Shown: one piece after another, positions 1 through 34,577 of the stretch
Numbering within the stretch: the first letter of the stretch is position 1
How the letters are laid out: every line of letters starts with the position of its first letter
Origin: Myxococcota bacterium
Lineage (GTDB): Bacteria > Myxococcota_A > UBA9160 > SZUA-336
Assembly: GCA_035498015.1 (NCBI GenBank)
Contig: DATKAO010000101.1
Span: 1-34,577 of the forward strand
Direction of reading: 5' to 3'
Length of the DNA: 34,577 bases
The notes under the pieces: model-generated
Seen by the model: the letters and a program-made list of their open reading frames with translations, nothing else
Told to the model about the DNA's origin: nothing
Databases searched by the model: none
Position numbers and translations under genes: made by a program

Positions 1-69
1 GGCGCGCAGCTCCGAGCGCAGCTCCGCTGGAGCTTCGATCTCGACCCGCTCCCGGCTGCGTTTGGCCAC
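1..69 (-). CDS. Unidentified protein, N-terminal 23 residues only (runs off the window)
   Basis: Read on the minus strand from a GTG at 69 to the window edge, this gives 23 residues beginning MAKRSRERVEIEAP with no stop. The basic start followed by a charged helix-like stretch looks like a genuine N-terminus, but the family cannot be recognised from so little. The start is supported by a TAGAAT hexamer six bases upstream (76-81 on the plus strand) and the absence of a Shine-Dalgarno sequence, a pattern that recurs at other starts in this window. It is divergent from the FYDLN gene. It could be a chance open frame; the call rests on the start context only. Confidence 0.4.
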   Translation of the reverse strand, partial: MAKRSRERVEIEAPAELRSELRA

Positions 70-75
70 GTGCAG

Positions 76-81
76 ATTCTA
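76..81 (-). promoter_or_regulatory. Predicted -10 element of a leaderless promoter
   Basis: TAGAAT on the minus strand ends six bases before the GTG start at 69. At that distance transcription would begin on or next to the start codon. No convincing -35 was found. Confidence 0.35.
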
Positions 82-184
82 CGCCCTGCCGCCCGAACCC
101 CCGAAGTGATTCCCGCCATCGGAACGTCGCTTGCTCTCCCCGGATCCCGTGGTATACCCCCGCCTTCACAAGGAGCCCCGCCGC

Positions 185-544
185 ATGGATGCCGCCCGAA
201 AAACGAAGCTCGGCCAGAAGTGGGTCTGCTATTCGTGCCAGGCCAAGTTCTACGACATGCAGAAGCCGGAGCCGCGCTGTCCCAAGTGCGGCGCCGACCA
301 GCGCCAGTCACCCGCCTTCGAGAAGCCCAAGCGCACGCGCGCCAAGAAGGCCGCGGCCCCGGCGCCGAAGAAGGCCGTGAAGCCGCCGCCGCCGGTCGAG
401 GAGAGCGAAGACCTCGACACGCCGATCGATCCGGAGGACCTCGAGATCGAGGACATCGAGATCGACGATCCGGGTGCAGGAGCCACCGCCGAGCCCGCCG
501 AGATCGAAGAGCCCGAGGAAGAGCCGGCGGACGAGGAGGACTAG
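185..544 (+). CDS. FYDLN acid family zinc-ribbon protein
   Basis: A 119-residue protein. Residues 10-40 hold a small zinc ribbon with two CxxC pairs (Cys15/Cys18 and Cys32/Cys35) enclosing an FYDM sequence, the hallmark of the FYDLN acid family (TIGR02300-like). A Lys/Ala/Pro linker follows, then a strongly acidic tail from about residue 75 that is almost all Glu, Asp and Pro. The ATG at 185 is chosen over an in-frame ATG at 131 because AAGGAG lies at 170-175, nine bases before 185, and the extra residues are not family-like. The molecular role of this family is not known to me; the acidic tail suggests interaction with a basic partner such as RNA or ribosomal protein, which is inference. It stands alone, converging on the small membrane protein gene at 560. 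Confidence 0.85.
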
Positions 545-559
545 CTCGAGCGCAGGTCC

Positions 560-988
560 CTAGAAGGTCAGCAGCCGCCGCTTGAACACCTCCGTGGGGT
601 CGTCCAGGTGGCGGTCGCGGATGGTCTTCTCGAATTTCAGCTGCTCGAGCTCTACCTGGTGCTCCATGGCGGCGCCGCGCTGCGCCTTCCACGCCTCGTT
701 CTGACGCTGGAAGGCGGCGAAGGCCTCGGCCTTGCCGCCCACATCGCTCTCGCCCTTGCGGTCGATCGCGTCCTCGCCGCCCGGGGCGGCGGCGACGCGC
801 GCCTTGGCGCGCTTGGTCTCGGCCTCGTAGGCCGCGATCAGCTTCACGAGATCGGGCGTGGACAGGTTCGCGAACGGCCGCGGCTTGTGGAGGTCGGCCT
901 CCATGCCGGCGTTGCGGTTGTAGTTCCAATAGAGGCCACCGCCGGCCGCGGCGACCAGCACCACGAACAGGAGAACCAGCTTCACCAT
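560..988 (-). CDS. Small N-terminally membrane-anchored protein
   Basis: A 142-residue protein that I do not recognise. It begins with one hydrophobic segment (about residues 3-23), followed by a charged periplasmic or cytoplasmic part that is mostly helical in character, with many Ala, Glu, Lys and Arg and possible coiled coil between residues 45 and 130. Its start lies seven bases after the stop of the lytic transglycosylase gene on the same strand, so the two are probably co-transcribed and the protein may act at the cell wall or inner membrane with it. That link is inferred from position only. The start context has GGTGAAGC-like sequence but no strong Shine-Dalgarno motif. Confidence 0.75.
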   Translation of the reverse strand: MVKLVLLFVVLVAAAGGGLYWNYNRNAGMEADLHKPRPFANLSTPDLVKLIAAYEAETKRAKARVAAAPGGEDAIDRKGESDVGGKAEAFAAFQRQNEAWKAQRGAAMEHQVELEQLKFEKTIRDRHLDDPTEVFKRRLLTF

Positions 989-995
989 GCGCGCG

Positions 996-3086
996 CTATC
1001 GGCCCGACACGGCCTCGCGTTGAGCCTCTTCCGGGGGCGGTGCGGCGACCGCGGCAGGCGGCGCGGGAGGCCGCACCTCGTCGCCGTAGAGCAGCTGGTA
1101 CACGCGGTACGAGCGCAGCACGCGCCGCAGGTAGCGCCGTGTCTCGCCGTAGGTGACTGACTCGACGAACACGTCGGGCTTGACCTGCGCGTCCTTCTCG
1201 AGCCAGCGGCCGACGGCGTCGGGCCCGGCGTTGTACGACGCGATCGCGAACGGCCGCGAGCCCCCGAAGCGCTCGATCAGCGAGCGCAGGTAGTAGGTGC
1301 CGAGGCGAATGTTGGTCTCGGGATCGTACAGGCGCTCGGCCACGAACCCGGACAGGCCCAGCTCCCCTGCCACCCTGCCCCCGGTCTGCGGCATGAGCTG
1401 CATGAGCCCCAGCGCCCCCGCCGGCGAGCTGACCTGCGCGCGGTAGGCGCTCTCCTCGCGCATGATCGCCCACACCAGCGCCGGGTCGAACGCGAACTCG
1501 CGCGTGGCGCCACTCACCCACTCGCCGAACGGGCGCGGCCAGGCCAGCTCCCAGGCCTCGCGCCAGCCCGGGTCGATGCCCTGGTCGAGCGTGCCGCCAA
1601 AGCCTTCGTCGATCACCTTCAGCGCGCGGAACGAGTCACCCGTGCGGTGCAAGAGACGCGCGGTCTGGATGCGCGCCTCTCGGTCGAGCTTCGCGCCGTC
1701 GGCGTAGCTCTCGACCTCGTCGGACGCGAGCTCCGGGAAGCCGCCGTCGACCAGCAGGCGCGCGCGGCGCAGCGCCGGAGCTTCGGTCGTGGGCGCGCGC
1801 GGGCTGAGCAGTGGCTTGTCGACCGGGCTCTCGCCCACCCGCTCCGCGGCCAGCATGCCGTAGTACGCAAGCGGGAGATCGCGCGCGAGCTCCTGCAGCT
1901 GGGCCGTGCCCTCGGCGCGGCGTGTCTCGTCGTCGGACTCGGCGCGGGCGACCGCGCGCCAGTAGCGCGCGCGCTGCACCTCGACGTCGTCCGACGGGCC
2001 CGTCGCCAGCTTGTCGAGCAGCGGCGCCGCCTCGAGCCCGCCGCCCGCGCGCAGGTCGGCCCAGGCCAGTGACCAGCGCGCATCGGACGCGAGGTTCGGC
2101 GCGGCGGTCTGTCTCTCGACCTTGCGCAGCTGCTCGAGCGCCTTCGCGGGCTCCTTGTCTTCGAGGATCACCGCCAGGAGCGAGCGCACGCGCGCGCGCT
2201 CGAGCTCGTCCTTGGTCTTCAGCAGCTTCTCGAGCGCCGCGACCGCGGGATCGCGCGAGCCGCTGCGCGCCAGCGCGCGCGCCTCCTGGAAGCGCGACTC
2301 GAAGTCCTTGGGGTCGCGCTTGGCGAGCGCGCGGTAGGCGTCGACCGCGTCGGTGTAGCGCCGCGCCATGAACAGGCAGTCGGCGCGCCCGCGCTCGAGG
2401 CCCGGCTTCTGCACCGCGGCCGTGTCGGGCCGCGCCAGGAGTGTCTCGTACAGCGGCAGCGCCGCGTCGCAGCGGAACGACTCGCGCAGCTTGTCCGCGC
2501 GCGCCACCAGGGCCGCGGGCGGAGGCGCCGGGGCGCCACTCGCGGCGGCGATGGCGCTGGCGCGCACGAACGCGGTCTCGGCCGAGGACGTGAGCGGATA
2601 GCGCTGCCACACGCGCGTGTAGAGCTCGAGCGCTTCGGCGGAGAGCCCGCGTGACTCGTAGGCCTTGGCCAGCTCGACCGCGAGCTGCGCGGCGTACTCC
2701 GAGCTGCGCGTCGCGTCGGCCGCGGCGTGCTCGGCCTCGTGGGCGCTCTTCAGGTCGCCGCGCTCGAGATAGATCGAGGCCAGCTCCGCGTACAAGTGCG
2801 CGCGGATCTCGTCGGCGGGGATCTGCGCGGCCGCGGCTTCGGCCACGTGCGCGGCTTCCTCGGCCTTGCCGTCGGCGCGCAACAGCCGCGCGCGCGCCAG
2901 CCCGACCGGCGCCGCGAGCTCGCCCTCGGCGAGCTTGCCCAGCTTCTTGGCGGCGTCGCCGTACTTGCCCTGGTCGCGCAGGTCGCTCGCCTCGCGCAGG
3001 CGCGCGACCAGCTCGGCGTCGTCCGCGCGCGCAGACAGCGCGGCCAGGAGCGACAGCACGAGCGCGATGCACAGCGTCTTCCCCAT
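996..3086 (-). CDS. slt: Soluble lytic murein transglycosylase (Slt70-like)
   Basis: A 696-residue periplasmic enzyme expected to cleave the MurNAc-GlcNAc bond of peptidoglycan non-hydrolytically, leaving 1,6-anhydro ends. A signal peptide (residues 1-21, ending ALSARA) is followed by some 480 residues of TPR-like helical repeats, the superhelical U and L domains of Slt70. The goose-type lysozyme domain then begins near residue 530. The catalytic glutamate is Glu545 in the motif REESAY, followed by GALGLMQLMPQTG and the family motif SYNAGP. Length and order match Slt70. The 3' end is followed after seven bases by a small membrane protein gene. The ATG at 3086 is placed by the signal peptide. 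A TAGATT hexamer lies 12 bases upstream of it, so the 5' leader may be very short. The C-terminus is a Pro/Ala-rich tail. Confidence 0.93.
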   Translation of the reverse strand: MGKTLCIALVLSLLAALSARADDAELVARLREASDLRDQGKYGDAAKKLGKLAEGELAAPVGLARARLLRADGKAEEAAHVAEAAAAQIPADEIRAHLYAELASIYLERGDLKSAHEAEHAAADATRSSEYAAQLAVELAKAYESRGLSAEALELYTRVWQRYPLTSSAETAFVRASAIAAASGAPAPPPAALVARADKLRESFRCDAALPLYETLLARPDTAAVQKPGLERGRADCLFMARRYTDAVDAYRALAKRDPKDFESRFQEARALARSGSRDPAVAALEKLLKTKDELERARVRSLLAVILEDKEPAKALEQLRKVERQTAAPNLASDARWSLAWADLRAGGGLEAAPLLDKLATGPSDDVEVQRARYWRAVARAESDDETRRAEGTAQLQELARDLPLAYYGMLAAERVGESPVDKPLLSPRAPTTEAPALRRARLLVDGGFPELASDEVESYADGAKLDREARIQTARLLHRTGDSFRALKVIDEGFGGTLDQGIDPGWREAWELAWPRPFGEWVSGATREFAFDPALVWAIMREESAYRAQVSSPAGALGLMQLMPQTGGRVAGELGLSGFVAERLYDPETNIRLGTYYLRSLIERFGGSRPFAIASYNAGPDAVGRWLEKDAQVKPDVFVESVTYGETRRYLRRVLRSYRVYQLLYGDEVRPPAPPAAVAAPPPEEAQREAVSGR

Positions 3087-3131
3087 GGAACCAGCGCGAA
3101 TCTAACCAACGGCGGGGCGGCGAGCCTCTGC

Positions 3132-3137
3132 TAGCCT
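3132..3137 (+). promoter_or_regulatory. Predicted -10 element before the GHL10-like gene
   Basis: TAGCCT lies nine bases before the ATG at 3147, which has no Shine-Dalgarno sequence. This fits a leaderless or nearly leaderless transcript for the operon that includes queA and tgt. No good -35 is visible. Confidence 0.35.
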
Positions 3138-3146
3138 TCGGCCCCC

Positions 3147-4304
3147 ATGCGGCCCTGGATGGCAGCTCTCGCGGCGGCGCTCGTCGCGCTCTCGTGCTCG
3201 CGCGGGCACCGCCCGGTGGGTGCGGGGGGCCCCGTGGGCCTGTGGGTGCTGGCCGAGGGCAGCGAACGCGCGCTCGAGTCACCCGACAAGATCGCGCAGC
3301 TCGTGGAGCGCGCGCAGAAGCTCGGCGCGAGCGACCTGTTCGTGCAGGTGCACCGCGCGGGCCGCGCTTGGTTCCCGTCGAGTCACGCCGACGACGCGCC
3401 CTATCGCGCCATCCGGGCCGCGCACCCGGATGCGCCCGAGCCGCTGGCCGACGTGATCGCGCAGGCGCACGCGCACGGCATCCGCGTGCACGCCTGGTTC
3501 AACTGCCTGGCGCTGGCCGCGAACAAGGACGCGCCCATCGTGCAGAAGCTCGGGCGCGACGCGGTGCAGGTCGACCGCGAAGGCCGGAGCCTGCTCGACT
3601 ACCCGGAAGGCAACGTGCCGCCGCCCGACGCCAAGTACCTGGAGCTCGAGACGCCGGGCTACTGGCTCGACCCGGCGGTGCCGGGCGTGGTGCAGTTCCT
3701 CGCGGCCACGGTCGACGACCTGGCGCGCGCCGCGCCCGACCTGGACGGCCTGCACCTCGACTACATCCGCTACCCCTACGCGCTGCCAATGACTCCCGGC
3801 TCGCGCTTCCGGGGGCTCGATTTCGGCTACGGCGAGGTCGCGAAGGCGCGCTTCACGGCCGAGAACGGCAGCTTCGAGCTCGGCGACAAGTGGGACGAGT
3901 TCCGGCGCGCGCGCGTGGGCGAGCTGGTCGCCGAGCTGCGCGCGCACATGCCGAAGAAGTGGAAGCTCTCGGCCGCCGTGCTGTCGTACGCCGACCGCGC
4001 GTATCTCACGTCGATGCAGGACTGGCGCGCGTGGCTCGAGGACGGCCGCCTCGACTTCGCCGTGGCCATGGCCTACACGCGCGACGAGCGGCTCCTGCGC
4101 TACGAGACGCGCGCGCTCCACTTCGGCGTGGGCGGCGACAAGCTGTGGCTCGGGCTGGGCGCGTGGCTTTTGGCCGACGACCCGGCGCGCCTCGCCGGCC
4201 AGATCGCGCTGGCGCGCGCGCTCGAGCCGCCCGGCATCGCCCTCTTCTCCTACGACGCGCTGGTGGCCAAGCCCGCCGCGCTCGAGTCACTGAGCGGAAA
4301 ATGA
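3147..4304 (+). CDS. Glycoside-hydrolase-like family 10 (GHL10) lipoprotein
   Basis: A 385-residue protein with a lipoprotein signal peptide; the lipobox is LSCS, with the modified Cys at residue 17. The mature part follows the GHL10 (PF02638-like) pattern of a TIM-barrel enzyme: an early strand GLWVLAEG, then DLFVQVH, IRVHAWFNCLAL, the segment GLHLDYIRYPY where the HxDYIRYP motif is diagnostic, KLSAAVLSYAD, and DFAVAMAYTRD. Members are thought to act on glycans of the cell envelope or outside the cell, but their substrates are poorly known, so no reaction is assigned. It is the first gene of a run with queA and tgt: its TGA overlaps the queA ATG (ATGA), suggesting translational coupling. A link to tRNA modification is not expected, so the coupling may only reflect genome compaction. 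Confidence 0.85.
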   Translation: MRPWMAALAAALVALSCSRGHRPVGAGGPVGLWVLAEGSERALESPDKIAQLVERAQKLGASDLFVQVHRAGRAWFPSSHADDAPYRAIRAAHPDAPEPLADVIAQAHAHGIRVHAWFNCLALAANKDAPIVQKLGRDAVQVDREGRSLLDYPEGNVPPPDAKYLELETPGYWLDPAVPGVVQFLAATVDDLARAAPDLDGLHLDYIRYPYALPMTPGSRFRGLDFGYGEVAKARFTAENGSFELGDKWDEFRRARVGELVAELRAHMPKKWKLSAAVLSYADRAYLTSMQDWRAWLEDGRLDFAVAMAYTRDERLLRYETRALHFGVGGDKLWLGLGAWLLADDPARLAGQIALARALEPPGIALFSYDALVAKPAALESLSGK

Positions 4305-5305
4305 TCTCGCGCGGCGACCTCGAGTTCGAGCTCCCGCCCGAGCTGGTCGCGCAGGAGCCGATCGCGCCGCGCGACGCGGCGCGCCTCCTTTTGCTCGAGC
4401 GCGCGACCGGAGCCTTGTCGGAGCTGCGCTTCTCGGACCTCGCGAGTCAGGCGCGGCCCGAGGACCTGTTCGTCGTGAACGACACGCGCGTGGTGCCCGC
4501 AAAGCTGCGCGGCACGAAGTCGAGCGGCGGCAAGGCCGAGGCGCTGCTCTTGCAGCGCCGGCCCGACGGTGACTGGACCGCGCTCGTGAAGGTGCGCGGC
4601 CGGGTCGTGGCGGGGCTCGAGCTCGTGTTCGGGGAGCTCGGCGCGCGCGTGGTCGAGGTGCTGCCAGGTGGCGCCTGCCGACTCGCGCTGGCGGCACCGG
4701 AGGGCGTCGAGCCCGACGCGCTGCTCGACCGGATCGGCGAGGCCCCCCTGCCCCCGTACATCCGGCGTGACTCGGCGCGCGCCCGGGACCTGGCCGACTA
4801 CCAGACGGTGTTCGCGCGCGAGCCGGGCGCGGTGGCCGCGCCCACCGCGTCGCTCCACTTCACGGAAGCGCTGGCCGCGCGCCTGCGCCTGGCGCGAGTC
4901 ACTCTGCACGTGGGCCCCGGCACGTTCCGGCCCATGCGCTGCGAGCGCCCCGAGGACCACGTGCTCGAGCCCGAGCGCTTCGCCGTGCCCGAGGCGACCG
5001 CGCAAGCGATCGCCGACGCGCGCGCGGCCGGCGGCCGCGTGGTCGCCGTGGGCACCACCGTGGTGCGCGCGCTCGAGACCACGGGCGGCGCTGCGGGCGC
5101 GGGCGAGACCAAGCTCTTGGTGCTCCCGGGCCATGAGTTCCGCGCGGTCGACTCCCTGGTCACGAACTTCCACCTGCCCGGCTCGAGCCTGCTCGCGCTG
5201 GTGATGGCCTTCGCGGGCGTCGAGGCCACGAAGCGCGCCTACGCGCACGCCATCGCGGCGCGCTTCCGGTTCTACTCCTACGGGGACGCGCTGTGGATCC
5301 GGTGA
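4301..5305 (+). CDS. queA: S-adenosylmethionine:tRNA ribosyltransferase-isomerase
   Basis: A 334-residue enzyme that transfers the ribosyl part of S-adenosylmethionine to 7-aminomethyl-7-deazaguanine in tRNA, forming epoxyqueuosine at the wobble position of GUN anticodons. The N-terminus shows the family pattern: DLEFELPPELVAQEP, then FVVNDTRVVPAKLRG. Further on are PLPPYIRR, the YQTVFA region, the segment ending PTASLHFT, LHVGPGTFRP, GTTVVRALET, and the C-terminal TNFHLPGSSLL and FYSYGDALWI. All main conserved blocks are intact. The start ATG overlaps the previous stop as ATGA. It is followed by tgt, the preceding step of the same pathway, which overlaps it by 13 bases. The usual downstream yajC-secD-secF genes are absent here. 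Confidence 0.96.
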   Translation: MISRGDLEFELPPELVAQEPIAPRDAARLLLLERATGALSELRFSDLASQARPEDLFVVNDTRVVPAKLRGTKSSGGKAEALLLQRRPDGDWTALVKVRGRVVAGLELVFGELGARVVEVLPGGACRLALAAPEGVEPDALLDRIGEAPLPPYIRRDSARARDLADYQTVFAREPGAVAAPTASLHFTEALAARLRLARVTLHVGPGTFRPMRCERPEDHVLEPERFAVPEATAQAIADARAAGGRVVAVGTTVVRALETTGGAAGAGETKLLVLPGHEFRAVDSLVTNFHLPGSSLLALVMAFAGVEATKRAYAHAIAARFRFYSYGDALWIR

Positions 5306-6465
5306 CTCCGAGCTTCGCGCTCCGCGCACAGGACGGCGCGGCGCGCACCGGGCGGCTCGTGACGCCGCACGGCGTGCTCGAGACACCGGCCTTCTTCCCG
5401 GTGGCCACGTTCGGCGCGGTGCGCGGACTCTCGCCCGACGAGCTGCGCCGTGTGGGCGTGCAGGGCGTACTCGCCAACACCTATCACCTGCACCTGCGGC
5501 CGGGCGAAGAGCTCGTGGCCGCCCACGGCGGGCTGCACGGCTTCGTGGGCTGGGACGGCCCGATGCTCACCGACTCGGGCGGCTTCCAGGTGTTCTCGCT
5601 CGACGCGTTCTGTCGGCGCAGCGAGGCCGGGGTGGAGTTCAAGAGCCCCCACGACGGCGCGCTCGTGTTCCTGACTCCCGAGAAGGCGGTCGAGATCCAG
5701 GAGAAGCTCGGCGCCGACCTGATCGTGGTGCTCGACGAGTTCGGCGAGATCAAGCCGGGCGAGCCCGAGGACCTGGCCCGTACGCGGGCGAGCCTGGAAC
5801 GAACCCTGCGCTGGGCCGCGCGCGGCCAGGCGGTGCGCCGGCGCACGGACCAGCTCCTGTTCGGGATCATCCAGGGCGGCGGGTCGCCCGAGCTGCGCGC
5901 CGAGAGCGCAGCGCGCACGGCCGAGCTCGGCTTCGCGGCGTTCGCGATCGGGGGCTTGGGCGTGGGCGAGTCAGCCGGCGCGCGCGCCGAGCTCGTGACT
6001 CACGCGATCGGCCCGCTGCCGCCCGCCGCGCCGCGCTATCTCATGGGCCTGGGCCTGCCCGAGGACCTGGTCGCGGCCGTGGCGCGCGGCGTCGACCTGT
6101 TCGACTGCGTGGTCCCGACCCGCCACGGGCGACACGGCTCGGTGTTCACCAGCCGCGGGCGCCTGAACCTGCGCAACGCCCGTCACCGCGACGAGCGCGG
6201 CCCGATCGACCCGGCGTGCGTGTGCCCGGTGTGCGCGCGCTTCTCGCGCGCCTATCTGCGGCACCTGCTGGGCGCGGGTGACTCCCTCGCGGCGCGGCTG
6301 CTCTCGCTGCACAACCTGGCCTACTACATGACGCTCCTGCGCGAGCTGCGCGAGGCGATCGAGGCCGGACGGCTCGACGCCTTCAGCGCTGGCTGGCGCG
6401 CGGCCTACGGCGAGGAGGACGCCGGCGACTCGAGCTCGAGCAGCGCGGTCGACAAGCCCGCGTAG
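5293..6465 (+). CDS. tgt: tRNA-guanine transglycosylase
   Basis: A 390-residue enzyme that exchanges guanine 34 of tRNAs with GUN anticodons for preQ1, the step before QueA. Asp94 in TDSGGFQVFSL is the conserved substrate-binding or proton-transfer aspartate. Asp271 in DCVVPTRHGRHG is the nucleophile. The zinc site is complete: CVCPVC followed by His in LSLHN. The start is uncertain between GTG at 5293 and GTG at 5302. The first is chosen because GGGGAC lies six bases upstream; the second would give a GTGA stop-start overlap with queA. Either changes the protein by three residues. The last 61 bases overlap the 3' end of the ROK kinase gene on the other strand, and the protein ends in a Ser-rich tail there. 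Confidence 0.96.
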   Translation: MDPVTPSFALRAQDGAARTGRLVTPHGVLETPAFFPVATFGAVRGLSPDELRRVGVQGVLANTYHLHLRPGEELVAAHGGLHGFVGWDGPMLTDSGGFQVFSLDAFCRRSEAGVEFKSPHDGALVFLTPEKAVEIQEKLGADLIVVLDEFGEIKPGEPEDLARTRASLERTLRWAARGQAVRRRTDQLLFGIIQGGGSPELRAESAARTAELGFAAFAIGGLGVGESAGARAELVTHAIGPLPPAAPRYLMGLGLPEDLVAAVARGVDLFDCVVPTRHGRHGSVFTSRGRLNLRNARHRDERGPIDPACVCPVCARFSRAYLRHLLGAGDSLAARLLSLHNLAYYMTLLRELREAIEAGRLDAFSAGWRAAYGEEDAGDSSSSSAVDKPA

Positions 6466-7439
6466 GCGCTGAGCCGCGGGCCGAGCGCGGCGGGCACGAG
6501 CTGTGTGTCGCGCAGCCTCGGCCACACGCGCCGGTAGACGCGCTCGCGCAGCGGCTCGAGCAACAGCTCCGGATTGCGCGCCACCATGGTGCCCAGGCCG
6601 ATTCGGTCCAGGTCGAGGGCGAGGATCAGGATCGCGATGCCCTGCGCCAGCACGTCGAGATACGAGTCCGCGAGCGCGCGGGCGTAGGGGTCGCCCTCGC
6701 GCAGCGCCATGATCCAGTGCTCGGGGCGCGCCGCGTGCGGGTCACCGCCCGCGTGATCGAGGATGCGCGAGCGCGTGCCCGCGGCCAGCTCCGCGCGCAT
6801 GCGCGCCGCGAGCGCGCCGCCGCCGGTGTAGACCTCGAGACAGCCGCGCAGTCCGCACACACACTCGAGCCCCTGCGCGATGACCGGCATGTGACCCACC
6901 TCGCCGGCGCCGAAGCGCGCGCCGCGATACAGCGCGCCGTCGAGCACGAAGCCCGCGCCCACGCCGGTGCTCATGGTGAGAAACGCGAACGCGCGCGAGC
7001 CGCGCCCCGAGCCGAAGCGCCACTCGGCGAGCGCCGCCGCGTTGGCGTCGTTCTCGAGTCGCACGCGCCGCCCGAACGCGCGAGTCAGGTGAGCCGAGAT
7101 CGCCACCTCGTGCCAGCCGCGCAGGTTCGGCGCGTCGCGCACCACGCCGGTCGACGGATCGAGCGGGCCCGGCGCAGACACTCCGATCGCGGCCAGCTCG
7201 CGCGCGTCGAGCCGCGCGGCAGTCAAGAGCTCGCGCGCCGTGTCTGCGATCTTGTCCAGGTCGCGCTTCGCGTCGCCGCTCGTCCAGTCGTCGATGCGCG
7301 CCTCGCGCACCAGGTCGCCCGTGGCGCGCCCGAGCGCAACGTTCAGCTTGGTTCCACCGATGTCGATCCCGAGCAGGATCCCCGGCCCGGTGTTCGCGCC
7401 TGCCAAGTTGCGACCCCCTGACGACGATGCTCGGAACAT
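6405..7439 (-). CDS. ROK family sugar kinase (glucokinase-like)
   Basis: Up to 344 residues. ROK kinases phosphorylate glucose or other hexoses and N-acyl sugars with ATP. The phosphate-binding loop DIGGTK is at residues 26-31, the catalytic Asp131 lies in ENDANAAALAEW, and the zinc site is complete: GH at 182-183 and CVCGLRGCLE with Cys193, Cys195 and Cys200. The substrate cannot be told from sequence; a glucokinase would suit a genome with a full glycogen pathway. The ATG at 7439 gives 25 residues before DIGGTK, longer than usual. A TTG at 7406 has a Shine-Dalgarno-like AGGGGGT six bases upstream and is a credible alternative start. The 3' end overlaps tgt by 61 bases in convergent orientation, where the protein ends ELESPASSSP. 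Confidence 0.9.
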   Translation of the reverse strand: MFRASSSGGRNLAGANTGPGILLGIDIGGTKLNVALGRATGDLVREARIDDWTSGDAKRDLDKIADTARELLTAARLDARELAAIGVSAPGPLDPSTGVVRDAPNLRGWHEVAISAHLTRAFGRRVRLENDANAAALAEWRFGSGRGSRAFAFLTMSTGVGAGFVLDGALYRGARFGAGEVGHMPVIAQGLECVCGLRGCLEVYTGGGALAARMRAELAAGTRSRILDHAGGDPHAARPEHWIMALREGDPYARALADSYLDVLAQGIAILILALDLDRIGLGTMVARNPELLLEPLRERVYRRVWPRLRDTQLVPAALGPRLSAYAGLSTALLELESPASSSP

Positions 7440-7467
7440 GCCACAGTCCAGCTTGGGGGGGAGAGAA

Positions 7468-7905
7468 ATGAAGATCCGGCTGCTCGCGCTCGCGCTGCTG
7501 CTGCTACCGGCCTGTGTGACTCCGATCCTCCCGCAGGAGACGCCTGCGGTCGACGACTACGCACAGCAATACAACAACGACGTGCGCTGGGGACGCTGGC
7601 AGGAGGCGGCCTCGCAGGTCGAGCCCGAACGCCGCACCGCGTTCCTGCGCCTGCTCGACGACAACCAGACCCCGTTCCGCTTCACCGCCTGCGACATCCT
7701 CTCGGCCAAGCCGACGAGCACCGACGGCACCGAGGTGGAGATGCTCGTCGCGCTCGAGTTCTACCGGCTGCCGTCGGTGAAGGAGCGCAAGGTGCGGCAG
7801 GTGCAGCACTGGCGCTACGACGTCGACACCAAGAGGTGGGTCGTGGCCCCGGACCTCAAGGTCCTGGGCGACGAGGGCGTGGGCGAAGGTCCGCCGGCGC
7901 GCTAG
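7468..7905 (+). CDS. Small lipoprotein of unknown function
   Basis: A 145-residue protein with a clear lipoprotein signal: a Lys/Arg start, a poly-Leu/Ala hydrophobic core and the lipobox LPAC with the acylated Cys at residue 16. The mature part begins near TPILPQETP and looks like a small soluble alpha/beta domain with motifs DDYAQQYNNDVRWGRW and VQHWRYD. I recall similar short lipoproteins in deltaproteobacterial genomes but cannot name a family. The start is fixed by a purine-rich GGGGGGAGAG Shine-Dalgarno sequence directly upstream. The gene is divergent from the ROK kinase with only 28 bases between the outermost start codons. It overlaps the next, convergent gene by four bases at their stop codons. 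Confidence 0.85.
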   Translation: MKIRLLALALLLLPACVTPILPQETPAVDDYAQQYNNDVRWGRWQEAASQVEPERRTAFLRLLDDNQTPFRFTACDILSAKPTSTDGTEVEMLVALEFYRLPSVKERKVRQVQHWRYDVDTKRWVVAPDLKVLGDEGVGEGPPAR

Positions 7906-8399
7906 CGCTCGTCGATGTAGGCCAGCGGGCGGTCGCCCTTCCGGATGACCGTGGTCGGCGCCATGGTGCCGCCGTGGTCGAAGTAGTCACCGTTGTCGTC
8001 TTCCCACTGGCGCTTGTCGATGTGGATCGGCTCGTCCGCGTCCGCGTCGATGTCGACCTGCACGCCCGACACGTTGATGCCCAGGCGCTGTACGCCCGGA
8101 CCCGCCTGGGCCAGCGGCGCCTCGGCGCGCGGGGGCAGCGCGTCGGCGCGCTGCGCGGCGACACCGTTCGGTGTCGCGGTCGGGCTCGTCTGCACGACCG
8201 AGAGCTTGCGGTAGGTCGCCAGCGGCTCCTCGGCGATCTTCACCGCGCTCGCGCGGTACTTCGCCGGGATGTTCTTCGCGTCGTCCGTGAACGCCGTGCT
8301 GCCCGAGTCGGTCTCGTAGCGCCAGTAGTCCGCCGCCGCGAGCTTGGGAACCAGCCCGAGCGCCAACGCCGCCACCACCAGCCACTTGCCTGCCGTCAT
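7902..8399 (-). CDS. Secreted protein with a DUF4124-like N-terminal domain
   Basis: A 165-residue protein with a signal peptide (residues 1-22, ending KLAAA). The next 30 residues, YWRYETDSGSTAFTDD followed by AKNIPAKYR, resemble the DUF4124 pattern of an aromatic-rich strand pair followed by a turn and a proline. The rest is a Pro/Ala linker, an acidic patch with DIDADADEP, and a C-terminal piece ending PLAYIDER. Function is unknown; DUF4124 proteins are envelope-associated. The ATG at 8399 is preferred over one at 8453 because of the signal peptide and a GGAGGG Shine-Dalgarno sequence eight bases upstream. Two direct repeats lie 42-71 bases upstream. Confidence 0.8.
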   Translation of the reverse strand: MTAGKWLVVAALALGLVPKLAAADYWRYETDSGSTAFTDDAKNIPAKYRASAVKIAEEPLATYRKLSVVQTSPTATPNGVAAQRADALPPRAEAPLAQAGPGVQRLGINVSGVQVDIDADADEPIHIDKRQWEDDNGDYFDHGGTMAPTTVIRKGDRPLAYIDER

Positions 8400-8542
8400 G
8401 TCCAATGCCCTCCGGCGCCGCCCAGGCGGACGGCGACTGCCGAGAAGTGGCACTCAAGTGACGAGAAGTGTCGCACTGCCGCAGGGTTGCACGCACGACC
8501 TCAGGCAGCTCTTCCACCCTCCCCTGCGCCGCCGCACGCGAA
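8400..8542. other. Non-coding stretch upstream of the DUF4124-like gene
   Basis: This intergenic part lies between the DUF4124-like gene, reading left, and the tRNA promoter, reading right. Apart from the 21-base-spaced direct repeats described separately, I see no open frame, hairpin terminator or recognisable -10/-35 pair for the leftward gene. Confidence 0.5.
8441..8470. repeat. Direct repeat CGAGAAGTG, 21-base spacing
   Basis: CGAGAAGTG occurs at 8441-8449 and again at 8462-8470. The spacing of 21 bases is two turns of B-DNA, so a protein could bind both copies on the same face. Both are followed by a similar GCAC/TCGCAC sequence. They lie upstream of the DUF4124-like gene and about 75 bases before the tRNA promoter, so they may be an operator for either. 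Confidence 0.4.
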
Positions 8543-8571
8543 TTGACAGGGCGCGAAGCGAACGCCATCCT
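8543..8571 (+). promoter_or_regulatory. Promoter of the initiator tRNA gene
   Basis: A perfect -35 TTGACA (8543-8548), a 17-base spacer and a weak -10 CATCCT (8566-8571). Transcription would start near 8578, about seven bases before the tRNA. A consensus -35 with a GC-rich discriminator suits a stable RNA promoter. Confidence 0.55.
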
Positions 8572-8584
8572 CCGCCCACCTCGG

Positions 8585-8661
<77 letters not shown>

Positions 8662-8722
8662 ACCCCACCGCGTGCTCGAGATCCTCACGCGATCTTCGCA
8701 CGGGACTCACGGCTCACTCGAC

Positions 8723-8728
8723 TAGGCT
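8723..8728 (+). promoter_or_regulatory. Predicted -10 element before the PEP-CTERM gene
   Basis: TAGGCT ends five bases before the ATG at 8734. No Shine-Dalgarno sequence is present. The arrangement fits a leaderless transcript; no -35 is evident. Confidence 0.35.
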
Positions 8729-8733
8729 TCGGC

Positions 8734-9321
8734 ATGCGCTTTCGCTCGAGCCTCGCGCTCGCCGTCGTTGCGGCTCTCGTGAGCCAGCCTGCCGCCGCAT
8801 CGATCACGATCGACGCTGGCGGCGTCCTCCGCGGCTCGTTCAACGCGACCTCGATCTCCATCAGCTCGGGCACGGTCGGCCAATCCCAATCACCAGGAGC
8901 GCCGCCCCCATTCTCTCTCACCGATCCGGAGTTTCTGGACCTGGCATCGGGCGCCAGCCTCACTCTGCATACGAGTGGGGACATCCTGGTCCTGGACTAC
9001 GCTCCAGCCACGCTAGGCTCCATACGGCTCCAAGCGCGATACGTCATCGACTCCGAGCGGCCGAGTGACCTGGACCTCGATCTCTCCGGGCTCGAGCCGA
9101 CTTCCTGCAGCGACGAGGATTGCGCGACCGCTCCGCTGAGCCTCACGCGCGACGTGGTCGTGCGCTTCGGCCCGTCGATCGGGAACGTCGACCTGCGCTC
9201 CGACGGGTCGATCCTCTATCTGACCCCGTTCGCGGCGCCCGAGCCCGGCAGCGCCCTGCTCGCTGCGCTCGGCAGCGCCCTGCTCGTGCTCGCTCGTCGC
9301 AATCGCTTGCACGGGTGCTGA
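8734..9321 (+). CDS. PEP-CTERM sorting-domain protein
   Basis: A 195-residue exported protein. It has a signal peptide (residues 1-22, ending PAAAS), a beta-rich Ser/Thr/Gly body, and at the C-terminus the sorting signal: APEPGSALLAALGSALLVLA followed by RRNR. This is the proline-glutamate-proline motif, transmembrane helix and basic cluster recognised by exosortase (PEP-CTERM/EpsH system), which processes proteins for the surface or extracellular matrix of biofilm-forming Gram-negative bacteria. A CSDEDC loop near residue 127-132 could form a disulfide. No exosortase gene is in the window. The DNA of the helix contains a 16-base exact repeat 24 bases apart. Base composition is somewhat less GC-rich than neighbouring genes. 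Confidence 0.85.
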   Translation: MRFRSSLALAVVAALVSQPAAASITIDAGGVLRGSFNATSISISSGTVGQSQSPGAPPPFSLTDPEFLDLASGASLTLHTSGDILVLDYAPATLGSIRLQARYVIDSERPSDLDLDLSGLEPTSCSDEDCATAPLSLTRDVVVRFGPSIGNVDLRSDGSILYLTPFAAPEPGSALLAALGSALLVLARRNRLHGC

Positions 9322-9370
9322 GCCTCGGCACTAAACTGCGCGATACGACACTCACTGCAGGAGACCCCCC

Positions 9371-10549
9371 ATGACTAGCGCCATCCGCCCGTTTCGCGTG
9401 AGCGTTCCCGAGGCCGAGGTCGCCGACCTGCGCCGGCGCGTGCAGGCGACGAAGTGGCCCGAACGAGAGCCGGTCGCCGATCCATCGCAGGGCGTGCAGC
9501 TCGCGACCATGCAGTCACTCGCGCGCCGCTGGGGCACGGAGTACGACTGGCGCAAGTGCGAGGCGCGGCTCAACGCGCTGCCGAACTTCGTCACCGAGAT
9601 CGACGGGCTCGACATCCATTTCATCCACGCGCGCTCGAAGCACGAGGACGCGTTCCCGCTGGTGATCACTCACGGCTGGCCGGGCTCGATCCTCGAGCTG
9701 CTCAAGGTCGTCGAGCCACTCACGAATCCCGGCGCCCACGGCGGCCGCGCGTCGGATGCGTTCCACCTGGTGATTCCCTCGATGCCGGGCTATGGCTTCT
9801 CGGCCAAGCCGGCCCAGGCCGGCTGGGGCCCCGAGCGGATCGCGCGCGCGTGGGTCGAGCTGATGAAGCGGCTCGGCTATGCGCGCTACGGCGCGCAGGG
9901 CGGTGACTGGGGCGCGCTGGTCACGGACCTGATGGCGGCGCAGGCGCCTCCGGGGCTGGTCGGCATGCACACCAACATGCCGGGTGCCGTTCCACCGGAG
10001 ATCGCAGCGGCGCTGCAGACGGGCGGTCCGCCGCCGGCCGGGCTCGGTGCCGACGAGCGCGCCGCCTACGAGCGGCTCGACTTCTTCTACAAGAAGGGCC
10101 TGGCCTATGCGCTCGAGATGGGAGCGCACCCGCAGACGCTGTACGGGATCGCGGACTCGCCGGTCGGCCTGGCCGCCTGGATGATCGATCACGACCTGAA
10201 GAGCTACGAGCTGATCGCGCGCAGCTTCGCCGGGCAGCCCGAGGGAATCACTCCCGACGACGTGCTCGACAACGTGAGCCTCTACTGGTTCACGAACACC
10301 GGAGTCTCGTCGGCGCGTCTCTACTGGGAGAACAAGCTGGCCTTCTTCGCGCCCAAGAACGTGTCGATTCCGGCCGCGGTCAGCGCAGCTCCCGACGAGC
10401 TCTACCAGTGTCCGCGCAGCTGGGCCGAGCGCGCCTACCCCAAGCTCGTCCACTACAGCCGGGTCGAGAAGGGCTGTCACTTCCTGGCCTGGGAGCAGCC
10501 GAAGATCTTCGCCGAGGAGCTGCGCGCGGGGTTCCGGTCGCTGCGCTAG
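9371..10549 (+). CDS. Epoxide hydrolase-like alpha/beta hydrolase with EHN domain
   Basis: A 392-residue enzyme of the microsomal-type epoxide hydrolase family, expected to open epoxides to diols by way of an alkyl-enzyme ester. The N-terminal EHN domain (about residues 5-110, including RPFRVSVPEAEVADLRRR) wraps the core. The oxyanion motif is HGWPGS, the nucleophile is Asp179 in QGGDWGA, the lid segment has SLYWFTNTG where the Tyr could protonate the epoxide, and the base is His370 in GCHFLAWEQP. All expected residues are present. The start ATG has GCAGGAGA seven bases upstream. A possible promoter, TTGCAC and TAAACT with a 19-base spacer, lies at 9307-9337. The stop directly abuts the stop of the next, convergent gene. 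Confidence 0.9.
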   Translation: MTSAIRPFRVSVPEAEVADLRRRVQATKWPEREPVADPSQGVQLATMQSLARRWGTEYDWRKCEARLNALPNFVTEIDGLDIHFIHARSKHEDAFPLVITHGWPGSILELLKVVEPLTNPGAHGGRASDAFHLVIPSMPGYGFSAKPAQAGWGPERIARAWVELMKRLGYARYGAQGGDWGALVTDLMAAQAPPGLVGMHTNMPGAVPPEIAAALQTGGPPPAGLGADERAAYERLDFFYKKGLAYALEMGAHPQTLYGIADSPVGLAAWMIDHDLKSYELIARSFAGQPEGITPDDVLDNVSLYWFTNTGVSSARLYWENKLAFFAPKNVSIPAAVSAAPDELYQCPRSWAERAYPKLVHYSRVEKGCHFLAWEQPKIFAEELRAGFRSLR

Positions 10550-10915
10550 CTACTTGCTCCAGGCGAACAGAGCCACCGCGGCGATGAGCTGCGCGACGCC
10601 AACCGCGATCGCGACGTACTGCAGCCGCGTGGCCGAGGACTCGAGGCGCTCGGTCGTGTCGATCAGCCGGTTGACCTCGCCCACGAGCTCGCGCAGCTGC
10701 TTGATGACCCGTCCCTGCACGAGCGCGAGCGCCGACTCGCGCAGGCGCTTGGCATCGCCGCGCGTCTCGGTCGGGCCGGCCAGGTCGCCGATCGCCATGG
10801 CCACGACCACCGTGTCGGCGCCCTCGAGCTGGCGGATCCACTGCCCGCCGCCGGGGTCCTTCTCCGCGACGGACATGATCTTCTGGAGCTGCTCTTCGTG
10901 CGACTGTTCGCTCAT
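10550..10915 (-). CDS. Small tail-anchored-like membrane protein
   Basis: A 121-residue protein that I do not recognise. The first 90 residues are soluble and helical with many charged residues and a likely coiled coil around residues 55-93. The last 25 residues form one hydrophobic helix ending AVALFAWSK, so the protein is probably anchored by its C-terminus with the N-terminus in the cytoplasm. The body includes AMAIGDLAGPTETRGDAKRL and LVGEVNRLIDTTERLES. A GAGG Shine-Dalgarno core lies five bases before the ATG. Its stop codon touches that of the epoxide hydrolase gene. It follows the next minus-strand gene by 21 bases and may share its transcript. Confidence 0.75.
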   Translation of the reverse strand: MSEQSHEEQLQKIMSVAEKDPGGGQWIRQLEGADTVVVAMAIGDLAGPTETRGDAKRLRESALALVQGRVIKQLRELVGEVNRLIDTTERLESSATRLQYVAIAVGVAQLIAAVALFAWSK

Positions 10916-10936
10916 GAGGACCTCGGCGGCCGCATT

Positions 10937-11506
10937 CTAGCCAGAAGCGCGCGGGTCCATGCGGAAGAACCAGATCGCGTCGGGGTCGGCCGGTCCGGGC
11001 GCGAGCCGCGCGCCGAAGAACCTCTCCACGCCCTCTTCCGTGTGCTGGCGCAGCGCGGCCAGGAGCTCCGGGTCGGTGACTCGCACGGCCTGCCGCTCGT
11101 AGCGCTTGCCGTCGATGCGCAGCACCACGCGGCCGTCCTTTTCGGCGTCATGGTTCCAGTGTTTCACCGAGTAGATCAGGCCGCCCATGAAGCGCATGCC
11201 CGCGTTGGGCGTGCGGCGCCACAGGAAGCCCAGGTCACAGGGCACGTACAGGGCGTTGTCGTGCGCGAACGCGCCCACGGTGCGCGACTCACCCGTGGCG
11301 ACCAGCTCGAGCTCGATGCCCTGCCCCGGCCTCTGTGCGGCCAGCGCGGCCGCCCAGTCGACGTTGGGGTCGGTCACGAGCGGTCCGGCGCGCAGCGGTC
11401 CGCCCGAGATCGGGCCCATGGGTCCGTCCGAGAGCTTGTGCGCGATGAAGAGACCCGGGGCGAAGACCACCACGGCCAGGACCACGCCCGACAACGCCTT
11501 GGCCAT
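10937..11506 (-). CDS. Membrane-anchored protein, possibly of the split-barrel flavin-binding type
   Basis: A 189-residue protein with one N-terminal hydrophobic segment (about residues 5-23). The body has IELELVATGESRTVGAFA, LYVPCDLGFLWRR and RVVLRIDGKRYERQAVRVTD. This order of strands and the phrase RVVLRIDG resemble split beta-barrel proteins of the F420-dependent nitroreductase or PNPOx type, but the resemblance is weak and no cofactor residues can be named, so function is left open. The ATG at 11506 is chosen because GGGGAGG lies six bases upstream and it places the hydrophobic segment at the N-terminus; a longer frame to 11695 lacks support. It is divergent from the PQQ dehydrogenase gene with 34 bases between the starts. 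Confidence 0.75.
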   Translation of the reverse strand: MAKALSGVVLAVVVFAPGLFIAHKLSDGPMGPISGGPLRAGPLVTDPNVDWAAALAAQRPGQGIELELVATGESRTVGAFAHDNALYVPCDLGFLWRRTPNAGMRFMGGLIYSVKHWNHDAEKDGRVVLRIDGKRYERQAVRVTDPELLAALRQHTEEGVERFFGARLAPGPADPDAIWFFRMDPRASG

Positions 11507-11540
11507 CGCTTGCCTCCCCGGTTTGTGTGAGCCTGGGCGG

Positions 11541-13517
11541 ATGCGGGCATGGTACTGGAGCGGGCTCGTCTCGGTGGCGTGGCTCTGTCTCGGGCTGCCA
11601 GCGATCGCACGCGCCGCCGAGCCCGCGCTCGCCGACTGGCCGGTCACCGAGGGCGCTCCCGGCGGCGGGCGCCATTCGCCGCTCACCGACATCACGCGCG
11701 AGAACGTGAGCCGGCTCCAGGTCGCCTGGACCTACCACCACGGCGACTTCTGGGAGGGCGCCTGGCCGCTGCGCGTGAATCGCGGCAGCGCGTTCGAGTC
11801 CACGCCGATCGTGGTCGGCGGGCGGCTGTTCTTCACCACGCCGCGCAACCGCGTGATCGCGCTCGATCCCGAGACCGGCCGGGAGCTGTGGACCTTCGAT
11901 CCCAAGCTCGAGCCCGGCCGCGCCTACGCCAACATGTGGATCAACCGCGGCGTGGCTTACTGGCGAGACGCAGCCGGCACCGGCGCGTGCGCGCAGAGAC
12001 TCTTCCTGGCCACGCTCGATGCACGGCTGATCGCGCTCGACGCGCTCACCGGCCAGCCCTGCGCCGGGTTCGGAAACGCCGGCAGCGTGAATCTGCTGGC
12101 GGGAATCACTCCGCTCTACGACGAGTGGGAGTACAACGTCACCTCGCCCGCGACCGTAGTCGGCGACCTGGTCGTGGTCGGCTCGTCGATCGCCGACGTG
12201 GTGCGGCCCGATGCGCCACCGGGTGACGTGCGCGCATTCGACGCGCGCACCGGCGCTCTGCGCTGGACCTTCCACACCATCCCGCATCCGGGCGAGCCGG
12301 GCAGTGACACCTGGCAGACCGGCACGCGACTCACCGGCGCGGCGAACGTGTGGTCCACGATCACGGCCGACCTCGAGCGCGGCTGGATCTTCCTGCCGGT
12401 GAGCACGCCCAGCCCCGACTTCTACGGCGGCGATCGCCCCGGCGCGAACCTGTACAGTGACTCGCTGGTGGCGCTCGAGGCGCGCACCGGCGCCGTGCGC
12501 TGGAGCTTCCAGACCGTGCACCACGACCTGTGGGACTATGACCTGGCCGCGCCGCCGGTGCTGGTGACCGTGCAGCACGGCGGCGCCCGGATCGCGGCCG
12601 TCGCACAGGCCACCAAGAGCGGCTTCGTGTTCCTGCTCGACCGCGCGAACGGCACGCCGCTGTTTCCGGTCGAGGAACGCCCGGTGCCCGCGAGCGACCT
12701 GCCCGGAGAGCACGCCTGGCCCACCCAGCCCGTGCCGAGCGCGCCGCCGCCGCTCGTGCCGCAGCGCCTCGGACCCGACGACCTGTATGCGCCCGACCCG
12801 AGTCACCTCGCCGCCTGCCGCGCGCGGCTGGCCCAGCTCCGCAACGAAGGCCTGTTCACGCCGCCGAGCCTGCGCGGCACGATCCTCTACCCGTTCACGG
12901 GTGGCGGCGCGAACTGGTCGGGCGCGGCCTGGGACGAGGCCCGCCAGACACTCGTGGTGCCGGTGCAGAACCGCGCCCACGTGGTCCAGCTCGAAGAGGT
13001 GGCCGACCACGCCACGGGTGGCGGCAGCGAGGTGCAGCCGCTGCACGGCGTGACCTTCTCCACGCTCCGCTGGCTGCTCACCGGCAAGGGCACCGGCGAC
13101 CGCTACCGCCTGAACCCGCTCTCGGGCCGGACGACCTTCGACCACGACGGCGTCCCCTGCAACAAGCCGCCCTGGGGCATGCTGGTGGGCGTCGACCTCG
13201 CGAAGGGCGCGATCGCGTGGCGCGCGTCGACGAGTGTCTCGGACGGAGATCCCGGCACCAGCGGCTACGGCCCGGCGCTCGTGACCGCCAGCGGGCTCGT
13301 GTTCCACGGCGGGACCCAGGTCGCGGCGCTGCGGGTGCACGACGTGACCACGGGCGAGCGCATCGCCACCTTCCCGCTGCCCGCCGGCCTGCACGCAGGC
13401 CCGATCACCTACAAGCTCCACGCGGGCGGCAAGCAGTATCTCGTGGTCGCGCCGGGCGGCCACATCGGCGTGGGCTCGAAGCTCGGTGACTCCGTGATCG
13501 CCTACACCCTGCCCTGA
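11541..13517 (+). CDS. PQQ-dependent dehydrogenase (quinoprotein glucose/alcohol dehydrogenase family)
   Basis: A 658-residue exported protein expected to oxidise a sugar or alcohol in the periplasm with pyrroloquinoline quinone. The signal peptide is residues 1-25 (ending AIARA). The mature part is an eight-bladed propeller with repeated blade motifs such as VIALDPETGRELWTFDP, LIALDALTGQPCAGFG, VRAFDARTGALRWTF and LVALEARTGAVRWSFQ. The segment GGGANWSGAAWD, typical of the glucose/quinate dehydrogenase branch, is also present. There is no CxxCH haem-binding motif and no N-terminal multi-helix membrane domain, so electrons must pass to a separate carrier. The substrate is unknown. The ATG at 11541 is fixed by the signal peptide. 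PQQ synthesis genes are not in the window. Confidence 0.88.
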   Translation: MRAWYWSGLVSVAWLCLGLPAIARAAEPALADWPVTEGAPGGGRHSPLTDITRENVSRLQVAWTYHHGDFWEGAWPLRVNRGSAFESTPIVVGGRLFFTTPRNRVIALDPETGRELWTFDPKLEPGRAYANMWINRGVAYWRDAAGTGACAQRLFLATLDARLIALDALTGQPCAGFGNAGSVNLLAGITPLYDEWEYNVTSPATVVGDLVVVGSSIADVVRPDAPPGDVRAFDARTGALRWTFHTIPHPGEPGSDTWQTGTRLTGAANVWSTITADLERGWIFLPVSTPSPDFYGGDRPGANLYSDSLVALEARTGAVRWSFQTVHHDLWDYDLAAPPVLVTVQHGGARIAAVAQATKSGFVFLLDRANGTPLFPVEERPVPASDLPGEHAWPTQPVPSAPPPLVPQRLGPDDLYAPDPSHLAACRARLAQLRNEGLFTPPSLRGTILYPFTGGGANWSGAAWDEARQTLVVPVQNRAHVVQLEEVADHATGGGSEVQPLHGVTFSTLRWLLTGKGTGDRYRLNPLSGRTTFDHDGVPCNKPPWGMLVGVDLAKGAIAWRASTSVSDGDPGTSGYGPALVTASGLVFHGGTQVAALRVHDVTTGERIATFPLPAGLHAGPITYKLHAGGKQYLVVAPGGHIGVGSKLGDSVIAYTLP

Positions 13518-13521
13518 GTGC

Positions 13522-13527
13522 TAGCGT
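13522..13527 (+). promoter_or_regulatory. Predicted -10 element before the MerR gene
   Basis: TAGCGT ends six bases before the ATG at 13534, with no Shine-Dalgarno sequence. It lies just after the stop of the PQQ dehydrogenase. No -35 is clear, so confidence is low. Confidence 0.3.
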
Positions 13528-13533
13528 CGGGCG

Positions 13534-13995
13534 ATGCTCCCGATCGGCGAGGTGGCGCGGCGCTCCGGGCTGGCGGCATCGGCGCTGCGCTACTACGAGC
13601 GCGCGGGCCTGGTGCCGCGCGCGGCGCGCGCCGGCGGAAAGCGCGTGTACGGCGAGGAGGTGCTCGAGCGGCTCGCGCTGATCCGCACGGCGCAGGCCGC
13701 GGGCTTCCGGCTGGCCGAGATCCGCACGCTCGTGGCCGGGCTCGGCCGGCGCACGCCGCCCGGCCCGCGCTGGCAGGCGCTCACCGCGCGCAAGGAAGCA
13801 GAGCTGGCCGCGCGCGTGGCCGAGCTGGCGCGGGCGCGCCGCCTGCTGCGCGCGCTCGCCCGCTGCGCCTGCCCTACGCTCGACGACTGCGCTCGCGCCC
13901 TTGACTTGAAGCGCGCTTCAACCCGTAGCTTCCCGGGTCATGGATCCGGTCGAAGCGCTCGCCGCCGCAGGAAGCTGCGCGCTCGGGGCGAGTGA
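13534..13995 (+). CDS. MerR family transcriptional regulator
   Basis: A 153-residue regulator. Residues 1-70 form the winged-helix MerR DNA-binding domain: IGEVARRSGLAASALRYYE, RAGLVPRA, then RVYGEEVLERLALI. A dimerisation helix covers about 85-110. The sensor end is CACPTLDDC with Cys111, Cys113 and Cys119, a cluster typical of metal or thiol sensors; SoxR-type Fe-S ligation would need a fourth Cys, which is absent. MerR proteins bind a dyad in a 19-base promoter spacer and twist it to activate. Such a promoter is present inside this gene's own 3' end (13901-13931). The last 33 residues, after the Cys cluster, are a basic tail encoded by the same DNA as that promoter and the start of the next gene, so they may be dispensable. 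Confidence 0.88.
   Translation: MLPIGEVARRSGLAASALRYYERAGLVPRAARAGGKRVYGEEVLERLALIRTAQAAGFRLAEIRTLVAGLGRRTPPGPRWQALTARKEAELAARVAELARARRLLRALARCACPTLDDCARALDLKRASTRSFPGHGSGRSARRRRKLRARGE
13901..13931 (+). promoter_or_regulatory. MerR-type promoter and operator inside the merR 3' end
   Basis: A -35 TTGACT (13901-13906), a 19-base spacer and a -10 TAGCTT (13926-13931). Overlapping the end of the -35 and filling most of the spacer is a perfect 16-base palindrome, TTGAAGCGCGCTTCAA (13906-13921). The overlong 19-base spacer with a central dyad is the established architecture of promoters activated by MerR-family proteins. The predicted transcription start (about 13938-13940) coincides with the ATG of the following gene. 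Confidence 0.75.
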
Positions 13996-14224
13996 GCTCG
14001 CGGAACGCGTGGCTTGGATCCGGCGCGAGATCCTGCCCCATGCGCTCGCGCGCGAGGACCTGCCCGCGGGAGGCTTCGCCTGGGAGCTGGCCGCGGCGGC
14101 CGGCCTGGCCGAGACACTCGACCGCCTGGTCGCGCTCGAATCCGCCTGCTGCGTCGCGCTCGCCTTCGCGCGCGTGCCGAGCGCGCTGCCGGGGCGACTC
14201 CGGCTCGAGGTCCGCCGCCGCTAG
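13940..14224 (+). CDS. Small Cys-Cys protein, predicted target of the adjacent MerR regulator
   Basis: A 94-residue protein beginning in another frame 56 bases before the merR stop. It has Cys13, His34 and a vicinal pair Cys70-Cys71 in the phrase LVALESACCVALAFARVP, followed by a beta strand RLRLEV. I recall similar small proteins with an E-x-x-C-C-x-F-type motif encoded beside MerR regulators of metal resistance, but cannot name the family with certainty. The Cys pair suggests binding of a soft metal or arsenic; this is inference. The MerR-type promoter upstream implies strong induction by whatever the regulator senses, and the transcript should have no leader. The 3' end overlaps the thioesterase gene by four bases in convergent orientation. 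No metal transporter or reductase is nearby. Confidence 0.75.
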   Translation: MDPVEALAAAGSCALGASELAERVAWIRREILPHALAREDLPAGGFAWELAAAAGLAETLDRLVALESACCVALAFARVPSALPGRLRLEVRRR

Positions 14225-14661
14225 CGCGGGTCGCGGATCGTGACCGTGCCCTGCGCCACCGCCGTGAGCCGGCCCTCGTTCAAAACGTCGATCCGCACCA
14301 CCGCCTGTGACTTCGTCATCGAGACCACGGTCGCGATCGCGGCCACGACGCCCTGGGTGACCGGCTGCAGGAGGTTCAGCTTGAACTCGGTGGTCGCGGC
14401 CCACTGGCCCTTGGTCATGAGCGGGTAGCACACGCAGCCCAGCACGTGGTCGCACAGCGCCGAGATCACGCCGCCGTGCATGTTCTTGAACGGAGTCAAA
14501 AGCTCGTCCCGCACCGGGAGCTCGGCGCGCAGCGTGCCCGGTCCGACCTCCACGATGCGCACGCCCAGATATTTCAGCAGCCCGGGAACGCGGTCGCTCG
14601 CGCGGATGAAGCCCTCCGCGACCGACTTGTCGAAGCGCTCCTCGAAGCTCGGCGCGCTCAT
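14221..14661 (-). CDS. PaaI-type hotdog thioesterase
   Basis: A 146-residue single hotdog-fold domain expected to hydrolyse an acyl-CoA or aryl-CoA thioester. The family motif is FKNMHGGVISALCDHVLG: the HGG turn and the Asp on the following long helix are the usual catalytic and oxyanion elements. The strands ATTEFKLNLLQPV, AVVRIDVLNEG and AVAQGTVTI complete the fold. The substrate cannot be told. Its ATG overlaps the stop of the upstream ABM-like gene by four bases (ATGA), so the two are translationally coupled. The 3' end overlaps the Cys-Cys protein gene by four bases. Confidence 0.88.
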   Translation of the reverse strand: MSAPSFEERFDKSVAEGFIRASDRVPGLLKYLGVRIVEVGPGTLRAELPVRDELLTPFKNMHGGVISALCDHVLGCVCYPLMTKGQWAATTEFKLNLLQPVTQGVVAAIATVVSMTKSQAVVRIDVLNEGRLTAVAQGTVTIRDPR

Positions 14662-14960
14662 CGCACCGGGCCCGCCTTCGAGATCTCGTACTTGGTGATC
14701 TCGACGATCTGCGGGCGGAGCTTGCCCAGCGCCGCCTGGAAGCGCGCCATGTGTGGCGTGGTGAAGTGCGCGCGCAGGGCGTCCTCGGACTCCCAGCGCT
14801 CGAACAGGTGCATGAGCGTCGGGTCGTCGAGGTCGGCCGTGAAGCGGTAGGCGTGACAGCCGGCCTCCTTCAGGGTGTCGGCCATCATGTCGCGCGCGGC
14901 CGCGAGCGTCGCCTCGCGGCCTTCCTGGGCGATGCGGAACGTGCCTGCAATGATGAGCAT
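14658..14960 (-). CDS. Antibiotic biosynthesis monooxygenase (ABM)-like small protein
   Basis: A 100-residue dimeric ferredoxin-like protein of the ABM/YgiN type. It reads MLIIAGTFRIAQEGREATLA at the first strand and helix, then GCHAYRFTADLDDPTLMHLF with the central strands, FERWESEDALRAHFTTPHM with the conserved ExWxs and HF/TPH region, and ends with ITKYEI. Family members act as cofactor-free quinol or polyketide monooxygenases or simply as dimeric binding proteins, so the reaction is open. It leads a two-gene operon with the thioesterase. The start has TAAGAT seven bases upstream and no Shine-Dalgarno sequence, predicting a leaderless mRNA. Divergent from glgC, with 62 bases between starts. 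Confidence 0.87.
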   Translation of the reverse strand: MLIIAGTFRIAQEGREATLAAARDMMADTLKEAGCHAYRFTADLDDPTLMHLFERWESEDALRAHFTTPHMARFQAALGKLRPQIVEITKYEISKAGPVR

Positions 14961-14967
14961 GCCGACG

Positions 14968-14973
14968 ATCTTA
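14968..14973 (-). promoter_or_regulatory. Predicted -10 element of a leaderless promoter for the ABM-thioesterase operon
   Basis: TAAGAT on the minus strand ends seven bases before the ATG at 14960. The same hexamer and spacing is found before the histidine kinase gene at 26049. No -35 of good quality is visible. Confidence 0.45.
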
Positions 14974-14985
14974 CGCGATCGGTGC

Positions 14986-15014
14986 TTGCCCGCGCGCAGG
15001 CCCCGGGTTAGAAC
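14986..15014 (+). promoter_or_regulatory. Predicted promoter of the glycogen operon
   Basis: A -35-like TTGCCC (14986-14991), a 17-base spacer and a -10-like TAGAAC (15009-15014). The GTG of glgC at 15023 lies eight bases after it, so the transcript would start at or beside the start codon. There is no Shine-Dalgarno sequence before glgC. Confidence 0.45.
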
Positions 15015-15022
15015 GAAAACGA

Positions 15023-16279
15023 GTGGTCCCGGTACGCGACAGCCTGGCGCTCGTGCTCGCCGGCGGCGAGGGCCGCCGCCTCTCGCCTCTGGTCAACGAG
15101 CGCAGCAAGCCCGCCATGTACTTCGGCGGCCGCTACCGGCTCATCGACTTCGTGCTCTCGAACCTCGTGAACAGCGGCTACCAGCAGATCCGCGTGCTGA
15201 CGCAGTACCACGCCACGTCGCTGATCCGGCACCTGTCGCGCGCCTGGTCGCTGGGCGGCGTGCTCGACGCCGCGATCGACCCCGTGCCCGCGGGCCAGAA
15301 CATCGGCCCGTTCTGGTTCCGGGGCACCGCCGACGCGATCTGGCAGAACCTCGACCTGCTGCGCGAGCTGCGCCCGCGCGACGTCGCGATCTTCGGCTCC
15401 GACCACGTGTACAAGATGGACGTGTCACTCATGCTCGAGGCGCACCGCGAGCGCGACGCCGAGCTGACCGTCGCCACGCTGCCCGTGCCGCGCGCCAGCG
15501 CGCGCGCCTTCGGCTGTCTCAAGGTCGACGACCGGGGCTGGGTGGTCGACTTTCTGGAGAAGCCGGCCGATCCACCGGGCATGCCCGGAAACCCCGACCT
15601 GACGCTGGTGTCGATGGGCAACTACGTGTTCCGCACCTCGACGCTGCTCCAGGAGCTGCGCCGCGACGCCGACACCGCCTCGACGACTCACGACTTCGGC
15701 CGCGACGTGCTGACCAGCGCACACAAGCGCATGCGCGTCCTGGCCTACGACTTCGCCTCGCAGCTCTGCCCTGGCGAGAGTGAGAACTCGCGCGGCTACT
15801 GGCGCGACGTGGGCACGCTCGACGCGTTCTTCGAGGCGAACCTCGACCTCGTGTCCGTCGAGCCGCACCTCAACCTGTACAACGACGCCTGGCCGATCCG
15901 CGGCACGCAGCCGCCGTCGGGCCCGTGCAAGTTCGTGTTCGGCGACGAGGCCGAGGGCCGCGTGGGCAAGGCGATCGACTCGATCGTGGGCTCGGGCTCG
16001 ATCATCTCGGGCGGCACGCTCGAGCGCACGGTCTGCTTCTACCGCGTGCGCGTGAACAGCTTCAGTCACGTCGAGGAGAGCGTGCTGTTCCCGCTGGTCG
16101 ACGTGGGCCGCGGCGCGCAGCTGCGGCGCTGCATCGTGGACAAGGGCGTGCGCATTCCCCCGGGTGAGACGATCGGCTACGACCTCGAGGCGGACCGCAA
16201 GCGCTTCACGGTCTCGGAGAACGGGGTGGTCGTGGTGTCTCGCGCCGACTTCGGGCAGCGCGACGAGTTCGACGTCTAG
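15023..16279 (+). CDS. glgC: Glucose-1-phosphate adenylyltransferase (ADP-glucose pyrophosphorylase)
   Basis: A 418-residue enzyme that makes ADP-glucose from ATP and glucose 1-phosphate, the committed step of bacterial glycogen synthesis. The nucleotide-binding loop is LAGGEGRRLSPL, followed by SKPAMYFGGRYRLIDF and LSNLVNSG. Further conserved blocks are GTADAIWQNLDLL, the catalytic SDHVYKMD, VDFLEKP, HDFGRDVL and GYWRDVGTLDAFFEANLDL. A left-handed beta-helix domain with the allosteric region follows from about residue 290. It is complete. It starts with GTG without a Shine-Dalgarno sequence; a promoter-like pair just upstream suggests a leaderless message. First gene of the five-gene glg operon, eight bases before glgA. 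Confidence 0.95.
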   Translation: MVPVRDSLALVLAGGEGRRLSPLVNERSKPAMYFGGRYRLIDFVLSNLVNSGYQQIRVLTQYHATSLIRHLSRAWSLGGVLDAAIDPVPAGQNIGPFWFRGTADAIWQNLDLLRELRPRDVAIFGSDHVYKMDVSLMLEAHRERDAELTVATLPVPRASARAFGCLKVDDRGWVVDFLEKPADPPGMPGNPDLTLVSMGNYVFRTSTLLQELRRDADTASTTHDFGRDVLTSAHKRMRVLAYDFASQLCPGESENSRGYWRDVGTLDAFFEANLDLVSVEPHLNLYNDAWPIRGTQPPSGPCKFVFGDEAEGRVGKAIDSIVGSGSIISGGTLERTVCFYRVRVNSFSHVEESVLFPLVDVGRGAQLRRCIVDKGVRIPPGETIGYDLEADRKRFTVSENGVVVVSRADFGQRDEFDV

Positions 16280-16287
16280 GGGCCGGA

Positions 16288-17709
16288 TTGCGCGTCTTCT
16301 TCGCGACCAGTGAGCTCGCTCCCCTGGCCCAGAGCGGCGGCCTCGGCGACGCCGTGTCGGGTCTCGCCCAGGCGCTCGCGGCGCGCGGTCACGAAGTGAC
16401 TTGTCTGTTGCCGGCGTACCGCAGCGCGCTCGCGCACCCGGCCTGCCCGCGGCTCTCGGACGCCGGCGCCGTGCGCCTGCCCGGGCCGTTCGGCGACGTG
16501 CGCGGCCGCTGGCTGGCGGGCACGTTCTCGCCCAAGGTCGAGCTGCGGCTGCTCGACGTGCCGCCGTTCTTCGAGCGTGCGGGCCTGTACGGCTTCGGCG
16601 ACGACGCCGCGCGCTTCATCTCGTTCTCGCGTGCGCTGGCGCTGCGCGCCTACGAGGAACGGCCGGACGTGCTCGTGACTCACGACTGGCACGCGGCGCT
16701 CGCGCTGTGCGTGCTGCGAACCTTGTACGACCGCGGCGCGGCGCGCGCGATCGCGACGGTGCAGGTGCTGCACAACGCGGCGTACCAGGGCCGGCAGCCG
16801 GCCTCGGCCATGGCCTGGACGGCGCTCCCGGCCGAGCTGTTCGCGCCGGACGGCCTCGAGTTCTTTGGCGACCTGTCGCTCTTGAAGGGCGGCGTGGTGT
16901 GGGCGGACCGGATCGTCGCGGTGTCTCCCACCTACGCGCGCGAGATCCAGCGGCCGGAGTTCGGGCTCGGCCTCGAGGGCCTGTACCAGCTGCGGAGCGA
17001 CCGGCTCACCGGGATCGCGAACGGCCTGGACGCGGTGCGCTTCGACCCGGCGACCGACAAGTCACTGCCCGAGCGCTTCGCGGCCGAGGCGCCTTCGGGC
17101 AAGCGCGCCTGCCGCGAGGCCGTGCTGGGCGAGCTGGGCCTGGCGCACGCGGAGCCCGGCCGCTTCCTCGCGGCGATCGGGCGGCTGACTCCCCAGAAGG
17201 GCTGGGACGTGCTGGCGGCCTCGCTGCCGGCGCTCGTGGCTTCGGGCTGCGTGCTGGCGCTGCTCGGCGACGGCGAGCCGGCCATCGCCGAGTCACTGCT
17301 CGAGGCGCAGCGGCGCTTCCCGCGCCGGGTGTCTGCGGCGATCTCGTGGAACGAGCGCGCCGCGCGGCGGCTCTACGCCGCTGCCGACGGCGTGCTCGTG
17401 CCCTCGCGCTTCGAGCCCTGCGGCCTCGTGCAGCTCACCGCGCAGCGCTACGGCGCGCTGCCGATCGCGCACCGGACCGGCGGGCTGGTCGACACGATCC
17501 GCGACGGTGAGTCGGGTCTGTTGTTCTCGCCGCTCACTCCCGGGGCGCTGACCGCGGCGGCGAACCGCGCCGCCAAGCTGTTCGCGGAGCGCGGATCCGA
17601 GCGGATCGCGCGCGACCTGCTGCGGGTCGACGTCTCGTGGTCGCGCCCGGCCGCGCTCTGGGAGGCCGAGCTCGAAGCCGTGGCGCGCGAGGCGCGCGGG
17701 CGCCTCTGA
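16288..17709 (+). CDS. glgA: Glycogen synthase (ADP-glucose dependent, GT5)
   Basis: A 473-residue glycosyltransferase that extends alpha-1,4-glucan chains from ADP-glucose. The start is TTG at 16288, supported by AGGGG five bases upstream; the protein then reads RVFFATSELAPLAQSGGLGD. The family loop KxGGLGD is present except that its usual Lys is Gln. Other blocks are intact: THDWHAAL, VLHNAAYQGR, ADRIVAVSPTYA, IGRLTPQKGWD, and near the C-terminus RFEPCGLVQLTAQRYGALP and RTGGLVDTI. Length is normal for bacterial GlgA. Its last base overlaps the first base of glgX (TGATG). The Lys-to-Gln change is discussed as a finding. Confidence 0.94.
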   Translation: MRVFFATSELAPLAQSGGLGDAVSGLAQALAARGHEVTCLLPAYRSALAHPACPRLSDAGAVRLPGPFGDVRGRWLAGTFSPKVELRLLDVPPFFERAGLYGFGDDAARFISFSRALALRAYEERPDVLVTHDWHAALALCVLRTLYDRGAARAIATVQVLHNAAYQGRQPASAMAWTALPAELFAPDGLEFFGDLSLLKGGVVWADRIVAVSPTYAREIQRPEFGLGLEGLYQLRSDRLTGIANGLDAVRFDPATDKSLPERFAAEAPSGKRACREAVLGELGLAHAEPGRFLAAIGRLTPQKGWDVLAASLPALVASGCVLALLGDGEPAIAESLLEAQRRFPRRVSAAISWNERAARRLYAAADGVLVPSRFEPCGLVQLTAQRYGALPIAHRTGGLVDTIRDGESGLLFSPLTPGALTAAANRAAKLFAERGSERIARDLLRVDVSWSRPAALWEAELEAVAREARGRL

Positions 17710-19709
17710 TGCAGCGGCTCGGCGCGCACTGGGACGGCGAGGCCACGACCTTCGCGCTCGCCTCCGTGCACGCCGAGTCGGTCGAGCTGTGTCTGTTCGC
17801 GCACCGCGACGCGCCGCGCGAGATGCAGCGCCTGCCGCTCGTGCGCGGCCCCGACGGCTGCTTCGTCGCGCGCGTGTCGGGCGTGGGGCCGGGTCAGCTC
17901 TACGGCTACCGCGTGCACGGCCCGTGGGCGCCCGAGCGCGGCCTGCGCTTCAACGGCCAGAAGCTCCTGGTCGACCCCTGGGCGCGCGCGCTCACCGGCG
18001 CGGTGCGCTGGCACGAGTCACTGCGCGGCGACAGCCCGCTCGACAGCGCGCCCTACGTGCCGCGCTCCCTCGTGGTCGACCCGCGCTTCGACTGGGGCGA
18101 CGACCGGGCCCCCGCCGTCCCCTGGCAGGACACCGTGCTCTACGAGGTCCACGTGAAGGGCATGACCCGGCTCCACCCCGAGCTGCCCGAGGCCGAGCGC
18201 GGGCGCTACCTCGGGCTGGCGGCGCCACCGATCGTGGAGCATCTGCGCGCGCTGGGAGTCACCACGCTCTCGCTCCTGCCCGTGCAGCACTCCGCGCCCG
18301 ACGCTCATGTGGCCAAGCTCGGGCTCGCGAACTACTGGGGCTACGGCACGCTTGCCTACTTCGCGCCCGACGCGCGCTTCGCCAGCGCCGACACGGGCGA
18401 GCAGGTCAGCGAGTTCCGCGAGATGGTGCGCCGGCTGCACCACGCGGGGCTCGAGGTGCTGATCGACGTGGTCTACAACCACACCCCGGAAGGCGGCGCC
18501 GACGGGCCGACCTACTCCTTGCGCGGCGTGGACAACGCGACCTTCTACCGGCTCGACCCCGAACGGCCCGCCGAGTACGAAGACTGGAGCGGCTGCGGCA
18601 ACACGCTCGACCTGCGCCAGCCGCGCACGCGCCAGCTCGCACTCGACAGCCTGAGACACTGGGTGAGCGAGCTGCACGTGGACGGCTTCCGCTTCGATCT
18701 CGCGCCCGCGCTGGCGCGCGACCCGCTGGCGTTCGACGCCGGCGCGGCGTTCCTGAAGGAGCTCGTCGCCGACCCGGTGCTGGGCGGGGTGAAGCTCGTG
18801 GCCGAGCCTTGGGATGCAAGCCCCGACGGCTACCAGCTGGGGGCCTTTCCGGAGCCCTTCCGCGAGTGGAACGATCGCTTCCGCGACGCCGCGCGCCGCT
18901 TCTGGCGGGGCGACGCCGGGACTCACTCGGAGCTGGCCACGCGGCTGGCCGGCTCGCAGGACGTGTTCGGCCGCGGCGGGCGCTCGCCGCTGTCGAGCGT
19001 GAACTTCGTGACCTGTCACGACGGCTTCACGCTCGAGGACCTGGTGAGCTACGCGCACAAGCACAACGACGCGAACGGCGAGGAGAACCGCGACGGCCCG
19101 CACGAGAGCTGGAGTCACGGCTGGGGCGCCGAGGGTCCGAGCCGCGACCCGCGCGTGCTGCGCCTGCGCGAGCGCGCCAAGCGCAATCTGATCACGACGC
19201 TGGCTTTCGCGCAGGGCGTGCCGATGCTCTCGCACGGCGACGAGCTCGGCCGCACGCAGGCGGGGAACAACAACGCCTACTGTCACGACGACCCGCTCAC
19301 CTGGATCGACTGGACGCTCGACGAGCGGCGCAGCGAGTTCCTCGAGTTCGTGCGCACGGCCTTCGCGCTGCGCCGCGTGAGCCCGGCGCTGGCGCGCGAG
19401 CGCTTCTTCACCGAGCGCGAGGTGACCTGGCTGCGGCCCGACGGGCAGCCGCTCTCGCCCGACGACTGGCGCGATCCGGAGCGCCGCGCATTCGGGCTCC
19501 ACGTGCACGGCCCCGAGCCCGCGCTGCTCCTGGTGAACGCGAGCACGCGGGGCGTGTCCTTCCAGCTGCCCGACCCCGGCGCGGGCGCACGCTGGCGCGC
19601 GCTCTTGGGCAGCGCCTGCAAGGTACCGCTGGCGCTCCGGCGCGGGCGGGCGCGCGTGGCGGCGCACGCCTGTCTCTGGCTCGGCGCCGAGCGGAGTGAC
19701 CTGCCATGA
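17709..19709 (+). CDS. glgX: Glycogen debranching enzyme (GH13, GlgX/isoamylase type)
   Basis: A 666-residue enzyme that hydrolyses alpha-1,6 branches of glycogen, usually after phosphorylase has trimmed the outer chains. The N-terminal CBM48-like domain (residues 5-105) has LYGYRVHGPWAPERGLRFNG. The GH13 barrel follows: NYWGYGTLAYFAPDARFAS, EVLIDVVYNHTPEGG, the nucleophile Asp330 in GFRFDLAPAL, the acid/base Glu366 in VAEPWDA and the third acid in TCHDGFTLEDL. HKHNDANGEENRDG is typical of the GlgX/TreX subgroup. The C-terminal beta domain ends near residue 660. Because treY and treZ genes are absent, a glycogen role is favoured over a trehalose role. It overlaps glgA by one base and malQ by four. 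Confidence 0.94.
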   Translation: MQRLGAHWDGEATTFALASVHAESVELCLFAHRDAPREMQRLPLVRGPDGCFVARVSGVGPGQLYGYRVHGPWAPERGLRFNGQKLLVDPWARALTGAVRWHESLRGDSPLDSAPYVPRSLVVDPRFDWGDDRAPAVPWQDTVLYEVHVKGMTRLHPELPEAERGRYLGLAAPPIVEHLRALGVTTLSLLPVQHSAPDAHVAKLGLANYWGYGTLAYFAPDARFASADTGEQVSEFREMVRRLHHAGLEVLIDVVYNHTPEGGADGPTYSLRGVDNATFYRLDPERPAEYEDWSGCGNTLDLRQPRTRQLALDSLRHWVSELHVDGFRFDLAPALARDPLAFDAGAAFLKELVADPVLGGVKLVAEPWDASPDGYQLGAFPEPFREWNDRFRDAARRFWRGDAGTHSELATRLAGSQDVFGRGGRSPLSSVNFVTCHDGFTLEDLVSYAHKHNDANGEENRDGPHESWSHGWGAEGPSRDPRVLRLRERAKRNLITTLAFAQGVPMLSHGDELGRTQAGNNNAYCHDDPLTWIDWTLDERRSEFLEFVRTAFALRRVSPALARERFFTEREVTWLRPDGQPLSPDDWRDPERRAFGLHVHGPEPALLLVNASTRGVSFQLPDPGAGARWRALLGSACKVPLALRRGRARVAAHACLWLGAERSDLP

Positions 19710-21820
19710 CCGACTCGGCCCGGCCTGCGCTGGCGCGCCTCGCCGATCGGCTCGGGGTGTTCGCGAGCTACCACGACATCGCCGGCACCTACCGGCCCAC
19801 GAGCGATGCCACGCGCGAGGCGCTGTGCAGCGCCATGGGCTACGCCTGCGCCAGCGAAGCCGAGGCCGAGGCGCGCCTGGCCGAGCTCGCGGCGCACGAG
19901 GCGGAGCACTGGCTCGATCCGGTGGCGGTCCTGCGCGAGGAGCCCGGCGCCCCGCTGCGCCTGCGGCTGCGCGCGCCCGACGGCGAAGCCCAGCTCGAGC
20001 TCGCGCGCGAGTCCGGGGGCGTGACCCGCTCGGCAGTCACGGTGAGCGGCGGCCAGCTCGCGCTGCCGGCCGACCTGGGCCCCGGCGTGCACGAGCTGCA
20101 GCTCGAGTTCCCGGAGCGCAAGGCCTCGCAGCTCCTGATCGTGGCGCCCCGCACCGCCTGGCGCGCCGACGAGGCGCTGGGCGAGGACCGCGCGCTCGGC
20201 GTCTGGACCAACCTGTACACGCTGCGCAGCCGCGTGAACTGGGGCTTCGGTGACTTCTCCGACCTGGCGCGGCTGGCCGAGTGGCTGGCCCCGCTCGGCG
20301 TCGACTTCGTGGCCGTGAACCCGCTGCACGCGCTCGCCAACCGGGGCGATGCGATCGCGCCCTACAGCCCCGTGTCTCGCGTGTTCATGAACCCGCTGTA
20401 TCTCGACGTCGAGGCGGTGCCCGAGCTCGCCCACGCCGAGCGCGCGCGCGCCATGGCGGCCCAGCAGCCGCTGGCCCGGCTGCGCGGCGCGCGCGAGCTC
20501 GACCATCCGGCGATCCTCGCGGCCAAGACGGCCGTGCTGCGCGAGCTGTGGCGGGCGTTCGTCGCGGGCGAGCGCGCCGGCGAGACCGCGCGCGGCCGCG
20601 CGCACGCGCGCGCGCGCCAGGAGCTCGGCCCCGAGCTCGCCGACTTCGCCGCCTTCGAGACACTCCAGGCCGAGCTGCGCGAGCCCGACTGGCGGCGCTG
20701 GCCCGCCGAGCTGCGTGACCCGCGCTCGCCCGAGGTGCGCGAGTTCGCCGCGGCGCACGCCGAGGAGATCGACTTCCGCTCGTGGCTGCAGGCCGAGGCC
20801 GAGCTGCAGCTCGCCTTCGTCGCGGGCGCCGCGCGCGGGGCGCGCATGCGCATCGGCGTGTGCAAGGACCTCGCGATCGGCAGCGCGCCCGACTCGGCCG
20901 ACACCTGGCTGTGGCGCGGCCTGTTCGCCCAAGGCGTGTCACTCGGCGCGCCGCCCGACGCGTACGCGGCCTCGGGCCAGGACTGGGGCTTGCCGCCGCT
21001 CGTGCCCCACCGCCTGCGCGCCGATGGCTACCGCTTCCTGCGCCAGCTCCTGCGCGCCGCGTTCCGCAGCTCGGGGGCGCTGCGCATCGACCACGTGATG
21101 GGCCTGCAGCGCCAGTTCTGGATCCCCGAGGGCCGGCCCGGCAGCGAGGGCACCTACGTGGCACAGCCCGCGAACGACCTGTTCGGCGTGCTCGCCCTGG
21201 AGAGCCGGCGCGCGCGATCGCTCGTCGTGGGCGAAGATCTGGGCACCGTTCCGGTCGAGCTGGGGCCGGAGCTCGAGAGCTGGGGGGTGCTGTCCATGCG
21301 GGTCGTGTGCTTCGAGCGCGATGGCGCGGCGTTCCGCCCGAGCGCCGGCTACCCGCGCCGCGCGCTCTCGGTCGTGGTCACGCACGACCTGCCGCCGATC
21401 GCCGGCTGGCTCGAAGGCGCCGACCTGCGCCTGCGCGCCCAGGTCGGGTCACTCCCGCCAGACGAGCTCGAGGGCGCGCTCGCCGCGCGCAGTGCCGACC
21501 GCGAGGGCCTGGCCTCGAAGCTGCGCGAGGAGGGCGAGCTCGGCGAAGCTTCCGACGTGGACGCGATCTCGCGCGCGGCGCAGCGCTTCCTGGCGCGCAC
21601 GCCGTCGCGGCTGGTCGGGCTCGCGCTCGACGACCTGGCAGGCGAGCGCGAGCCGCTCAATCTGCCGGGCATTCCGGTCGCCGTGCACCGCAGCTGGTCG
21701 CGCCGCATGGCGCGTGAGCTCGAGGACCTCGCCGCCGACCCGGAGCTCGAGACACTGTTGCAGGACGCCGCCGCGCGCACGCGAGACCGGCGCGGCGAGC
21801 CGGAGGGAAGCCCCGCATGA
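19706..21820 (+). CDS. malQ: 4-alpha-glucanotransferase (amylomaltase, GH77)
   Basis: A 704-residue disproportionating enzyme that moves maltosyl and longer units between alpha-1,4-glucans. The first 150 residues form the extra N-terminal domain seen in the long MalQ type. The GH77 barrel then shows NWGFGDFSDL, YSPVSRVFMNPLYLD, CKDLAIG, the nucleophile Asp462 in LRIDHVMGL, the acid/base Glu in VGEDLGTVP, and the third acid in VVTHDLPPIAGW. Length is close to E. coli MalQ. It overlaps glgX (ATGA) and glgP (ATGA), so it is translated in step with both. In this setting it probably recycles short maltodextrins left by debranching so that phosphorylase can use them again. Confidence 0.94.
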   Translation: MTDSARPALARLADRLGVFASYHDIAGTYRPTSDATREALCSAMGYACASEAEAEARLAELAAHEAEHWLDPVAVLREEPGAPLRLRLRAPDGEAQLELARESGGVTRSAVTVSGGQLALPADLGPGVHELQLEFPERKASQLLIVAPRTAWRADEALGEDRALGVWTNLYTLRSRVNWGFGDFSDLARLAEWLAPLGVDFVAVNPLHALANRGDAIAPYSPVSRVFMNPLYLDVEAVPELAHAERARAMAAQQPLARLRGARELDHPAILAAKTAVLRELWRAFVAGERAGETARGRAHARARQELGPELADFAAFETLQAELREPDWRRWPAELRDPRSPEVREFAAAHAEEIDFRSWLQAEAELQLAFVAGAARGARMRIGVCKDLAIGSAPDSADTWLWRGLFAQGVSLGAPPDAYAASGQDWGLPPLVPHRLRADGYRFLRQLLRAAFRSSGALRIDHVMGLQRQFWIPEGRPGSEGTYVAQPANDLFGVLALESRRARSLVVGEDLGTVPVELGPELESWGVLSMRVVCFERDGAAFRPSAGYPRRALSVVVTHDLPPIAGWLEGADLRLRAQVGSLPPDELEGALAARSADREGLASKLREEGELGEASDVDAISRAAQRFLARTPSRLVGLALDDLAGEREPLNLPGIPVAVHRSWSRRMARELEDLAADPELETLLQDAAARTRDRRGEPEGSPA

Positions 21821-24261
21821 GCGACTCGAAGGCCCCCCTGCCCGACTTCGCCGCAGCCGTGCAGCGCAACCTGCGCTACGGGCTGGGCAAGCGCTGGCAG
21901 GACGCCGCGCCCGGCGACCTGTTCCTGGCCGTGTCACTCGCGCTGCGCGAGCCGCTGATCGAGCAGATGCTCGCGACCGAGGAGCGCTACCGCGCCGCCG
22001 ACGCGAAGCGGCTGTACTACCTGTCGGTCGAGTTCCTGATGGGCCGCTCGCTCGGCAACAACCTGCTCAACCTGGGCATGCTGGAGCCGGTGCGCGCGGC
22101 GCTGGCGTCTTTGGGCGTCGACCTCGAGGCGCTGCGCGAGCTCGAGCCCGACGCGGCGCTGGGCAACGGCGGCCTCGGGCGGCTGGCGGCGTGCTACCTC
22201 GACTCACTCGCCACGCTCGACATGCCCGGCTTCGGCTACGGCATCAACTACGAGCACGGCCTGTTCCGCCAGGCGATCGAGAACGGCGAGCAGCGCGAGC
22301 ATCCCGACAGCTGGCGCGCGCAGGGCTCGCCCTGGCTGATCCAGAAGCGCGGCGAGACGCTGCGCATTCCCGTGTACGGCTCGCTCGAGAAGGTCGCGTC
22401 GGGCCCGGACGACCTGCGCAACACGCGCTGGACGCACCAGCGCGTGCTGCTCGGCGCGCCCGACGACCTGCCGGTCGCGGCCTGGGGCGGGCGCACGGTG
22501 AACGTGCTGCGCCTCTACTCCGCGCAGGCCTCGGACGACTTCGACATCGGCATCTTCCACGGCGGGGACTACCAGCGCGCGTTCGAGCAGAAGCTCGCCT
22601 CCGAGCGCGTCTCGAAGGTGCTCTACCCGCCCGAGTCGACCAACGCCGGCAAGGAGCTGCGGCTCTTGCAGGAATACTTCTTCGTGGCCTGCGCGCTGCA
22701 CGACATCGTGGCGCGCTATCTCACCACGCGGCGCGGCTTCGACAGCTTCCCGGAGAAGGTCGCGATCCAGCTCAACGATACCCACCCCGCGCTCGCGGTG
22801 GCGGAGCTGGTGCGCATCTTCGTCGACGAGCACGGCATGCCCTTCGAGCGCGCCTTCGACCTCGCGCAGCGCACGTTCGCCTACACCAATCACACGCTCC
22901 TGCCCGAGGCGCTGGAGCGCTGGCCCAAGCCGCTGCTCGCACACGTCGCGCCGAGACACTTGCAGATCATCGAGCGCATCAACGCGCAGTTTCTCGGCGA
23001 GGTCGAGGTGCGCTGGCCGGGCAACGTCGAGAAGCTGCGGCGCATGTCGATCATCGAGGAAGGCTACCCGCAGCACGTGCGCATGGCGCACCTGGCGATC
23101 GTGGGGAGTCACGCGATCAACGGCGTGTCGAAGCTGCACTCCGAGCTCGTGAAGAGCGCGCTCGTGCCCGACTTCGCGGAGCTCTGGCCGGGCCGCTTCC
23201 AGAACAAGACCAACGGCGTCTCGCCGCGGCGCTGGCTGCAGAAGGCCAACCGCGGCCTCTCCGACCTGATCAGCTCGCGCATCGGCGAGGGCTGGAAGAG
23301 CGACCTCGAAGGCCTGCGCGAGCTCGAGCCGTTCGCCGACGACGCCGAGTTCCAGCGCGCCTTCCGCGACGTGAAGCGCGCCAACAAGGCCCGGCTCTCG
23401 GGCGTGGTCGCCCAGAGCGCGGGCGTGGCGCTCGACCCCGACACGCTGTTCGACGTGCAGGTGAAGCGCATGCACGAGTACAAGCGCCAGCTGCTCGCGG
23501 CGCTGCGCGGGATCGAGATGTATCTCGAGATCGCCGACGACGGCCGCGACCCGACCGCGCCGCGCGCGCTGATCTTCGCGGGCAAGGCCGCGCCGGAGTA
23601 CTTCGCCGCCAAGCTCGTGATTCGCCTGATCAACGACGTGTCGGCCGTGGTGAACCGCGACCCGCGCACGCGCGGCAAGCTGCGGGTGGTGTTCGTGCCC
23701 GACTACCGCGTGTCACTGGCCGAGAAGATCATCCCCGCGGCCGACCTGTCGGAGCAGATCTCGACCGCCGGCCAGGAGGCCTCGGGCACGGGCAACATGA
23801 AGCTCGCGCTCAACGGCGCGCTCACGATCGGCACGCTCGACGGCGCCACGATCGAGATGCGCGAGGCGGTCGGCCAGGAGAACCTCTACATCTTCGGCCT
23901 GGACGCGCCCGCGGTCGCGGCGCTGCGCGCGTCGGGCACGTACGACCCGCGCGCGCTGGTCGCGCGCACGCCGCGCCTGGCCCGCGTGCTCGACGCCCTG
24001 CGCGGCGGGCGCTTCTCGCCCGACGAGCCGCAGCGCTACGCGCCGCTGCTCGAGTCACTCGAGCGCGAGGACCGCTGGCTCGTGCTGGCCGACTTCGCCT
24101 CCTACGGCGAGTGTCAGGAGCGGGTCTCGCGCGACTGGCTCGATCGCGCCGGCTGGGACCGGCGCGCGATCCTGAACGTGGCCCGCATGGGCTACTTCTC
24201 GAGCGACCGCGCCGTGCGCGAGTACGCGACCGCGATCTGGAACCTCAAGCCGGTCCCGTGA
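21817..24261 (+). CDS. glgP: Glycogen/alpha-glucan phosphorylase (GT35)
   Basis: An 814-residue PLP enzyme that releases glucose 1-phosphate from the non-reducing ends of glycogen. Blocks seen in order are YYLSVEFLMGRSLGNNLLNL, LGNGGLGRLAACYLDS, GYGINYEHGLF, the acidic loop IQLNDTHPALAVAEL, YTNHTLLPEALERWP, FQNKTNGVSPRRWL, VQVKRMHEYKRQLL, and the PLP site EASGTGNMKLALNGAL with Lys662. It is complete. Last gene of the operon; the start overlaps malQ as ATGA. Its 3' end overlaps the response-regulator gene on the opposite strand by 17 bases, and no terminator hairpin is visible between them. No allosteric N-terminal extension of the eukaryotic kind is present. Confidence 0.96.
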   Translation: MSDSKAPLPDFAAAVQRNLRYGLGKRWQDAAPGDLFLAVSLALREPLIEQMLATEERYRAADAKRLYYLSVEFLMGRSLGNNLLNLGMLEPVRAALASLGVDLEALRELEPDAALGNGGLGRLAACYLDSLATLDMPGFGYGINYEHGLFRQAIENGEQREHPDSWRAQGSPWLIQKRGETLRIPVYGSLEKVASGPDDLRNTRWTHQRVLLGAPDDLPVAAWGGRTVNVLRLYSAQASDDFDIGIFHGGDYQRAFEQKLASERVSKVLYPPESTNAGKELRLLQEYFFVACALHDIVARYLTTRRGFDSFPEKVAIQLNDTHPALAVAELVRIFVDEHGMPFERAFDLAQRTFAYTNHTLLPEALERWPKPLLAHVAPRHLQIIERINAQFLGEVEVRWPGNVEKLRRMSIIEEGYPQHVRMAHLAIVGSHAINGVSKLHSELVKSALVPDFAELWPGRFQNKTNGVSPRRWLQKANRGLSDLISSRIGEGWKSDLEGLRELEPFADDAEFQRAFRDVKRANKARLSGVVAQSAGVALDPDTLFDVQVKRMHEYKRQLLAALRGIEMYLEIADDGRDPTAPRALIFAGKAAPEYFAAKLVIRLINDVSAVVNRDPRTRGKLRVVFVPDYRVSLAEKIIPAADLSEQISTAGQEASGTGNMKLALNGALTIGTLDGATIEMREAVGQENLYIFGLDAPAVAALRASGTYDPRALVARTPRLARVLDALRGGRFSPDEPQRYAPLLESLEREDRWLVLADFASYGECQERVSRDWLDRAGWDRRAILNVARMGYFSSDRAVREYATAIWNLKPVP

Positions 24262-24619
24262 CTCCCGACACCCGCGCCACCAGGGCCCGGAAGTCCGAGA
24301 GCGAGAAGGGCTTCTCGAGCAGGCCCGCACCCGCGTGGGACTCGGCCCAGGCGCGCAGGCTGGGCGAGGCGTAGCCCGTCATCAGGATCACGCGCAGCCC
24401 GGGCCGCGCCGCGCTCATCTGCTCGTACAGCGCGAGCCCGTTCGGCGGGTCACTCAGGTCCTGATCCGAGATCAGGAGCTCCGGAGCGAGCTGGCGGGCC
24501 AGCGCGAGCGCCTGACTTCCGCCGGGCGCCGTGCGCACCGTGTGACCGGCGGCGCGCAACACTTCGGCCAGGGTCCGTGCGAGCTCGGCTTCGTCTTCCG
24601 CAATCAGGACGTTCGCCAC
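24245..24619 (-). CDS. Stand-alone receiver-domain response regulator
   Basis: A 124-residue single receiver (CheY-like) domain with no output domain. Acidic pocket residues are Glu8 and Asp9 in LIAEDEAEL, the predicted phosphoacceptor is Asp52 in LLISDQDLSDP, Thr81 lies in ILMTGYAS and the conserved Lys103 in LLEKPFSLSDF. The GTG start at 24619 lies 16 bases inside the 3' end of the histidine kinase gene in another frame, so the pair should be co-translated. With no DNA-binding part it must act through protein contact or a phosphorelay, or feed back on the kinase. A longer open frame upstream in the same phase is the shadow of the kinase gene. Its 3' end overlaps glgP by 17 bases. Confidence 0.87.
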   Translation of the reverse strand: MANVLIAEDEAELARTLAEVLRAAGHTVRTAPGGSQALALARQLAPELLISDQDLSDPPNGLALYEQMSAARPGLRVILMTGYASPSLRAWAESHAGAGLLEKPFSLSDFRALVARVSGVTGPA

Positions 24620-26049
24620 GTGCCGGCTCGCACCGCGGGCAGCTCGACGGTGAAGCAGGTGCCCCCGGCTGGCGGGTCCTCGAGGCGGATCTCGCCCCCG
24701 TGGTCGGTCACGATGCGGCGCACGATCGCGAGCCCCAGGCCGATGCCGCCCGAGGCGCGCTTGGTGGAGTAGAACGACTCGAAGATCTGCTTGCGCGCCT
24801 CGAGCGGGATGCCTTCGCCGTCGTCGATCACGGCGATCTGCACCAGTCCGTCCTGGGCACCGGTCAGCACTTGCACCGTCGCCGAGCGCCGTGACTCGAG
24901 CGCGTTGCGCAGCAGGTTCACGAGCACCTGCTCGATCTCGACCGCGTTCGCGCGAATGCGCGGCAGATCCGCGCCGGGCTTGAAGCACAGCGTGGCGCCG
25001 CGCTCGCGCGCGTAGCCGTCGACCAGCGAGAGGGCGTGGGTCACCAGGTCGTTCGGGTCGTACACGCGGCGCTCGCTGCGGCCCTGGGCGGCGAAGTCGA
25101 GCATCGAGCGCACGATCGCGCCGCAGCGGCGCGCGTGGTCGGCGATGCGCTCGAGCGTCTGCGCGCCCTGCGGGTCGGCGGATCTGCCGCGCGGCCGCTC
25201 GAGCGCGACCTCGGCGGCCAGCAGGATCGCCGCCACCGGGTTGTTGATCTCGTGCGCGACGCCGGCCGCGAACGTGCCCAGGGTCACGAGCCGGTCCACC
25301 CGCCGCAGCTCGGTCTCGGCTGCGGTGCGCTCGGTGACGTCCCGCGCGACCACCGCCAGCCGGAGCTCGCCGTTGGCCGTGGTGAACGTGCGCGCGACCG
25401 ACTCGACCGCGAGGTGGGTGCCGCAGCGCTGGCGCACGCGGATGGTGGTGCGGCGGGTGACGCCGGGCGCGTCGAAGGCGGCCAGCGTCTCGCGCGCCAG
25501 GTCGACGTCGCTCGGGTGGATGTAGTCGAGACACGACCGACCCACGAGCTCTTCCGTGGGGTGGCCGAGCACGGCCTCGAAGCGCCGGTTCGCGTAGGTG
25601 AAGACCCCGTCGAGCGTGAGCTCGGCCACCAGGTCGTTCACGTTCTCGGCCAGCTCGCGCAAGCGGCGCTCGCTCTCGCGCAGCTGCCGCCCGGTCTCGC
25701 TGGCGGCAGTCACGTCGGCGCCCGTCGCCACCACGCAGCGCACGGAGCCGTCGGGCTCGTACACCACCCGGCTCGACCAGCGCACGATGCGCAGCTCGCC
25801 GCTCGGCGTCTGCACCTGCACGTCGCCGCTGGCGTCGTCCGGGCAGGGCGCGCGCGCGGCGATGCCCAGGTCGAACGGGCTGCGGCCGAGCATCTTCTCC
25901 GCGGGGATGCCCAGGAGCTTCTCGCAGGCCTGGTTCGCCAGCACGATGCGGCCGGCGGGGTCGAGCACCAGCGCGATGATGTCGATCGCGTCGAGCAGGA
26001 TGCCCGCCGCGGCGTCGAAGGCGCGCCGCGAGTTCCCCTCTTCTCGCAT
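24604..26049 (-). CDS. Cytoplasmic PAS-domain sensor histidine kinase
   Basis: A 481-residue kinase without membrane segments. Two PAS domains are visible: about residues 12-115 (ALVLDPAGRIVLANQACEKL, then GADVT) and 128-240 (FTYANRRFEAVLGH, with YIHPSD, ending VARDVTE). The HisKA helix carries the phosphorylated His266 in GVAHEINNPVAAIL. The ATPase domain has the N-box QVLVNLLRNALES, the G1 box DDGEGIP, the F-box region FESFYSTK and the G2 box GGIGLGLAI. It senses a cytosolic signal through PAS; the ligand is unknown. It starts 10 bases after the stop of the carboxylesterase gene on the same strand. TAAGAT seven bases before the ATG may provide a separate leaderless promoter. It is paired with the receiver gene that follows. 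Confidence 0.93.
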   Translation of the reverse strand: MREEGNSRRAFDAAAGILLDAIDIIALVLDPAGRIVLANQACEKLLGIPAEKMLGRSPFDLGIAARAPCPDDASGDVQVQTPSGELRIVRWSSRVVYEPDGSVRCVVATGADVTAASETGRQLRESERRLRELAENVNDLVAELTLDGVFTYANRRFEAVLGHPTEELVGRSCLDYIHPSDVDLARETLAAFDAPGVTRRTTIRVRQRCGTHLAVESVARTFTTANGELRLAVVARDVTERTAAETELRRVDRLVTLGTFAAGVAHEINNPVAAILLAAEVALERPRGRSADPQGAQTLERIADHARRCGAIVRSMLDFAAQGRSERRVYDPNDLVTHALSLVDGYARERGATLCFKPGADLPRIRANAVEIEQVLVNLLRNALESRRSATVQVLTGAQDGLVQIAVIDDGEGIPLEARKQIFESFYSTKRASGGIGLGLAIVRRIVTDHGGEIRLEDPPAGGTCFTVELPAVRAGTWRTS

Positions 26050-26056
26050 GACGCGA

Positions 26057-26062
26057 ATCTTA
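26057..26062 (-). promoter_or_regulatory. Predicted internal -10 element before the histidine kinase gene
   Basis: TAAGAT on the minus strand ends seven bases before the ATG at 26049; its first three bases are the end of the carboxylesterase stop region. The hexamer and spacing are the same as before the ABM gene at 14960. It would give the kinase-receiver pair a leaderless transcript of its own. Confidence 0.4.
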
Positions 26063-27574
26063 CACTTCGCGCGCGGCTTGCCAGAATGCCAGCGCGTCGC
26101 GGCCGTAGTCGCCGATGGTCTGGCAGCGGCGGTCGAGCCGCATGGCCTGACGCTTTTCGGTGTCGTAGGTCGGCCAGAACGGCAGGCGCGAGTGACCCGG
26201 GTGACCCGTCTTCGCGAAGGCGATCCAGGCCTCCTGCACGCGGTGTGCGAGCTTGCGCGCCCCGGGCGCCGCGGCCGCCCAGGGCCGCAGCCAGGTCTCG
26301 AGCACGGTGCCGAACACGAACGGCAGCTCGATGCCATGGCAGGCGCCGATGCGCGCGCCCACGAGCGGCGGCCGCCAGTCGAAGCGGTAGGCGTAGGGCG
26401 CCCGCGAGTGACTCGTGCAGGCGTCGAGCAGCTGGGCCGCCGGCCCGTGGAACGTGCGGTCCGACTGGAAGGCGCACCAGCGCTCCGCGGGGTGGTCCTC
26501 GTTCGCGTACGCCTGCCAGGCGCGCTCCGCCTCGGCTTCGCCCAGCACGCGCGTGAAGCGCCGGCGCAGCGCGGCCTCGTCCATGCGCCGGGCGGCGGAG
26601 TCGCCCAGCATGAACAGCTTCCACTCGTCGGCGTTCGTGCCCACGAGCAGGTCCACGCCCGCTGCGGCGCCGCGCGCGAGCGCCTCGAGCGGCGGCTCGG
26701 GCAGCACGTCGCCGTCGACACACGGCTGGAACGGCAGCCCGTTCAGGCGCAGCACGAGCGCCGCCGTGGTCTCGGACTGCGCGCGCAGGATCTCCGCCGC
26801 CGGCGCCTCGCACAGCGCCGCAAAGCTCTTGCCCGCGCCGCCCAGGCGCGCGAGAAACTCCCCGGCCACGCGCGCCGCCTGGGCGCGGGGAGACACGTTG
26901 TGCGCCGCCCCGCTCTGCAGGATGGCGCGCCGGAAGAGACCCCGCGCGCGCGGCGCCGCCAGGAGCGCGCCCAGGCTCATCGCGCCCGCCGACTCACCGA
27001 ACACCGTGACGCAGCCCGGGTCTCCGCCGAACTCGGCGATGTTCGCGCGCACCCACTCGAGCGCCGCGAGCTGGTCGCGCAGGCCCAGGTTCGCCGGTGC
27101 GTCGCCCGCGTCGGGCAGCGCCTCGCGCAGCGACAGCCAGCCCAGCGCCCCCAGCCGGTAGTTCAAGGTCACGACCACCACGTCGCCGCGCCGCGACAGA
27201 CTCGCGCCGTTGTAGAGCGGCGTGCTGCCCGAGCCCATCACGAACGCGCCCCCGTGCACGAACACCAGCACCGGCCGCGCCCGGCCGTCGAGCGCCGGGG
27301 TCCAGACGTTGAGGCTGAGACAGTCCTCGCTCATGCCGCCGACCGCCGCACCCATGGCGCGGCGCACCAGCCAGCTCATGGCACCAAGCTGCGGGGCGGC
27401 GGGGCCGAAGTGACTGGCGCTGCGCGTCTCGCGCCAGGGCGTCACGGGCTCGGGCTCGCGGAAGCGCAGCTTGCCGACCGGCGGCGCCGCGTAGGGAATG
27501 CCGCGGAACACCAGCCCCCCGCGGGCCGGCAACCCGGCGACTCTCCCGCTGCGCGTGTGGGCGACGTCGCTCAC
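26060..27574 (-). CDS. Type B carboxylesterase/lipase
   Basis: A 504-residue alpha/beta hydrolase of the carboxylesterase B family, expected to cleave carboxylic esters. It has the early motif FRGIPYAAPPVGKLRF, the family signature SEDCLSLNVW (residues 82-91), the oxyanion HGGAF (107-111) and the nucleophile Ser195 in VFGESAGAMS. A probable acidic member lies in VGTNADEW and a His in ACHGIELPFVFG. No signal peptide is seen, so it should be cytoplasmic. The GTG at 27574 is chosen because it overlaps the stop of the upstream hydrolase gene as GTGA; a longer in-frame start exists but would run deep into that gene. Third gene of the luciferase-like monooxygenase operon. Confidence 0.9.
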   Translation of the reverse strand: MSDVAHTRSGRVAGLPARGGLVFRGIPYAAPPVGKLRFREPEPVTPWRETRSASHFGPAAPQLGAMSWLVRRAMGAAVGGMSEDCLSLNVWTPALDGRARPVLVFVHGGAFVMGSGSTPLYNGASLSRRGDVVVVTLNYRLGALGWLSLREALPDAGDAPANLGLRDQLAALEWVRANIAEFGGDPGCVTVFGESAGAMSLGALLAAPRARGLFRRAILQSGAAHNVSPRAQAARVAGEFLARLGGAGKSFAALCEAPAAEILRAQSETTAALVLRLNGLPFQPCVDGDVLPEPPLEALARGAAAGVDLLVGTNADEWKLFMLGDSAARRMDEAALRRRFTRVLGEAEAERAWQAYANEDHPAERWCAFQSDRTFHGPAAQLLDACTSHSRAPYAYRFDWRPPLVGARIGACHGIELPFVFGTVLETWLRPWAAAAPGARKLAHRVQEAWIAFAKTGHPGHSRLPFWPTYDTEKRQAMRLDRRCQTIGDYGRDALAFWQAAREV

Positions 27575-28359
27575 GGCGCCGATAGGAAGCGCTCGATCTC
27601 GGCCGCGACCGCGTCCGGCTGCTCGTGGCACACCATGTGCGCCCCGCCCTCGATCGCCGCCAGCCGCGCGTTCGGCAGGAGCTCGCGCCAGCGCGCGGCG
27701 TAGCCGAACGGAATCAGCTTGTCGGCCGTGCCCCAGACCAGGAGCGTGGGCGCGGTGAGCCGGTACAGGCGCTTCGACACGCGCCGGTTGGGGATCGGGA
27801 ACAGGATCTTCCCGGCCGTGCCCAGCCGCCGCGCGTTGCCGACCAGGAACTGGGTCAGCGCGTCGGGGTTGGTGAAGTCTATGCCGCCGGTGAGAAAACG
27901 CTCACCGTTCTTGGGGTCGGCGAACAGCGCGCCCACCAGCTCGAACGGCAGCATGGAGAACAGGTCGGGGATCGGCAGTGAGTCGATCCACAGACCCGCG
28001 GGGGCGACCAGCGCCAGCTTGGCCAGCGAGCGGCTCGCGATGCAGGCCATCTCGGCCGCGATCATGCCGCCCATCGAGTGACCGAGCAGGCTCGGCCGCT
28101 CGAGCCCGAGCGCATCGACCACGTCCCAGCCGTGCAGCGCGAAGTCCAGCATGTCCTCGAGCTTGTCTTCGCCGCCCTCGACGCCGTAGCCCGGCCACTC
28201 CGGCGCGAACACGTGGAAGTGGCCGGTGAGCCGCTCGAGCAGCGGCTCCTCCTTGAACAGTCCGCCGGCGCCGTGGAAGTACACGAGCGGCGCACCCCGC
28301 CCGCCTTCCAGCACGCGTGACTTGAGGCCGCGCCGGGTCTCGATCTTGCGCTCCTGCAT
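27571..28359 (-). CDS. Alpha/beta hydrolase
   Basis: A 262-residue alpha/beta hydrolase. The oxyanion strand is PLVYFHGAGGLF, the nucleophile Ser95 lies in LLGHSMGGMIAAE, the acid is probably Asp in VWGTADKLIPFG, and the base His in EGGAHMVCHEQPD. A cap region of about 60 residues (LWIDSLPIPDLFSMLPFEL onward) gives specificity, which cannot be read from sequence. The ATG at 28359 overlaps the stop of the luciferase-like gene by one base (TGATG), and the stop overlaps the carboxylesterase start. Its place between an oxygenase and an esterase suggests that it hydrolyses an ester, lactone or C-C bond produced in the same pathway. Confidence 0.9.
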   Translation of the reverse strand: MQERKIETRRGLKSRVLEGGRGAPLVYFHGAGGLFKEEPLLERLTGHFHVFAPEWPGYGVEGGEDKLEDMLDFALHGWDVVDALGLERPSLLGHSMGGMIAAEMACIASRSLAKLALVAPAGLWIDSLPIPDLFSMLPFELVGALFADPKNGERFLTGGIDFTNPDALTQFLVGNARRLGTAGKILFPIPNRRVSKRLYRLTAPTLLVWGTADKLIPFGYAARWRELLPNARLAAIEGGAHMVCHEQPDAVAAEIERFLSAP

Positions 28360-29597
28360 CACCGCCCGTTCCTCGGCAGCTCGGGGCGCACGCGCGTCTC
28401 GAGGGGCTTGACCCAGAAGCGGTCGTCCTGCTTCCACTCCGGCCAGATGTCGCGCAGCTGCGGCATGACCTTCTCGGCGAACAGCTTCGTCGAGTGTCTC
28501 ACCTTGTCGTCGGGCATGTTCCCGATCATGAACAGCAGGAACACGGCGCCGAGCCGCAGGTCCTTGATCATGTGCTCCATGCGCTCGCGCACGGTCGCGG
28601 GCGAGCCCGCGATCACGTAGCCGCCGTCGACGAGCTCCTTCCAGCTCAGCGACGTGAACAGTCTCTGGTTCTCGGCGCGGAACTGGTTGAGCTTGCCGGA
28701 CTGGATGGTCTTCACCGTGCGGTAGCCCGGCGGATCCGCGAAGCCGAGATACACGTGCAGACAGCGGTTGTAGAAGTACAGCACGTGCTCGGCGTAGAGC
28801 TTCTCGGCGTCGGCGTCGGTGTCGGCCACGCACACCACCTGTGCGAAGGACGCACGGTAAGGTGACTCGTCCTTGCCCAGGGCCGCGACGCGCTCCCAGT
28901 AGCCGTCGAGCAGCGCCTTGCCCGCCTTGTAGCCGCCGTAGGAGAGGTAGCTGTAGTTGTAGTCGTGCTCGACGCAGAAGTCCCAGGTCTCGATCGAGCC
29001 GCCGCCGGGGATGTAGATCGGCGGGTGCGGCTTCTGGATCGGGCGCGGCCAGCAGTTCACGTAGCGCAGCTGGTTGTACTTGCCGTCGAACGCGAACGGC
29101 TCGGGCTCCCGCCAGGCGCGCATGATCAGCTCGTGCGCCTCGTAGTATTTGTCGCGAGTCAGCGCCGGGATCTGGCCATAGCAGAAGTTCGTGTCCATCG
29201 GCGTGCCGACCGGGAAGCCGGCGACCAGCCGCCCGCCCGAGATCACGTCGAGCATCGCGAACTCCTCCGCGACACGGATGGGCGGGTTGTAGAGCGCGAT
29301 CGAGTTGCCGATCACCGCGATCGCGGCGCGCGAGGTCCGGCGCGCGAGCCCCGCGGCGATGATGTTCGGCGAGGGCATGAGACCGTAGGCATTCTGGTGA
29401 TGCTCGTTCACGCCGATGCCGTCGAAGCCGAGACTGTCGGCATACTCGAGCTGGTCCATGTATTCGTGGTAGACGCGGTTGCCCTCCGCGGGGTCGTAGA
29501 GCCGGGAGTCGATGTCGACCCACACGGAGCGATGCGTCTGGCGGAAGTCTTCCGGCAGATGCGGCCAGGGCATGAGGTTGAACCAGGTGAACTTCAC
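28359..29597 (-). CDS. Luciferase-like (LLM class) flavin-dependent monooxygenase
   Basis: A 412-residue flavin-dependent TIM-barrel oxidoreductase of the bacterial luciferase superfamily. Typical blocks are QLEYADSLGFDGIGVNEHH, an NEHH motif near the active site, SPNIIAAGLARRT, GNSIALYNPPIRVAEEFAML, DVISGGRLVAGFPVGTP, IMRAWREPEPF, and PHPPIYIPGGGS. It probably uses reduced FMN delivered by a separate reductase, which is not in the window, to hydroxylate a substrate or insert oxygen next to a carbonyl. The start is GTG at 29597, fixed by GGAGGA five bases upstream. First gene of the operon with two hydrolases. It is divergent from the VWA gene with only 16 bases between start codons. Confidence 0.92.
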   Translation of the reverse strand: MKFTWFNLMPWPHLPEDFRQTHRSVWVDIDSRLYDPAEGNRVYHEYMDQLEYADSLGFDGIGVNEHHQNAYGLMPSPNIIAAGLARRTSRAAIAVIGNSIALYNPPIRVAEEFAMLDVISGGRLVAGFPVGTPMDTNFCYGQIPALTRDKYYEAHELIMRAWREPEPFAFDGKYNQLRYVNCWPRPIQKPHPPIYIPGGGSIETWDFCVEHDYNYSYLSYGGYKAGKALLDGYWERVAALGKDESPYRASFAQVVCVADTDADAEKLYAEHVLYFYNRCLHVYLGFADPPGYRTVKTIQSGKLNQFRAENQRLFTSLSWKELVDGGYVIAGSPATVRERMEHMIKDLRLGAVFLLFMIGNMPDDKVRHSTKLFAEKVMPQLRDIWPEWKQDDRFWVKPLETRVRPELPRNGR

Positions 29598-29613
29598 GGC
29601 GATCCTCCGACGC

Positions 29614-30813
29614 GTGCCGCGCCTCTCCAGGCAGATCTTACTGTGCGCACTGGGTACGGCGCTCGCAGCCCCGGTCGCGCGCGCCGAGCAGGTCTACCTG
29701 GAGATCGACGCGCCCCACTCGGGCGACCTGGTGAACGAGCCCATCGCCCTGGTCGAGGTGCGGGGCTGGGCCGGCACGGGCCTGCGCGGCAAGCACGACG
29801 TGGTGATCGTGATCGACCGTTCAGGGAGCACCTTCCGGGCGAGCGGGGTCGACGTGGACGGCGATGGGGTGATCGGCCGCACCTACCCGGGAGACCCCCC
29901 GGAAGAGATCGTGTTGTGGACCTCGGACTTCGGAGACACGATCGTCTCGGCCGAGACGCTGGCCGCGCGCCGGCTCGTGGAGCGGCTCGACCCCGAGACC
30001 ACGCGCATGGGCATCATCACCTTCGGCGGCAACGCCAAGCTCGAGGCCCCGGTCGGCGCGAGCCGCGAGCAGCTCCTGGCGGCGCTCGACGGGCTCCAAC
30101 CGCGCGCCAACCCGAACGGCACCAACATGTACGGCGCGATCGAGACCGCGATCGACGCGCTCGAGGCGGCGCCCAAGGAGCCGGGTGAGCCGCCGCGCCA
30201 GCGCGAGATACTCCTGCTCTCGGACGGCATGCCGACCTCGCCGCCCGAGCCGCGCAACGCCGCGCAGATCATCTCGGTGCACGCGGCGCGCAACGCCGCC
30301 CAGGCGCACGCGCGCATCTACGCCTACGCGCTGGGGCCGACCGCCGCCGCCGCGCACGACAGCTTCCAGGAGATCGTGGCCGCCAACGGCGGCGAGCTCA
30401 CCGTGCTCGACTCACCGGCCGACATCGTCGAGTTCGTGCCCTACCTGTCGCTCACCAGCATCGCGAAGGTGAGCCTCGAGAACACCACGCTCGGCGAGTC
30501 GGGCCGCGCCGTGCGCCTGTTTCCCGACGGCAGCTTCGACGGCTTCGCGCCGCTCCAGCCCGGCCGCAACGAGCTGCGCTTCACCGCGACCTCGCAGGCC
30601 GGCACGCTCGCCACCACCACGCGCTGGCTGACCTTCGACAAGGCGCTGCCCGACGCCGAGAAGCTGGCGCGCTTCAAGAAGCTGCTCGAGGTGCGCGCGA
30701 TCGAGACCGAGCTGGCCGAGAAGGCGCAGGCCAAGCGCGAGGAGCAGCGCAGGAAGTCGCTCGAGGTGCGGCCCGACTCGCGGCCCGATCCGCGGCCGGA
30801 CCCCGCGGACTGA
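29614..30813 (+). CDS. Exported von Willebrand factor A (VWA) domain protein
   Basis: A 399-residue protein with a signal peptide (residues 1-24, ending PVARA). A short beta domain (YLEIDAPHSGDLVNEPIALV) precedes the VWA domain, whose metal-ion site is complete: Asp68, Ser70 and Ser72 in VIDRSGST, a Thr region near GTNMYGAIETAI, and LLLSDGMPTSP. Directly after the first metal motif is an insertion with an EF-hand-like loop, DVDGDGVIG, that may bind calcium. A beta-sandwich-like part follows, then a charged helix (about 350-385) and a tail of RPDSRPDPRPDP repeats. GTG at 29614 is selected for the signal peptide; an ATG at 29512 would overlap the divergent oxygenase gene by 86 bases. Likely periplasmic or surface-exposed adhesion or assembly protein, but no partner is encoded nearby. 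Confidence 0.83.
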   Translation: MPRLSRQILLCALGTALAAPVARAEQVYLEIDAPHSGDLVNEPIALVEVRGWAGTGLRGKHDVVIVIDRSGSTFRASGVDVDGDGVIGRTYPGDPPEEIVLWTSDFGDTIVSAETLAARRLVERLDPETTRMGIITFGGNAKLEAPVGASREQLLAALDGLQPRANPNGTNMYGAIETAIDALEAAPKEPGEPPRQREILLLSDGMPTSPPEPRNAAQIISVHAARNAAQAHARIYAYALGPTAAAAHDSFQEIVAANGGELTVLDSPADIVEFVPYLSLTSIAKVSLENTTLGESGRAVRLFPDGSFDGFAPLQPGRNELRFTATSQAGTLATTTRWLTFDKALPDAEKLARFKKLLEVRAIETELAEKAQAKREEQRRKSLEVRPDSRPDPRPDPAD

Positions 30814-30865
30814 TGGTGCGCCCGGGCCGGCGTGATACCCTGCGCCGACTCACTCGGAGGGGACC

Positions 30866-32248
<1,383 letters not shown>

Positions 32249-32273
32249 CTTTTGAAACTCAGTCGGGTTGCCA

Positions 32274-32876
32274 TCAACGAAGCTTGCCGGCGATCTCCTG
32301 GCTGAGCGCGCCGATGGCCTGACTCATCGCCGCGACCATGGCTGCGGTGGAGCCATCCGCTGCTTGCAGCACGATGTGGGACTCGCGCGCATCCACCGGC
32401 CCCTTGTCTGCGGGGCGCTGGATCGTCCAGCGAGCGTCCAGAGATACTCTGTCGTGCTCGTCTGCGTCGAAGCGGAGGATGGCGATGGAGACCTGCTGGT
32501 CGATGCCGGTCGCCGTGAACGAGGGGTATGGAACGATCTCGGCGCCTGCGAGGAGCCGGGCGAGATTCGCCGACACCACGCCCTGCACGTTCCGTTCGAG
32601 CGGCTCGCCCCATACTCCGGTCGACGAGAGGACGAGCTGGTTCTCGCCACTCCGACGGACGATCTGCAATCGGTCCAGGTACGCGGGCAGGACGACGGGA
32701 CCGACGGCGAGCGTCGACCGGGTTCCGTCCGTGGCAGGACCTGCTCCGACGGCGGTTGTCTCGACGACGGGCGTGAGCACGAAGTACCGAGAGACATCGG
32801 GTTGCGGTGCGAGGACCGAGCAGCCGCTCGCAAGCCATGCAATCACAGTGACAGCCGCGATGCCACTGCGCCTCAT
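32274..32876 (-). CDS. ABC-type transport auxiliary lipoprotein (PqiC family)
   Basis: A 200-residue outer-membrane-type lipoprotein. The lipobox is ASGC with the acylated Cys at residue 19, followed by SVLAPQPDVSRYFVLTPV, where the xYFVL phrase is characteristic of the PqiC/DUF330-like family (PF03886). Conserved pieces include GPVVLPAYLDRLQIV and WGEPLERNVQGVVSANLARL. In PqiABC-type systems this lipoprotein sits at the outer membrane and binds the MCE protein. It is the last gene of the operon, its ATG overlapping the MCE gene stop as ATGA. Codon use is less GC-biased than in most genes to the left. Confidence 0.9.
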   Translation of the reverse strand: MRRSGIAAVTVIAWLASGCSVLAPQPDVSRYFVLTPVVETTAVGAGPATDGTRSTLAVGPVVLPAYLDRLQIVRRSGENQLVLSSTGVWGEPLERNVQGVVSANLARLLAGAEIVPYPSFTATGIDQQVSIAILRFDADEHDRVSLDARWTIQRPADKGPVDARESHIVLQAADGSTAAMVAAMSQAIGALSQEIAGKLR

Positions 32877-33832
32877 GGCTCCCCCTCCTTGACGGCCTTG
32901 CCGCGCACGAGCATCGCGGGATTGCGCTCCAGCTCCGCCGCCAGACGATTCACTGACGCCGCCGCCTGAGCGAGCTGATCGAGCGTTCGGCCGAGCTCGT
33001 AGACGAGCGGCGAGCCCGGCTTCACGAGCGCCTGGACGCTCTGCAGCGTGTCGCGCGCAGCGACCAGCGCCTCGTTGGCGCGCGGGACCGTGTCGGACTG
33101 CAGCCCGTCGGAGACGCCCTCGACGCTCACGAGTGTGCGGTGGAGCTGGTCCGCGGCGTCGTCGACTTTTTTGACGGTAGCGGGAAGCCCGTCCAGGGTC
33201 GCCTGCAGGCCCGGCGAGCTCGCCAGCCGGTTGAAGCTCTCAGCCGCCCCCTTGAACGAGTTGACCAACCCATCGATGTCGAGGCTGTCGAGCTTCGCCA
33301 TGAAGGCGCCCGCCTTGGCCTGGACCTCTTCGAGCGCCGTGGGAATCGTCGGAATCTCCGGGTACGGGACGTCCGGCCCGGCACGGAACTCGGCTGGCGC
33401 CTCCGGCTGCATCTGCAGCTCCACGTAAAGCACTCCAGTCACGAAGCTCTCCGTCCTGAGCTGTCCCCGCATGCCGCGCTTGACCAAGTCCGCGATCGTC
33501 TCCCGATCGGGTCGCACGGTGCTGCCTCCGGCGACGATGTTGGCCTGGTCGAGCCCGATGACCACCGGAATCAGAAGAGGCGCCTTGCTGTCGAGCCCTG
33601 TGTCGCTTCCGAGCTTCAGCAGGATGCTCGTCACCTCGCCCAGCTGGATACCCTTGAACTTCACCGGGGCGCCGACGCGAAGTCCATTGACGTCACCCTC
33701 GAAGAACAAGACGGCCGGGTACACGTTCCGGAAGAACCGCCCCGAGCCCAGGACTCCCACCGCGACGGTGGCGAGCACGACGGCGCCGACGACGAAGGCA
33801 CCGATCAGGGTGGGACTGACTCGCTTGCTCAT
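32873..33832 (-). CDS. MCE (MlaD-like) lipid-transport protein
   Basis: A 319-residue protein with one N-terminal transmembrane helix (about residues 9-29) and a single MCE domain (about 37-125) with FFEGDVNGLRVGAPVKFKG, GEVTSI and a C-terminal strand FVTGVLYVELQ. The tail from about residue 160 is long, helical and partly coiled coil, as in proteins that extend a hydrophobic tunnel across the periplasm. It should be the substrate-binding, inner-membrane-anchored part of a lipid ABC transporter. ATGA overlaps join it to the ATPase gene before it and the PqiC-type lipoprotein after it, consistent with a complex of fixed stoichiometry. The permease gene is expected beyond the right edge. Confidence 0.93.
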   Translation of the reverse strand: MSKRVSPTLIGAFVVGAVVLATVAVGVLGSGRFFRNVYPAVLFFEGDVNGLRVGAPVKFKGIQLGEVTSILLKLGSDTGLDSKAPLLIPVVIGLDQANIVAGGSTVRPDRETIADLVKRGMRGQLRTESFVTGVLYVELQMQPEAPAEFRAGPDVPYPEIPTIPTALEEVQAKAGAFMAKLDSLDIDGLVNSFKGAAESFNRLASSPGLQATLDGLPATVKKVDDAADQLHRTLVSVEGVSDGLQSDTVPRANEALVAARDTLQSVQALVKPGSPLVYELGRTLDQLAQAAASVNRLAAELERNPAMLVRGKAVKEGEP

Positions 33833-34577
33833 ACGTTTGCTCCAGCGGGGTGTGTGGCGCCGCGCGAGAGGAAGGTGCGAACGGCGTCGTTGCCGTGGTC
33901 GCGCAGCGCCTTCGGGTCGCCCGCAGCGGTGATCGTTCGCTTCTCGACGTCGAGGAAGATGCTGTTCGAGGCAATGGCGAAGATGCTGGCCAGCTCGTGA
34001 GTCACGACGACCACGGTTGCGCCCAGGCTGTCACGGAGCTCGAGGATCAGCTCGTCGAGGAGGTGCGAGCTGATCGGGTCGAGGCCGGCGGAAGGCTCGT
34101 CGAAGAAGAGGTACTCGGGGTCGAGGGCCATCGCGCGGGCCAGGCCTGCGCGCTTCTGCATGCCTCCGCTGATCTCGTTCGGGTAGTAGTCCTCGAAGCC
34201 CTTGAGCCCGACGAGCGCGAGCTTGAGCGAAGCCACCTTGCGGATCTCCGCAGGCCCGAGATCGGTGTACTGCTGCAGCGGCAGCGCGATGTTCTCGGCG
34301 AGCGTCATCGAGCTCCAGAGCGCGCCGCTCTGGAAGAGAACTCCGATGCGCCGCAGCAGAGCGTCGCGCTCCGGCGGTGTCGCCGCCGTGAAGCTCTGCC
34401 CCTGATACAGGATCTCGCCCCGTGCCGGCTCGAGCAGCCCGATCAAGTGGTTGAGCAGCGTGCTCTTGCCGCAGCCACTGCCGCCCATGATCACGAAGAC
34501 GTCACCTCGCCGCACGGTGAAGTTGAGGTCGTGCATCACGACGAAGCTGCCGAAGGCCATCGTGAGGTCGCGCACGA
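33829..34577 (-). CDS. ABC transporter ATP-binding protein of the MCE system (MlaF-like), N-terminus cut by the window
   Basis: At least 248 residues of an ABC ATPase. Visible motifs are Walker A GGSGCGKST, the Q-loop LFQSGAL, the signature ISGGMQKRAGLARA in the form typical of MlaF proteins, Walker B YLFFDEPSAGLDP and the H-loop VVVTHEL. It powers lipid movement by the MCE complex with the downstream MCE protein and PqiC-like lipoprotein. A GTG at 34575 is in frame, but family members have a few residues before the VRDLTMAFG strand, so the true start is probably past the window edge. The 3' end overlaps the MCE gene as ATGA. Confidence 0.94.
   Translation of the reverse strand, partial: VRDLTMAFGSFVVMHDLNFTVRRGDVFVIMGGSGCGKSTLLNHLIGLLEPARGEILYQGQSFTAATPPERDALLRRIGVLFQSGALWSSMTLAENIALPLQQYTDLGPAEIRKVASLKLALVGLKGFEDYYPNEISGGMQKRAGLARAMALDPEYLFFDEPSAGLDPISSHLLDELILELRDSLGATVVVVTHELASIFAIASNSIFLDVEKRTITAAGDPKALRDHGNDAVRTFLSRGATHPAGANV

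Follow-up and report, generated by a model that had tools for sequence, protein, structure and literature searches.

The gene pair at 13534-14224 of the window (the whole 34,577-nucleotide stretch of DNA that was analysed) in all likelihood encodes a MerR-type activator that, from its own conserved promoter-operator, directs expression of a short cysteine protein whose mRNA is predicted to be leaderless, while the embedding of this operator in the merR reading frame is probably a by-product of tandem packing. This conclusion is based on the observed layout of the locus, on the observed conservation of the operator, the target and the short leader, and on the observed non-conservation of the embedding. 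The features of the locus are as follows:

13519..13527, + strand: possible extended -10 element, TGCTAGCGT (sequence only)
13534..13899, + strand: merR core, encoding a MerR-type regulator with C-x-C-P-x4-C (C111, C113 and C119) (Pfam, orthologue identity and codon bias)
13900..13995, + strand: non-conserved extension of the merR ORF by read-through (31 codons and the stop), which holds the operator and the start of the target
13901..13906, + strand: -35 element TTGACT (direct reading; conserved in relatives)
13906..13921, + strand: operator dyad TTGAAGCGCGCTTCAA, which nearly fills the 19-bp spacer (direct reading, class-wide pattern search and conservation across phyla)
13926..13931, + strand: -10 element TAGCTT (direct reading; TANNNT at 19-bp spacing in most relatives)
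13940..14224, + strand: target gene, encoding a 94-aa soluble "ECC" cysteine protein, predicted to be leaderless (homologues, profile, start spacing and predicted fold)

Direct reading of the window bases gives a merR ORF of 153 aa (13534-13995) and a 94-aa ORF that is opened by the ATG at 13940, runs to 14224 and overlaps merR by 56 bases (13940-13995). The -35 element, the 19-bp spacer (13907-13925) with TTGAAGCGCGCTTCAA, the -10 element and the target ATG, 8 nt after the -10 element, all lie within the merR frame, and the sensor-type cysteines C111, C113 and C119 are encoded just upstream of the operator. The original prediction, which had placed TTGACT, a 19-base spacer, a 16-base palindrome and TAGCTT after the sensor cysteines, with a 56-base overlap and the ATG of the next gene inside the merR frame, was thus exact with respect to the bases, and its range is right for the gene pair.

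At 72% GC, a 16-base palindrome is by itself unremarkable (by an arithmetic estimate, about 2 are expected per 34.6 kb); therefore, the case for the operator rests on conservation. Allowing at most two mismatches, a search of the 4.5-Mb genome from which the window derives returned this one copy of the operator pattern and no second. Across the 91 genomes of the class, the pattern has 22 occurrences in 21 genomes, nearly always at the regulator or its target, compared with 0 for the reversed control; a regulator orthologue is encoded in 20 of these 21 genomes (Fisher p about 7e-17). By scanning one genome per species, we obtained a set of 80 regulator loci, spanning Myxococcota, Acidobacteriota, Verrucomicrobiota, Chloroflexota, Actinomycetota, Pseudomonadota and others. 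A box CTTGACTTNAAGTNNACTTNAAG with a 19-bp spacer lies near merR at 69 of these loci (65 found by pattern and four read by eye), and most relatives show TANNNT after an equally long spacer of 19 bp. Compared with the class consensus, the window dyad carries two changes, placed symmetrically (GCGCGC for GTGCAC). Here, as in the MerR family, the target promoter has a dyad operator between -35 and -10 elements that are unusually far apart (19-20 bp). Based on these comparisons of sequences, the element predicted in the window is a genuine, conserved MerR-type promoter-operator that recurs across several phyla.

The spacing between promoter and start codon is conserved as well. In a survey of ATG codons opening long frames at 60 less redundant loci, the offset of the ATG from the -10 element peaked at 6-8 nt (16 loci), with both adjacent 3-nt bins at 0, and a second, broad group of offsets extended from 18 to 55 nt. 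Shine-Dalgarno matches reached at most 3 of 6 positions in 15 of the 16 loci with the short offset and at least 4 of 6 in 25 of the remaining 44. Because the start at 6-8 nt recurs without a Shine-Dalgarno sequence, the original suggestion that the target is translated from a leaderless mRNA appears well supported, and comparison across the clade would clearly illustrate how MerR promoters can feed leaderless messages. An experimental precedent is the Pcas12k promoter of CRISPR-associated transposons, at which the MerR-type regulator CvkR acts on a long-spacer target promoter and the cas12k mRNA is leaderless, with the start codon at the transcription start, as we predict here; however, CvkR is a repressor with another binding motif, an intergenic operator and an unrelated target (PMC9938897).

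Short spacings are also found in front of merR genes themselves. In the window, in which merR lies 16 nt downstream of a PQQ-type beta-propeller gene, the extended -10-like TGCTAGCGT ends 6 nt 5' of the merR ATG, and merR, too, may be leaderless. At locus L101 (2451-2869), the operator precedes merR with a 7-nt gap to the ATG, the same short spacing as at the targets, a layout that would imply direct autoactivation of merR; an enoyl-CoA hydratase-like ORF follows. The clade also includes eleven Streptosporangiaceae regulators, eight of them with the box divergent from merR, and at the loci examined, L153 and others from Nonomuraea, merR faces a putatively leaderless gene for a metallo-beta-lactamase-fold (lactonase-like) protein.

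The commonest target of the operator is a short "ECC" cysteine protein, of which the 94-aa window protein is a member, consistent with the original assignment of this gene as the target. Using a profile built from Myxococcota members, we found an ECC-family member next to merR at 42 of the 80 loci; homologues of the window protein itself are encoded in 18 of 98 genomes, many adjoining merR. Tallies of neighbouring gene families revealed nothing shared besides the pair, and a search of a plasmid collection returned one weak match, in Halomarina. Among 39 ECC sequences, five columns are invariant, including E67, C70 and C71, and C13 is nearly so. Full-length relatives are longer than the window protein, which has ESACC in place of the usual ERECC and a confidently predicted fold (pLDDT 91.7). 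ECC proteins have no convincing family model in Pfam or NCBIfam, and neither profile nor fold comparison to the PDB gave a significant match (best Foldseek E 0.29).

The original prediction read the embedding of the operator in merR as part of a compact feedback switch; that the embedding is a designed feature is not supported. Here, the comparison of homologues gave a divided answer: the dyad is strongly conserved, whereas the overlap is found in the window genome only. Homologous merR genes do end before the palindrome, yet the dyad is conserved. In 53 of the 69 box-bearing loci, the box lies between divergent genes, which is the usual MerR layout. Counted from the first base of the -35 element, the merR stop of six tandem relatives is at -67, -46, -12, -11, +1 and +6, ahead of the operator or in its first bases, whereas in the window it is at +92. 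At L100, merR ends with the TGA of TTGACT; at L097, it ends with the TGA of the first half-site. With these two triplets, two of the three frames through the operator are closed; because the window merR uses the third, which has no TGA, its ORF continues for 31 more codons. Tandem packing can thus let a regulator gene borrow its stop codon from its own operator or lose it there. In the regulator tree, tandem loci appear in several places; as the forks near the window are weak, the tree cannot count the origins of this layout. Moreover, the pair is absent from the window's genus mate and almost all members of its family, so that the tail was compared with more distant relatives.

The main alternative, which we consider unlikely, is that an error of sequencing or assembly close to the 3' end of merR (near 13900) extended the frame artificially and that the real stop is an operator TGA as in L100 or L097. 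The assembly is a draft of 257 contigs, the operator has a TGA in both other frames, relatives end there, and the absence of the pair from close kin of the window genome leaves some room for such an error. On the other hand, the frame is unbroken as far as the operator, and so is the homology with orthologues, which ends at about residue 123, where the operator begins; the sequence itself carries no mark of an error; and the stop position drifts naturally among the tandem relatives. We therefore favour tandem packing, in which either the original merR stop was lost or the spacer was deleted, so that the operator would have come to lie inside the merR ORF.

The merR product was correctly predicted to be a MerR-type regulator and passes the Pfam cut-offs for PF13411 (MerR_1; 63 bits, cut-off 21.6) and PF09278 (MerR-DNA-bind; 54 bits, cut-off 25.4). 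It is 46-63% identical to 19 orthologues, in which the three cysteines are invariant. Its nearest characterised relative is SoxR, the best match in both NCBIfam and the PDB, and the operator is similar to the SoxR box of E. coli, CCTCAAGTTAACTTGAGG (PMC4411124), sharing a dyad core CAAGT..ACTTG located in a long spacer between the -35 and -10 elements. Together with the thioredoxin-like nature of some clade targets, these similarities raise the question of whether the regulator is itself SoxR, i.e., a [2Fe-2S] redox sensor that controls an oxidative-stress gene via a SoxR box. We find this improbable: the score against TIGR01950 is 84.2 bits, below the cut-off of 116.9, and the C-x2-C-x-C-x5-C of SoxR is reduced to C-x-C-x5-C, all 20 aligned members lacking the first cysteine of the four that hold the cluster. 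The targets also differ, being soxS or redox efflux pumps for SoxR and mostly ECC proteins in this clade. Among the metal-responsive families, CueR (70 bits, cut-off 147), ZntR (59, cut-off 168), MerR(Hg) (59, cut-off 151) and CadR (49, cut-off 151) were rejected. These share with the window regulator the MerR fold, a promoter with a 19-20 bp spacer and the position of the cysteines in a C-terminal metal loop, but their scores lie far below the cut-offs; their cysteine motifs presumably differ from C-x-C-P-x4-C, and copA, zntA or mer genes were not seen at the regulator loci.

We infer the activation mechanism, the inducer and the function of the target from these relationships. By analogy with characterised MerR proteins, activation likely follows the standard MerR mechanism: a dimer would bind the dyad inside the over-long 19-bp spacer, a ligand, probably a thiol-binding agent, would be sensed at C111, C113 and C119, and the ligand-bound regulator would distort the spacer and realign the -35 and -10 elements. 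Transcription would then start at the target ATG, or within a base or two of it, and the short cysteine protein would be made from a leaderless mRNA; read-through from merR may provide basal expression of the target. Because the three invariant cysteines form C-x-C-P-x4-C and one relative's operator fronts arsB-arsC-arsI, the inducer is likely a thiophilic agent. In this relative, Cohnella silvisoli (L129, 175-2397, minus strand), the box precedes arsB, arsC and arsI, all scoring above curated cut-offs, and is divergent from the MerR gene, suggesting that this MerR is arsenic-responsive. For the clade as a whole, we regard arsenite as a lead, not a finding: other targets include thioredoxin, ResA-like, metallo-beta-lactamase-fold and questin-oxidase-like proteins, and the ligands may therefore differ within the clade. 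A literature search for arsenic-sensing MerR proteins or MerR proteins with C-x-C-x5-C returned nothing direct.

The compact feedback switch of the original prediction would require the overlap to be functional, with the bound regulator forming a roadblock to merR transcription or the longer C-terminus altering the regulator. We consider this reading improbable: although the operator does lie inside the window merR ORF, and tandem relatives with a merR stop inside the operator imply that merR transcription must cross it in several genomes, the embedding occurs in one genome only, and the operator is flanked by divergent genes in most members of the clade. A regulator bound at this operator, downstream of merR, cannot prevent merR from being initiated, which rules out autoregulation of initiation through this site; only a candidate roadblock effect remains as a way for the operator to act on merR. 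Nor did alignment and codon analysis reveal a conserved tail. The GC3 is 0.65 in the tail and 0.95 in the core, and the codon bias present in the core gives way to a negative score over the 31 codons. An open run of this length is expected by chance with a probability of 0.60-0.70, and without homology or codon bias, the overlap needs no functional explanation. Most likely, as far as genome comparison can tell, the position of the operator inside merR arose by accident, through the tandem packing of the genes in this one genome.

The tempting story of an operator designed into its own gene is thereby replaced by a broader and testable one, in which a one-operator, one-target MerR circuit recurs in Myxococcota, Acidobacteriota, Verrucomicrobiota, Chloroflexota and others, with a main target family that lacks a Pfam or NCBIfam model. 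We speculate, tentatively, that the regulators of this clade form a widespread MerR branch, as yet undescribed, that detects a thiophilic toxicant, e.g., arsenite, via C-x-C-P-x4-C and controls the new ECC family, often through leaderless mRNAs. In most Myxococcota, the ECC domain is fused to a hydrophobic CCVLP segment, often with a CGC-type tail, and a model of one such ECC-membrane fusion has two long C-terminal helices; as part of the same speculation, the fusion to a two-helix membrane segment with a cysteine tail would suggest a form of metalloid handling that existing models do not name. Soluble-only versions are the window protein and those at L113, L097 and L064.

Small membrane proteins are also encoded near other operators. 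In several Myxococcota, the operator and the ECC gene are separated by a small "CYALE" membrane ORF (e.g., L094, 2980-3186; L093, 2164-2385; and L111, 2173-2433), and no convincing family model for CYALE proteins was found in Pfam or NCBIfam. In Herpetosiphonaceae (L137, 2142-2411; L144, 1115-1411), the operator precedes a gene for a separate small CLIPC membrane protein with ECC domains encoded nearby, an arrangement that resembles an unfused form of the Myxococcota fusion.
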